From positions 1 to 46,735 of the forward strand of contig JAFUQP010000001.1 of NCBI GenBank assembly GCA_017472305.1: a DNA stretch of 46,735 nucleotides, given 5' to 3'. Every line of letters starts with the position of its first letter. The stretch's first letter is position 1. Source of the DNA: Clostridia bacterium. GTDB taxonomy: Bacteria > Bacillota > Clostridia > Oscillospirales > CAG-272. The position numbers were made by a program, and so were the translations under genes. Under the pieces are notes generated by a model. It saw only the letters and a program-made list of their open reading frames with translations, had not been told where the DNA came from and made no database searches. Positions 1 to 46,735 of the stretch are shown piece by piece.

Positions 1-575
1 AGAATCATCTGGTCACCGGTGTATGCGTGAACGGTGGTCATGATACCGCTCTGGATAGGAGCGTAGTCGTTAAGAGCCTTTGCCATAGGAGCAAGGCAGT
101 TTGTAGTACAAGAAGCAGCGGAGATGATCTTGTCATCAGCGGTGAGAGTCTTCTCGTTAACAGAGTAAACGATAGTCTTGAGGTCCTTGCCTGCGGGAGC
201 AGAGATAACTACCTTCTTTGCGCCTGCGTTGATGTGAGCCATGGACTTGTCCTTAGAGCAGTAGAAGCCGGTGCACTCGAGAACAACGTCAACGCCAAGC
301 TCGCCCCAAGGGCAGTTAGCTGCGTCCTTCTCTGCATAGATCTTAATGGTCTTGCCGCAAACGGTGATGCTGTTCTCCTCCTCGTTAGCCGAAACGGTGT
401 CAGCAAACTCGTACTTACCCTGTGCGGTGTCGTACTTAAGAAGATGTGCGAGCATCTTTGCGCTGGTGAGGTCGTTGATAGCTACGATTTCATAGCCCTC
501 AGCACCGAACATCTGTCTGAATGCGAGACGACCGATACGGCCGAAGCCGTTGATAGCAACCTTAACATTTGCCAT
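1..575 (-). CDS. gap: Glyceraldehyde-3-phosphate dehydrogenase, type I (3' end outside window)
   Basis: Glycolytic NAD-dependent enzyme that converts glyceraldehyde 3-phosphate to 1,3-bisphosphoglycerate in the cytoplasm. The frame opens at ATG 575 with [20 protein letters not shown], the classic N-terminal Rossmann NAD-binding motif. The catalytic block [12 protein letters not shown] lies near residue 150, with the nucleophilic Cys in SCTTNC. About 191 of the usual ~335 residues are present before the frame runs off the left edge. The start is supported by GGAGG (written on the minus strand) 8-10 bases upstream. A consensus-like promoter and a perfect hairpin lie in the leader at 624-681. 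The gene is transcribed away from the folate operon. Confidence 0.97.
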
Positions 576-623
576 TTTGAGTGTCCTCCAAAATATAAAA
601 ATTTAATAAAAAACAAATCTTTC

Positions 624-644
624 GTGTGAAAATCTCTTTCACAC
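624..644 (-). promoter_or_regulatory. Perfect inverted repeat at the 5' end of the gap transcript
   Basis: GTGTGAAA (624-631) and TTTCACAC (637-644) are perfect complements around a 5-base loop. From the predicted start site near 646, the hairpin would occupy the first ~22 bases of the gap mRNA. It could stabilise the message or act as a repressor operator in DNA; the sequence does not decide between these. Confidence 0.65.
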
Positions 645-652
645 CATTCTAG

Positions 653-681
653 ATTATATCACATTTAGCATCTCTTTACAA
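653..681 (-). promoter_or_regulatory. gap promoter (TTGTAA-17-TATAAT)
   Basis: On the minus strand TTGTAA (681-676) is followed after 17 bases by TATAAT (658-653). This is a strong sigma-A type promoter about 80 bases upstream of the gap start codon. Confidence 0.8.
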
Positions 682-789
682 GAGGTTTGCTAAATTTTTA
701 TCAATTTCGTAATATATTTTAAAATTTCTTCTCTTTTTCCCTGCTGTTTTGTTTATTTTCGCTTTTTTTGTATTTTTCTTCTGTGCTAC

Positions 790-818
790 TTGAATTTCAG
801 GCTCGTTTGTGATATACT
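790..818 (+). promoter_or_regulatory. Promoter of the folT-folC operon (TTGAAT-17-TATACT)
   Basis: TTGAAT (790-795), a 17-base spacer and TATACT (813-818). The predicted start near 825 puts the whole THF aptamer (856-955) in the leader. Confidence 0.8.
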
Positions 819-855
819 TTTAGTTGTGGCGATATTACGCCGAAAATTTATAATT

Positions 856-955
856 AACAGAGTAGGAAGATACGCGTTTAGTGCCGTGTGGACGGGGAGT
901 TGTCATACGGACGAATGGGCTTTGCCCTGCGGTGTGTTTTCCGCATCCCACTGTT
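856..955 (+). promoter_or_regulatory. Tetrahydrofolate (THF) riboswitch aptamer
   Basis: The P1 strands AACAG (856-860) and CTGTT (951-955) pair perfectly. Between them are the conserved blocks of the THF (folT) riboswitch: GAGTAG, then CGCGTTTAGTG, GGACGGGGAGTTGTC, CGAA, and GCGGTGTG leading into CCGCATCCCACTGTT. These match the published aptamer in order and spacing. The gene downstream is the folate transporter folT, the expected target. The expression platform appears translational: see the hairpin at 987-1029. Confidence 0.92.
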
Positions 956-986
956 ACCATAGGAGTAATGCCGAGGCATTAGACTA

Positions 987-1029
987 TACCCCCACGGTAC
1001 AGAGTGAGAAAATCTGTAAAATGGAGGTA
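987..1029 (+). promoter_or_regulatory. Shine-Dalgarno-sequestering hairpin of the THF riboswitch
   Basis: TACCCCCA (987-994) can pair with the folT ribosome binding site TGGAGGTA (1022-1029) at 7 of 8 positions. The same hairpin is closed internally by TACAGA (998-1003) with TCTGTA (1013-1018), all six pairs matching. Folding this stem would hide the folT ribosome binding site, so control is likely at translation initiation. A separate small hairpin, AATGCC-GA-GGCATT (967-980), sits between aptamer and platform. Confidence 0.7.
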
Positions 1030-1036
1030 TTTTTTT

Positions 1037-1603
1037 ATGAAAAAAGCGCAGCTTCCCCTGCAGCTTGCCGTCGCGCTCTCTATGCTCGCGGCAATAAGCA
1101 TCATACTAGGCAAGTATCTTGCCTTTGGCATTGGTAACGTACTCAGGTTCAGCTTTGAAAACCTGCCTATCGCCTTTGCGGGAATTGCCTTCGGTCCGAT
1201 TGCAGGTGCTCTTGTCGGTGCGGTTGCCGACCTTATCGGGTGCCTGCTTGTAGGCTACGAGATTAACTGGCTTGTAACGCTCGGAGCTGTGGCGGTTGGA
1301 CTTATCAGCGGTCATTCGGCTACGGTATTAAAGAAATTTCTGCCTCGCCATGAGGCTTTGACTGTAATTATTTCAGTCATGGCAGCTCATATTATCGGCT
1401 CGGTGTTGATAAAGACCGTAGGACTTGCGGCATATTACGCAATGCCGTTCCATATTCTTTTGCTTTGGCGGCTTCTTAACTATGCGATAGTTGGCGGTCT
1501 TGAGTGCCTTTTACTGATACCGCTTATGAGAAGCCGCGGAGTAAAAAGGGAGATTGCAAGAATCATGCCAAGGCATCGCGAAAGGAAGGAAGAGCAAAAA
1601 TAA
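1037..1603 (+). CDS. folT: ECF transporter S component for folate, FolT
   Basis: 188-residue integral membrane substrate-binding subunit of an energy-coupling-factor transporter. It takes up folate using a shared EcfA-EcfA'-EcfT module, which is not encoded in this window. Five to six hydrophobic helices are visible, and RFSFENLPI near residue 37 matches the FolT signature. The start at ATG 1037 is chosen because GGAGGTA lies 8 bases upstream; an upstream in-frame start at 1004 would lie inside the riboswitch platform. The stop TAA overlaps the folC start. Folate specificity is supported independently by the THF riboswitch upstream and folC downstream. Confidence 0.92.
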   Translation: MKKAQLPLQLAVALSMLAAISIILGKYLAFGIGNVLRFSFENLPIAFAGIAFGPIAGALVGAVADLIGCLLVGYEINWLVTLGAVAVGLISGHSATVLKKFLPRHEALTVIISVMAAHIIGSVLIKTVGLAAYYAMPFHILLLWRLLNYAIVGGLECLLLIPLMRSRGVKREIARIMPRHRERKEEQK

Positions 1604-2886
1604 TGATGACATACACCGAAGCACTCGAATATATTCACGGAATAAGCTGGACCTTCTGCAAGCCCGGACTTGAGAGAATAAGGGAGCTTTGCGACAGGCT
1701 CGGAAACCCCGAAAAGGAATTGAAGTTCATACACGTCGCAGGCACCAACGGCAAGGGCTCGACCTCGTCAATGCTCTCCGAGGTGCTATGCAAGGCGGGC
1801 TATCGCACGGGACTGTACACCTCGCCTTATATTCGCCGCTTCAACGAGAGAATGAGGGTTAACGGCGAGGATATTTCAGACGGGGCGCTTGCAGAGATAA
1901 CCGAATACGTAAGGCCTATTGCCGATTCTATGACCGACAAGCCTACCGAGTTTGAGCTTATAACGGCTATCGCCTTTGAGTTCTTCAAGCGCGAGAGGTG
2001 CGAGGTGGTGGTGCTGGAGGCAGGTATGGGCGGAAGGCTCGATTCGACGAACATTATACGCAACCCGCTTCTTTCTATTATCACCGGAATAGCGCTTGAC
2101 CACACTGCGTTCCTTGGCGACACGGTAGAAAAGATTGCGGGGGAGAAGGCAGGAATAATCAAGGACACATCTCCCGTTCTATACGGCGGAAGGGACGAGG
2201 CGGCATACTGCGTTATAAAAGAGGTCGCCGAGGAGCGCGGCTCAAGTATATCAAGGCTTGAGCACGGCAGAATTTCGGTAGAGCACACAGACCTATCAGG
2301 CACCGAATTTTCATACAAGGATAGATGTGGGCTTAAAATCAAGCTTCTCGGACTGTATCAGCCGACAAACGCTTCCCTCGTATGCGAGGCGGTGGATATT
2401 CTCCGAGAGAGAGGGCTGAAAATTCCCGAGGACGCTCTCTACGAGGGACTCTTATCGGCAAGGTGGCCTGCAAGATTTGAGGTGATTTCCAAAGAGCCGA
2501 CCGTCATTTTCGACGGAGCGCACAACCCCGAGGGAATTGCCGCGGCGGTTGAGAGCATCTCTCGGTATTTTGACAGAAAAATCTGTGTTCTTTCGGGTGT
2601 GCTTCGCGACAAGGACTACGTGACAATAGCCAAAGATATCTCAAAGGTTGCCGAGCGAGCCTTTACTGTAACTCCCGACAATCCGAGGGCACTTACTGCC
2701 GAGGAATATGCCGAGGTGCTTCGTACAGAGGGAGTCGAGGCTACTGCAACCTGCGGCACGCGCGACGCGCTCAGGCTCGGTATGAAATACGCAGAGGAGC
2801 ATCGGACAGCCCTCTGCTGTCTTGGCTCGCTCTACACCTACGGCGAGGTTATTTCCTCGCTCGAGGAGCTGAACGAAACAAAGTAA
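1603..2886 (+). CDS. folC: Folylpolyglutamate synthase / dihydrofolate synthase
   Basis: Cytoplasmic Mur-ligase-family ATPase of 427 residues that adds glutamate to folates, trapping them in the cell; some members also join dihydropteroate to glutamate. Visible motifs are the P-loop HVAGTNGKGST (44-54), LYTSPYIRRFNER, EAGMGGRLDSTN, ALDHTAFLGDT, EKAGIIK and the C-terminal FDGAHNPEG. The start overlaps the folT stop (TAATG at 1601-1605); a second ATG at 1606 is equally possible. GGAAGGAAGAG lies just upstream. Co-transcription with folT under the riboswitch couples import to polyglutamylation. No other folate biosynthesis gene is nearby, so the main role may be salvage. Confidence 0.96.
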   Translation: MMTYTEALEYIHGISWTFCKPGLERIRELCDRLGNPEKELKFIHVAGTNGKGSTSSMLSEVLCKAGYRTGLYTSPYIRRFNERMRVNGEDISDGALAEITEYVRPIADSMTDKPTEFELITAIAFEFFKRERCEVVVLEAGMGGRLDSTNIIRNPLLSIITGIALDHTAFLGDTVEKIAGEKAGIIKDTSPVLYGGRDEAAYCVIKEVAEERGSSISRLEHGRISVEHTDLSGTEFSYKDRCGLKIKLLGLYQPTNASLVCEAVDILRERGLKIPEDALYEGLLSARWPARFEVISKEPTVIFDGAHNPEGIAAAVESISRYFDRKICVLSGVLRDKDYVTIAKDISKVAERAFTVTPDNPRALTAEEYAEVLRTEGVEATATCGTRDALRLGMKYAEEHRTALCCLGSLYTYGEVISSLEELNETK

Positions 2887-2967
2887 TTTAATTTTCCCGC
2901 AAATAACGAAAAACCGAATAATTTCTTCCCACGTGTCGATAATAAAGAAAAAAACGGGGGTATTTTT

Positions 2968-4260
2968 ATGGAAAAATGCAAATACAAAATCGAATGTGTG
3001 AGTGCGCGAGAGATACTCGACTCGCGAGGCAATCCGACTCTTGAGGCAAGTGTGTTCCTTGAGTGCGGAGCTGTTGGAGTCGCGTCGGTTCCCTCGGGTG
3101 CTTCCACGGGTATTCACGAAGCGCACGAGAGGCGCGACGGCAATCCCGAACGCTTCGGCGGCAGAGGCGTGCTCGAGGTTACTCATACTGTGAGGGGCGA
3201 AATATGCGAGGCGCTTTCAGGGCACTCGGCATATTCACAGTCCTCGGTCGACGGAAGGCTTATCGCCCTCGACGGAACCGAGAACAAATCGCGGCTTGGC
3301 GCGAATGCAACCCTCGCCGTTTCTCTCGCTAATGCGAGAGCCGTAGCTATTGCAGACGGAGAGGAGCTGTACCGCTCTCTCGGAGGTGTAGGCGCGAGGA
3401 GAACGCCGGTGCCGATGTTCAATATTCTGAACGGCGGCTTGCACGCCGATAACAATCTTGAAATACAGGAGTTTATGATAATGCCCGTGGGGGTTGAATC
3501 ATTCACCGAAAGGCTTCGGTGCGGCGCGGAAATTTATGCTATACTCGGCAAAATCTTAAAGAAGCGAGGACTTTCGACCACGGTCGGCGACGAGGGTGGA
3601 TTCGCACCGTCGCTTTCGTCTGATGAGGAAGCGCTCGAGCTTATAGTCGAGGCTATAGAGGCGAGCGGGTACGGCACCGAGAAGGTGAAAATCGCACTTG
3701 ACGCGGCATCAAGCGAGTGGTACACCGACGGTGGATATAAGCTCCCGAAGTCGGGACGCAGAACGAGTGCCGCGGAGCTTATCTGCTACTACGAAAGTCT
3801 CGTCGGAAGCTACCCTATTATCTCAATCGAGGACGGGCTTGCCGAGGACGATTTCGAGGGCTGGCAGGCTCTTACAGAGAGGCTTGGCAAGAAAATTATG
3901 CTTGTTGGCGACGACCTGTTCGTAACAAATCCCGAAAGGCTTGAATACGGCATCAGACATTCGCTCGGCAACGCGATACTGATTAAGCCAAATCAGATAG
4001 GCACGCTCACAGAAACGCTTGACGTAATTTCACTTGCAAGAGAGAACGGATACAAATTCATAATTTCACACCGCTCGGGTGAAACCGAGGACAGCTTTAT
4101 CTCCGACCTTTCGGTTGCAACGAATGCACCCTTTATAAAGGCAGGCGCGCCCTGCCGCAGTGAGAGAGTGGCAAAGTATAACCGACTTTTAAAAATTGAA
4201 AGAGAGCTTGGCTGCAATGCAAGAGGCTCTGATTTCTGCTGCGAAAGCACGGACCAATAG
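2968..4260 (+). CDS. eno: Enolase (phosphopyruvate hydratase)
   Basis: Glycolytic enzyme that dehydrates 2-phosphoglycerate to phosphoenolpyruvate; 430 residues, full length. Motifs include [62 protein letters not shown] (metal ligands), [21 protein letters not shown] and [10 protein letters not shown], which together are diagnostic. The usual N-G-G-S-H is N-G-G-L-H here, and Asn-Val-Asp-Phe-Gln is Asn-Leu-Glu-Ile-Gln, so this is a somewhat divergent enolase. A GGGGG ribosome binding site lies ~10 bases upstream. The 81-base gap after folC shows no clear terminator or promoter, so read-through from the folate operon is possible. Confidence 0.96.
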
Positions 4261-4297
4261 TTCTCGTGTCGCGGCAAGCAATTCTTGCGTTATGGCA

Positions 4298-4333
4298 AAA
4301 AATTAGCAGAGAATCGCTTCTCTGCTAATTTTT
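4298..4333. terminator. Bidirectional terminator between eno and pcrA
   Basis: AAAATTAGCAGAGAA (from 4299) pairs perfectly with TTCTCTGCTAATTTT (to 4332) around the loop TCGC (4314-4317). A-rich and T-rich flanks make it usable from both convergent genes. Confidence 0.9.
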
Positions 4334-4352
4334 GTTTACATTTTCGTGCTAT

Positions 4353-6755
4353 TCATAGTTTTTTAAGCTTGGCGAAGGTTGCCATAAGCTTCTTCGTCTG
4401 ACCGTTGTCAAAGCATACCTCGTAGAGAATATCACCGCCCATATCGCGTGCTGACACGATAGTACCCGCACCGAATATCGAGTGGGTTACCCTCGCTCCC
4501 GGAGCAAACCTCATAACCCCAAAATCGTCGGGAGAGGCGTGGCGCTTCTCCGTCATTGTATCGGGGGTACGGCGAAGCTCCCGCGACAGCTCGAAGAGCT
4601 GCTCGCCCCTCGGTCTTGTCGGAGCGGTGTATGCTCGCGGCGGTGCCTTCCTCGGAGCATCATGCTCGATAAGGCGCGCGGGTATTTCCTTAAGAAACCT
4701 TGAGGGTGCGCCGTAGGAGCTTCTTCCGTAAAGAAGGCGGTTTCTTGCCGAGGTGAGGTAGAGCCTTTCCTTTGCGCGGGTTATTGCAACGTAGGCGAGT
4801 CTGCGCTCCTCGCTCATTTCCTCACTTTCACCTATGCTCTGCTGAGATGGGAATATTCCCTCCTCCATTCCTGCGATAAATACCACGGGAAATTCAAGTC
4901 CCTTTGCCGAGTGAACAGTCATAAGCGTTACAGCATCTGCCGACTCGTCGTATTTATCGACGTCGGATATGAGCGCTATCTCCTCAAGAAGCCCTGCGAG
5001 CGTCGGCTCGGTTTCGCTCTCGGAGCATCTTACCTCGTATTCTATCGCAGCTCCGATAAGCTCCTTGACGTTTTCAATCTTGCCCTCGCCCTCGAAGCCC
5101 TCCGCCTTCAGCATTGCCTCATAGCCCGAATCGGCAAACAGTGCGGTGATTATTTCCGAGGGAAGCGTTTTTTCGCTCTTTATTCTCTCCATCATCTCGG
5201 TAAAAGCGTAGAGCTTATCGGCGCTCTTTGCAAGTGCCGTAAACTCCGAGGCGCGGCGCATAACCGCATACATTGAGAGAGAAAGCGCGTTTCCTATCTG
5301 CTCAATTGCATCAACGGTTGCCGCACCGATTTTTCGCTTCGGCTCGTTGATTATTCGCTTCAGTCGAAGGTTATCCTCGGGAGATGCCAGCACGGAAAGA
5401 TATGCTATCATATCCTTGACCTCTTTGCGGTCATAGAATCCCATATCGCCGACTACCCTGAACGGAATTCCGCTCTTTGCAAAGCTCGTCTGAAGCGTTC
5501 TTCCAAGCGCGTTAATTCTGTAAAGAACCGCGTAATCGGAGTATTTTCTGCCCTCGGTGCGAATTCCCGAGGCAATTTTATCCAGTATATATCTGCCCTC
5601 GTCGCCGCCGTCCTCCGCCTCACGGCAGAAAATCTTCGAGCCTTCGCCCTTATCGCACCACAGCCTCTTTTCGTGACGGCTCTCGTTATTTTTAATAACG
5701 GCATTTGCCGCATCGAGAATGTTGCCCGTGGAGCGGTAGTTCTGCTCGAGCTTCACGACGGTTGCGTCGGGATAGGTCTTATCAAAATTAAGAATATTCT
5801 CTATAGTCGCTCCGCGGAAGCGGTATATACTCTGGTCGTCGTCGCCGACTACCATTATATTTCTGTACTTGTCAGAGAGGAGCTTTGTGAGAACGAACTG
5901 CGCGTAGTTTGTGTCCTGATACTCGTCAACAAGAACGTAACGGAATTTGTTCTGATAGTATTCCAAAACCTCTCTGTCAGTCTGCAAAAGCTCTACGGTC
6001 TTCATAATAATATCGTCAAAATCTACGGCATTGTAATCCGCCAGCTTCTTCTGATACAGCTCGTAGATTCTCAGAATATCCTTGCCGCGCACGTCGCGGG
6101 TTGCGTCATAGTCAGCCACTCCGACAAGCTCGTCCTTTGCCATACTGATAGCATTTCCCACAGTCTTGACCGAAAGGCGCTTTTCGTCGATTTCAAGCTC
6201 CTTCATACATATCGAAATCAGGCGCTTCTTATCGTCGGTATCATAAATTGAGAAGCCCTCGCGGTATCCGAGTCGCTCACCGAATTTCCGAAGAATTCTT
6301 ACGCACACCGAGTGAAACGTGCCTGACCAGATGGAGTCTGCAATGCTCTCGTCCTCGAATGAACGGAGAAGCCTGTCCTTGATTTCTCTTGCCGCCTTAT
6401 TTGTGAAGGTTATTGCAAGCACCTGCCAAGGCGGTGTGGGCTCCGAAATGAATTCGGGAAGGATAGCCTCGATTTCATCGAGTGTGAGTGAGGCGGCAGA
6501 CTCAAGAGCGGATATCTCGCCCTCGCCGATATAGTCGGGGCAGCTCTCGTCAAAATAGGCGTTGCCGTATTTTATAAGATATGCAATTCTGTTTACGAGA
6601 ACAGTGGTTTTCCCGCTTCCCGCACCCGCAAGAACCAGAAGCGGCCCCTTCGCGGTGAAAACCGCGCGGCACTGCTCGGGATTGAGCGAGGCTCCGTAGA
6701 CCTTGTCAAAGAGCGCGCGCTTCGCCTTTAGGTATTTTTCAGTATAATCCTGCAT
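4353..6755 (-). CDS. pcrA: ATP-dependent DNA helicase PcrA/UvrD
   Basis: Superfamily 1A 3'-5' helicase of 800 residues acting in repair and replication restart. Canonical motifs appear in order: the Q motif LNPEQ, motif I VLAGAGSGKTT (41-51), Ia LAITFTNKAARE, II DEYQDTN, III VVGDDDQSIYRFRGA, IV LEQNYRST, V TVHSAKGLEFPVVF and VI EERRLAYVAITRA. The C-terminal tail (GARVTHSIFGAGTIV) is the PcrA RNA-polymerase-binding tudor-like domain. Residues ~63-109 between motifs I and Ia form an acidic insertion about 40 residues longer than in Bacillus PcrA. Only a weak ribosome binding site (AAGTAAGG) precedes ATG 6755. Confidence 0.96.
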   Translation of the reverse strand: MQDYTEKYLKAKRALFDKVYGASLNPEQCRAVFTAKGPLLVLAGAGSGKTTVLVNRIAYLIKYGNAYFDESCPDYIGEGEISALESAASLTLDEIEAILPEFISEPTPPWQVLAITFTNKAAREIKDRLLRSFEDESIADSIWSGTFHSVCVRILRKFGERLGYREGFSIYDTDDKKRLISICMKELEIDEKRLSVKTVGNAISMAKDELVGVADYDATRDVRGKDILRIYELYQKKLADYNAVDFDDIIMKTVELLQTDREVLEYYQNKFRYVLVDEYQDTNYAQFVLTKLLSDKYRNIMVVGDDDQSIYRFRGATIENILNFDKTYPDATVVKLEQNYRSTGNILDAANAVIKNNESRHEKRLWCDKGEGSKIFCREAEDGGDEGRYILDKIASGIRTEGRKYSDYAVLYRINALGRTLQTSFAKSGIPFRVVGDMGFYDRKEVKDMIAYLSVLASPEDNLRLKRIINEPKRKIGAATVDAIEQIGNALSLSMYAVMRRASEFTALAKSADKLYAFTEMMERIKSEKTLPSEIITALFADSGYEAMLKAEGFEGEGKIENVKELIGAAIEYEVRCSESETEPTLAGLLEEIALISDVDKYDESADAVTLMTVHSAKGLEFPVVFIAGMEEGIFPSQQSIGESEEMSEERRLAYVAITRAKERLYLTSARNRLLYGRSSYGAPSRFLKEIPARLIEHDAPRKAPPRAYTAPTRPRGEQLFELSRELRRTPDTMTEKRHASPDDFGVMRFAPGARVTHSIFGAGTIVSARDMGGDILYEVCFDNGQTKKLMATFAKLKKL

Positions 6756-6937
6756 TTTTTAGCCTTACTTTCGTTATATTTCGCTAAGCCGCAAAGAGGT
6801 TCGTAAAAGTTACTCCGTTTTTCGAAGTGCCTTATATCGAATTTTGCAGCCGACGTCTTACGTCGCTCTTCTGCGATATACAAATCCACTACAAATTCCC
6901 GACCTTACGGCATGCGTTTTTATCGCTTCATTTTGGG

Positions 6938-7086
6938 TTTTCCACAATTCGAAATGTTGAAAATGTGGAAAACTTTTTGTCGAAAAATTGCCAAAAACCC
7001 CGTTTTCTCGTCGATAAAAGTCGGACTCAACCAAAGTTTTCCACATTTCAGTGGCATTTTTAACATCCGAAGACGAGTTTTCAACA
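6938..7086. promoter_or_regulatory. Cluster of DnaA-box-like 9-mers
   Basis: Five words close to the DnaA box TTATCCACA lie in 149 bases: TTTTCCACA at 6938-6946 (+), TTTTCAACA at 6955-6963 (-), TTTTCCACA at 6964-6972 (-, directly abutting the previous one), TTTTCCACA at 7037-7045 (+) and TTTTCAACA at 7078-7086 (+). Each differs from the consensus by one or two bases. No dnaA or dnaN is nearby, so this is a candidate DnaA-titration or regulatory cluster rather than oriC. Confidence 0.4.
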
Positions 7087-7277
7087 AAACTCTCCTTTTC
7101 CGTTATTTGAGCAAAAAGGCTTCGTTTTTCCGAGTCCTGCATTTTTTTACGGCATTTCTTTCTGCCGCTGTTTTTCGGGGTGGACAAGTTCGCAATTTAG
7201 GCGAAAACATTCTCTTGACTTAGCAGTGCAGCGAAAAGAAGAAGCTCTGCTGTGTGTTTTCTGCCGCCTGTGTATTT

Positions 7278-7318
7278 TGACAAGGCTTATTAACGCAGAG
7301 GGCAAACAAGCCTTGTCA
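7278..7318. terminator. Stem-loop downstream of ygiQ
   Basis: TGACAAGGCTT (7278-7288) and AAGCCTTGTCA (7308-7318) are perfect 11-base complements with a 19-base loop. Position fits a 3' end structure for ygiQ, but there is no long U-tract in that direction, so it may be a stability or processing element. Confidence 0.5.
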
Positions 7319-7343
7319 TTTCGGATTAAGTGTAAAGTGTTGT

Positions 7344-9428
7344 TTACCTCTTGGTCTTGTCTTTCGGCTTTTTTCTGCCGCTTCCCGCGGAACTGAGGCG
7401 TTCAACCTCTCTTTTAATTTTTGCGGCATCCTCGCCGAAGAGTCTGTCGAGCTTTTTGCTTCTTATCGGCTTATAGGTCGCCGAAGCCCCCTTATCGGTG
7501 CGTGCCGTCTTGTTTTTACCCATTCCGACGCCGCGAGCTCTCTGCGCCGCCGTTCTGTGCGACTGTGCCTTACCACCGCGACGTTCCCTCTCGGGCGTGT
7601 ATCTTCCGCCCTCACCGAATGCAGCTCTCACAAGACAGCCCTCGGAATTACCGATAAGGTCCTCTCTGCCCGCTATCCTAAGCGCCTCTCTTACAAGGTT
7701 TCTGTTCTCGGGGCGCGCGTACTGAAGCAGCGCTCTTTGCAGCTGCTTTTCGTGATAGTCGGTCGTAACCTTGACGGGCTTGCCCGTCATAGGGTGAATA
7801 CCCGTATAGTACATTACAGTTGAAATAGTACCCGGGGTAGGATAGAAGTCCTGCACCTGCTCGGGCTGATACCCCCATTTCTTAAGCCAGAGTGCCATCT
7901 CGACGGCATCATTCATTGTTGAGCCCGGATGGCTTGACATAAGATACGGAACTATGTACTGCTCAAGCCCTGCCTCGCGGCAGAGCGCAAAATATTTTTT
8001 CTTGAAGCTCTCAAACACCTCAACGGGCGGCTTTCCCATCATCGAAAGAGCGTTGTTCGAGCAATGCTCGGGGGCGACCTTAAGCTGTCCTGAAACGTGA
8101 TGAGTGACAAGCCTTCTGAAGAAGGAATCGTCTTTATCGTAAAGAAGGTAGTCAAATCTTATTCCCGAGCGCACGAACACACGCTTAACCTTATCGAGCG
8201 ACTCGATTTTACGGAGAATTTCCATATACTCGGTGTGGTCCACAACGAGGTTCTTGCAGGGGGTCGGAGATAAGCATTTTCTCGTCGGGCAGACGCCGTC
8301 GCGCTTCTGCTTTTCGCAGGACGGATATCTGAAATTAGCCGTCGGACCGCCGACGTCGTTGATATATCCCTTGAAGTCGGGAAGCTCGGTTATGAGCTTT
8401 GCCTCGGCAAGAACGCTTTCCTCGCTTCTTGAGCGCACTTCGCGCCCCTGATGGAAGGCTATGGCGCAGAAGTTGCAGGCGCCGAAGCAGCCGCGGTTAT
8501 GCGTAATCGAGAACTTGACCTCACTTATTGCGGGAACTCCGCCAAGCGGCTCGTAATCGGGGTGATAGTTTCTTGCATAGGGGAGCGCATAGACCGCGTC
8601 AAGCTCCTCTCGCTCAAGAGGCGGCATCGGCGGATTCTGCACAAGCATTTTGTCGCCGTAATATTCTATAATCGCCTTTCCTCTTACCGAATCGGTATTT
8701 CTGTACTGCGTTGCAAAGGCTCGGGCGTACGCAGTCTTATCGGTTTTCAGCGTATCGTAATCGCCAACCTCGACCGACTCAAAGTGCACCTCGTCACCGC
8801 GCTTTGCAAGATAGACCGTGCCTCTGACGTCGCGTATTTTCTTTATCGGAACGCCTTTATCAAGAAGCTTTGCTATACGTGTCAGTATCTTCTCGCCCAT
8901 TCCGTAGGCAAGAATGTCTGCGCGCGAGTCAACGAGAATACTCCTTCTGACCCTGTCGTCCCAATAATCGTAGTGGGAGAAACGGCGAAGCGACGCTTCA
9001 AGTCCCCCAATAACGATAGGCACGTCACCGTAGACTTCGCGGATTCTGTTACAGTAAACGATAACCGCGCGGTCGGGACGCTTTCCTGCCTCACCGCCTG
9101 CGGTATAGTAATCGTAGCTGCGCTTCTTCTTTGATACCGTGTAATGGGCAACCATACTGTCAATATTACCGCCCGATACCAAAAATCCAAGTCTTGGTCT
9201 GCCAAAGCGGCAAAAGTCCTTCGTGCTTCTGAAATCCGGCTGCGAAAGAATAGCCACACGAAATCCCTCCGACTCGAGAACGCGGCTGATAATAGAAACA
9301 CCAAAGGACGGGTGGTCGACGTAAGCGTCACCCGTCACGTATACGAAATCAATCTCCGACCAATTCCTCGCCCGAACGTCCTCAGGGCTTACAGGCAGGA
9401 ATTTAAGTCTTTCAAGGCTCTCCTGCAT
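7344..9428 (-). CDS. ygiQ: YgiQ-family radical SAM protein (UPF0313)
   Basis: 694-residue protein of the YgiQ family: a cobalamin-binding-like N-terminal half, then a radical SAM core with cluster-binding Cys314, Cys318 and Cys321 in RGCFGACNFC. Typical family text includes GGLEASLRR, YDYWDDRVR and VAPEHC. The C-terminus is a basic, low-complexity tail common in this family. The reaction is unknown. The ATG at 9428 is one base beyond the hisS stop, without its own good ribosome binding site, so translation is probably coupled to hisS. It is the last gene of the mrnC-hisS-ygiQ operon. Confidence 0.92.
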   Translation of the reverse strand: MQESLERLKFLPVSPEDVRARNWSEIDFVYVTGDAYVDHPSFGVSIISRVLESEGFRVAILSQPDFRSTKDFCRFGRPRLGFLVSGGNIDSMVAHYTVSKKKRSYDYYTAGGEAGKRPDRAVIVYCNRIREVYGDVPIVIGGLEASLRRFSHYDYWDDRVRRSILVDSRADILAYGMGEKILTRIAKLLDKGVPIKKIRDVRGTVYLAKRGDEVHFESVEVGDYDTLKTDKTAYARAFATQYRNTDSVRGKAIIEYYGDKMLVQNPPMPPLEREELDAVYALPYARNYHPDYEPLGGVPAISEVKFSITHNRGCFGACNFCAIAFHQGREVRSRSEESVLAEAKLITELPDFKGYINDVGGPTANFRYPSCEKQKRDGVCPTRKCLSPTPCKNLVVDHTEYMEILRKIESLDKVKRVFVRSGIRFDYLLYDKDDSFFRRLVTHHVSGQLKVAPEHCSNNALSMMGKPPVEVFESFKKKYFALCREAGLEQYIVPYLMSSHPGSTMNDAVEMALWLKKWGYQPEQVQDFYPTPGTISTVMYYTGIHPMTGKPVKVTTDYHEKQLQRALLQYARPENRNLVREALRIAGREDLIGNSEGCLVRAAFGEGGRYTPERERRGGKAQSHRTAAQRARGVGMGKNKTARTDKGASATYKPIRSKKLDRLFGEDAAKIKREVERLSSAGSGRKKPKDKTKR

Positions 9429-9429
9429 T

Positions 9430-10671
9430 TTATATCACGAAGGAGTCGAGCGAAACCTCGCTCTGCTCGCCTGTCTGCATGTTGCGGAGCTGTGCCACTC
9501 CTGCATCTATCTCGGAATCGCCGATAATCAAGGTATATTCCGCGCCAATCTTGTTGGCGTACTTCATTTGCGCCTTAAGGCTTCTTCCGACAACGTCGCA
9601 CTCGGCATATCTGCCTGCGCGGCGAAGTCGCTCGACAATCTCAAGTCCCTTGACCATTGCCCTCTCGCCGAGAGATGCAACGTAAACCGAGGGTGTCCTT
9701 ACCGCAACCTTATCGAGTCCTCTCTCTGTCATAGCGAGAATAATTCTCGTAATACCCATACCGAAGCCAATTCCCGGAAGCTCGGGGCCTCCAAGCGAGG
9801 ATACGAGTCCGTCGTATCTTCCGCCGCCGCAGACGGTAGACTGCGCTCCGATTCCCTCAGCGATAAACTCGAACACGGTACCCGTGTAGTAATCAAGGCC
9901 TCTTACTATCGAGGAGTCCACGACGTAGTCTATTTTCATTGCGTCAAGCGAGGAACGAAGAAGCTCAAAGCTCTTCTTGCAGGTCTCACAAAGGTGGTCG
10001 ACGGTTTTCGGTGCGCCCTTGGCAATCTCGGCACACTCGGGGTTCTTACAGTCGAGAAGGCGAAGCGGATTCTTATCAAGCCTTGTCTTGCAGGTATCGC
10101 AAAGGCAGGCACTTCTCTCGCCGAAGTAATTGACGAGCGCCTCTCTGTACTTCGGGCGGCACTCCTTGCAGCCGATAGAGTTGATATGAAGCTTTACGTT
10201 ATCAAGTCCGAGGCGAAGGAGCACGGAATTGGCAAGCGAAATCGCGGTAGCATCTGCCGCAGGGCTATGCGAGCCGAACATCTCTGTGCCGAACTGGAAG
10301 AACTCGCGGCTTCTTCCCGCCTGGGGCTTCTCGTGACGGAAGCAGGAAATGATATAGTAATACTTAAGCGGCATAGGGTCGGAGCACTTGCCGTTCTCGA
10401 TTATAGCTCTTACAACCGACGCAGTTCCCTCGGGGCGAAGGGATATGCTTCTGCCCTCGTCCCTGTCGGCAAAGGTATACATCTCCTTCTGCACGACGTC
10501 GGTGGTATCACCGACACCTCTGACGAAGAGCTCGGTGTTCTCGAAGGTGGGAGTTCTTATCTCGCCGTAGCCGAACTTCTCGGCTTCCTCGCGCATAACT
10601 CCCTCAATATATCTCCAAAGCGGAGTTTCGCTCGGGAGTATGTCCATAGTTCCTTTAATTTTCTGTATCAT
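9430..10671 (-). CDS. hisS: Histidyl-tRNA synthetase
   Basis: Class II aminoacyl-tRNA synthetase of 413 residues that charges tRNA-His. Motifs: RTPTFENTELFVRGVGDTTD near the N-terminus, LRPEGTASVVRA, motif 2 CFRHEKPQAGRSREFFQFG, the histidine-specific RGLDYYTGTVFE, and motif 3 GIGFGMGITRI. A CxxC pair (CKTRLDKNPLRLLDCKNPEC) sits in the insertion domain. It begins with ATG 10671 inside the last 17 bases of mrnC, indicating coupled translation. No T-box leader is visible; expression seems to follow mrnC. Confidence 0.96.
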   Translation of the reverse strand: MIQKIKGTMDILPSETPLWRYIEGVMREEAEKFGYGEIRTPTFENTELFVRGVGDTTDVVQKEMYTFADRDEGRSISLRPEGTASVVRAIIENGKCSDPMPLKYYYIISCFRHEKPQAGRSREFFQFGTEMFGSHSPAADATAISLANSVLLRLGLDNVKLHINSIGCKECRPKYREALVNYFGERSACLCDTCKTRLDKNPLRLLDCKNPECAEIAKGAPKTVDHLCETCKKSFELLRSSLDAMKIDYVVDSSIVRGLDYYTGTVFEFIAEGIGAQSTVCGGGRYDGLVSSLGGPELPGIGFGMGITRIILAMTERGLDKVAVRTPSVYVASLGERAMVKGLEIVERLRRAGRYAECDVVGRSLKAQMKYANKIGAEYTLIIGDSEIDAGVAQLRNMQTGEQSEVSLDSFVI

Positions 10672-11077
10672 TTTCGTTCTCCTGTTCTTTATCTATCTCG
10701 GCAGAGGCAATCGAGAGCAGATGCTCAAGCCTCTCGTTATCGCCTATCCATTCAAGCATTCCGATAACAGCCTCAAAGCCCGTGGCGGCTCTGTAGTCGG
10801 CAACGCTCCTGTGCTTCGGCTTATTCAAGTGGGTGGAATTCGCGGCGCGGCGGTAAACCTCGCGCTCGTCCTCGAGAAGCTCGGGCTCAATTTTCCTCAT
10901 CATTTTCGCCTGTGCCTCTGCCGTAACGTATGAAAGCGATGCGGCGTTAAGGTCGCCGGACTTATATATTCCCCGCGAAACGAGCTTTCGCCTCACGTAC
11001 AGCGAGTGCCGCGCGTCACCGAGATAGGCAAGAGCCATTACCCCGGGCAGCTCGCAGCCAAGCCTCATCTCATGCAT
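10655..11077 (-). CDS. mrnC: Mini-ribonuclease III (23S rRNA maturation)
   Basis: 140-residue RNase III catalytic domain without a double-stranded-RNA-binding domain, the Gram-positive enzyme that trims 23S rRNA precursor ends. The active-site helix ALAYLGDARHSLYVR carries Asp21, and the second catalytic region is ATGFEAVIGML. The start at ATG 11077 is preferred over the in-frame ATG at 11092 because GGGGG lies 8 bases upstream of it, while a -10 TATAAT at 11109-11104 would start transcription about five bases before 11092. In this family mrnC often sits beside cysS; here it heads an operon with hisS. Confidence 0.88.
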   Translation of the reverse strand: MHEMRLGCELPGVMALAYLGDARHSLYVRRKLVSRGIYKSGDLNAASLSYVTAEAQAKMMRKIEPELLEDEREVYRRAANSTHLNKPKHRSVADYRAATGFEAVIGMLEWIGDNERLEHLLSIASAEIDKEQENENDTEN

Positions 11078-11103
11078 AAGCGTTACCCCCATTTTTTCAT
11101 TAC

Positions 11104-11109
11104 ATTATA
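11104..11109 (-). promoter_or_regulatory. -10 element of the mrnC-hisS-ygiQ operon
   Basis: TATAAT on the minus strand 27 bases upstream of the preferred mrnC start. The -35 is weak (TTTATA at 17-base spacing is the best match). Confidence 0.5.
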
Positions 11110-11180
11110 TTTTATCATAAATGTTATATAAAATCAATAGTATAGATGAACAATATTTCAAAGATTTTTTGATAAAGGAC

Positions 11181-11209
11181 TTGCAATTTGCGGCACTTTA
11201 TGATAAAAT
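11181..11209 (+). promoter_or_regulatory. yggS promoter (TTGCAA-17-TAAAAT)
   Basis: TTGCAA (11181-11186), 17 bases, TAAAAT (11204-11209), with a predicted start about 17 bases before the yggS ATG. It diverges from the mrnC promoter. Confidence 0.75.
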
Positions 11210-11232
11210 GAATGAGAATAGGAAAGTGTATT

Positions 11233-11925
11233 ATGGAAAATTATGTCTATATAGAAAACAATCTTAAATCCCTCACCGAGGAAATCAGCTCGCTCGCAGA
11301 AAAGGAAGGACGAAGTGTTACTCTCGTTTCGGTAACGAAGAGCGGTACCGACGAGGAGCTTATCGCGCTTTGCCGTGCGGGAGCAAGCGACGTTGGCGAG
11401 AACCGTCCTCAGGAGCTTGTGCGCCGCGGTGCGTTGCTTTCGGAGCAAGGTCTTTCGCCGAGGCTTCACGAGATAGGAAATCTTCAGAGAAACAAGGTAA
11501 AATATATCATCGACAGGGTTGCGCTTATACACTCGCTTGACTCGGAGCCGCTCGCTGCCGAGATTGACAGACAGGCAAAGCGCGTAGGCAGGAGAGTTCC
11601 GGTGCTAATCGAGATAAACTCGGGGCGCGAGGAGGCAAAGGGCGGTATTATGCCCGAATGCGCCGAGAAGTTCGCCGAGGCGGTGAGGAAATACGAAAAT
11701 CTTTCGCTCTCGGGGGTTATGACCATGGGACCGGCTCTTGACAAGGAAGAGGAGCTTCGCCCGTATTTCAGACTCACCAAAGAAATATTTGACAACCTCA
11801 AGGCAAAGGGCTATTTCGAGGGCGACGGCATACTTTCAATGGGTATGAGCGACAGCTACAGAGTAGCGATTGAAGAAGGCTCGACGCTCGTCAGAGTCGG
11901 CAGGCGACTATTCTCAAAAGAGTAA
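11233..11925 (+). CDS. yggS: YggS/YlmE family pyridoxal phosphate homeostasis protein
   Basis: 230-residue PLP-binding TIM-barrel protein of the PLPBP family, which handles free pyridoxal phosphate and influences amino acid metabolism. The PLP lysine is in LVSVTK; other family blocks are GENRPQEL, GNLQRNKVKYI, EINSGREEAKGG, LSGVMTMGP and LSMGMSDSYRVAIEEGSTLVRVG. The usual WHFIGHLQ reads LHEIGNLQ here. ATG 11233 is preferred over an upstream in-frame start at 11212 because GGAAAG sits 8 bases before it. It is first in the ylm-like cluster upstream of sepF. Confidence 0.93.
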   Translation: MENYVYIENNLKSLTEEISSLAEKEGRSVTLVSVTKSGTDEELIALCRAGASDVGENRPQELVRRGALLSEQGLSPRLHEIGNLQRNKVKYIIDRVALIHSLDSEPLAAEIDRQAKRVGRRVPVLIEINSGREEAKGGIMPECAEKFAEAVRKYENLSLSGVMTMGPALDKEEELRPYFRLTKEIFDNLKAKGYFEGDGILSMGMSDSYRVAIEEGSTLVRVGRRLFSKE

Positions 11926-11930
11926 AAAAA

Positions 11931-11946
11931 GCGCGGCAATCCGCGC
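11931..11946 (+). other. Small hairpin between yggS and sepF
   Basis: GCGCGG-CAAT-CCGCGC, a perfect six-base-pair stem just after the yggS stop. No U-tract follows (ACCGAAAGG instead), so it is not a standard terminator and may set relative sepF expression. Confidence 0.5.
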
Positions 11947-11963
11947 ACCGAAAGGATAGAAAA

Positions 11964-12377
11964 ATGTTTGAATCACTTGCAGAAAAGCTTAAGAAAATGA
12001 GAGAAACCAAGCCCCTTGAGGAGGAGGTAACCTTCAAGCCCTACGAGGAGGTTTCTGCTCCCGCGGCTCCCGAAAAGGCAGAGGAGCCACAGAGAAAGCC
12101 CACCCCTGTTATTACAGGCGCGGGTGATGCCGACGGAAATATTGAATTAAAGGTAGTTAAGCCCGCCTCGTTCGAGGAGGTAAGCGACGTCGCTGATTAT
12201 CTTCTTGAGGGCTGCACGGTAGTGCTTAACCTCGAGCTTCTCGACGCGGCATCAACCCTTCGCATGCTCGACTTCCTTAACGGAGTAACCTACTCAACCG
12301 ACGGAGACATCAAAAACGTTGCAAGGTGCACCTACATAATCACGCCTCACAACGTTGACGTATCAGACGATAAATAA
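11964..12377 (+). CDS. sepF: Cell division protein SepF
   Basis: 137-residue cytoplasmic protein that tethers FtsZ to the membrane in Gram-positives. The N-terminus MFESLAEKLKKMRE is an amphipathic helix expected to bind membrane. A charged Pro/Glu-rich linker (~20-50) follows. The C-terminal DUF552 core has LELLDAASTLRMLDFLNG and ends in TYIITPHNVDV, typical of SepF. AAAGGAT precedes the ATG. Its place between yggS and yggT matches the ylmE-sepF-ylmG order of Bacillus. Confidence 0.93.
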   Translation: MFESLAEKLKKMRETKPLEEEVTFKPYEEVSAPAAPEKAEEPQRKPTPVITGAGDADGNIELKVVKPASFEEVSDVADYLLEGCTVVLNLELLDAASTLRMLDFLNGVTYSTDGDIKNVARCTYIITPHNVDVSDDK

Positions 12378-12383
12378 GCCAAA

Positions 12384-12441
12384 GGATTTCGTGGGGGACC
12401 GACTGATAAGCCGAGTTCCCCACTGATTTTTCGGCTAATCC
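12384..12441 (+). ncRNA. Candidate H-type pseudoknot in the sepF-yggT leader
   Basis: Stem 1: GTGGGGGAC (12391-12399) pairs with GTTCCCCAC (12415-12423), nine pairs including one G-U. The 15-base loop ends in AGCCGA (12409-12414), which pairs perfectly with TCGGCT (12431-12436) downstream, giving a pseudoknot with adjoining stems. An outer helix GGATT (12384-12388) with AATCC (12437-12441) closes it. The arrangement resembles compact ligand-binding RNAs, but I do not recognise a known riboswitch class. Confidence 0.5.
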
Positions 12442-12446
12442 AAGGA

Positions 12447-12474
12447 ATGCTGTGGGTATCTTCTCACATAGCAT
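12447..12474 (+). other. Second hairpin in the yggT leader
   Basis: ATGCTGTGGG...CTCACATAGCAT forms a stem with one G-U and a small mismatch. It lies between the pseudoknot and the yggT ribosome binding site (AAAGGA, 12505-12510) and could be part of an expression platform. Confidence 0.45.
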
Positions 12475-12517
12475 CGCCATCACACAAAGCCCAAACAACC
12501 GACAAAAGGATAAAAAT

Positions 12518-12793
12518 GTGTTAAGTATACTTTACATTTTCGCAAAAACAGTGCAGGTTATTATTAGTGTTGTATCCTTTGCAATGCTTCTGCGCGCAAT
12601 TCTTCCCTTCTTTTTAAACGTTGAAGAAAGCCGCGTTTTTGCTCTGTGCTGCTTAATCTCCGAGCCGTTTGTTGCTCCTGTGAGATTCGTTATGGTAAAA
12701 CTGAATATCGGGCAGGGCTCGCCTATCGACTGGTCGTTCTTCGTGACCTATCTTCTTCTCTGGCTGCTTGAGTCCTTCCTTCCGGTTATCTAA
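12518..12793 (+). CDS. yggT: YggT/YlmG family membrane protein
   Basis: 91-residue protein with two hydrophobic segments (about 5-28 and 68-90) around the conserved loop LISEPFVAPVRFVM, as in YggT/YlmG proteins linked to division and membrane organisation. The start is GTG 12518, giving MLSILYIFAKTV, because AAAGGA lies 7 bases upstream. An ATG at 12452 is in frame but would add a hydrophilic tail overlapping the leader hairpins. It lies 12 bases upstream of lspA. Confidence 0.85.
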   Translation: MLSILYIFAKTVQVIISVVSFAMLLRAILPFFLNVEESRVFALCCLISEPFVAPVRFVMVKLNIGQGSPIDWSFFVTYLLLWLLESFLPVI

Positions 12794-12805
12794 AGGAGTT
12801 TTTCT

Positions 12806-13321
12806 ATGAATATAGAGATATTTAAGAAGCGCACGCCGCTTGAATACGTTATATACACTTCAATAATAGTCGTTGGAGTGCTACTCGACCAGCTGACGAA
12901 GCTTTTATCGGTAAAGTTCCTCATGCCGCTTCATACCGTTCCGATAATCAAGGACGTTCTTCACCTCACTTACGTCGAAAACACAGGTGCGGCATTCGGT
13001 ATGCTAAAGGACCACAGATGGATTTTCATAGTCACCTCGACGGTCACAATTGTTGCTATACTTTTGTACCTCTATCTCGGCCATGCGGAGTCCATGCTCT
13101 ACGGAATATCGCTTTCCATGATTTGCTCGGGCGGAATAGGTAATATGATTGACCGCTTGGCTCTCGGCTACGTCGTAGATTTTATAGACTTCAGACTTAT
13201 TAACTTCGCGGTGTTCAACGGTGCAGATTCCTTTGTAACCGTCGGCGCTGGAATTCTTATTCTTGCTCTTATCCTCGATATGAAAAAGGAAATAGCAAAA
13301 TCCAGAGGTGCGGACAAATGA
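12806..13321 (+). CDS. lspA: Lipoprotein signal peptidase (signal peptidase II)
   Basis: 171-residue, four-helix membrane aspartyl protease that removes signal peptides from prolipoproteins. Conserved blocks: DQLTKLL, ENTGAAFGML, GGIGNMIDR and VVDFIDFR, then FNGAD where most homologues have FNIAD. The catalytic dyad is likely Asp125 (VVD) and Asp141 (GAD). The prolipoproteins at 18099 and 25890 are candidate substrates. AAAGGAG precedes the ATG. The stop overlaps the rluD start by four bases (ATGA). Confidence 0.95.
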   Translation: MNIEIFKKRTPLEYVIYTSIIVVGVLLDQLTKLLSVKFLMPLHTVPIIKDVLHLTYVENTGAAFGMLKDHRWIFIVTSTVTIVAILLYLYLGHAESMLYGISLSMICSGGIGNMIDRLALGYVVDFIDFRLINFAVFNGADSFVTVGAGILILALILDMKKEIAKSRGADK

Positions 13322-14259
13322 CCGTAACGGTAGATGCAGGCTTTGTCGGTATGCGGCTTGACGCCTTCGTTTCATCTGTGTCGGAAAGGTCGCGCTCGCA
13401 GGCTGCAAGGCTTATTGAAGATGGACTTATCCTTGTAAATTCCGCACCCGTGAGCAAAAAATACGCTGTAAAGCTTGGCGACGAGGTCGAAATTTCGACC
13501 CCGGAAATCAAGGAGTGCGAGGCGCTCCCCGAGAACATTCCTCTCGACGTCATATACGAGGACGAATACATAATTGTTATCAACAAGCCGTCAGGAATGG
13601 TAGTACACCCTGCACCGGGCAATTATTCCGGAACGCTGGTAAATGCTCTGCTCTATCACTGCAAGGACTCCCTATCGGGAGTTGGCGGTGTTATGCGTCC
13701 CGGTATCGTGCACCGCATTGACAAGGACACCTCGGGTCTGCTTGTGGTTGCGAAGTGTGATGAGGCGCACAACGCCCTCTCCGAGGAGCTGAAATACCAC
13801 GGAATTGAGCGCGAATACAGGGCTCTTGTGGTTGGCGGCTTTTCCACCGACTCGGGAACTGTCAATTACCCGATAGGCAGGCACCAGGTTGACCGAAAGA
13901 AAATGGCTGTAATCCGTGACGGCACGGGCTCCTCGCGCGAGGCTGTAACCCACTACGAGGTGCTTGAGCGCTTCGGCAGTATTTCCTACCTTGCCTTGAA
14001 GCTTGAAACCGGCAGAACGCATCAGATAAGAGTTCACATGTCCTACACAGGTCACCCGCTGCTCGGTGACGAGGTTTACAAAAAGGCAAAAACTCAATTC
14101 GAGATAAAGCACCCCTCACTGTTCGACGGTCAGGCGCTTCACGCTCGAAGACTTACACTTACTCACCCAAAAACCGGCGAGCGTATGACCTTTGAATGTC
14201 CGTTGCCCAAAAAATTTGAGGAAGCACTGCGCATTCTGCGCTCGGAGAGTGCTCTATAA
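13318..14259 (+). CDS. rluD: Ribosomal large subunit pseudouridine synthase, RluD family
   Basis: 313-residue enzyme that isomerises uridines to pseudouridine in 23S rRNA. An N-terminal S4 RNA-binding domain (residues ~10-60) precedes the RluA-type catalytic domain. The catalytic Asp135 lies in GIVHRIDKDTSGLL, and ETGRTHQIRVHM is the conserved C-terminal motif. It overlaps lspA by four bases, so translation is coupled, and is followed by a terminator. lspA-rluD adjacency is common in Firmicutes. RluD versus another RluA-subfamily member cannot be settled here. Confidence 0.93.
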   Translation: MTVTVDAGFVGMRLDAFVSSVSERSRSQAARLIEDGLILVNSAPVSKKYAVKLGDEVEISTPEIKECEALPENIPLDVIYEDEYIIVINKPSGMVVHPAPGNYSGTLVNALLYHCKDSLSGVGGVMRPGIVHRIDKDTSGLLVVAKCDEAHNALSEELKYHGIEREYRALVVGGFSTDSGTVNYPIGRHQVDRKKMAVIRDGTGSSREAVTHYEVLERFGSISYLALKLETGRTHQIRVHMSYTGHPLLGDEVYKKAKTQFEIKHPSLFDGQALHARRLTLTHPKTGERMTFECPLPKKFEEALRILRSESAL

Positions 14260-14276
14260 CAAGTCGCAATACCAAA

Positions 14277-14310
14277 AAAACGGAGATTCCTTTCACGGCA
14301 TCTCCGTTTT
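14277..14310 (+). terminator. Rho-independent terminator after rluD
   Basis: AAAACGGAGAT (14277-14287) pairs perfectly with ATCTCCGTTTT (14300-14310) around a 12-base loop and ends in a short T-run. Confidence 0.85.
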
Positions 14311-14395
14311 ACTACGAAGGACTTGGATTGCTTCCATCAACCCGAGCAACAAATTAGAATCGGCGAAAAGCACACAAATTCTGGCGATTTCTCCA

Positions 14396-14424
14396 TTGAA
14401 GTTATTGCGAGTATGATTTAAAAT
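14396..14424 (+). promoter_or_regulatory. Candidate promoter of the DUF4091 gene
   Basis: TTGAAG (14396-14401), a 17-base spacer and TAAAAT (14419-14424), about 70 bases upstream of the start codon. Confidence 0.6.
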
Positions 14425-14497
14425 TATAGTAGCAAAAGACGGTAGGCTCTACGGGATATTATTTAGTATCCGTATTAGCTATGAAAGGGTTATTTCT

Positions 14498-16219
14498 ATG
14501 TTCAGAACAAAAATTGTATCATCACTTGAAAAGGCGTTTCTCGAGGAGTCGATAGACAAGCACGAAAGACTCGAGCGCATATCGGCGCTTCGCGGAGAGA
14601 GGGTTTCGTTCCAGCTTCTGTATACGTACGAGCTTGACGGAGAGGAGATTTTCCAAAGGCTTTGCGCTCTTAAGCTCGAGGGAGCGCTTTCGGAATACGC
14701 GACGGTTAGGCTCGTTCGAGAGGTTCCTGTGACGAAGCCTGTGCCGTGGGGATATTTCGACGAGGGCTGCGACGGTGGATATTTAAGAACGACGCCGGGA
14801 CTTTATCCCGACCTTCTCGAGCCGCTATCCTACCGAGGCAAGTTCAGAATAATGAGGGGCGCACTTTGTGCGCTTTGGATTGATATTGAAATTCCAGAAA
14901 ACAAGCCCGAGCTCGTCGGCGAGCAGGTATTGACCCTGACCTCTACAATCGACGTCCCCGACAAGTACGGCCGCGTGATTGTTGATACAAAGGTAATCGG
15001 TGTTGACAAAATTACTATCGATGTAATCAATGCCGTTCTGCCAAAGCAGACGCTCAAATTTACGCAGTGGTTTCACTGTGACTGCCTTGCCGATTATTAC
15101 CGTGTACCGATTTGGTCGGAGAGGCACTGGGAGATTATAGAGAGCTTTGCACGTACCGCTGTAAAGAACGGCATCAATATGCTGCTAACTCCCGTATTTA
15201 CCCCGCCGCTTGATACAGCGGTCGGCGGTGAGCGCCCAACAACCCAGCTCGCTGGAGTAAAGAAAACCGACAAGGGCTACCGCTTCAATTGGAGACTTTT
15301 TGACAGATGGGTTGAAATGTGCGACAGAGTCGGTATAGAATATTTTGAGATTTCGCACCTCTTTACGCAGTGGGGGGCAGAGCACGCGCCTAAGATTGTT
15401 GCCGAGGTTGACGGAGAAGACAGGAAAATCTTCGGCTGGGAAACCGACGCGCACGGTGAGGAATATACCGCGTTCCTTCGTTCCTTCATCAAGGCGTTTA
15501 TCCGTCACGCAAAGGCGCTCGGAATTGACAGGCGATGCTTCTTCCATATTTCCGACGAGCCATCAGAGAGGCACCTTGACTCCTACAAGAAGGCAAAAAG
15601 CACTGTTTCGAGGCTTCTCTCCGATTACGTAATAATGGACGCACTTTCAGACTACGAGTTCTATCGAAGGGGTCTTGTTAAAACTCCCATTCCCTCAACC
15701 GACCATATAAAGCCGTTTATCGAGGCAAAGGTAGAGAACCTCTGGACCTATTACTGCTGCGGTCAGTACGACAAGGTTTCCAATCGCTTCCACTCCATGC
15801 CCTCGGCGCGAAATCGCTCGATAGGTATGCAGATGTATAAGTACAACATCGTCGGCTTCCTTCACTGGGGCTACAACTTCTACTATAACTGCTCGTCGGT
15901 TGACCTTGTTAACCCCTATATGGAGGCGAGCGGCGAAAAGTGGGTTTCGGCAGGAGATGCTCACTCGGTTTATCCTGCGCCTGACGGCACGGCTTACGAG
16001 AGTATAAGGCTACTCGTCTTTGCTGATGCTCTGGCGGATATGCGCGCTATGCAGAGGTGCGAGGAGTTCTACTCGCACGAAGAGGTCGTCGCGGCTATCG
16101 AGGAGGTTCTCGGCGAGGAGCTGACCTTTGACAGGTGTGCGCTTCGCTCCGAGGAAATGCTTGCAGTGCGTGAAAAAATCAATTCAATGATAAAAGTGGC
16201 AGTATCAAAACAAGCATAA
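14498..16219 (+). CDS. DUF4091 domain protein, probable glycoside-hydrolase-like enzyme
   Basis: 573-residue cytoplasmic protein without a signal peptide. The N-terminal ~180 residues look like a beta-sandwich domain; the rest is a TIM-barrel-like region ending in a DUF4091 domain. Aromatic-rich blocks are typical: FTQWFHCDC, FEISHLFTQWGAEHAP, FFHISDEPSE, LWTYYCCGQYDKVSNRF and VGFLHWGYNFYY. HISDEP may carry an acidic catalytic residue. Carbohydrate hydrolysis is an inference from the fold family and no substrate is assignable. The gene has its own promoter and is bounded by terminators on both sides, so it is monocistronic. AAAGGG lies 9-14 bases before the ATG. Confidence 0.82.
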   Translation: MFRTKIVSSLEKAFLEESIDKHERLERISALRGERVSFQLLYTYELDGEEIFQRLCALKLEGALSEYATVRLVREVPVTKPVPWGYFDEGCDGGYLRTTPGLYPDLLEPLSYRGKFRIMRGALCALWIDIEIPENKPELVGEQVLTLTSTIDVPDKYGRVIVDTKVIGVDKITIDVINAVLPKQTLKFTQWFHCDCLADYYRVPIWSERHWEIIESFARTAVKNGINMLLTPVFTPPLDTAVGGERPTTQLAGVKKTDKGYRFNWRLFDRWVEMCDRVGIEYFEISHLFTQWGAEHAPKIVAEVDGEDRKIFGWETDAHGEEYTAFLRSFIKAFIRHAKALGIDRRCFFHISDEPSERHLDSYKKAKSTVSRLLSDYVIMDALSDYEFYRRGLVKTPIPSTDHIKPFIEAKVENLWTYYCCGQYDKVSNRFHSMPSARNRSIGMQMYKYNIVGFLHWGYNFYYNCSSVDLVNPYMEASGEKWVSAGDAHSVYPAPDGTAYESIRLLVFADALADMRAMQRCEEFYSHEEVVAAIEEVLGEELTFDRCALRSEEMLAVREKINSMIKVAVSKQA

Positions 16220-16224
16220 AAAGT

Positions 16225-16272
16225 AAACAAAAGCTTACCTTTTGCAGTCTTGCATCGGGTAAGCTTTTGTTT
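16225..16272. terminator. Bidirectional terminator between the DUF4091 gene and the ABC ATPase gene
   Basis: AAACAAAAGCTTACC (16225-16239) pairs perfectly over 15 bases with GGTAAGCTTTTGTTT (16258-16272). Poly-T tails appear in both directions. Confidence 0.9.
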
Positions 16273-16327
16273 TTAAATTATTGTCAGTTGAAAAAACTTT
16301 CGCAATCCGGAAAACAATCCGTCGGCA

Positions 16328-17182
16328 TCAAAGAACCTTTGAGAGGAATTCCTTAAGTCTTGGGTTCTTCGGATGGTCAAAGACCTCCTCGGGGGTTCCC
16401 TGCTCCTTAATGACGCCTTCGTCAATAAAGAGTATTCTGTCTGCCGCCTCGCGTGCAAAGCCCATCTCGTGAGTTACTATTATCATAGTCATTCCCTCTT
16501 TACCGAGAGACTTCATAAGGTCAAGAACCTCTCCTACCATCTCGGGGTCAAGCGCCGAGGTAGGCTCGTCAAACAGTATAACCTTGGGGTTCATCGCCAG
16601 AGCTCTTATAATCGCAATTCTCTGCTTCTGTCCACCCGAGAGCGTCGAGGGGTAAACCTTGGCTTTGTCCTCAAGACCGATTCTGCGAAGAAGCTCATAA
16701 GCACGCTCCTCGGTCTTGCGATTAATTTCTTTTTCGCTGTCGCCAAGTTCAAGAAGAGGCTTTTTATTCTTTCTGAAGAGATTACCGATTCTAATCAGAA
16801 TGTTTTTTCTTACCTTAGCTCTGCGCTCCTTCTTTGCTACGTATCTGGGAGCGAGCGTGATGTTATCAAGTACGTTCAAGTTAGCAAACAAATTAAACTG
16901 TTGGAATACCATTCCTATCTTCTGGCGCTGTACGTTGATATCAACCTTAAGGTCGGCAATGTCAACACCGTCAAATACTATCGCGCCCGACGTCGGGTCC
17001 TCCATACAGTTCAGACAGCGAAGAAACGTTGATTTACCGCTTCCCGACGGTCCGATTATTGCAACCTGCTCTCCCTCATAGAATTTCTCATCAATTTCGT
17101 TCAACACAAGCAGAGAGCCGAAACGTTTTGTAAGCTTACGGGTTTCTATGAGAAGCTTCCCCTTGTTATTAATGTCGTTCAT
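16328..17182 (-). CDS. Polar amino acid ABC transporter ATP-binding protein (GlnQ/HisP family)
   Basis: 284-residue ATPase powering uptake of a polar amino acid. Walker [10 protein letters not shown] (44-52), Q-loop MVFQQFN (91-97), signature LSGGQ (181-185), Walker B VILFDEPT (201-208) and switch His238 are intact. Residues ~115-155 form a basic insertion ([15 protein letters not shown] then [12 protein letters not shown]) between Q-loop and signature, about 40 residues more than GlnQ. ATG 17182 is preferred: AAGGAAG lies ~10 bases upstream, whereas an in-frame TTG at 17191 has no spacing. It overlaps the permease gene by 14 bases. Confidence 0.93.
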
Positions 17183-17978
17183 TCTTCGCAAGCTTCCTTT
17201 CCATAAGTTTTACAAGTCCGGCAATCGCCGCAACTATAACGATATAGAGCAGTGCCATAACAAGATACGGAATCATATACTCGTAAGAGTTCGAGCCCTG
17301 ATACTGGAATGCGTTGGTTATGTCTATCGCACCAACGTAGCCGACAACTGCCGTCTCCTTAACAAGAGCAATAAACTCGTTTCCAAGCGTTGGCAGTATA
17401 TTCTTTATAGCCTGGGGCACAACAACCTTCAGCATTGAAAACGAGAACGGCATGCCCACAGCTCTTGCAGCCTCGAGCTGTCCGGAATCAACTGAATTTA
17501 TTCCGCCTCTCATTATCTCGGAAATGTATGCTCCGCTATTCAAGCCAAAAATCCATACACACGCCGCAACAGGTGTAACGGTTAGCTTCATCAAGGGAAA
17601 CAGAATGAAATATCCTACGAGAAGCTGAACGACCATCGGTGTTCCGCGGAAGAAGGCAACGTAAACCGTTACAACCTTCTGCGCATATCTTATCGGGCGG
17701 TTAGACGGACGAACAACCTTGATTACTGCTATCAGAGTACCTATAACTATACCTATAAGCAATCCCGAAACAGCGATAATCGCAGTATTCTTCATGCCGA
17801 GCAGAAGGCGCTCGTACCCTCTGTTAACAATAAAGTAATTATAGAAAATATTTATTTTCTTTGCAAATCTGAAGTTTATATAAATGCTCGTGCAAATCCA
17901 GGCAAAGAGCGCAACAACGGCCACGATTGCAATTATATCTACCCAGTGCTTTTTAAGAAAGCTGTTTTTCTCTTTCAT
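17169..17978 (-). CDS. Polar amino acid ABC transporter permease (HisM/GlnP family)
   Basis: 269-residue inner-membrane permease. An N-terminal membrane anchor (~12-35) is followed by the HisM-type domain with [32 protein letters not shown] and the ATPase-contacting EAA loop [33 protein letters not shown] is typical of this family. It overlaps the ATPase gene and lies downstream of the binding-protein gene, separated from it by two stem-loops that probably lower its expression. As only one permease gene is present, the transporter is expected to be a homodimer. Confidence 0.94.
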
Positions 17979-18022
17979 AATACATCCTTAAGACTGATTA
18001 TTTCTGAATGCCGCAAACGCAA

Positions 18023-18052
18023 AAAACGAGGGAGAAGCACTCTCCCCGTTTT
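18023..18052 (-). terminator. Terminator-like attenuator between binding-protein and permease genes
   Basis: On the minus strand AAAACGGGGAGA pairs with TCTCCCTCGTTTT (one bulged base) and runs into TTTTTT. It lies downstream of the binding-protein gene within the operon, so it should end many transcripts early and keep the binding protein in excess. Confidence 0.65.
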
Positions 18053-18060
18053 GCATGAAT

Positions 18061-18090
18061 AGGCTTAACGGCATAAAAGCCGTTAAGCCT
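18061..18090 (-). other. Perfect 12-bp stem-loop after the binding-protein stop codon
   Basis: AGGCTTAACGGC (18061-18072) and GCCGTTAAGCCT (18079-18090) with a six-base loop, nine bases beyond the stop codon. No U-tract follows. It may protect the upstream message from 3' exonucleases. Confidence 0.7.
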
Positions 18091-18098
18091 GTTCTGAA

Positions 18099-19010
18099 TT
18101 AGTTTGCCTCGTTGAAATTCTCTACAATCGCCTTTGCAGGTCCCTCGTCAATGATAACGTACTTGATATTTCCGTTAATAACGTTCTGGGTTGCAAGAGC
18201 ACCGTTCTGATAAGGTACGGTATCAAATGCAAATCCGTCGAAGCCCCAATCTTCATCACCCTCGCAGAAGAACTGACCGGTAGTTCCGCTCTGTACTCCA
18301 ACCTTTATGTCAGAGCCAAAGGTGTTGAGCTTTGCGATAACCTGCTCTGCAGTAGTGCACTCATCAAAGGTAGTATCGTCCGCTGCACAAATAAGCATCT
18401 GAGATGCGTTATAGTACGAATTGGAGAAATCAAGTATCTGCTTACGGGTGTCATTAATTGTAAGTCCCGCTGCCGCAATATCAGCAATGCCGCCCTGTAC
18501 GGTAACGTCTCCGTTTTCGCCCTCGTAGCTACCGCCCTGAGAGGATACTGCAAGACATACTGCGTCGAACTCCATGTTGTAAATGTAGAGCTCCTTATCA
18601 AGCTTTTCTGCAAGAAGAGCCATAATTTCAAGGTCTACTCCGTAGTAATTGCTACCCTCCATATATTCAAAGGGTGCAAAAGCTGCGTTGGTCGCTACGA
18701 TAAGCTGCGAACCGTCAGTCTTACGCTCTGTTGCAGATACAACAGGAGTGGGTGTGCCGTCGCCGAAATACTTATCAAGTATTTCATCAAACTTGCCGTT
18801 AGCTTTAATTTCGGTAAGAAGCTCGTTTACCTCAGCAAGAAGGGTGCTGTTGCCCTTAGGTACTGCGAAAGCATACTGCTCCTCGGTAAGCGCAATGTCA
18901 ACCACCTTAACAACAGGCTCGCTTTCGCCGCCGTCGCCGCAGGAGGCAAGTGCAAATGCCGCGCCGCAAAGCATTGTGAGCGCGAGAATAAGCGAAACAA
19001 TTTTCTTCAT
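18099..19010 (-). CDS. Amino acid ABC transporter substrate-binding lipoprotein, apparently circularly permuted
   Basis: 303-residue lipoprotein: signal peptide MKKIVSLILALTMLCGAAFA and lipobox LASC, with the lipidated Cys at 24. The type 3 binding domain begins near residue 102 (QLIVATNAAFAPFEYMEG) and contains DIAAAGLTINDTRK, LDFSNSYYNAS and VGVQSGTTGQFF, but it ends at IIDEGPAKAIVENFNEAN. The segment that normally follows this text, here VVDIALTEEQYAFAVPKGN to ILDKYFG, sits at residues 35-83, before the domain. A ~15-residue insertion (GGSYEGENGDV) interrupts the domain near residue 155. ATG 19010 is chosen because AGAGGAAG precedes it and it opens the signal peptide. First gene of a transporter operon; ligand unknown. 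Confidence 0.9.
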   Translation of the reverse strand: MKKIVSLILALTMLCGAAFALASCGDGGESEPVVKVVDIALTEEQYAFAVPKGNSTLLAEVNELLTEIKANGKFDEILDKYFGDGTPTPVVSATERKTDGSQLIVATNAAFAPFEYMEGSNYYGVDLEIMALLAEKLDKELYIYNMEFDAVCLAVSSQGGSYEGENGDVTVQGGIADIAAAGLTINDTRKQILDFSNSYYNASQMLICAADDTTFDECTTAEQVIAKLNTFGSDIKVGVQSGTTGQFFCEGDEDWGFDGFAFDTVPYQNGALATQNVINGNIKYVIIDEGPAKAIVENFNEAN

Positions 19011-19061
19011 TTTCTTCCTCTTTCTTCGGGCTATGCCCGCATTTTTTATTTCGGTGCGTTT

Positions 19062-19090
19062 ATTATACACCCTATTTTCTTAAATGTCAA
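19062..19090 (-). promoter_or_regulatory. Consensus promoter of the amino acid transporter operon
   Basis: TTGACA (19090-19085), exactly 17 bases, TATAAT (19067-19062) on the minus strand. A perfect consensus match about 50 bases upstream of the binding-protein start codon suggests strong expression. Confidence 0.9.
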
Positions 19091-19300
19091 GCCTTTTTTG
19101 AAAATAAATTCATAATTGCCGTTTTTTTATGCAAACCTTTTCTTTTGAAGCTTTATTTCGTCCTTTTCGCGGGTATGCTAGATAACAGTTATACATCAAT
19201 AAAACGTATAAAAAAACATTCCCCGCGCAGTAATCCCTACATTATTTATATATTGGCTGCTTTTTTGCGGCTTTTCAGCCTCTTTTAACATTATTCATTT

Positions 19301-19343
19301 TATGCATTGTTTATGCATACGAATATTATGCATATTTATTCAT
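19301..19343. repeat. Repeated TATGCAT motif upstream of the ABC-F gene
   Basis: TATGCAT occurs at 19301-19307, 19312-19318 and 19327-19333, followed by TATTCAT at 19337-19343. Spacings are 11, 15 and 10 bases. The repeats lie ~60-100 bases upstream of the ABC-F promoter and could be protein-binding sites. Confidence 0.4.
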
Positions 19344-19400
19344 ACAATTCCCTCGGCAAACCAAGTCCTTTGCAATAAATCCGTCACGGCTCTTTTCTTC

Positions 19401-19429
19401 TTGATTTTTTGTATTATTTGTGATAGAAT
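19401..19429 (+). promoter_or_regulatory. ABC-F gene promoter (TTGATT-17-TAGAAT)
   Basis: TTGATT (19401-19406), 17 bases, TAGAAT (19424-19429), about 65 bases upstream of the proposed TTG start. Confidence 0.75.
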
Positions 19430-19497
19430 ATATAATAGCTTGTTTTGGTTTAACCACCGGACGGGTAATCAATCAGCTTCAAACGAGGACAAAGAGC

Positions 19498-21429
19498 TTG
19501 GTAAGCATATCGGCAGAAAGCATCAATCTATCCTTCGGCACAGACGAAATACTGAAGGACATATCCTTTTCCGTAAACGACGGAGACAGGGTGGGCGTTA
19601 TCGGCGTGAACGGCGCAGGTAAGACCTCCCTTTTTCGCGTGCTTACAGGCGAATACACTCCCGACTCCGGTGCGGTATATATTCAAAAGGGTCACTCCGT
19701 GGGAGTTCTTGAGCAAAATCCCGACCTGACCTCGCTCCCCAAGGACACCTCTTGCCTTGAGTATATGTACACCGCCTTCCCCGCTCTGCTTTCTCTCGAG
19801 GAGGAGATAAAGCGAACCGAGGAGGAGCTTCTGCACTCTGCGGAGCGCTCTGATGACGAGGCTATTGCGCTTACCTCACGGCTCAACGAGCAAAATGCCA
19901 GATTCGCGCGCGATGGCGGACTTGAATTCCGTTCGAGATGTCGCGGAATGCTTCTTCGTCTGGGCTTCTCCGAGGAGCTCATTGAGAGAAGAATAGAAAC
20001 TCTTTCGGGAGGTCAGTATACAAGACTCGCTCTTGCAAGGCTGCTCGCAACAGAGCCGGATATTCTTATGCTTGACGAGCCGACAAACCACCTTGATATT
20101 GACGCTCTCGCTTGGCTTGAGTCCTACATTGCGGGCTACAAAAAGACGGTGCTGATTATTTCGCACGACAGATATTTCCTCGACAGAACAACCAATAAGA
20201 CACTATGGTTAAGATACGGCAGAGGAAAGCTTTATAACGGAAGCTATTCGCGTTGCAAGGAGGATGCCGATGCCGAGGCAGCTTCTCTTGAGCACCGATA
20301 CAAGGAGCAACAGAAGGAAATAGCCAAAATTAAGGCGAACATAGAATTCCAGCGCCGCTGCAACCGCGAGCACAATTTCGTGACGATACGCTCAAAGGAA
20401 AAGCAGCTTGCGAGAATGGAAAAAATCGAGCTTGCGCCGAAGGCAGAGAAAAATATCCGAATGAGCTTTGCGGTAGAGGAAGAGAGCGCGGGCGACGTGC
20501 TTATTGCCAAGGATTTGTCCTTCTCGTACGGCAGCGAGCCGTTGATAAACGGGGTTTCCTTCATTATAAGAAGATATGAGCGCGTATTATTCCTCGGGCA
20601 AAACGGCTCGGGCAAGTCAACTCTTATGAAGCTTATCAACTCAATGATAAGACCGACGGCAGGAAAGCTGACGCTCGGATATAATATAAAAATCGGATAT
20701 TACGACCAGGAAAACCGCGGACTCACGGCAACGAATACCGTCTTTGGGGAGCTTCGCGAGGAGTACCCCGACAAGCCCGACGTCGAGCTTCGCGGAGTAC
20801 TTGCGCTGTTTCTATTTGATGCCGACGATATCGCGCGCCAGGTTTCAACGCTTTCGGGCGGCGAGCGCGCAAGACTCACGCTTGCAAAGCTCATACTAAA
20901 GAAGGTTAACCTTCTGATAATGGACGAGCCGACAAACCACCTTGATATCGGCTCCTGCGAGGCGCTTGAGAACGCGCTCCTTGCTTTTGACGGAACGATA
21001 ATCGCGGTATCGCACGACAGATACTTTATAAACCGACTCGCCACAAGGATAATCGAGCTTGCCCCGAGGCGCGAGGGCGGAATGATAGACTACTCGCTCG
21101 AAAGCTACGACGATGCCTACACCGAATATATGAAGTTGCGAGAGCTTCGCAGGTTGTCGGAGGCACCCTCGCAAGCCGCCGAGGAGCCTACCGAGGCAAA
21201 GCTATCCTACGAGCAGGCGAAGCGCGAAAACGCCAAGCGACGCGGCGAGGAGCGAAAGCGAGAGAGAGCAGAAAAGAAGATTGCCGAGCTTGAAGGAGAG
21301 CTTGAAAGGCTTGACGAGGAGCTCTTCGGCGAGGCGGCAACAAATTACGTAAGAGCTGCCGAAATTGACACAAGAAAGTCGGAAATAGAAGAGGAGCTGC
21401 TCGGGCTTTACGAGATAGTTATGCAATAA
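19498..21429 (+). CDS. ABC-F family ribosome-associated ATPase
   Basis: 643-residue soluble protein with two ABC domains and no membrane segments. Domain 1: Walker A GVNGAGKTS (36-44), signature LSGGQYTR, Walker B DILMLDEPTNHLD. A charged linker follows. Domain 2: Walker A GQNGSGKST (~366-374), signature LSGGERAR, DEPTNHLD. The C-terminal ~90 residues are a charged coiled coil. Such proteins bind the ribosomal E site and aid translation or antibiotic tolerance; which subfamily cannot be settled here. The start TTG 19498 gives MVSISAESINLSFG with GAGGA 8 bases upstream; an upstream ATG at 19420 lies inside the promoter -10 region and is rejected. Confidence 0.92.
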   Translation: MVSISAESINLSFGTDEILKDISFSVNDGDRVGVIGVNGAGKTSLFRVLTGEYTPDSGAVYIQKGHSVGVLEQNPDLTSLPKDTSCLEYMYTAFPALLSLEEEIKRTEEELLHSAERSDDEAIALTSRLNEQNARFARDGGLEFRSRCRGMLLRLGFSEELIERRIETLSGGQYTRLALARLLATEPDILMLDEPTNHLDIDALAWLESYIAGYKKTVLIISHDRYFLDRTTNKTLWLRYGRGKLYNGSYSRCKEDADAEAASLEHRYKEQQKEIAKIKANIEFQRRCNREHNFVTIRSKEKQLARMEKIELAPKAEKNIRMSFAVEEESAGDVLIAKDLSFSYGSEPLINGVSFIIRRYERVLFLGQNGSGKSTLMKLINSMIRPTAGKLTLGYNIKIGYYDQENRGLTATNTVFGELREEYPDKPDVELRGVLALFLFDADDIARQVSTLSGGERARLTLAKLILKKVNLLIMDEPTNHLDIGSCEALENALLAFDGTIIAVSHDRYFINRLATRIIELAPRREGGMIDYSLESYDDAYTEYMKLRELRRLSEAPSQAAEEPTEAKLSYEQAKRENAKRRGEERKRERAEKKIAELEGELERLDEELFGEAATNYVRAAEIDTRKSEIEEELLGLYEIVMQ

Positions 21430-21478
21430 ACAATTTCAAAAATCACACCCGTATAGCATTTTCTTAAGCATCGCATTC

Positions 21479-21507
21479 TTGTAAATTCAAATTCAGTAAA
21501 CAATACT
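21479..21507 (+). promoter_or_regulatory. Possible ribF promoter
   Basis: TTGTAA (21479-21484), 17 bases, AATACT (21502-21507). The predicted start would leave a leader of only ~12 bases, with GAAAGGAG close to its 5' end. Weak -10. Confidence 0.4.
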
Positions 21508-21525
21508 TTACAGAAAGGAGTCGGT

Positions 21526-22485
21526 ATGACAATACTCAAATACCCGGAGAATTTCGACGTGCAGATTGACCTTGAGCAGTTCGACGGCATAATTCCCTGT
21601 TGTCTGTTACCTACCCGACTCTTTCCTGACAGTGTTATTGCGCTCGGAGTTTTTGACGGAGTTCACATAGGTCACAGAGCCTTGCTTGAAAGAGCACGCA
21701 AGGAATCTATTCTGCGCGGTGTCCCGTTCGGTATATTCACGTTTGACACAGGCAGCGGAGTGAAGGACGGTATCCGTCAGATTTATCCCGACTCCGAAAA
21801 GCTCCGTATATTTAAGGAGCTCGGCGCTGATTTCACAGTTATAGCCAATTTTGAGGCGCTGAAGCACCAGTCACCAAAAACCTTCGTCGAGTCGGTGATA
21901 CTCGAGGCTATAGGAGCTTCGGTTACTGTATCGGGCTTCAACTTCCGATTTGGAAGAGGCGCTTCGGGAGATGCCGCGATGCTCTGTGAGCTAATGCGAA
22001 ATCATGGCGGCGAAGCAATAACGGTAGAGGAGGTCACCCTCGACGGCATTACCGTGTCCTCTACAGAAATAAGAAAGTCAATTTCCTCAGGCGACATTAA
22101 GAAAGCCGAGCGAATGCTCGGCGCTCCATATAAAATCAGCGGCAGAGTTGAAGAGGGTGACAGGCGCGGAAGAGGTATGGGCTTCCCTACCGTAAATCTT
22201 CCGATTCCACCCGAATGTACCCTGCCAAGACTTGGAGTTTATGCCTCGAGAGTAGTTATCGGGCAAGAAAGCTTTAAGAGCATTGCAAACGTTGGCATCT
22301 GTCCGACCTTCGAGTCAAGAGGGGTGCATCTTGAGTGCTATATATTTGATTTTAAGGGTGACCTTTACGGCAGAGAGGTTTCGGTGGAGCTTCTCGAATT
22401 CCTTCGCGACGAGCGCGAGTTCCGAACGAAGGACGAGCTTATCTCACAAATACTTTCCGATATACAAAGAGCAAGAGAGCTATAA
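21526..22485 (+). CDS. ribF: Bifunctional riboflavin kinase / FAD synthetase
   Basis: 319-residue enzyme that phosphorylates riboflavin to FMN and adenylates FMN to FAD. The N-terminal nucleotidyltransferase domain carries ALGVFDGVHIGHRALLE (~40-56) and VSGFNFRFGRGASGDA. The C-terminal flavokinase domain begins near KISGRVEEGDRRGRGMGFPT and includes ANVGICPTFESR and DLYGREVSVELLEFLRDER. The start at ATG 21526 has GAAAGGAG 6 bases upstream. No FMN riboswitch is present. The gene lies between the ABC-F gene and prmA. Confidence 0.95.
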   Translation: MTILKYPENFDVQIDLEQFDGIIPCCLLPTRLFPDSVIALGVFDGVHIGHRALLERARKESILRGVPFGIFTFDTGSGVKDGIRQIYPDSEKLRIFKELGADFTVIANFEALKHQSPKTFVESVILEAIGASVTVSGFNFRFGRGASGDAAMLCELMRNHGGEAITVEEVTLDGITVSSTEIRKSISSGDIKKAERMLGAPYKISGRVEEGDRRGRGMGFPTVNLPIPPECTLPRLGVYASRVVIGQESFKSIANVGICPTFESRGVHLECYIFDFKGDLYGREVSVELLEFLRDEREFRTKDELISQILSDIQRAREL

Positions 22486-22559
22486 AACGCGGACAATACA
22501 CCGTATTTGCTATTTAAACTTTACATTTCAAGCCGTTTTGCGGCAGAACGGAGATTAAT

Positions 22560-23474
22560 ATGTCAGGCACTTGGACAAAGGTTACAGTTACGGGAAGGAC
22601 TCCCGACCTCGATAAAATCACAGCGGTAATGAGTATGCTCGACAATGGGCTTATGATTGAGGACTACAGCGATTTTTCGCTCAACGGAATGTACGGAGAG
22701 CTGGTTGACGAGGAGATATTAAACGCGGATAAGGATACCGTCAAGGTATCGCTCTTCGTTCCCGAGGAAAGAAGCGTTGCTATGTACCTCGAGTTTATCG
22801 AAACAAGGCTTTCAGCCCTCGGTATTGACGGAAAAATCTCAACCGACGGTCTGAACGAGGACGATTGGGCAGAGAGCTGGAAGCAGTACTACAAGCCCGT
22901 CCCTCTCGGTAAAATCACGGTTGTACCCGCCTGGGAAAAATACACCCCGAAGGACGGCGAGATTGTTGTAAAAATGGACCCGGGTATGGCTTTTGGTACG
23001 GGAACGCACGAAACAACGAGGCTCGTTATCAGGCTCATGCAGGACGAGCTTATAGGCGGTGAGCGAGTACTTGACGTGGGTACCGGCTCGGGAATTCTTT
23101 CAATTTGCGCCTCAAAGCTCGGCGCAGGCAGTTGCGCGGCTTATGATATCGACCCTGTCGCAGTCAAGGTTGCCAGAGATAACGTTGCAAGCGACGGCTG
23201 TAAGAATATCACCGTTGATGTATCCGACCTTCTTCGCAATGTTGACCTTTCACACGGAAAATACAACTTCTGCGTTGCCAACATCGTAGCCGATATAATT
23301 ATCAGAATGTTACCCGACATAGGAAAATACCTTGTTTCCGGCTCGCCGCTCATTCTCTCAGGTATCATAGCAGAACGCGCCGAGGAGGTTCGTGAGGCTG
23401 TGCGGGCTAACGGCTTTAAGGTCGAGAGAGAGATTTACGAGAACGACTGGGTCGGTATGCTCGTCAGAATTTAG
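22560..23474 (+). CDS. prmA: Ribosomal protein L11 methyltransferase
   Basis: 304-residue SAM-dependent enzyme that methylates ribosomal protein L11. The N-terminal L11-binding domain (residues 1-~95) includes NEDDWAESWKQYYKP. The methyltransferase domain has VKMDPGMAFGTGTHETT and the SAM loop LDVGTGSGILSI near residue 171, and the catalytic region reads CVANIVADII where most homologues have NIL. CGGAGAT precedes the ATG. It sits immediately upstream of rsmE, a common pairing in Firmicutes. Confidence 0.94.
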   Translation: MSGTWTKVTVTGRTPDLDKITAVMSMLDNGLMIEDYSDFSLNGMYGELVDEEILNADKDTVKVSLFVPEERSVAMYLEFIETRLSALGIDGKISTDGLNEDDWAESWKQYYKPVPLGKITVVPAWEKYTPKDGEIVVKMDPGMAFGTGTHETTRLVIRLMQDELIGGERVLDVGTGSGILSICASKLGAGSCAAYDIDPVAVKVARDNVASDGCKNITVDVSDLLRNVDLSHGKYNFCVANIVADIIIRMLPDIGKYLVSGSPLILSGIIAERAEEVREAVRANGFKVEREIYENDWVGMLVRI

Positions 23475-23595
23475 CTTTTCAGGCACCGTAAATTTTCTAT
23501 CTGTAATATTTAATTTTGTCATTCCTTTTCTTAAGGATATATTATAGGGTAATTTATTTATCCTACTTAATTTACTTTTTATTTCCGAGGTTTTT

Positions 23596-24342
23596 ATGCC
23601 CAGATTTTTTATTGACATCGCAAGTGAAAATATTGCGTGGCCCGAAATTGTAATAAAGGGCGACGATGCAAGACACATCGCTCGTTCGCTGCGTATGGCG
23701 GTCGGCGACGAAATTATCGTCTGTGACAAAGAGGCAAACGAGTATCGCGCAAGGCTTACGAAAATACGCGACGAGGAATGCACCGCCGAAATACTCGATA
23801 GCTTCAGGGCAACCTCCGAGCTGCCCGTCTGCGTCACGCTCTACATGGCGTTTCCCAAGGGCGACAAGCTCGAAACCGTTATTCAGAAGGCAACCGAGCT
23901 CGGTGTGGGAAGAATAGTTCCCTTCGAATCCTCACGCTGTATAAAGCGCCCGAAGGAGGACAAAATAGACAAGCAGCTCCAAAGATACAGAAGGATTGCC
24001 GAGGAAGCGGCAAAGCAGTCCGGCAGAGCGCTCATTCCCGAAATTTCTGCTCCTATGAGCTTTGAGGAGATGCTAAAGGACGCAACCGCCTTAAAGAAGG
24101 CGATTTTCTGCTATGAAAACGAAACCGAGCATAGACTTGGTAAAATTATATCCTCGCTTTGTGAGGGTGAGGCGGTTTCGGTCATCGTCGGCTCGGAGGG
24201 GGGCTTCTCTCCCGAGGAGGCGGCGCGCGCTACCGAGGCAGGCTGCCTTTCGGTCACCCTCGGCAGAAGAATTCTGCGCTGCGAAACGGCTCCGCTCTTC
24301 GTACTCTCCGCGATAGGATATCAGCTAGAGCTCTTAAATTAG
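23596..24342 (+). CDS. rsmE: 16S rRNA (uracil-1498-N3)-methyltransferase
   Basis: 248-residue SPOUT-superfamily enzyme that methylates U1498 of 16S rRNA. The N-terminal PUA-like region has DDARHIARSLRMAVGDEI; the knot contains AFPKGDKLETVIQKATELGVGRI, VGSEGGFSPEEA (~198-209), and LGRRILRCETAP. ATTTCCGAGG precedes the ATG at a longish distance. The 121 bases between prmA and rsmE show no promoter or terminator I trust, so they are probably co-transcribed. A terminator follows at 24417. Confidence 0.94.
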   Translation: MPRFFIDIASENIAWPEIVIKGDDARHIARSLRMAVGDEIIVCDKEANEYRARLTKIRDEECTAEILDSFRATSELPVCVTLYMAFPKGDKLETVIQKATELGVGRIVPFESSRCIKRPKEDKIDKQLQRYRRIAEEAAKQSGRALIPEISAPMSFEEMLKDATALKKAIFCYENETEHRLGKIISSLCEGEAVSVIVGSEGGFSPEEAARATEAGCLSVTLGRRILRCETAPLFVLSAIGYQLELLN

Positions 24343-24416
24343 AAATCTGTGCTTATATCGAGGGGCTTTGCCGAGCTATAGCGAAATTTTATAATTTCAA
24401 TACGATTATTCCATAC

Positions 24417-24444
24417 GGGAAGCCGGGGCTTCCCGGGAGTTTTT
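24417..24444 (+). terminator. Terminator after rsmE
   Basis: GGGAAGCC (24417-24424) and GGCTTCCC (24427-24434) form a tight GC-rich stem followed by GGGAGTTTTTT. Confidence 0.75.
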
Positions 24445-24529
24445 TCCAAGGCTGGGAGTAGTTTTTCACACATTTAACAAAGATTTTTTGTGTTTTTTGT
24501 GAAAATTTTTGATTTTTTTCAAAAAACTA

Positions 24530-24558
24530 TTGAAAAATGTCCAAAAATGAGTTAGAAT
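24530..24558 (+). promoter_or_regulatory. Promoter of the PucR/CdaR-like regulator gene (TTGAAA-17-TAGAAT)
   Basis: TTGAAA (24530-24535), 17 bases, TAGAAT (24553-24558). It is embedded in a very A/T-rich tract (24470-24540) that could act as an UP element, and leaves a ~115-base leader. Confidence 0.75.
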
Positions 24559-24580
24559 ATAGTACAGTATAAACAAATCG

Positions 24581-24658
24581 ACCTTGCGAGGTGCTTTTTT
24601 TGCGCCTTCGCACGGCGTGTTTTATTTTATTGGGACTAGGTCAGCAGACCGATAAGTC
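24581..24658 (+). promoter_or_regulatory. Structured leader of the PucR/CdaR-like regulator gene
   Basis: ACCT-TGCG-AGGT (24581-24592) followed by GC and seven Ts (24595-24601) looks like a short terminator. Its right part, GCGAGGTGC (24586-24594), can instead pair with GCGCCTTCGC (24602-24611), an alternative fold that would disrupt it. Further on, GACT/AGTC (24634-24637, 24655-24658) encloses GGTC-AGCA-GACC (24639-24650). This suggests attenuation or a regulatory RNA, but no known class is recognised. Confidence 0.4.
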
Positions 24659-24679
24659 AGAAAGAGGGGTTTATCCTTT

Positions 24680-25765
24680 ATGTCCAGTCGCTTATTCCAG
24701 ACCGCAATTCATCAGATGAGAGATGCCGTCGGCAGAACGCTCGGTGTAATTGATGAAAACGGTATCATTATCGCCTGCAGCGAGCTTACAAAAATAGGTG
24801 AGTCCAAGCAAAGAATCCGCGAGGAGCTTTCCTATTCCTCCGACTCCGTAGTTTACGAGGGCTACACCTACCGTTTCATTAACGCTTCGGGTAAAAGTGA
24901 TTCCATCGCCTTCGTTGAGGGCGACGACAGCCACGCGTCGAGAATGGCTGAGCTTGTTTCTATCTTTCTCGGCAATATGAAGAGCCTTTATGACGAGAAG
25001 TACGATAAGGCATCATTCATCAAGAGCATAATTCTTGATAACATTCTCCCCAGCGATATCTACATCAAGTCAAACGAGCTTCACTTCAACAACGACGACA
25101 GAAGAGTAGTTCTCGTTATCAAGTTCCGCCAGGGCACCGAGCTTCCTCCCTACGAAATGCTCGGAAGCGTGCTTACTCCCACCGATACAGATTACATAAT
25201 CAATATCAGCGAGCAGGACGTTGTAATCGTCAGAGAGCTTGAGAAGGACACCGACCTTCAGAAAATCGAGAGCTACGCAAGAGAGCTTCTCGAGAAGGTA
25301 CAGACCTCTCACGGTGAGCGTGCTCTCGTAGGTATCTCCTCTACAGTGGACAACCTTAAGGACCTCGCCCGCGCATACAAGGAAGCGAGAATAGCTCTCG
25401 AGGTTGGAAAGGTGTTCGATATCGAAAAGCCTGTTATGTCCTACGAGAACCTCGGCATTGGCAGACTTATCTACCAGCTTCCCACAACTCTTTGCGAGAT
25501 ATTCCTTCAAGAGGTATTCAAGAAGGGCTCGCTCGAGTCGCTTGACCGCGAGACTCTTATGACCGTTCAGAGCTTCTTTGAGAACAACCTCAACGTTTCC
25601 GAAACCTCAAGAAAGCTCTTCGTTCACAGAAACACTCTCGTTTACAGACTCGAGAAAATCAGAAAGCTCACAGGACTTGACCTTCGCGAGTTCGACCACG
25701 CTGTAACCTTCAAGGTTGCTCTCATGGTTAAGAAGTATCTTTCCAACAAGCCCACCAAGTTCTGA
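24680..25765 (+). CDS. PucR/CdaR-family transcriptional regulator
   Basis: 361-residue protein with no membrane segments. The N-terminal ~110 residues resemble the sugar-diacid-recognition (CdaR N-terminal) sensory region: MRDAVGRTLGVIDENGIIIACS. The middle (~165-280) resembles the GGDEF-like domain of PucR regulators, with LVGISSTVDNLKDLARAYKEA. The C-terminal PucR helix-turn-helix (~302-355) reads NLNVSETSRKLFVHRNTLVYRLEKI. The ligand and target genes are unknown; CdaR homologues sense glycerate-type acids. It is monocistronic, between terminators, with a long structured leader. AAAGAGGGG precedes the ATG. Confidence 0.83.
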   Translation: MSSRLFQTAIHQMRDAVGRTLGVIDENGIIIACSELTKIGESKQRIREELSYSSDSVVYEGYTYRFINASGKSDSIAFVEGDDSHASRMAELVSIFLGNMKSLYDEKYDKASFIKSIILDNILPSDIYIKSNELHFNNDDRRVVLVIKFRQGTELPPYEMLGSVLTPTDTDYIINISEQDVVIVRELEKDTDLQKIESYARELLEKVQTSHGERALVGISSTVDNLKDLARAYKEARIALEVGKVFDIEKPVMSYENLGIGRLIYQLPTTLCEIFLQEVFKKGSLESLDRETLMTVQSFFENNLNVSETSRKLFVHRNTLVYRLEKIRKLTGLDLREFDHAVTFKVALMVKKYLSNKPTKF

Positions 25766-25775
25766 TAAATATTTA

Positions 25776-25819
25776 GACAGGAATAATAGCCGCACGACCT
25801 TCGCGGTATTATTCCTGTC
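25776..25819 (+). terminator. Stem-loop after the PucR/CdaR-like gene
   Basis: GACAGGAATAAT (25776-25787) pairs perfectly with ATTATTCCTGTC (25808-25819), with an inner CCGC/GCGG pairing. There is no long T-run, so termination is likely but not certain. Confidence 0.65.
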
Positions 25820-25889
25820 ATATTGTGATAATAGAGTAAATACTCACATAAAATAGATATACCGCATTCTTTGCGGCAAGGATTTTAAG

Positions 25890-27263
25890 ATGAAAAAAAT
25901 AACACTCAGGCTAGTTCTGCTCATCGTCACGGTTATTGCAGTCGCTTCGTCGTTATCATCTTGTCTTGACTTCAGTGCATCAAAAAGCAAGGAAGAAATT
26001 GCCGAGAGTATTTCAGCAAGCCTCCGAGAGGATAAAAAGAATTTTGACATAGTATCGAAATACTACGTCTATTGGGGACTTCCCGATTTTGACGCAGAGA
26101 AGATGACCGATACCGAGAGCATATTCAAGTTCAATTACAACTACGAGGACGGAATGCCCGAAACACTCGACCACGCGGCTGCCTCTGCGCGTCACTTCCT
26201 TGATAATTACTATGACACAACCGACCTAGAGGATACGACGGCGGTAACTCACGCGCTTATCAGCTCCTACGTTGACGTACTCGATGACCCCTATGCCGTC
26301 TACCGCGTACCGGTTGAAAACGACGACTACACCCTCAATATGAGCGGTAAGTTCGGGGGAATCGGAGTTACGATTGTCTATGACGACGAAAATGAAACCG
26401 TTACAGTCGAGTCTATTAATATAGGCTCTCCAGCCGAGGCGGCAGGCTTTGCCGTGGGCGACGTGCTTTATGCCGTTGACGGTGTCAAAATCAGCGAAAT
26501 AGGCTACAGAAACGCCGTCTACTACATTCGAGGAGAGATTGGAACCGCAGTTTCCGTCACAGTACTGCGAGGCGGAAAAGAGGTCACGCTGACTGCTACG
26601 CGAGCAATTGTTGACGATATTTCCGCATCATACGAAATTCTGGAGAATAACATAGGTTATATCCGCGTTTCCTCATTCAAGAAAAATACCTACGAGCAAT
26701 TCGTCAGGTGTGTTGATGCAGTCAAGGCGGCTGGCGTCAAGGGAGTTGTTTTTGATATGCGAAACAATCCCGGCGGTTACCTTGATACCGTATGCGAGAT
26801 GCTGTCCTACCTTATTCCGACAGGACAGGTGATTGTCAGCTACGAGTATGCAAACGGAATGTACCGCGAGGACAAATCCATGGACGACTACAATCCCGCA
26901 ACCAAGCTCACAAAGGACGAGGTGCTCGGGCTGCCCATTGTCGTAATATGTAACGAGTATACTGCCTCGGCAGGCGAAATCTTTACAGCGGCGGTGAGGG
27001 ATTACAGAAATTCAGGACTGCTATCGGCAACAATCGTCGGCACAGTTACCTACAAAAAGGGTATTATGCAGTCCACATACAACTACGGTGACGGCTCGTC
27101 AGTAACCCTGACAACCGCCTACTACAACCCACCCTCGGGGGTTAATTACCACGGTACGGGAGTATCTCCCGACGTCGAGGTTGAGAACACTCAAACCGAG
27201 GACCTTCAATACAATCAGGCTATAATAGAGCTGAATAAGCTCATAAATGCAAATAATAATTAA
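25890..27263 (+). CDS. S41 family C-terminal processing peptidase (lipoprotein)
   Basis: 457-residue extracytoplasmic serine protease of the CtpA/Tsp family. Signal peptide residues 1-~24 end in a lipobox-like LSSC, so it is probably membrane-anchored by lipid. A PDZ domain spans ~150-235 (GKFGGIGVTIVYDDE, GSPAEAAGFAVGDVL). The protease core has DMRNNPGGYLDT, and the catalytic Ser360 lies in YTASAGEIF, with Lys390 and Gln394 spaced as in Tsp. Likely role: trimming or degrading envelope proteins. AAGGATT precedes the ATG at 25890. greA follows at 23 bases. Confidence 0.92.
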   Translation: MKKITLRLVLLIVTVIAVASSLSSCLDFSASKSKEEIAESISASLREDKKNFDIVSKYYVYWGLPDFDAEKMTDTESIFKFNYNYEDGMPETLDHAAASARHFLDNYYDTTDLEDTTAVTHALISSYVDVLDDPYAVYRVPVENDDYTLNMSGKFGGIGVTIVYDDENETVTVESINIGSPAEAAGFAVGDVLYAVDGVKISEIGYRNAVYYIRGEIGTAVSVTVLRGGKEVTLTATRAIVDDISASYEILENNIGYIRVSSFKKNTYEQFVRCVDAVKAAGVKGVVFDMRNNPGGYLDTVCEMLSYLIPTGQVIVSYEYANGMYREDKSMDDYNPATKLTKDEVLGLPIVVICNEYTASAGEIFTAAVRDYRNSGLLSATIVGTVTYKKGIMQSTYNYGDGSSVTLTTAYYNPPSGVNYHGTGVSPDVEVENTQTEDLQYNQAIIELNKLINANNN

Positions 27264-27286
27264 CATTTTATAGGAGAAATAGAGAA

Positions 27287-27769
27287 ATGCCGGAAATTAA
27301 AACCTATACCCAAGCAGGCTTCAAGGCGCTGCAGGACGAGCTTGACTACCTCGTTAACGTAAGAGTCGAGGAGAACAAGAAGGAGATTTCCACCGCGCGT
27401 GCCTTCGGTGACCTCTCTGAGAACAGTGAGTACGATGAGGCAAAGCAGGAGCAGGGTAAGATTCACGCAAGAATCGACGAGCTTCGCGAGATGATTGCGA
27501 ACGCAAAGGTTATAGACGAGTCACAGATTGACGAGAGCGTTATAAGCGTCGGCTCTATTGTTGTGCTCTACAACGTTGAAAGAGCGAAGGATTTCACCTA
27601 CCATATCGTAGGCTCCTACGAAACCGACCCCAAGAACGGAAAGATTTCCGACAGCTCCCCCGTCGGTCTTGCGCTTATCGGTGCAAGAGAGGGTGACGAG
27701 GTCGTTGTTTCGGGAGTTAAGGAGCAGCACCTTCAGATAAAGAAGGTTTCGAGAGCAAAGGAACAGTAA
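27287..27769 (+). CDS. greA: Transcription elongation factor GreA
   Basis: 160-residue RNA polymerase secondary-channel factor that promotes cleavage of backtracked RNA. The N-terminal coiled coil has the tip ARAFGDLSENSEYDEAKQEQ, with the acidic residues D and E that act at the active site. The C-terminal FKBP-like domain ends with GDEVVVSGVKEQHLQI. AGGAGAAA precedes the ATG. greA-lysS order is widely conserved in Clostridia. Confidence 0.96.
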   Translation: MPEIKTYTQAGFKALQDELDYLVNVRVEENKKEISTARAFGDLSENSEYDEAKQEQGKIHARIDELREMIANAKVIDESQIDESVISVGSIVVLYNVERAKDFTYHIVGSYETDPKNGKISDSSPVGLALIGAREGDEVVVSGVKEQHLQIKKVSRAKEQ

Positions 27770-27804
27770 ATACTCTCCAGATATAAACGGAAAGGACTCT
27801 GAAA

Positions 27805-29316
27805 ATGGCAAACCAGGAAAATACAAACCAGAGCGTAAACAGCACAAGCGAGCTTGCCGTAAGACGCGAGAAGCTTAACGCGCTCTACGAGTCGGGTAAC
27901 AACCCGTTTGAAATAACCAAGTATGACGTAACAAGCGAGAGCGTAGACGCTATCAAGCTCTACGAGGAGCGCGAGGCTACCCTTGCTGAGGGCGAGGTAA
28001 TTACCGTACGTCTTGCAGGCAGACTTATCAGCCGAAGAATTATGGGCAAGGCATCGTTTGCACACATGCTCGACGGAAAGGGCAAAATCCAGCTCTACGT
28101 AGCACGCGACGGTATAGGCGAGGAGTCCTACGCCGCATTCAAGAAGTGGGACGTCGGCGACGTTATCGGAGTTGAGGGACACCTCTTCCGCACGAGAACA
28201 GGCGAGGTTTCGGTTCATCTGACCAGCGCAACGCTTCTAGCAAAGTCGCTCCTTCCACTTCCCGAGAAGTTCCACGGTCTTACAAACGTTGAGCAGAGAT
28301 ACAGACAGAGATACGTTGACCTTATCGTTAATCCCGAGGTTAAGGATACCTTCGTCAAGCGCTCAAAGATACTTAAGCTTATAAGAAGCTATCTTGATGA
28401 AAAGGGCTTCCTCGAGGTTGATACCCCCATTCTCGTTCCGCTCGAGATAGGCGCATCGGCTCGCCCCTTCGTTACTCACCACAACACTCTTGATATGGAT
28501 ATGTATCTCCGTATCGAAACCGAGCTCTACCTCAAAAGACTTATCGTTGGCGGTATGAACAGAGTTTACGAGGTCGGAAGAATATTCAGAAACGAGGGCA
28601 TGGACCCCAAGCACAACCCCGAGTTTACCACCATTGAGCTTTATCAGGCATTCACCGATTACTACGGAATGATGGATCTCGTTGAGGAGCTTTACAAGAT
28701 GCTCGCAAAAGAGGTTTGCGGCGACACCAAGATTACCTACCAGGGCATAGAGATTGACCTCGGTCACTGGGAAAGACTTACTATGGTTGACGCTGTCAAG
28801 AAGTATTCGGGTGTCGATTACAACGACTGGAAGTCCGACGAGGACGCACGCGCAGCTGCGAAGGCACACCACGTTGAAATTCCCGAGAACGCGACCAAGG
28901 GTACAGTGCTCGTTGAGTTCTTCGATGCATTCGTTGAGGACAAGCTCGTTCAGCCCACCTTCATCTACGATTACCCCGTCGAGAACAGCCCTCTTGCAAA
29001 GAGAAAGCCCGAAAATCCCGCATTTACAGAGAGATTCGAGTACTTCATCAACTGCACCGAGTACGGCAACGCCTTCTCGGAGCTTAACGACCCCATCGAC
29101 CAGCGCGAGAGATTTGAGCGTCAGGTTGAGGCAAAGCGCAAGGAAGAGCCCGAGTGCCGCGCAGAGGTCGATTACGACTACGTCACCGCTCTCGAATACG
29201 GTCTGCCCCCCACAGGCGGTCTTGGCTTCGGCGTAGACAGACTCGTAATGCTTCTTACCGACTCGGCATCTATCAGGGACGTTCTTCTCTTCCCTACAAT
29301 GAAGCCCGAGGTTTAA
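27805..29316 (+). CDS. lysS: Lysyl-tRNA synthetase, class II
   Basis: 503-residue class II synthetase charging tRNA-Lys. The N-terminal OB-fold carries LAGRLISRRIMGKASFAHM; motif 1 lies near EVDTPILVPLEIGASARPF; motif 2 is GRIFRNEGMDPKHNPEFTTI; motif 3 is GGLGFGVDRLVMLL, with the ending RDVLLFPTMKP. Two nearby residues differ from usual (PILVPLEIGA where many have PMM.PI.GGA). AAAGGACT precedes the ATG. It is the last gene before a strong terminator. Confidence 0.96.
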   Translation: MANQENTNQSVNSTSELAVRREKLNALYESGNNPFEITKYDVTSESVDAIKLYEEREATLAEGEVITVRLAGRLISRRIMGKASFAHMLDGKGKIQLYVARDGIGEESYAAFKKWDVGDVIGVEGHLFRTRTGEVSVHLTSATLLAKSLLPLPEKFHGLTNVEQRYRQRYVDLIVNPEVKDTFVKRSKILKLIRSYLDEKGFLEVDTPILVPLEIGASARPFVTHHNTLDMDMYLRIETELYLKRLIVGGMNRVYEVGRIFRNEGMDPKHNPEFTTIELYQAFTDYYGMMDLVEELYKMLAKEVCGDTKITYQGIEIDLGHWERLTMVDAVKKYSGVDYNDWKSDEDARAAAKAHHVEIPENATKGTVLVEFFDAFVEDKLVQPTFIYDYPVENSPLAKRKPENPAFTERFEYFINCTEYGNAFSELNDPIDQRERFERQVEAKRKEEPECRAEVDYDYVTALEYGLPPTGGLGFGVDRLVMLLTDSASIRDVLLFPTMKPEV

Positions 29317-29326
29317 TTCAATATCA

Positions 29327-29354
29327 AAAAGCCGACTCGCACGAGTCGGCTTTT
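29327..29354 (+). terminator. Terminator after lysS
   Basis: AAAAGCCGACTCG (29327-29339) pairs perfectly over 13 bases with CGAGTCGGCTTTT (29342-29354) and a two-base loop. Confidence 0.9.
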
Positions 29355-29396
29355 AATTTTTAAGTTCAAACCAAAAGTTAAGCCGGTCGATCGAAT

Positions 29397-29436
29397 ATGT
29401 CCTGTTTATTGGACATTAATTGTGCTACTATATTTA
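29397..29436 (+). promoter_or_regulatory. Promoter with operator-like palindrome before the AAA ATPase gene
   Basis: ATGTCC (29397-29402) and GGACAT (29411-29416) form a palindrome with an 8-base centre. It overlaps a candidate -35 TTGGAC (29409-29414), which is 16 bases from TATTTA (29431-29436). The position suits repression by a dimeric protein. Confidence 0.5.
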
Positions 29437-29458
29437 ATCGAAGGGAGTGAGATACACT

Positions 29459-30376
29459 ATGTATTTGGAAAAATTCATATTGCCGATCGATATGGAAGAT
29501 GATTTATTGGCTGATCGAGCAGCGGAAAATGGTGGCCCCCATGGATATGTTGACAATTCGTATCCGTGCGGTCTATTTGCGGAGAAAGATTTGTTTGAAA
29601 TCGGATTTAAGAAAATTACGATTCTTTACGGTGGAAACGGATCGGGAAAGAGCACACTTCTTAATCTGATAGCCGAAAAGTTAAGGTTGAATCGTATTGC
29701 ACCTTATAATTCCGGCGAAATGTTTGCATCCTATGTAGAAAACTGTGAATACTCACTTGGATATGATGATGAAGGATTCGAATATCGCATACCAAACGGA
29801 AGCAGGGTTATCACCAGTGATGATATTTTTGACTATATGCTTACTGTTCGCACAAATAATAACGAAATCATTGAGAATAAAGAAACTGCGAAAGATGAGT
29901 GGGCAAATCTCAAATTTGGTGAAACGGTAAAATTCTCCGGAATGCAGGACTACGAAGCATTGCGGCTACAGGTGCTCGCTCGAAAAAAATCTGTATCACG
30001 CAGACAGTTTATTCGCAAGACGGTTGGAAACGAAGTGAAACTGAGCAGCAACGGCGAGACCGCACTGCAATACTTTGAACAAAAGTTAAAAAACGATACT
30101 TTATACTGTTTAGATGAGCCGGAAAACAGCATGTCACCTAAAATGCAATTGGCGCTTGTTAAAATGTTAGAAGACATGGCACACTATTGCGGTTGTCAGT
30201 TTGTGATTGCTACCCATTCTCCGTTCTTATTGGCTCTGGAAGGAGCACGAATTTATGATTTGGATTCCCGTCCTGCCGTAATAAAAGAATGGTGGGAGTT
30301 GGAAAACACAAGAATATATTTTGATTTTTTCGAAAAGAACCGACATTTTTTCAAAAGCAACTTTAATCCAATTTAA
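29459..30376 (+). CDS. AAA family ATPase (OLD/ABC-type ATPase-like), unknown role
   Basis: 305-residue cytoplasmic P-loop ATPase of the single-domain AAA_21/OLD-like group. Walker A YGGNGSGKST (57-66), a coiled middle region, Walker B YCLDEPENSMSP (~217) and the His motif VIATHSPFLLAL. There is no transmembrane segment or nuclease domain. ATG 29459 is preferred over GTG 29447, because AAGGGAG (29441-29447) can serve only the former. Codon use and GC are visibly lower than in neighbours (TTA/TTG Leu, CGA Arg), suggesting transfer. No partner toxin or nuclease gene is adjacent. Defence, DNA repair or regulation are all possible. Confidence 0.75.
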   Translation: MYLEKFILPIDMEDDLLADRAAENGGPHGYVDNSYPCGLFAEKDLFEIGFKKITILYGGNGSGKSTLLNLIAEKLRLNRIAPYNSGEMFASYVENCEYSLGYDDEGFEYRIPNGSRVITSDDIFDYMLTVRTNNNEIIENKETAKDEWANLKFGETVKFSGMQDYEALRLQVLARKKSVSRRQFIRKTVGNEVKLSSNGETALQYFEQKLKNDTLYCLDEPENSMSPKMQLALVKMLEDMAHYCGCQFVIATHSPFLLALEGARIYDLDSRPAVIKEWWELENTRIYFDFFEKNRHFFKSNFNPI

Positions 30377-30468
30377 GTCACAACTCAAACCAATTATTAT
30401 ACCGCAATGCAAGAAACACAAACGCAGAATGTCAAAAGCTGCTCCAATTGTTAAATTTTATCGCGGGA

Positions 30469-30497
30469 TTGACATTTTTCCACCCAACATATATAAT
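30469..30497 (+). promoter_or_regulatory. Consensus promoter of the ABC exporter pair
   Basis: TTGACA (30469-30474), exactly 17 bases, TATAAT (30492-30497); the start codon is 45 bases further on. Confidence 0.88.
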
Positions 30498-30542
30498 ATA
30501 AGAGTAATACTTTTTTATTTGCTTTATTGATGGGTAAGCTTA

Positions 30543-31220
30543 ATGGGAATTATACTTAAAAATCTTCAAAAGAAATACGAGTCACAGGGTAAAACGGTTA
30601 CAGCACTTGACGGAGTAAATCTAGAGTTCGGTGACGGCGAGCTGGTTGCGATAATTGGCGAATCCGGCTCGGGAAAAACGACATTGCTTAACGCTATGTG
30701 CGGAATAGACCGCCCCGACAGCGGAAATATTTTAATAGACGGCAATGACATTGTAGGTATGTCTGCCGACGGTTTATGCAGACTCAGAAGAAGCAAAATC
30801 GGTGTTATTTACCAGTTTTACAATCTGATTCCCGAGCTAAACGTAAAGGACAATGTCACTCTTCCGCTGGAGCTTGACAACCGTCACATAGAAGGCGAAA
30901 GAATATCACAGGTATTAAGCAGTGTCGGTCTTGCCGACAGAGAACTGTCCTTTCCTTCCGCTCTTTCGGGCGGACAGCAGCAAAGAGTAGCCATAGCGCG
31001 AGCTATTCTTCAGCAGCCCTCGATAATTCTTGCCGATGAGCCAACAGGAAATCTCGACGAAAGGAACGGAGAGGAGATTTTATCGCTTCTATGCAGGCTC
31101 AACGAAGAATACGGTACAACCGTAATTATAGTAACTCACAGCAGGGCAGTTGCCGACAGAGCCCGTAGACTGATAGAGCTGAAAAACGGAAAAATCATAA
31201 CCGACAGGGTCGTCCAATGA
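30543..31220 (+). CDS. ABC transporter ATP-binding protein (MacB/LolD/FtsE type)
   Basis: 225-residue ATPase of the FtsX-partner class. Walker A GESGSGKTT (~38-46), Q-loop GVIYQFYNLIPEL, signature LSGGQQQR, Walker B IILADEPTGNLD and switch His in VIIVTHS. The DEPTGNLD form and NLIP Q-loop are typical of MacB/LolD/YxdL-like exporters. Such systems move peptides, lipoproteins or antimicrobials, or act mechanically; the substrate is not predictable. The ribosome binding site is weak (TGGGTAAG). Its stop overlaps the permease start by four bases. Confidence 0.92.
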   Translation: MGIILKNLQKKYESQGKTVTALDGVNLEFGDGELVAIIGESGSGKTTLLNAMCGIDRPDSGNILIDGNDIVGMSADGLCRLRRSKIGVIYQFYNLIPELNVKDNVTLPLELDNRHIEGERISQVLSSVGLADRELSFPSALSGGQQQRVAIARAILQQPSIILADEPTGNLDERNGEEILSLLCRLNEEYGTTVIIVTHSRAVADRARRLIELKNGKIITDRVVQ

Positions 31221-32350
31221 ACATTCTTTTTCGAGTTTCAACCGCTAAAATCAAGGGGCACGGAAAACTGTCAGCTTTGCAATCCTTGGCGATATTCGCA
31301 TCTATGCTCGTTGTTTCCTTTTTCATATTCTTCATAAGCTCCGTGGAAGCTTACAGAGCGAGTTCTCACGGCTTCGGGCTGGAGGCGACAGGCGGAGAGC
31401 TTCAGTCAACTATAATCTCCCTCAACAGCTTCTTTGACTCTGTGATTTCCACCGTTTCCGTGGCTGCCGCAGCAGTAATAGTTCTCTGCTCGGTTTCTAT
31501 ATTCTCATTCTCACGCGTTGGGGCAGAAAAGAACAAACGCCTCTATGCAACCTTGACCTCACTTGGTGCAACACGGCGTCAATGCCAAATAATTTCGCTT
31601 ACTGAGTCGGCACTGGTATACGGGCTTCCAACTCTGCTTGGAAGCTACGCCGGAATGATTCCGTCCGTTCTTTTCGCAGAAGCCGTTATAGGCATTTTTG
31701 ACTCAGATTACTCGGTCGCTCCCGTATCCTCTGCACTTCCTCTAATCCTCTCGGTTGTGGTGTTTATAATAATTCTCATTACAACTCACTCGCATTCAAT
31801 CGGAAGTGGCGACTCGATAATCGAGGCGGTGAAGGCGCACAACGAATCCGAAGCAAACGCCACGCATAGCTATCGCCGTTCCTATACATTCAGGAGCATG
31901 TCACTCGAAAAAAGGCTTGCAAGAAAAAACGTATCATACCACAAAAGCGAGTACTTAAGAATAGCTCTTATGCTGCTCTGTTGTATCGCATACCCATTAA
32001 TCGCATTTTACTTTTTCTACACAGTAAACGGCATTTCGATAACAGATTATACCCCCGGGTACGGCATTGATACAGAGGCTATTGTATTGGTTGTTGCAGG
32101 AAGATTGGCAATATTCGGAATTATAGCCCTTCTTGCACTGACCCTACTCGGCATATTCCAAGCGACATATCTTATAAGGCTTCATTACAGAAGCAGAAAG
32201 CCCGCATTAAAGGCATACAGAAGTCTGGGAATGACAGACAAAAGCATAGGCAAAATGCTCCGATATGAGTATCGTACCGTTGTTTTTTACACATTAGTAT
32301 GCCTGATAGCCTTCGTTTTGTTGGGGTTTGTTTTTATATACATATCGTAA
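31217..32350 (+). CDS. FtsX-like ABC transporter permease
   Basis: 377-residue membrane protein translated by ATGA overlap with the ATPase. Hydrophobic segments lie at about 26-46, 79-101, 135-160, 170-190, 246-270, 290-315 and 353-377. KNKRLYATLTSLGATRRQCQ (~112-131) is the FtsX-domain coupling region, and a second one (KPALKAYRSLGMTDKSIG) lies near 325-345. The protein ends soon after the second FtsX block, earlier than usual, so the last helix may be missing or the second domain reduced. No receptor, sensor kinase or regulator gene is beside it. Confidence 0.85.
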   Translation: MNILFRVSTAKIKGHGKLSALQSLAIFASMLVVSFFIFFISSVEAYRASSHGFGLEATGGELQSTIISLNSFFDSVISTVSVAAAAVIVLCSVSIFSFSRVGAEKNKRLYATLTSLGATRRQCQIISLTESALVYGLPTLLGSYAGMIPSVLFAEAVIGIFDSDYSVAPVSSALPLILSVVVFIIILITTHSHSIGSGDSIIEAVKAHNESEANATHSYRRSYTFRSMSLEKRLARKNVSYHKSEYLRIALMLLCCIAYPLIAFYFFYTVNGISITDYTPGYGIDTEAIVLVVAGRLAIFGIIALLALTLLGIFQATYLIRLHYRSRKPALKAYRSLGMTDKSIGKMLRYEYRTVVFYTLVCLIAFVLLGFVFIYIS

Positions 32351-32379
32351 AGCAGCAATGATGACATGGAGAAAATATT

Positions 32380-32973
32380 ATGGACAGAGAGAGGCTACTG
32401 AGGCAGATAGATTTCATTCTTGAGGCGGATAAGGAAAAAACTATTTTCAGGCAAACGCATATAACGAATTACGAGAGATGCGAGAATGATGCCGAGCATG
32501 CGTGGCATATGGCTATGATGGTGTATCTTCTCAAGGAGTATTCCAACGAGAAATTCGACGTCGCAAAGGCTATGATGATGGCACTTATTCACGACGTAGT
32601 CGAGATTGATGCGGGGGATACCTACGCATACGACGAGGCGGCTCTTGCAACGCAAAAGGAACGCGAGGAGAAGGCGGCAGACAGAATTTTCGGACTGCTG
32701 CCCGATGACCAGCGCGACGAGCTGCGAGCGCTTTTTGAGGAGTTCGAGGCGGGAGAAAGCGCCGAGGCAAGGTTTGCGAAGGCTATGGATAACTTCCAGC
32801 CGTTACTCCTTAACAACGCAAACGGCGGCGGCGACTGGCGTAGACACAGCGTCAACCGCTCGAAGGTTACACGCCGTCAATCCGGCACAAGGCGCGGCTC
32901 CGAGGAGCTTTTCAAGTACACTATGGAGCTTATAGAAAAAAACGCAAAGCTCGGAAATCTGATTGACGAGTAG
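32380..32973 (+). CDS. HD domain hydrolase (YfbR / 5'-deoxynucleotidase-like)
   Basis: 197-residue metal-dependent phosphohydrolase. HD-domain ligands are visible: His40 in NDAEHAWHMA, His71-Asp72 in ALIHDVVEIDAGD, and the late Asp in AKAMDNFQPLL. The family (HD_3) includes YfbR-type 5'-deoxynucleotidases, so removal of phosphate from a deoxynucleotide is the best guess, not proven. Basic residues cluster in RRHSVNRSKVTRRQSGTRRG. TGGAGAAAA precedes the ATG. It starts 30 bases after the permease gene and may be co-transcribed. Confidence 0.85.
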   Translation: MDRERLLRQIDFILEADKEKTIFRQTHITNYERCENDAEHAWHMAMMVYLLKEYSNEKFDVAKAMMMALIHDVVEIDAGDTYAYDEAALATQKEREEKAADRIFGLLPDDQRDELRALFEEFEAGESAEARFAKAMDNFQPLLLNNANGGGDWRRHSVNRSKVTRRQSGTRRGSEELFKYTMELIEKNAKLGNLIDE

Positions 32974-33047
32974 CCGTAGCATTTCTATAACAATTTATGC
33001 GGTTTTGCAATCTTCAGTTTACATTTTCCTATTGAAAGGCACAATAA

Positions 33048-33818
33048 ATGGATAGTAGAGAAGAAAAAATCAAGGGCGATGTTGCCCTTAAGGTAAAGAG
33101 CCCCGCCCTTAAGTGGCTCGACAATTTCTGGTATCATTACAAATGGCACACCATTGTTATTCTATTCGTTATTATAGTCGGCGTTATGCTTATCCTACAG
33201 ATGTGCTCGAAGCCCGACTACGACCTTCACGTGTTATATGCCGGCGACGACAGAATAAGCTCCTCTCGAGAGGGCGGTGACCTCTCTGAATACGAGAAGA
33301 TGCTTTCGGACTTAAAGAGAATTTCTCCCGACGTGGACGAAAGTGGCGAGCGTGTTGTTGATTTTCTTAATCTGTTCGTTGCAAATGACGAGGAGCTTGC
33401 GGCACTTGAAGCAAAGGGCGAGAGTACCGAGGGCGCCGACTCGCTTATCAGAGAGGATGCCGAAACGCTCGAGTTCTCGATTGTTTCGGGTGATTATTAT
33501 CTTCTGTTTCTCTCCGAGCGGCTCTTCCTTGAATACGCGGAGGAGTTCGGCGACACAATGTTTGCTCCCCTGTCGGGATATGCTTCCTCTGACGAGGTAG
33601 AGTTTGTTGGCGAGGGCTCGCTTGGTATCAGGCTATCCACTATCGAGGGATTTGCCTCGCTTGGCGCGGTTTCCTCCCTGGACACTGCCGACACCGTCGT
33701 TTGCTTAAGGCGAGTTACAGAGGTTTCGGCATTCTGGAACAAGTCAAGAAACGAGAGCAACTTCAAGGCAGCAGAGGCGGCGCTGAAAAACATTCTTTCG
33801 TACGAAAACAACAACTGA
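33048..33818 (+). CDS. Hypothetical single-pass membrane protein
   Basis: 256 residues. The N-terminal ~35 residues are cytoplasmic and basic (KSPALKWLDNFWYHYKWH), then one transmembrane helix (~37-54, TIVILFVIIVGVMLILQM), then an acidic extracellular or periplasm-side domain of ~200 residues without Cys pairs or repeats. No motif is recognised. Similar short proteins with a WYHYKWH-like pre-membrane motif occur in gut Clostridia (recollection, not checked). GAAAGGC precedes the ATG. It lies 74 bases after the HD hydrolase gene. Confidence 0.8.
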   Translation: MDSREEKIKGDVALKVKSPALKWLDNFWYHYKWHTIVILFVIIVGVMLILQMCSKPDYDLHVLYAGDDRISSSREGGDLSEYEKMLSDLKRISPDVDESGERVVDFLNLFVANDEELAALEAKGESTEGADSLIREDAETLEFSIVSGDYYLLFLSERLFLEYAEEFGDTMFAPLSGYASSDEVEFVGEGSLGIRLSTIEGFASLGAVSSLDTADTVVCLRRVTEVSAFWNKSRNESNFKAAEAALKNILSYENNN

Positions 33819-33839
33819 TTTATTTAATTCAACATATAA

Positions 33840-34320
33840 AAAAGAGCTTCACCGCAATAGCGTGAGGTTCTTAGCGGAAAATTTGTAAAACACCGCCAAA
33901 AGCAAGTGTCGCATTTGCCCGGACAAATGCAAATGGGCTAAGCCCAAACCCGTATAACGACAGAAAGAGCAAGAATAGAAGGATTTTCTCCTCTTATTCT
34001 TGCTCTTGCTTTTATTTCTGTCGATATATTCACTTTCGTGAAATATGTTCACGCAAGATGAATTCGATATGTTCTCGCTTTGCTCGAACTCGATATATTG
34101 TCGCTTCGCGACAATTCGATATGAGATAAATCCCTCGAGCTTTTGACATATCTCGCCTTTGGCGAGGAATGCAAAAGCATATCGAGTGCGTCAGCACATA
34201 TCGAGTTTGTATATCTCGCCTTTGGCGCGGTATGCAAACCATATCGAAAATCCCGTGAGGGATTTATCTCGATGCGTGATACTCCGTTAAGAGTATCACG
34301 CTATAGGGTGAGGCTCTTTT
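33840..34320. repeat. Hairpin-array element with terminal inverted repeats (MITE-like)
   Basis: The 481-base non-coding block is bounded by AAAAGAGCTTCACC (33840-33853) and GGTGAGGCTCTTTT (34307-34320), which pair fully with one G-U; the similarity extends to ~24 bases (RC of 34297-34320 against 33840-33864). Inside are successive hairpins: GCATTTG/CAAATGC (33911-33930), GGGCT/AGCCC, a nested stem CGACAGAAA/TTTCTGTCG (33958-34023) around GAGCAAGAATA/TATTCTTGCTC, ATTGTCGC/GCGACAAT (34097-34115), CTTTTG...CTCGCC/GGCGAG...CAAAAG (34140-34177), GTGC/GCAC, GTTTG...CGCC/GGCG...CAAAC (34205-34239), AAATCCC/GGGATTT (34248-34265) and GTGATACTC/GAGTATCAC (34276-34299). TCGATAT or its complement ATATCGA punctuates the hairpins. 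Confidence 0.85.
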
Positions 34321-34342
34321 ATTTATAATCCAGCGAGCTCAA

Positions 34343-34942
34343 TTATTTGTTTGAGTCGATATGAGGAAGATACGCCTTAAGGTAATCGATGCCCGAGAAG
34401 AGGGTGGTGAACGCCATAATCGCCATCATTACGTAGGAGAGAATATGATTCTCGCAGAAGAAGGGGATTATAGGCTCTATGATAAGAACAACGGTTCCTG
34501 CCATCTGCGATACCGTCTTGATTTTGCCGAGCATAGATGCCGCAACAACGATTCCCGACTTACCCGCTACTACGAGGCGAAGGCTGGTTACTCCAAGCTC
34601 GCGAAGAAGGATTACGAGCACTACCCATACGAAAACAAGGGCGAGAGTTGTATTTCCAAGAAGGAGCATCCATACAAGTATTGCTATCATTGAGGAAAGA
34701 ACCATAAACTTGTCTGCAAGGGGGTCGATAAACTTGCCGAAGTCGGTAACGAGATTATACTTTCTTGCTATCTTGCCATCGAGCATATCGGTAAGTCCCG
34801 TGATAATATATATCACCGCGGGAACGATGCAGCCCCATATTGGTATATCCCTCATAAGAAGGAGCGAGGCTACGAACACAGGCACGAGAAGGCACCTGAT
34901 AAGTGAGAGTGTGTTTGGAACGTTAAGCGCTGTCTTTTTCAT
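34343..34942 (-). CDS. pgsA: CDP-diacylglycerol-glycerol-3-phosphate 3-phosphatidyltransferase
   Basis: 199-residue membrane enzyme that makes phosphatidylglycerophosphate, the first step to phosphatidylglycerol. The CDP-alcohol phosphatidyltransferase motif is complete: LTDMLDGKIARKYNLVTDFG followed by KFIDPLADKFM. N-terminal NVPNTLSLIRCLLVP is typical of PgsA. Four to six hydrophobic helices are visible. GGAAAGGAC precedes the ATG. It lies 114 bases downstream of rimO, and rimO-pgsA order is common in Clostridia. Confidence 0.93.
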   Translation of the reverse strand: MKKTALNVPNTLSLIRCLLVPVFVASLLLMRDIPIWGCIVPAVIYIITGLTDMLDGKIARKYNLVTDFGKFIDPLADKFMVLSSMIAILVWMLLLGNTTLALVFVWVVLVILLRELGVTSLRLVVAGKSGIVVAASMLGKIKTVSQMAGTVVLIIEPIIPFFCENHILSYVMMAIMAFTTLFSGIDYLKAYLPHIDSNK

Positions 34943-35056
34943 TTTGTTGTCCTTTCCTGTATGTATATTTTGTAATCTTTTGTTTACATTTCAAGTCTTT
35001 TAGCATGCTTTCGACGAAATTAATCTCTCATCACGCTTGAAGCCTCGCTACGGGTG

Positions 35057-36382
35057 TCAGAGTATTGCCTCTCCAACAAGGTCATAGTCAAGAGCCTCGG
35101 TTATTCTTACCTCGACGAACGCGCCTGAGTTGATTTTCCTCGGCGATGTGAAGTACACCTTGCCGTCGACATCGGGAGCATCGGCGTAGGTTCTGCCGTA
35201 GTAGACCTCTGCAACCGTATCGAAGCCGTCGCAAAGGACTTTAAGCGTTTTACCGATTTTTTCTGCGTTCTGCTCCTCTGTCACGGTAAGCTGAGTCTGC
35301 ATAAGTATATCATAGCGGTCCTGCTTTATCTGCTCGTCAATCTGTCCGTCAAGCTCTGCGGCAACCGTGCCCTCCTCGGGAGAGAAGGTAAACGCGCCAA
35401 ATCTCTCAAAGCGCACATCCTTGACAAACTGACATAGCTCCTCGAAATCAGTCTCACTCTCCCCGGGGAAGCCAACCATAGCGGTGGTTCGCAGGACTAT
35501 GTCGGGAACCTCGCGGCGAAGCCTTTCTATCGCCGACTCTATATCGGCTCGGCTTCCGTGGCGGTTCATTCTCTTAAGCACCGAGTCGGAGATATGCTGT
35601 ATCGGTATATCCATATACTTGACCAGGCGCGGATTGTCACGAAGCTCCGCTACCAGCTCGTCGGTAATCTTATCGGGATAGCAATACAGCAGTCTTATCC
35701 ACGGTATGTTGGTTTTTGCGGTGATTTCACGCACAAGCCTTGCAAGACTGTATTCGCCGTAAATATCAAGACCGTAGCGCGTGGTGTCCTGGGCTATCAG
35801 GTTTAATTCCTTAACACCCATGCTCTCAAGGTCTTGCGCCTCGGCTACTATATCCTCGACCGTTCTGCTTCTCATTCTGCCACGGATAAGCGGAATCGCG
35901 CAGTAGGTACAGAGGTTATCGCAGCCCTCGGATATTTTAAGGTATGCGGTATGAGGCTCGGTGGTGATTATTCTGTCGCCGCCGAGGGCACTCGTTTCTT
36001 TATCGCGGAACGAGGAATATTTCTCGCCGCGCATAACTGCCGAACAAGCCTCGGCAATATCGCAAAGGCTTCCGACGCCGAGTATTCCGTCAAGCTCGGG
36101 AAGCTCGCGCATTACCTCCTCGCGATACCTCTCAACAAGGCAGCCTGTGGCAATAATGTGACGGCACTTTCCCCACTCCTTAAGCCTTGCCGCGTCGAGA
36201 ATATTGTCTATCGCCTCACGCTTTGCAGACTCAATAAATCCGCAGGTGTTTATTATAATTATTTCAGCCTCTTCCTCGGCAGGGGTGATTTCAAAGCCCG
36301 CGGTATGAAGCTTATGAAGCATAACCTCGGTGTCCACGAGATTTTTCGAGCAGCCGAGGGAGATAAATCCAACCTTTGTCAT
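35057..36382 (-). CDS. rimO: Ribosomal protein S12 methylthiotransferase RimO
   Basis: 441-residue radical SAM enzyme that methylthiolates Asp of ribosomal protein S12. The N-terminal UPF0004 domain has SLGCSKNLVDTEVM and INTCGFIESAKREAID with the three cluster-binding Cys. The radical SAM CxxxCxxC is in ISEGCDNLCTYCAIPLIRG near residue 150. A C-terminal TRAM domain (~375-441) is present. The frame is open another 103 codons upstream, but ATG 36382 aligns with the family start and has AGAGGAC at the right spacing. Confidence 0.95.
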   Translation of the reverse strand: MTKVGFISLGCSKNLVDTEVMLHKLHTAGFEITPAEEEAEIIIINTCGFIESAKREAIDNILDAARLKEWGKCRHIIATGCLVERYREEVMRELPELDGILGVGSLCDIAEACSAVMRGEKYSSFRDKETSALGGDRIITTEPHTAYLKISEGCDNLCTYCAIPLIRGRMRSRTVEDIVAEAQDLESMGVKELNLIAQDTTRYGLDIYGEYSLARLVREITAKTNIPWIRLLYCYPDKITDELVAELRDNPRLVKYMDIPIQHISDSVLKRMNRHGSRADIESAIERLRREVPDIVLRTTAMVGFPGESETDFEELCQFVKDVRFERFGAFTFSPEEGTVAAELDGQIDEQIKQDRYDILMQTQLTVTEEQNAEKIGKTLKVLCDGFDTVAEVYYGRTYADAPDVDGKVYFTSPRKINSGAFVEVRITEALDYDLVGEAIL

Positions 36383-36420
36383 TTGTCCTCTGTTGCGGCA
36401 GGCGCTGTGCGCCGCCGCTT

Positions 36421-36945
36421 TTATTTCAGTAGAGTTTTGATTTTGTTTCTGATTTTTGCGTAATAGTATCTCACCATAACGGTGATAAAGAGGTCGTAGA
36501 GAATGAAGGCGGCGTTCATAAGAACGTAAAGCACTACCTTCATTATCGGCAAATCCGCTTCTATAAAGGGTGTGCCGAAAATCCTGTCTACAAGAAATAT
36601 GAGCGCCCAGATAACCGCGTTTATAAAGACGAGCTTCATGGGCCACCAAGAAAAACGCGGAAGTCTTTCGACAAACGCCTTGAGTATCGGCCATATTCCG
36701 AATACGAGAAGATACTCAACCCAAAGAGGGCTACCCGGAAACAGAAGCGCCGAGCATAGCGAGGTGCAAATCCAGACGAGCCAATAATAGGGCGCTCCAA
36801 TCTCAATATAAACGAACGCGACGAGCAGTGATGCAAGCGCGCACACCGTTAAATCGAGCACCTCGATAAAGCCGCCGAGCACCATAAATACAGTGCCGAG
36901 GGCTGTGAGGGTTGCCGAGAGGGCGAGCTTTTTTGTCTGGCTCAT
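36421..36945 (-). CDS. Hypothetical membrane protein with about five helices
   Basis: 174 residues, hydrophobic segments at roughly 8-28, 33-53, 57-72, 105-127 and 134-157, ending in a basic tail (RYYYAKIRNKIKTLLK). The N-terminus KLALSATLTALGTVFMVLGG resembles those of ECF S components and DUF2232-like proteins, but the rest is not recognised. It overlaps the DnaJ-domain gene upstream by four bases (ATGA) and precedes rimO by 38 bases, so it is co-translated with the DnaJ gene. Confidence 0.82.
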   Translation of the reverse strand: MSQTKKLALSATLTALGTVFMVLGGFIEVLDLTVCALASLLVAFVYIEIGAPYYWLVWICTSLCSALLFPGSPLWVEYLLVFGIWPILKAFVERLPRFSWWPMKLVFINAVIWALIFLVDRIFGTPFIEADLPIMKVVLYVLMNAAFILYDLFITVMVRYYYAKIRNKIKTLLK

Positions 36946-37592
36946 ATACAGCGGATAAGGTCACCGCCCATACACTCGCATAGGCAGTCCATACATATAA
37001 GATTAGCGCAGCAGTCGCAGGCATCGTCGCTTGTGCTTCTTCTGCGGTAGGCTCTGCCGTCGTCCGCGCCGTAATAGGTGCTTCCGTAACCGCGGGCAGA
37101 GGTGTTGAACATCTCCTTCGCCTTCTGATACTCGAGGTTGCCTGGCTCCATAGAGCAAGCAATTTCAAGCTCGCGCATAGCATCGTTTACACGATTGCGG
37201 CGCATAAGCAGAACACTCGTGAGATAGTGCCACTCGGCGGTCCTCTCCCCGGCGGGCACTCCCTCGAGAATCTTCTCCGCGTCGGCAAATTTCTTCGAGT
37301 TTATATTCTTTCTTGCCTCATAATAGATGCCCGAGCTCGAGCCGGTTCCGCTGTAGCTCTGATAATAGGTGCCGTTTCCCGTGTAGCTGCCGCTACTTCC
37401 CTGCCTCATTTTCTGAATTTCATCGTAGGCAGCGTTGACCTCCTGCATTTTCTCGTTTGCGAGGTCCTTTAGGGGGTTGTCGTCACCGTAGTTGTCGGGG
37501 TGGTACTTCCTTGCAAGATTGCGGTACGCGTTCTTTACCTCCTCGTCGGAGGCATCGCTTGATATACCGAGTACTGAATATGGGTCCTTCAA
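36942..37592 (-). CDS. DnaJ-domain protein with a C-terminal cysteine cluster
   Basis: 216 residues. The J domain (1-~70) carries HPD at 31-33 within YRNLARKYHPDNYGDDNP, so it can stimulate an Hsp70 ATPase. A Gly/Ser/Tyr-rich linker follows, then a helical TPR-like region (~97-165: EARKNINSKKFADAEKILEG). The last 25 residues contain seven cysteines (CDCCANLICMDCLCEC), likely a metal site. It overlaps its neighbours by four bases on both sides, so it belongs to a tightly coupled DUF5685-DnaJ-membrane protein unit. Confidence 0.88.
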   Translation of the reverse strand: MKDPYSVLGISSDASDEEVKNAYRNLARKYHPDNYGDDNPLKDLANEKMQEVNAAYDEIQKMRQGSSGSYTGNGTYYQSYSGTGSSSGIYYEARKNINSKKFADAEKILEGVPAGERTAEWHYLTSVLLMRRNRVNDAMRELEIACSMEPGNLEYQKAKEMFNTSARGYGSTYYGADDGRAYRRRSTSDDACDCCANLICMDCLCECMGGDLIRCI

Positions 37593-38455
37593 GACTTCTT
37601 CTCCTTTTTCTCGCCGTCAAGGAATTCTATACGCTTGACAAGTCCGAGATATATAATGTTGTTTATTATGTTTTCTATAGATGCGCGGCTTCCGAAGGGC
37701 AAAAGGTTCACCGCCGCCTCTAGCCTTTTACACTCAAGCAGAAGTCCGCATTTTATCGTTTCGCGGTTCTCGTCTGTAAGAGGCTCTCCGCCGTAGGCAA
37801 TTACGTAAGGGTTGTATTTTCCCTCTCGCGCGTCGCGCTCGTAGTCCTCTGCCGCATCGGCACAGTAGATAAATCTGCCGAGGTGCAGTCCAAGCTCATA
37901 CAGCACGAGCCTATCGTCTTCTCCCATACCGTAGGCGAATATTTCACCGAGCAGCTCGCCAAAGAGCTGTGCAGGCTCATCAATGCTTGCACAGGCAGCA
38001 TCCTCAAGCCCCGAAATTTTTGCAAGGCGCTCGCTGACTATATTCTCAAGTGACGGAAGGTGTGCTTTCCTGTTCGCGTGCGATACTATAGGTCTTGTCG
38101 CGCCGACGGCGACTCTCCTGAGAAGCTTTTCGTCGTGAAGGTCGTCCTTCATTTTATAGTAGGTGAGTATCGCAAAGGCACGCGCGGTGTACTCAATAGC
38201 CTCGTTGGAGTCAAGCATCGGACGGCTCTCAAACGGGTGCGCGATGCATCTTCGCTTCCTTGCGCTTACTGCACCGTCAGGCAGATAGAGCATTCTGACA
38301 AGCGCGAGGAACACACTGTCATAGGTCAGGGTAACGTTCGAGAGTGCGCCGGTATATTTCTTCATTGCGCGGCAGATGCCGCAGTAGGTTGCGCGGTACA
38401 GCTCATACTCCTTGACGAGCAGCTCCGCCTTGTCTGGCTTCACATAACCGAACAT
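37589..38455 (-). CDS. DUF5685 family protein
   Basis: 288 residues, mostly helical, soluble. The N-terminus MFGYVKPDKAELLVKEYELY followed by CGICRAM (Cys25, Cys28) matches the DUF5685 family, whose function is unknown. The text resembles all-helical isoprenoid-synthase-like or metal-binding proteins only loosely. ATG 38455 is preferred: GGGG lies 6 bases upstream, and it aligns with the family, whereas ATG 38482 would sit right at the predicted transcription start (-10 TATAAT at 38496-38491). Its last bases overlap the DnaJ gene. Confidence 0.85.
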   Translation of the reverse strand: MFGYVKPDKAELLVKEYELYRATYCGICRAMKKYTGALSNVTLTYDSVFLALVRMLYLPDGAVSARKRRCIAHPFESRPMLDSNEAIEYTARAFAILTYYKMKDDLHDEKLLRRVAVGATRPIVSHANRKAHLPSLENIVSERLAKISGLEDAACASIDEPAQLFGELLGEIFAYGMGEDDRLVLYELGLHLGRFIYCADAAEDYERDAREGKYNPYVIAYGGEPLTDENRETIKCGLLLECKRLEAAVNLLPFGSRASIENIINNIIYLGLVKRIEFLDGEKKEKKS

Positions 38456-38490
38456 AAGACACCCCGCTTGATTTTTAGACATACAAATTA

Positions 38491-38496
38491 ATTATA
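38491..38496 (-). promoter_or_regulatory. -10 element of the DUF5685-DnaJ operon
   Basis: TATAAT on the minus strand in an A/T-rich tract; the best -35 (TTAACA) is at a suboptimal 19-base spacing. Confidence 0.45.
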
Positions 38497-38867
38497 ACAC
38501 ATTTATTCGCCTTTGTGTTAACTTTATTTAAATTTTTTATAATATTTTTTAAAAGTATATTTTTGTCAATCTCCAAAGAGGGTCAAAGACCGCGGAAACA
38601 CCCTTTTAAAAAGCGAGATAAAAGCTCAAAAAGAGGTCTTTTCGGTTTTTAAAAGAATGCAAAGTCCGGCAAACCTAAAAAAGTCTTAATGCTTCACCCG
38701 TCCCACAGCAGCACACCGACGGTGATGCTGTCATTTGCGCGTGTTTTCTCTGAAATTCAATCAATTGCTAAATACTCTCTTTTTTATTCAAGAAAGTACA
38801 ATTAAAGCCCATATACATTCTGTTTAGCGCTCGACATCAAAAACAAATAAAGTCCAAAATATTTTTA
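38497..38867. other. AT-rich intergenic region before ibrA
   Basis: No gene is visible. An imperfect hairpin built on ACAGC...GCTGT with CAC...GTG lies near 38705-38732. Otherwise the stretch is A/T-rich with no repeats I can define. Confidence 0.5.
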
Positions 38868-38896
38868 TTGATTAATTCTTCGCTTTATGCTATAAT
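38868..38896 (+). promoter_or_regulatory. Promoter of the ibrAB-like operon (TTGATT-17-TATAAT)
   Basis: TTGATT (38868-38873), 17 bases, TATAAT (38891-38896). Confidence 0.85.
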
Positions 38897-38918
38897 ATTT
38901 TCATATTAAGGAAAATCA

Positions 38919-38934
38919 AGGAAATATTTCCTTA
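38919..38934 (+). promoter_or_regulatory. Perfect palindrome downstream of the ibrAB promoter
   Basis: AAGGAAATATTTCCTT is a perfect 16-base palindrome about 20 bases after the -10 hexamer. It is a good candidate operator for a dimeric repressor. Confidence 0.55.
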
Positions 38935-38953
38935 TTTTGGAAAGGTATACACG

Positions 38954-40279
38954 TTGCGAAAGAATTATCTCGAACAGTCGGTCTATGATGCCACACAGGA
39001 GCGGCTTCGTTTTATATTTGAAGAATTTGATAATATTTTCGTATCCTTCTCGGGCGGTAAGGACTCGGGTTTGCTTCTTGAGTTAACGCTCGAATTCCGA
39101 AACAGATATTACCCAGACAGGACTGTGGGAGTCTTTCACCAGGACTTCGAGGCGCAATACAGCGTGACGACCGAGTACGTTGAGCGCACCTTCGAGAGGA
39201 TAAAGGGTGAGGTTGAGCCCTATTGGGTATGCCTGCCTATGGCAACTCGCACAGCCGTCAGTAACTATGAGATGTTCTGGTATCCCTGGAACGATACCGA
39301 AAAGGATATCTGGGTGCGCCCGATGCCAAATCACCCCTACGTCTACAATCTTGAAAACAACCCTATTACGACCTACCGCTACAGAATGCACCAAGAGGAC
39401 CTCGCAAAGCAGTTCGGCAAGTGGTATAAGGACGCACACGGGGGCAAAAAAACGATATGCCTGCTCGGTATTCGGGCAGACGAATCGCTGCAAAGATATA
39501 ACGGCTTTATCAACAAAAAGTATTCCTACAAGGACGCCTGCTGGATTACAAGGCAGTTCAAGGACGTGTGGACAGGCTCGCCGCTCTACGACTGGTCAAT
39601 CTCAGACGTGTGGCACGCGATTACCTCTAATGGCTATGACTATAACAGGCTCTACGACCTCTACTTTATGGCGGGGCTGAAGCCCGACCAGATGAGAGTT
39701 GCCTCTCCATTCAACGACTACGCAAAGGACAGCCTCAATCTCTACAGAGTGATAGACCCCGAAACCTGGACGAAGCTCGTAGGGCGGGTACGCGGCGCTA
39801 ATTTCGGCGCGATTTACGGCAGAACCAAGGCGCTTGCCTACCGCGGGCTCACCCTACCGAAGGGGCACACCTGGAAGTCCTACTGCCGTTTCCTTCTCGA
39901 TACGCTTCCCACAAGGCTTCGCAACAGCTACATAAAGAAGTTCAGAACCTCTATAGAATTCTGGCACAAGACAGGCGGAGGCCTTGAGGACGAGGTGGTC
40001 AGGGAGTTACTTGACCGCGGCTACAATATAAGGCAAAACGGAGTATCGAATTACACCGTGCAAAAGAGCCCGAGAATTGTTTTTATCGGCAAAATCCCCG
40101 ACCATACAGACGACATTAAAACAACAAAGGACATTCCGTCCTGGAAAAGAATGTGCTACTGCATACTCAAGAACGACCACACCTGCCGCTTTATGGGCTT
40201 TGGTCTGACTCGCGAGCAGCAGCGGCGAATAGACTCCATAACCGAAAAATACAAGAGCATAGGCGAAGACAAACAGTAG
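38954..40279 (+). CDS. IbrA-like PAPS-reductase-family protein (DUF3440)
   Basis: 441 residues. The N-terminal PP-loop domain has the ATP-pyrophosphatase motif SFSGGKDSG (SGGKDS at 33-38), with FHQDFEAQYS and LGIRADESLQRY, as in phosphoadenosine-phosphosulfate reductase/DndC relatives. The C-terminal half (~290-441), with LDTLPTRLRNSYIKKF and DIPSWKRMCYCILKND, matches DUF3440. It lacks the reductase C-terminal ECGLH motif, so ordinary sulfate reduction is unlikely. The start is TTG 38954, with GGAAAGG 8 bases upstream. Next to it is a ParB-like gene, the ibrA-ibrB arrangement known from E. coli islands and phages. Confidence 0.85.
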   Translation: MRKNYLEQSVYDATQERLRFIFEEFDNIFVSFSGGKDSGLLLELTLEFRNRYYPDRTVGVFHQDFEAQYSVTTEYVERTFERIKGEVEPYWVCLPMATRTAVSNYEMFWYPWNDTEKDIWVRPMPNHPYVYNLENNPITTYRYRMHQEDLAKQFGKWYKDAHGGKKTICLLGIRADESLQRYNGFINKKYSYKDACWITRQFKDVWTGSPLYDWSISDVWHAITSNGYDYNRLYDLYFMAGLKPDQMRVASPFNDYAKDSLNLYRVIDPETWTKLVGRVRGANFGAIYGRTKALAYRGLTLPKGHTWKSYCRFLLDTLPTRLRNSYIKKFRTSIEFWHKTGGGLEDEVVRELLDRGYNIRQNGVSNYTVQKSPRIVFIGKIPDHTDDIKTTKDIPSWKRMCYCILKNDHTCRFMGFGLTREQQRRIDSITEKYKSIGEDKQ

Positions 40280-40300
40280 CTTAAGCCAAGGAGAAAGTGA

Positions 40301-40897
40301 TTGAAATTTCAGAGCCCCGTTTATAACGTAATAAGAGTTCCGATTGACAAAATCAAGCCGAACGTATACAACCCAAATACCGTTGCTCCGCCCGAATTCA
40401 AGCTTCTGTACGATAGCATTAAAGAGGACGGCTACACTATGCCGATAGTCTGCTACTACTCGTCAGATGACGACACCTACGTAATAGTTGACGGCTTCCA
40501 CCGCTACAGAGTTATGCTCGATTACCCGGACATCTACGAGCGCGAGGAGGGTATGCTGCCGGTAAGCGTTATCGACAAGCCTCTCGACCAGAGAATGGCA
40601 AGCACGATAAGGCACAACCGCGCACGCGGCTCGCATAGCGTTGACCTTATGAGCAATATTATAAAGGAGCTGCACGAGATTGGGCGCTCCGACGCGTGGA
40701 TATCAAAGCACCTCGGAATGGACAGGGACGAAATCCTTCGCCTCAAGCAGATAACCGGACTCGCCGCGCTCTTTAAGGACATAGGCTACGGCAGGGCGTG
40801 GATTCCCGGTGAATATTCCGAGGAGGACGAGCTGTTTGACGAGGAGATTCTCGAGTTTCCCGACGACGAAGAAGAGAAAATTCCTGCAAAAGTGTAA
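40301..40897 (+). CDS. IbrB-like ParB/Sulfiredoxin-fold protein
   Basis: 198 residues. A ParB N-terminal-like domain (~8-110) shows IDKIKPNVYNPN, DSIKEDGYTMPIV, VDGFHRYRVM and TIRHNRARGSH; the GFHRYR and RHNRARG blocks correspond to ParB boxes that bind or hydrolyse nucleotides. A short helix-turn-helix-like region follows (DAWISKHLGMDRDEILRLK), then a very acidic tail (EEDELFDEEILEFPDDEEE). The start is TTG 40301, preceded by AAGGAGAAAG. It lies 21 bases after the ibrA-like gene. Confidence 0.85.
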   Translation: MKFQSPVYNVIRVPIDKIKPNVYNPNTVAPPEFKLLYDSIKEDGYTMPIVCYYSSDDDTYVIVDGFHRYRVMLDYPDIYEREEGMLPVSVIDKPLDQRMASTIRHNRARGSHSVDLMSNIIKELHEIGRSDAWISKHLGMDRDEILRLKQITGLAALFKDIGYGRAWIPGEYSEEDELFDEEILEFPDDEEEKIPAKV

Positions 40898-40911
40898 AGT
40901 GAGGTTTACAA

Positions 40912-41553
40912 ATGAGCTGTTATTTATTCGATTTCGACGGAACGCTTGTTGACTCTATGCCGACATTCGGCGGTATGATGCTCCGAATTCTCGACGAGTG
41001 CGGCGCAGAGTACCCGAGCAATATCATAAAGACGATAACGCCCCTCGGATTTGCCGGTACGGCAAGATACTTTATCGGTATGGGCGTAAAGAAAAGCGAG
41101 GCAGAGCTTCTCTCGCTTATGTATAAATATGCTTACGAGGCGTATTCAAACACCATCGAGGCAAAGCCGACGGTCAAGGAAACGCTCGAGAAGCTAAAGG
41201 CTATGGGACACTCGCTCAACGTCCTGACGGCAAGCCCTCACTCAAACCTTGACGTATGTCTGAAAAGAGTCGGACTCTACGACCTCTTTGACAACGTATG
41301 GTCCTGTGACGACTTCGGCACAACAAAGGCAAATCCAGAGATTTATCTCTTGGCGGCAGAGAAAATGGGTGTTCCGCACAGCGAGGTTATATTTCTCGAC
41401 GACAACATTGACGCCGACAGAACCGCAAAGTCGGCAGGGCTTAAGGTTATCGGTGTATACGACGACTCCTCATCGGAATACGAGGACGACTTCCGCACGC
41501 TCTGCGACGGATATATCAAAGAGATGCGCGAGCTGCTCTCTATAAGCATTTGA
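40912..41553 (+). CDS. HAD superfamily phosphatase (phosphoglycolate phosphatase-like)
   Basis: 213-residue hydrolase. Motif I DFDGTLVDS (nucleophile Asp7, acid/base Asp9), a helical cap (~15-80), motif II LTASPH, and motif IV IFLDDNIDADRTAKSAG. This is the beta-phosphoglucomutase/Gph-like subfamily. The substrate is unknown; phosphoglycolate or a sugar phosphate are options. It starts 14 bases after the ibrB-like gene with GTGAGG as a modest ribosome binding site, so it may be co-transcribed with that pair. Confidence 0.9.
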   Translation: MSCYLFDFDGTLVDSMPTFGGMMLRILDECGAEYPSNIIKTITPLGFAGTARYFIGMGVKKSEAELLSLMYKYAYEAYSNTIEAKPTVKETLEKLKAMGHSLNVLTASPHSNLDVCLKRVGLYDLFDNVWSCDDFGTTKANPEIYLLAAEKMGVPHSEVIFLDDNIDADRTAKSAGLKVIGVYDDSSSEYEDDFRTLCDGYIKEMRELLSISI

Positions 41554-41662
41554 TTTTCCGCCGCGCGGAACAGTCATCAAAGCAACGGTTTAGCATCAGG
41601 CAACCGGCCGTTTGGCTATTAGACGCGCGGAGGAGCTCACGCAAAAATATTTTTATACTCTA

Positions 41663-41691
41663 TTGACAATCATTTTATTGTATGCTATAAT
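41663..41691 (+). promoter_or_regulatory. Consensus promoter of the SCIFF locus
   Basis: TTGACA (41663-41668), exactly 17 bases, TATAAT (41686-41691). It leads to a short leader with a strong GGAGG (41711-41715). Confidence 0.92.
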
Positions 41692-41723
41692 TTTATAGTA
41701 ATTAAATACCGGAGGATACCGAA

Positions 41724-41876
41724 ATGACTCATATCAAGACTATTGAAACCAAGAACCTTTGCGATAGCGCAAAGAACGGCGGATGCGGCGAGTGCCAGAC
41801 CTCCTGCCAGTCTGCTTGCAAGACCAGCTGCGGTATTGCAAACCAGCAGTGCGAGTCGAAGAAGGCAGATAAGTAA
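41724..41876 (+). CDS. scfA: SCIFF family ranthipeptide precursor
   Basis: 50-residue precursor whose C-terminal part is GGCGECQTSCQSACKTSCG, followed by IANQQC, giving six Cys (21, 24, 28, 32, 36, 43) within the hallmark 'six cysteines in forty-five residues' pattern, plus an extra Cys13 in the leader. The leader starts MTHIKTIETKNL. In this family a radical SAM enzyme forms thioether crosslinks from Cys sulfur to the gamma or side-chain carbon of an upstream residue, usually Thr. The maturase is encoded 138 bases downstream. GGAGG sits 8 bases before the ATG. Its function is still unsettled, possibly quorum sensing or redox. Confidence 0.96.
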   Translation: MTHIKTIETKNLCDSAKNGGCGECQTSCQSACKTSCGIANQQCESKKADK

Positions 41877-41897
41877 TTCGCACATAAAACACTGCTT

Positions 41898-41927
41898 TGG
41901 GCGACCTGCAAAACCGCAGGTCGCCCA
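41898..41927 (+). other. Strong stem-loop between SCIFF gene and maturase gene
   Basis: TGGGCGACCTGC (41898-41909) and GCAGGTCGCCCA (41916-41927) form a perfect 12-bp stem with a six-base loop and no U-tract. It probably stabilises the short scfA message and lowers maturase expression. Confidence 0.75.
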
Positions 41928-42014
41928 ACTAACTTAGAGAGAATTCGGCGCACAGAGGCAAGACGCTCGCTTCCCTCTCGGCACAAAATATAAAACACGT
42001 AAGGATTGTTTGAA

Positions 42015-43394
42015 ATGATACATCAGTACAAGCTAGGCGGATACAACATAGTGCTGGACGTGCCCTCGGGCTCGCTTCACGTGGTTGATGAGGTCGCATA
42101 CGATATAATCGGACTTTTCGAGAAGGAAAGTAAGGAAAATATTCTTTCGGCTATGAAGGAAAAGTACGCGGACAGAGAGGACATAACCCCCTCTGACGTT
42201 GAGGAGTGCTACGCTCAGGTAGAGTCGCTTCGCGACATGGGTAAGCTATTCGTTCCCGACAACTTCGAATCTATGGCAGGTAAGCTCAAGGAAAAGACCT
42301 CGGGAGTAGTAAAGGCACTGTGCCTTCACATTGCACACACCTGCAATCTTAACTGCTCCTACTGCTTTGCAAGTCAGGGCAAGTACCACGGAGAGAGAGC
42401 GGTTATGAGCTACGAGGTTGGAAAGAGGGCACTCGACTTTCTCATTGAGAATTCGGGAACCAGAAGAAACCTTGAGGTAGACTTCTTCGGTGGTGAACCG
42501 CTTCTTAATTTCGAGGTTGTCAAGGAGCTTGTAAAATACGCGAGAAGCATTGAGGGAGCTGCGGGCAAAAACTTCCGCTTCACCCTTACGACCAACGGTA
42601 TGCTTATCGACGACGATGTGATAGATTTCTCCAACCGTGAAATGTCGAACGTTGTGCTTTCGCTTGACGGCAGAAAGGAAATCCACGACAGGTTCAGAGT
42701 AGACTATGCAGGGCGCGGCAGCTTTGATACGATAGTTCCGAAGTTCCAGAAGCTTGTAGAGGCGCGCGGCGGTAAGAATTACTATATGCGCGGAACCTTC
42801 ACCCACGCAAACCCTGACTTCCTCGAGGACATCAAGGTTATGCTCGACCTCGGCTTCAAGGAGCTGAGTATGGAGCCTGTGGTTGCGGCTCCGGGTGACC
42901 CTGCGGAGCTTACCGAAGCAGATATCAAGGTGGTTATGGAGCAGTACGAGAAGCTTGCCGAGCTTATGCTTAAGAAGCACAAAGAGGGTGACCCCTTCAC
43001 CTTCTACCACTATATGATAGACCTCAAGGGCGGCCCTTGCATTTACAAGAGAATTTCGGGCTGCGGCTCGGGCACGGAGTATATGGCGGTTACACCGTGG
43101 GGCGACCTCTATCCCTGCCACCAGTTCGTCGGCGACGAAAAATACAAGCTCGGTAACATCTATGACGGTGTTACCAACAAGGAAGCTCAGGCAGAGTTTG
43201 CCTCCTGCAACGTATACAAAAAGAAGGAATGCCGCGACTGCTGGGCAAGGCTCTATTGCTCGGGCGGCTGCGCGGCTAACGCATATCACGCAACAGGAAG
43301 CATTACGGGCATTTACGAGAAGGGCTGCGAGCTCTTCAAGAAGCGTATGGAGTGCGCCCTGATGCTTGCAATTGCAAAAGAGCTCGGTGAGTGA
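42015..43394 (+). CDS. scfB: SCIFF radical SAM maturase
   Basis: 459-residue thioether-forming radical SAM enzyme. An N-terminal RiPP-recognition-like region (1-~95) is followed by the SAM cluster motif CNLNCSYC (Cys110, 114, 117), EVDFFGGEPLLNF and the C-terminal SPASM domain, whose auxiliary-cluster cysteines lie in CGSGTEYM, LYPCHQF, CRDCWARLYCSGGC and KGCELFKK. AAGGA lies 9 bases before ATG 42015; an in-frame TTG at 42006 is too close to it. The stop overlaps the next gene (TGATG). Confidence 0.96.
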   Translation: MIHQYKLGGYNIVLDVPSGSLHVVDEVAYDIIGLFEKESKENILSAMKEKYADREDITPSDVEECYAQVESLRDMGKLFVPDNFESMAGKLKEKTSGVVKALCLHIAHTCNLNCSYCFASQGKYHGERAVMSYEVGKRALDFLIENSGTRRNLEVDFFGGEPLLNFEVVKELVKYARSIEGAAGKNFRFTLTTNGMLIDDDVIDFSNREMSNVVLSLDGRKEIHDRFRVDYAGRGSFDTIVPKFQKLVEARGGKNYYMRGTFTHANPDFLEDIKVMLDLGFKELSMEPVVAAPGDPAELTEADIKVVMEQYEKLAELMLKKHKEGDPFTFYHYMIDLKGGPCIYKRISGCGSGTEYMAVTPWGDLYPCHQFVGDEKYKLGNIYDGVTNKEAQAEFASCNVYKKKECRDCWARLYCSGGCAANAYHATGSITGIYEKGCELFKKRMECALMLAIAKELGE

Positions 43395-44725
43395 TGAAAA
43401 CTCCGATTTACGATTTTGTTCGCCAATATGCCGACAGCGCAGCCATAAGAATGCATATGCCCGGTCACAAGGGCCGCGGTGAGAATTCGCCCTACGACAT
43501 AACCGAAATCCCGGGGGCAGACAGTCTCTATCTTGCCGACGGAATTATTCTCGAGAGCGAAAAAAACGCAGGCAGGCTCTTCGGCGCTGATACGTTTTAT
43601 TCGACAGAGGGCTCATCTCTTTCGATACGCGCGGCAATGCTGCTTGTATGCGAGCTTGCAATAAAAAATGGCGCGGCACCAAAGGTACTCGCGGCAAGAA
43701 ACGTTCACAAGTCCTTTATCACGGCGGCAGCACTTCTCGACTTTGAGATTGAGTGGATTGAGTCTAGCTCTAATAGCTACTTCTCCTCGGGTGTAACTGC
43801 TGCGGCGGTTGAAGAGGCGTTGTCCGAGGCAATGCACAAGCCGACAGCGGTATACATCACCTCGCCCGACTACCTCGGATTCGCCGTTGACGTAAGGGGA
43901 ATTGCCGCGGTTTGCAAGAAGCACGGCGTGCTTTTGGTTGTAGATAACGCGCACGGCGCGTATCTGAAATTTCTCGAGAGGTCGCAGCATCCGATAGACC
44001 TCGGCGCGGATATCGTCTGCGACTCTGCTCACAAGACGCTTCCCACTCTGACAGGCGGTGCATATCTTCATATTTCAAAAAATGCCGACAAGGATTTAGC
44101 GCAAAACGCAAGGACTGCGCTCGCGACCTTCGGCTCTACAAGCCCCTCGTATCTTATCCTTGCATCACTTGACAGGACCAACGAGGTCCTCGCCTACGGA
44201 TACCGCGAGAAGCTGAAGGCGACACTCGCTAAAATCAACAAGCTGAAGGACTCGTTAACGGCACTCGGATACCTGCTATACGAGAACGAGCCTATGAAAA
44301 TAGCAATATCGGCAAAGGAGTACGGATACACAGGCGATAAAATCGCCGAGCATCTTGAGAAAAGCAATATTATATGCGAGTTCTTCGACCGCGACTACGT
44401 AGTACTTATGCCGTCGGTATCGACTACCGAAAAGGAGCTTGACACCCTTTACAGCGCTCTTAAGGCACTGCCGAAGAAGCGTGCGATAAAGGAAGAAGCG
44501 CCCGCCCCGGTTTCGCCGCTCAGAGTTATGACTCCCAGAGAGGCTATGATGTCTGCGGGAGAAAAAATCGCGGCAAAGCGCTCTCTCGGCAGGGTGCTAC
44601 GCACCGTAACGGTAGGATGCCCGCCCGCAGTACCGATTGTAGTTTCAGGAGAAATAATAACCAAGGAAGCAATAGCCGCCTTCGAATACTATGGCATAGA
44701 AGAAATCGACGTTGTAAAGCGATAA
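43394..44725 (+). CDS. Orn/Lys/Arg decarboxylase family PLP enzyme
   Basis: 443-residue fold-type I PLP enzyme of the short Gram-positive YaaO/SpeA type. Visible motifs: RMHMPGHKGR near the N-terminus, YSTEGSSLSIRA (phosphate binding), VVDNAHGAYL and the PLP lysine Lys214 in DSAHKTLPTLTGGAYL. The C-terminal domain has MTPREAMMSAGEKI and VGCPPAVPIVVSGE. It should decarboxylate arginine, lysine or ornithine for polyamine synthesis, but specificity is not predictable. Its ATG overlaps the maturase stop, so translation is coupled; a GTG at 43391 is an alternative start. This coupling to a SCIFF maturase is noted in the findings. Confidence 0.92.
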   Translation: MKTPIYDFVRQYADSAAIRMHMPGHKGRGENSPYDITEIPGADSLYLADGIILESEKNAGRLFGADTFYSTEGSSLSIRAAMLLVCELAIKNGAAPKVLAARNVHKSFITAAALLDFEIEWIESSSNSYFSSGVTAAAVEEALSEAMHKPTAVYITSPDYLGFAVDVRGIAAVCKKHGVLLVVDNAHGAYLKFLERSQHPIDLGADIVCDSAHKTLPTLTGGAYLHISKNADKDLAQNARTALATFGSTSPSYLILASLDRTNEVLAYGYREKLKATLAKINKLKDSLTALGYLLYENEPMKIAISAKEYGYTGDKIAEHLEKSNIICEFFDRDYVVLMPSVSTTEKELDTLYSALKALPKKRAIKEEAPAPVSPLRVMTPREAMMSAGEKIAAKRSLGRVLRTVTVGCPPAVPIVVSGEIITKEAIAAFEYYGIEEIDVVKR

Positions 44726-44739
44726 ATGTAAATAATTAT

Positions 44740-44806
44740 TTGCTTTTTGACTTTAAACGGCTTGCTTTGGCGCACTTTTCCTTAAGTTGTCTTTTTCAAA
44801 AAGCAA
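44740..44806. repeat. Inverted repeat after the decarboxylase gene
   Basis: TTGCTTTTTGA (44740-44750) and TCAAAAAGCAA (44796-44806) are perfect 11-base complements separated by 45 bases. It may be part of the 3' end structure of the SCIFF operon. Confidence 0.5.
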
Positions 44807-44844
44807 GTTAAAAACATCAATTTAAAAAATCCAATCAAAAAACG

Positions 44845-44895
44845 CCCGTGGTTTAGTGCGGTACTCCTAACCGAGTATTCACGTTAAACCACGGG
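44845..44895 (-). terminator. Terminator after ispE
   Basis: CCCGTGGTTTA (44845-44855) pairs perfectly with TAAACCACGGG (44885-44895), with an inner GTACTC/GAGTAT stem. On the minus strand it runs into CGTTTTTT. Confidence 0.85.
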
Positions 44896-44900
44896 TGATT

Positions 44901-45776
44901 TTAAATTCTTATGCTCTCCGCCTCGGCGGCAAAATAGCCGCAAGCTCGCAGTGCCTCGACGGCAGAGGACCTGTCTGAATTACTGTCAAAAATTCCAAAC
45001 ACCGAAGGGCCGCTGCCGCTCATTAAAGTAAGCTTCGCACCGTGCTCTGAAAGCAGAGCCTTTATACGGTTAACCTCGGAGCTTCCACTTAGGGTTTGCT
45101 CGAATATATTGTAAAGCTCTGTTGGCATTTCGTCACCGTTCAGATATCTTTCAAGCGCTCCGAGCAGTTTTTCCGCGTGAGGTGTACCGTCGGCAAAGCC
45201 GTCATATATACGGTCGAGCGCTCCGTATGCCCTCGGAGTCGATACAAGCTCCTCGCCCTTTGCGATAACCAAGTATAGCGTACGCAAGGACGGAACAGGC
45301 GCAATCAACTCTCCCCTGCCCTCGCAGAGCACGGTACCGCCGTACAGGCAGAACGGCACGTCACTGCCAAGCGCCAGCGCAAGTGAATAGAGCTTTGATG
45401 TTGAAAGTCGGTTATCAAATATTCTGTTCAAGGCACGGAGCGTCGCTGCCGCGTCAGCCGAGCCGCCTGCGAGTCCTGCGGATACGGGTATGCGTTTTTC
45501 GAGCAAAACTGACACCCGTGCAGTGATTTCGGCGCAAGATAGATATGCCAAAGCGGCGCGCACAATAAGGTTATCCTCTCCAACAGGAAGCCCCGATACA
45601 CCACCGATAGAAAGTGTTACCTCGGTTTTATCTGACTCCACAGCCTCAACGGTCAAATTATCAAAAAGAGATACCGTTTGCATTACACTGCGAATATTAT
45701 GAAATCCGTCCTCTCGCCGTCCTACGACGTCAAGGTGCAGATTTATTTTTGCATAGGCTTTTTCCTTTACTGTCAC
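44901..45776 (-). CDS. ispE: 4-diphosphocytidyl-2-C-methyl-D-erythritol kinase
   Basis: 291-residue GHMP-family kinase of the MEP isoprenoid pathway. Motif 1 AYAKINLHLDVVGRREDGFH is at the N-terminus; the ATP loop PVSAGLAGGSADAAATLRAL lies near residue 95-115; LMSGSGPSVFGIF is motif 3. The start is GTG 45776, with AAAGGAG 8 bases upstream. It has its own promoter and terminator. No other MEP gene is in the window. Confidence 0.95.
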   Translation of the reverse strand: MTVKEKAYAKINLHLDVVGRREDGFHNIRSVMQTVSLFDNLTVEAVESDKTEVTLSIGGVSGLPVGEDNLIVRAALAYLSCAEITARVSVLLEKRIPVSAGLAGGSADAAATLRALNRIFDNRLSTSKLYSLALALGSDVPFCLYGGTVLCEGRGELIAPVPSLRTLYLVIAKGEELVSTPRAYGALDRIYDGFADGTPHAEKLLGALERYLNGDEMPTELYNIFEQTLSGSSEVNRIKALLSEHGAKLTLMSGSGPSVFGIFDSNSDRSSAVEALRACGYFAAEAESIRI

Positions 45777-45837
45777 ACAACTCTCCTTTTATGAATACCA
45801 CCGTTTTGTTTTGGTTGCTTTAAATATCTTCCTTGCT

Positions 45838-45866
45838 ATTATATACTATTTCGAGAAAAAAATCAA
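45838..45866 (-). promoter_or_regulatory. ispE promoter (TTGATT-17-TATAAT)
   Basis: On the minus strand TTGATT (45866-45861), 17 bases, TATAAT (45843-45838), about 60 bases upstream of the GTG start. Confidence 0.85.
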
Positions 45867-45936
45867 TAGTGCGACAAATCAACTCGCCACTTCAAGTCCA
45901 CTTTTTGAAAAAACTTTCTCATTTTATAAAAACCTC

Positions 45937-45965
45937 TTGCAAAATAAGCCAAAGTGTGTTACAAT
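45937..45965 (+). promoter_or_regulatory. tRNA-Arg promoter (TTGCAA-17-TACAAT)
   Basis: TTGCAA (45937-45942), 17 bases, TACAAT (45960-45965). A leader of ~90 bases precedes the tRNA and contains the first copy of the 19-base repeat. Confidence 0.75.
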
Positions 45966-46027
45966 ATTTAAGCGCACCGCGGGTACGGCTGCGGTAAACT
46001 TAAGCAAAGCAATTATTGCACATTCTT

Positions 46028-46046
46028 CCCCGAGCAGCAAATTCCT
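46028..46046 (+). repeat. Direct repeat, copy 1, upstream of tRNA-Arg
   Basis: CCCCGAGCAGCAAATTCCT, identical to 46300-46318. The preceding ~18 bases of the two copies also agree at most positions (TAT.GCA.ATTCT). Confidence 0.85.
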
Positions 46047-46061
46047 TTGAAAACTTAATAT

Positions 46062-46136
46062 GCCTGCATAGTTAAATGGATATAATAAACCCCTCCTAAG
46101 GGTTAGTTACAGGTTCGATTCCTGTTGCGGGTGCCA
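46062..46136 (+). tRNA. tRNA-Arg(CCU)
   Basis: A 75-base cloverleaf with encoded CCA (46134-46136). The acceptor stem GCCTGCA/TGCGGGT pairs throughout with two G-U pairs. The anticodon stem AACCC/GGGTT holds loop CTCCTAA with anticodon CCT. The T-arm is ACAGG-TTCGATT-CCTGT. The D-arm (GTTA...TAAT) is A/T-rich and weak. CCU reads AGG codons. tRNA-Arg(CCU) genes are frequent integration sites in other bacteria. Confidence 0.93.
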
Positions 46137-46140
46137 TAGA

Positions 46141-46173
46141 AAAAGAGCCTACTCTCGCGGTAGGCTCTTTTTC
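46141..46173 (+). terminator. Terminator after tRNA-Arg
   Basis: AAAAAGAGCCTAC (46141-46153) pairs perfectly with GTAGGCTCTTTTT (46161-46173). Confidence 0.9.
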
Positions 46174-46190
46174 TATACCATCCTCACAGG

Positions 46191-46260
46191 AACGAACGCA
46201 CCGCAGGTGCAGTTCGCATACCGCCATCGGCGGTATATTGCGTCGCGAGGCGCTCTTCCA
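46191..46260. repeat. Hairpin cluster downstream of tRNA-Arg
   Basis: GAACGCACC-GCA-GGTGCAGTTC and ATACCGCC-ATC-GGCGGTAT (46218-46236, perfect) follow each other, then GCGTCGCGAGGCGC. These short-loop hairpins are similar in style to the 33840-34320 array, though the sequences differ. Confidence 0.55.
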
Positions 46261-46299
46261 AAACGGCAGATTTGCACGGAACGATTATAGCAAATTCTA

Positions 46300-46318
46300 C
46301 CCCGAGCAGCAAATTCCT
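46300..46318 (+). repeat. Direct repeat, copy 2, downstream of tRNA-Arg
   Basis: CCCCGAGCAGCAAATTCCT, 272 bases after copy 1. The two copies lie on either side of the tRNA, its terminator and the hairpin cluster. Confidence 0.85.
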
Positions 46319-46447
46319 GTTACTTGTACTAGTTCTCGCAAGATGGGAATCCCACTTTGCAACACTTTTGGAGCGGGTGAATAATTGGAGTGTGTGGGCA
46401 ATTTTACCCCACCTCTTATCCTGTTCCCTAGAGTATATATTTTTTGT

Positions 46448-46735
46448 CTATCTGTATTTCAAATACTCCATAAATTTCTTTGCGGCTATGGATAGTGCAT
46501 TTTGGCTTCGGAAAGCAACGCCGATCCTTCTGAACGCGGGCACATCAAGCTCTTTAGCCACTATTTTGTACGGTATTTTACGCAGTATCAGCTCGGGAAG
46601 AATAGCAATTCCAAGACCTCCCTCAACCATTGACATCACCGCATAATCATCCCACGTTGTAAAATGCACGTTAGGCGTAATGCCGTTTCTCTCAAAAACC
46701 TCGGAAATCTCAGCTTTCGCTCCCTTTTCAAGAAG
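46448..46735 (-). CDS. LysR-family transcriptional regulator, C-terminal part (5' end outside window)
   Basis: 95 residues of the substrate-binding domain run in from the right edge without a start codon. The text WDDYAVMSMVEGGLGIAILPELIL is the typical LysR effector-domain segment (..V..G.GIaiLPe), followed by a C-terminal helix (SIAAKKFMEYLKYR). The DNA-binding half, ligand and targets lie outside the window. Confidence 0.88.
   Translation of the reverse strand, partial: LLEKGAKAEISEVFERNGITPNVHFTTWDDYAVMSMVEGGLGIAILPELILRKIPYKIVAKELDVPAFRRIGVAFRSQNALSIAAKKFMEYLKYR

What the first reader, a model, noticed from the sequence alone, without database searches (positions are those of the whole stretch)
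33840..34320. Hairpin-array element with terminal inverted repeats, possibly a new MITE-like or RNA element
A 481-base non-coding block is bounded by matching inverted ends (AAAAGAGCTTCACC and GGTGAGGCTCTTTT; similarity extends to ~24 bases) and contains at least nine consecutive hairpins, each with a different stem but many with short TTT, TTC or GTGA loops, separated by a TCGATAT/ATATCGA spacer. There is no coding capacity. The stems are compensated over long stretches, which suggests selection for folding in RNA or single-stranded DNA. It looks like a mobile non-autonomous element, a REP/BIME-like array, or a structured RNA of a new kind.
Basis: partly seen in the sequence, partly recalled or inferred. 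Interest (0 to 1): 0.72.

Follow-up and report, generated by a model that had tools for sequence, protein, structure and literature searches.

The report
Mobile hairpin array inside a terminator
This non-coding block is one copy of a scattered, tightly folded piece of DNA in uncultured gut Clostridia that appears to jump into the loops of gene-end "stop" hairpins, and its hairpin arrays are related to an RNA family called Gut-1.

Summary
In detail: ten predicted hairpins, fold z -12.9, no ORF of 90 aa or more, no Rfam match there at curated thresholds. It is a dispersed element whose 5' core occurs in 46 of 69 genomes of the genus.

The element proper (33859-34302) sits in that terminator's loop between AT/AT repeats. 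In 79 of 91 full copies the same dinucleotide flanks both ends (32.5 expected). An A-tract before and a T-tract after occur together in 69 of 91 copies (exchanged-letter control 1 of 91). One related empty site was found.

Anatomy: imperfect 21-bp inverted repeats, a 107-nt core, a terminator-like hairpin, an array of variable hairpins separated by one repeated word, and an end palindrome. Stems covary by some measures. Two sibling arrays exceed the Gut-1 RNA threshold; Gut-1 matches occur in 64 of 391 class genomes.

Best reading: a non-autonomous MITE-like element with terminator-loop preference. Its enzyme was not found; Y1 and IS30 transposases do not track it convincingly.

The parts
33048..33818 (+). 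flanking gene (256 aa), 3' end towards the terminator
   Evidence: ORF list; no Pfam family at E <= 0.001
33840..33853 (.). left half-stem of the host intrinsic terminator (A-tract and stem)
   Evidence: pairs with 34307-34320; after rejoining, 14-bp stem and 7-nt loop at -22.3 kcal/mol
33857..33858 (.). left copy of the 2-bp direct repeat (AT)
33859..33879 (+). left terminal inverted repeat
   Evidence: 16 of 21 identical to the complement of 34282-34302
33862..33968 (+). conserved 5' core
   Evidence: alignment of 51 copies, mean column identity 85%; sequence model R1
33959..34022 (+). internal terminator-like hairpin; its stem covaries between copies
   Evidence: note that the simple terminator scan did not flag it
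34021..34247 (+). word-hairpin array: TCGATAT four times, then ATATCGA three times, with variable hairpins between
   Evidence: word positions; variable hairpins in the alignment
34123..34136 (+). left arm of an inner 14-bp stem that encloses the second half of the array
   Evidence: 100% complementary to 34257-34270
34257..34270 (+). right arm of that stem
34274..34301 (+). end palindrome (28 bp)
   Evidence: read; the same kind of palindrome ends the other full copies by selection and occurs alone in L391, L395 and L399
34282..34302 (-). right terminal inverted repeat
34303..34304 (.). right copy of the 2-bp direct repeat (AT)
34307..34320 (.). right half-stem of the host terminator, running into the T-tract
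34343..34942 (-). flanking gene: CDP-alcohol phosphatidyltransferase (pgsA-like), convergent with the other one
   Evidence: PF01066, E 1.2e-37

Best explanation
The block is a 444-bp non-autonomous (MITE-like) mobile element, 33859-34302, inserted in the loop of an intrinsic terminator between two convergent genes. SHOWN in sequence: inverted repeats; a 2-bp direct repeat at the junctions; dispersed copies; flanks that look like split terminators; stems that covary by some measures; one word repeated as direct copies in the first half of the array and as inverted copies in the second, so that the halves can pair as a trunk with hairpins as side branches. INFERRED: a transposase acting in trans recognises the inverted repeats (the right one overlaps a 28-bp palindrome) and joins the element across a 2-bp stagger at an A/T-rich dinucleotide in a hairpin loop. 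INFERRED: insertion is nearly harmless because the element folds compactly enough for the host half-stems to pair again and because it brings its own terminator-like hairpin. The terminator-plus-array module is wider than this element; Rfam's Gut-1 RNA corresponds to a three-hairpin stretch of such arrays.
For: Copies: core in 46 of 69 genus genomes. Junctions: 79 of 91 copies share the flanking dinucleotide, 32.5 expected; best of 240 offset/length combinations scanned; AA 47, TA 13, AT 12, TT 4, AC 2, GA 1. Target: flank helix score >= 10 in 47 of 91 against 91 of 8190 mismatched flank pairs; A- and T-tract in 69 of 91 against 1 of 91 (letters exchanged) and 6 of 87 (200 nt away). Empty site: flanks of L018 joined match L008 and L007 across the junction, E 4e-18 and 4e-15. 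Stems: 53 two-sided changes against 20.4 +/- 3.0 shuffled, 0 of 500. Gut-1: L006 55.0 and L033 53.6 bits, threshold 50. Word: each of 91 copies has one dominant word out of eight.
Against: No autonomous partner or enzyme was found. The only sequence-level empty site comes from another genome. 23 of 91 copies score below 6 in the flank helix test and 12 of 91 lack the matching dinucleotide. Two of five covariation measures do not exceed the shuffles (10 pairs against 8.9; 29 pair types against 29.8), and the structure was predicted from the same alignment. In folds, flanks swapped between copies pair almost as often as the true ones (65 of 87 against 85 of 91). The simple terminator scan does not flag the internal hairpin. 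No transcription data.
Confidence: 0.72

Rival explanations
1. A functional structured RNA of the Gut-1 kind, kept for a cellular role as RNA; its dispersal is incidental.
For: Sibling arrays reach the Rfam threshold for Gut-1; stems covary by some measures; strong folding.
Against: Copies are inserted at unrelated sites with a 2-bp repeat; the hairpins of one array slot differ between copies; the word differs between copies with the same core; the core itself shows almost no covariation. Transcription was not testable.
Confidence: 0.12
2. A host terminator/insulator module spread by recombination or gene conversion between terminators, without a transposase.
For: Terminator-like hairpins lie directly beside Gut-1-type arrays outside the family as well: 14 of 29 loci against 1 of 44 control windows; the flanks of the window family are terminators; modules occur in other orders.
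Against: Sharp inverted-repeat ends and the direct repeat are what transposition leaves.
Confidence: 0.08
3. A REP/REPIN-like element moved by a Y1 (RAYT-type) transposase.
For: Palindromes between genes; solo end palindromes in three loci.
Against: Y1_Tnp has no match in G000, G040 (98% complete), G024, G027, G047 and G011, which carry 3-14 cores each; no association over 69 genomes (Fisher p 0.76). A 2-bp duplication is not expected of Y1 enzymes (recalled).
Confidence: 0.03
4. An element moved by an IS30-family transposase acting in trans.
For: IS30 enzymes duplicate 2 bp and favour palindromic targets (recalled). In the genus 17 of 19 genomes with an IS30 match over cut-off carry the core, against 29 of 50 without (Fisher p 0.02, not corrected for kinship or for the two tests made).
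Against: G027 (96% complete, 13 cores) has no IS30 match. In the family only the own genome among 9 with a close relative of its IS30 protein (my cut E < 1e-40) has a strong core hit (E < 1e-10), against 19 of the other 137 (tables, taken to be the same draw of 146). In 14 IS30 loci the element's end motif was absent except for one hit inside the ORF of L309; one search did not resolve the ends of these IS30 genes.
Confidence: 0.05

Closest known systems
Gut-1 RNA (Rfam RF01706)
   Same: A row of variable hairpins separated by one repeated word; the Gut-1 consensus is three hairpins separated by GUGAAAU, and it matches arrays of sibling elements L006 and L033 above its threshold.
   Different: The window copy uses another word (TCGATAT) and does not reach the Gut-1 threshold. 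Rfam describes neither the mobile element, the terminal repeats nor the adjoining terminator.
MITEs of bacteria in general
   Same: Short, no long ORF, terminal inverted repeats, direct repeats at the junctions, strong folding (features as given in PMC3049150 and PMC10969869, passages).
   Different: No parent insertion sequence found; target is the loop of intrinsic terminators; internal word-hairpin array with about eight alternative words on one core.
BOX, RUP and SPRITE repeats of pneumococcus
   Same: BOX is modular, with end modules around a variable number of internal modules; BOX and RUP have inverted repeats and direct repeats; SPRITE resembles a terminator; they insert into one another (PMC3049150, passages).
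   Different: Another host; here the element lies inside the terminator's loop. No sequence comparison was made.
REP/REPIN elements with RAYT transposases
   Same: Non-autonomous hairpin DNA with compensatory changes, between genes (PMC3116915, passages).
   Different: REPINs are tied to RAYT (Y1) genes; here Y1 genes do not track the element.

Membership tests
MITE (non-autonomous DNA transposon) | terminal inverted repeats | tested here: met
   16 of 21 identical in the window copy
MITE (non-autonomous DNA transposon) | target-site duplication | tested here: met
   2-bp direct repeat in 79 of 91 copies, 32.5 expected
MITE (non-autonomous DNA transposon) | short, without a transposase gene | tested here: met
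   91 copies of 267-506 bp between the recognised ends; no ORF of 90 aa or more in the window copy
MITE (non-autonomous DNA transposon) | cognate transposase or parent insertion sequence with the same ends | tested here: inconclusive
MITE (non-autonomous DNA transposon) | observed movement (filled and empty alleles in one species) | not testable with these tools
   one genome per species is held; one empty site from another genome only
Gut-1 RNA (RF01706) | match above the family's threshold | tested here: not met
   window copy: no match. Siblings L006 and L033: met
Gut-1 RNA (RF01706) | expressed as an RNA | not testable with these tools
   no expression data
REP/REPIN | associated RAYT (Y1) transposase gene | tested here: not met
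   no Y1_Tnp match in the own genome and other element-rich genomes; no association
IS30-mobilised element | presence of the enzyme wherever the element is common | tested here: not met
   absent from G027 with 13 cores; no overlap in the family except the own genome
Group I/II intron or IStron | intron ribozyme core | tested here: not met
   no such Rfam match in the window or in ten sibling loci at E <= 2
BOX element | boxA/boxB/boxC sequence | not tested
   layout compared from passages only

The most novel reading that the evidence does not exclude
A class of mobile elements in Clostridia is specialised on terminators. It recognises the hairpin itself, inserts in its loop, folds so that the host half-stems can close again, and supplies a spare terminator. 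Its word-hairpin array forms a ladder of branched helices whose word is rewritten in all copies of an array at once. Gut-1 RNA would then be a fragment of this module and not an independent small RNA.
Probability: 0.35. Interest if true: 0.8.

Novelty: new variant of a known kind. Interest (0 to 1): 0.62.

Why it matters
It gives a genomic context to an RNA family, Gut-1, for which my searches found no paper. It describes a target choice, the loop of intrinsic terminators, that I did not find in print in the searches, and that would explain how a bulky insert is tolerated between genes. It poses two testable questions: which enzyme reads a terminator hairpin as its target, and how all words of one array come to change together. 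It also warns that assemblies of these genomes can break inside such elements.

Tried and rejected
Mobilising enzyme: Y1 and IS30 were considered; neither is convincing.

Vehicles: two exact patterns in viral contigs gave 0 stretches each; blastn of the window element against phages and plasmids gave no match.

Core structure: RNAalifold on 51 cores gave 6 pairs with almost no covariation, so the core was modelled by sequence alone; I claim no structure for it.

Folding as proof that the outer stem re-forms: dropped, because swapped flanks pair nearly as often.

A gene-pair comparison that I noted (element in L089 against L081, L083 and L102) is not used: on re-reading the two flanking genes are not shown to be adjacent in those relatives. 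The statement in my note about the ends of the IS30 genes was read by eye; one search did not resolve them.

Literature: 'Gut-1 RNA' 0 papers; GOLLD+HEARO+Gut-1 0; two term sets on hairpin or terminator targets 0; IS30 with palindromic targets 0; the searches listed 4, 4 and 2 papers. Of these I read passages of PMC3049150, PMC10969869 and PMC3116915. The library lacks most subscription papers, so this is weak evidence of absence. That Gut-1 was described from gut metagenomes in 2009 is recalled.

Full report
WHAT IS THERE. The 481 bases fold at -210.6 kcal/mol, z -12.9, none of 100 shuffles as good, with ten hairpin loops. The word TCGATAT occurs four times and its complement three times. No ORF of 90 aa or more lies in it. 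Rfam at curated thresholds finds only a THF riboswitch and a tRNA elsewhere in the window.

IT IS A DISPERSED ELEMENT. In the own genome 16 stretches match, some of them only the internal hairpin; matches lie at contig ends of C38 and C17 (both ends) and near the end of C1. With the whole element as query 46 of 60 genus genomes match. With a sequence model of the 5' core 46 of 69 genus genomes match, 48 of 146 in the family (32 of 71 genera, many matches weak and partial), and 12 of 391 in the class, of which only two outside the family are strong (G170 86.6 bits, G389 67.1 bits). These counts include the own genome.

IT SITS IN TERMINATOR LOOPS. Of 189 core hits in 226 loci I kept 91 full copies with distinct flanks and a recognised right end; the rest were cut by contig ends, repeated, or lacked a right end that my pattern recognises. 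The sequences just outside differ between copies, yet the left and right side are complementary: helix score >= 10 in 47 of 91 against 91 of 8190 mismatched pairs, >= 6 in 68 of 91 against 721 of 8190. An A-tract on the left and a T-tract on the right occur together in 69 of 91, against 1 of 91 with the letters exchanged and 6 of 87 at 200 nt distance. The longest flanking ORFs are convergent in 45, tandem in 33 and divergent in 8 of 86. In the window, leaving out the element and one AT gives a terminator with a 14-bp stem, a 7-nt loop and a T-tail, -22.3 kcal/mol, between a 256-aa gene without a Pfam match and a CDP-alcohol phosphatidyltransferase gene.

JUNCTIONS. I compared left and right flanks over 240 combinations of offset and length. 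The best is a dinucleotide: the one that ends three bases before the core equals the one that follows the first base after CACGC in 79 of 91 copies, with 32.5 expected from mismatched pairs. They are AA 47, TA 13, AT 12, TT 4, AC 2 and GA 1. The window copy has AT on both sides. The joined flanks of L018 match L008 and L007 across the junction (E 4e-18 and 4e-15); the other 24 listed alignments are hits on the elements' own loci or weaker matches, several of them between terminator-like sequences. In L018 the element has thus entered the internal hairpin of a second element type. The empty loops differ between copies, so this pair proves the site but not the number of duplicated bases. Behind the pgsA-like gene, 20 of 29 relatives show an uninterrupted terminator-like hairpin by script, at least three of them doubtful; L089 has a full element, L086 an array and L096 a short array-like piece.

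ANATOMY. The core is followed by a terminator-like hairpin, the array and the end palindrome. The simple terminator scan did not flag that hairpin; it flagged three sites on the minus strand within the core. Each of the 91 copies has one dominant word: AGTGAAGTT 27, GTTATGA 16, TCGATAT 13, TGAATTG 12, AGTGATATT 9, GATGAAATC 6, AGTGATGTT 4, GCGATAT 4; in none is a second word more than half as frequent. L143, which is not among the 91, mixes two words. I tested covariation on 17 copies of the commonest word type (chosen by at least five words, under 375 bp, distinct): 97.6% of 1197 cells pair, 53 cells are changed on both sides against 20.4 +/- 3.0 in shuffles (0 of 500), and 4-8 when the partners are slid; the covariation score is 0.144 against 0.066 (0 of 500). 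The number of pairs with two-sided change (10 against 8.9) and of further pair types (29 against 29.8) do not exceed the shuffles, related sequences can inflate the cell counts, and the structure was predicted on the same alignment. In that prediction words of the first half pair with inverted words of the second half, and hairpins branch off. The core shows almost no covariation.

LINK TO GUT-1. In ten sibling loci searched at E <= 2, Gut-1 (RF01706) matched L006 (55.0 bits) and L033 (53.6) above its threshold of 50, and L114, L132 and L030 below it. Its consensus is three hairpins separated by GUGAAAU. In the class 64 of 391 genomes match at E <= 0.001 (46 of 223 genera) and 39 exceed the threshold; of the 14 control genomes E. 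coli matched below it. In 29 of 30 such loci with findable words (two of them placed by a single word only), 14 arrays lie beside a strict A-stem-T hairpin against 1 of 44 control windows. I printed 12 of the 30; several read CCAGAAAAA-stem-TTTTTCAAC, and in L272, L273, L276 and L285 a tRNA gene ends where that hairpin begins. So the terminator-plus-array module is wider than the element in the window.

SOLO ENDS AND SISTERS. Among 20 loci read around unpaired element ends, L391, L395 and L399 hold only an end palindrome inside a terminator-like stem. L370, L371 and L372 show array, hairpin and a core-like part in another order.

WHAT MOVES IT is unknown. Y1 transposase: 18 of 69 genomes at E <= 0.001, 15 over cut-off, no association with the core (p 0.76). 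IS30: 21 of 69, 19 over cut-off, weakly associated in the genus (p 0.02, uncorrected), absent from G027 with its 13 cores, and not associated in the family. No match in phages or plasmids, and none for two exact patterns in viral contigs.

VERDICT. A MITE-like, non-autonomous element with a terminator-loop target and a Gut-1-type array. Mobility is inferred from copies, junctions and one related empty site. The enzyme, transcription and the harmless-insertion model are not shown. The traits ascribed to Y1 and IS30 enzymes (size of duplication, target) are recalled except where PMC3116915 is cited (passages).

Noticed in passing
L007 and L008 (own genome, C40 and C31): A second element type with the word GCGATAT and another left core, also inside terminator-like half-stems; one of its kind serves as empty site for L018.
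   Followed up: partly
L005, L019, L026, L037, L143: Another repeated hairpin (GAACCCCCAAAGCTC...GGGGAACCCC) sits inside some arrays or cores, twice in tandem in L037 and L143.
   Followed up: no
L306 (G000:C30:10802-11665) and L303-L313: IS30-family transposase genes, mostly one per genome, without clear terminal repeats in a simple search.
   Followed up: partly
L009 and L014 (own genome): Stand-alone hairpins nearly identical to the internal hairpin of the window element lie between genes.
   Followed up: no
L143: Chimeric array: AGTGAAGTT words in the first half, AACATCAC-type words in the second.
   Followed up: no
L272, L273, L276, L285: tRNA genes that end directly at the terminator of a Gut-1-type array.
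   Followed up: partly
L347/L387 (G170) and L348/L386 (G389): Strong core matches in two genomes of other families of the class: horizontal transfer or misplaced contigs.
   Followed up: no
window 856-955: THF riboswitch, 90.5 bits.
   Followed up: no
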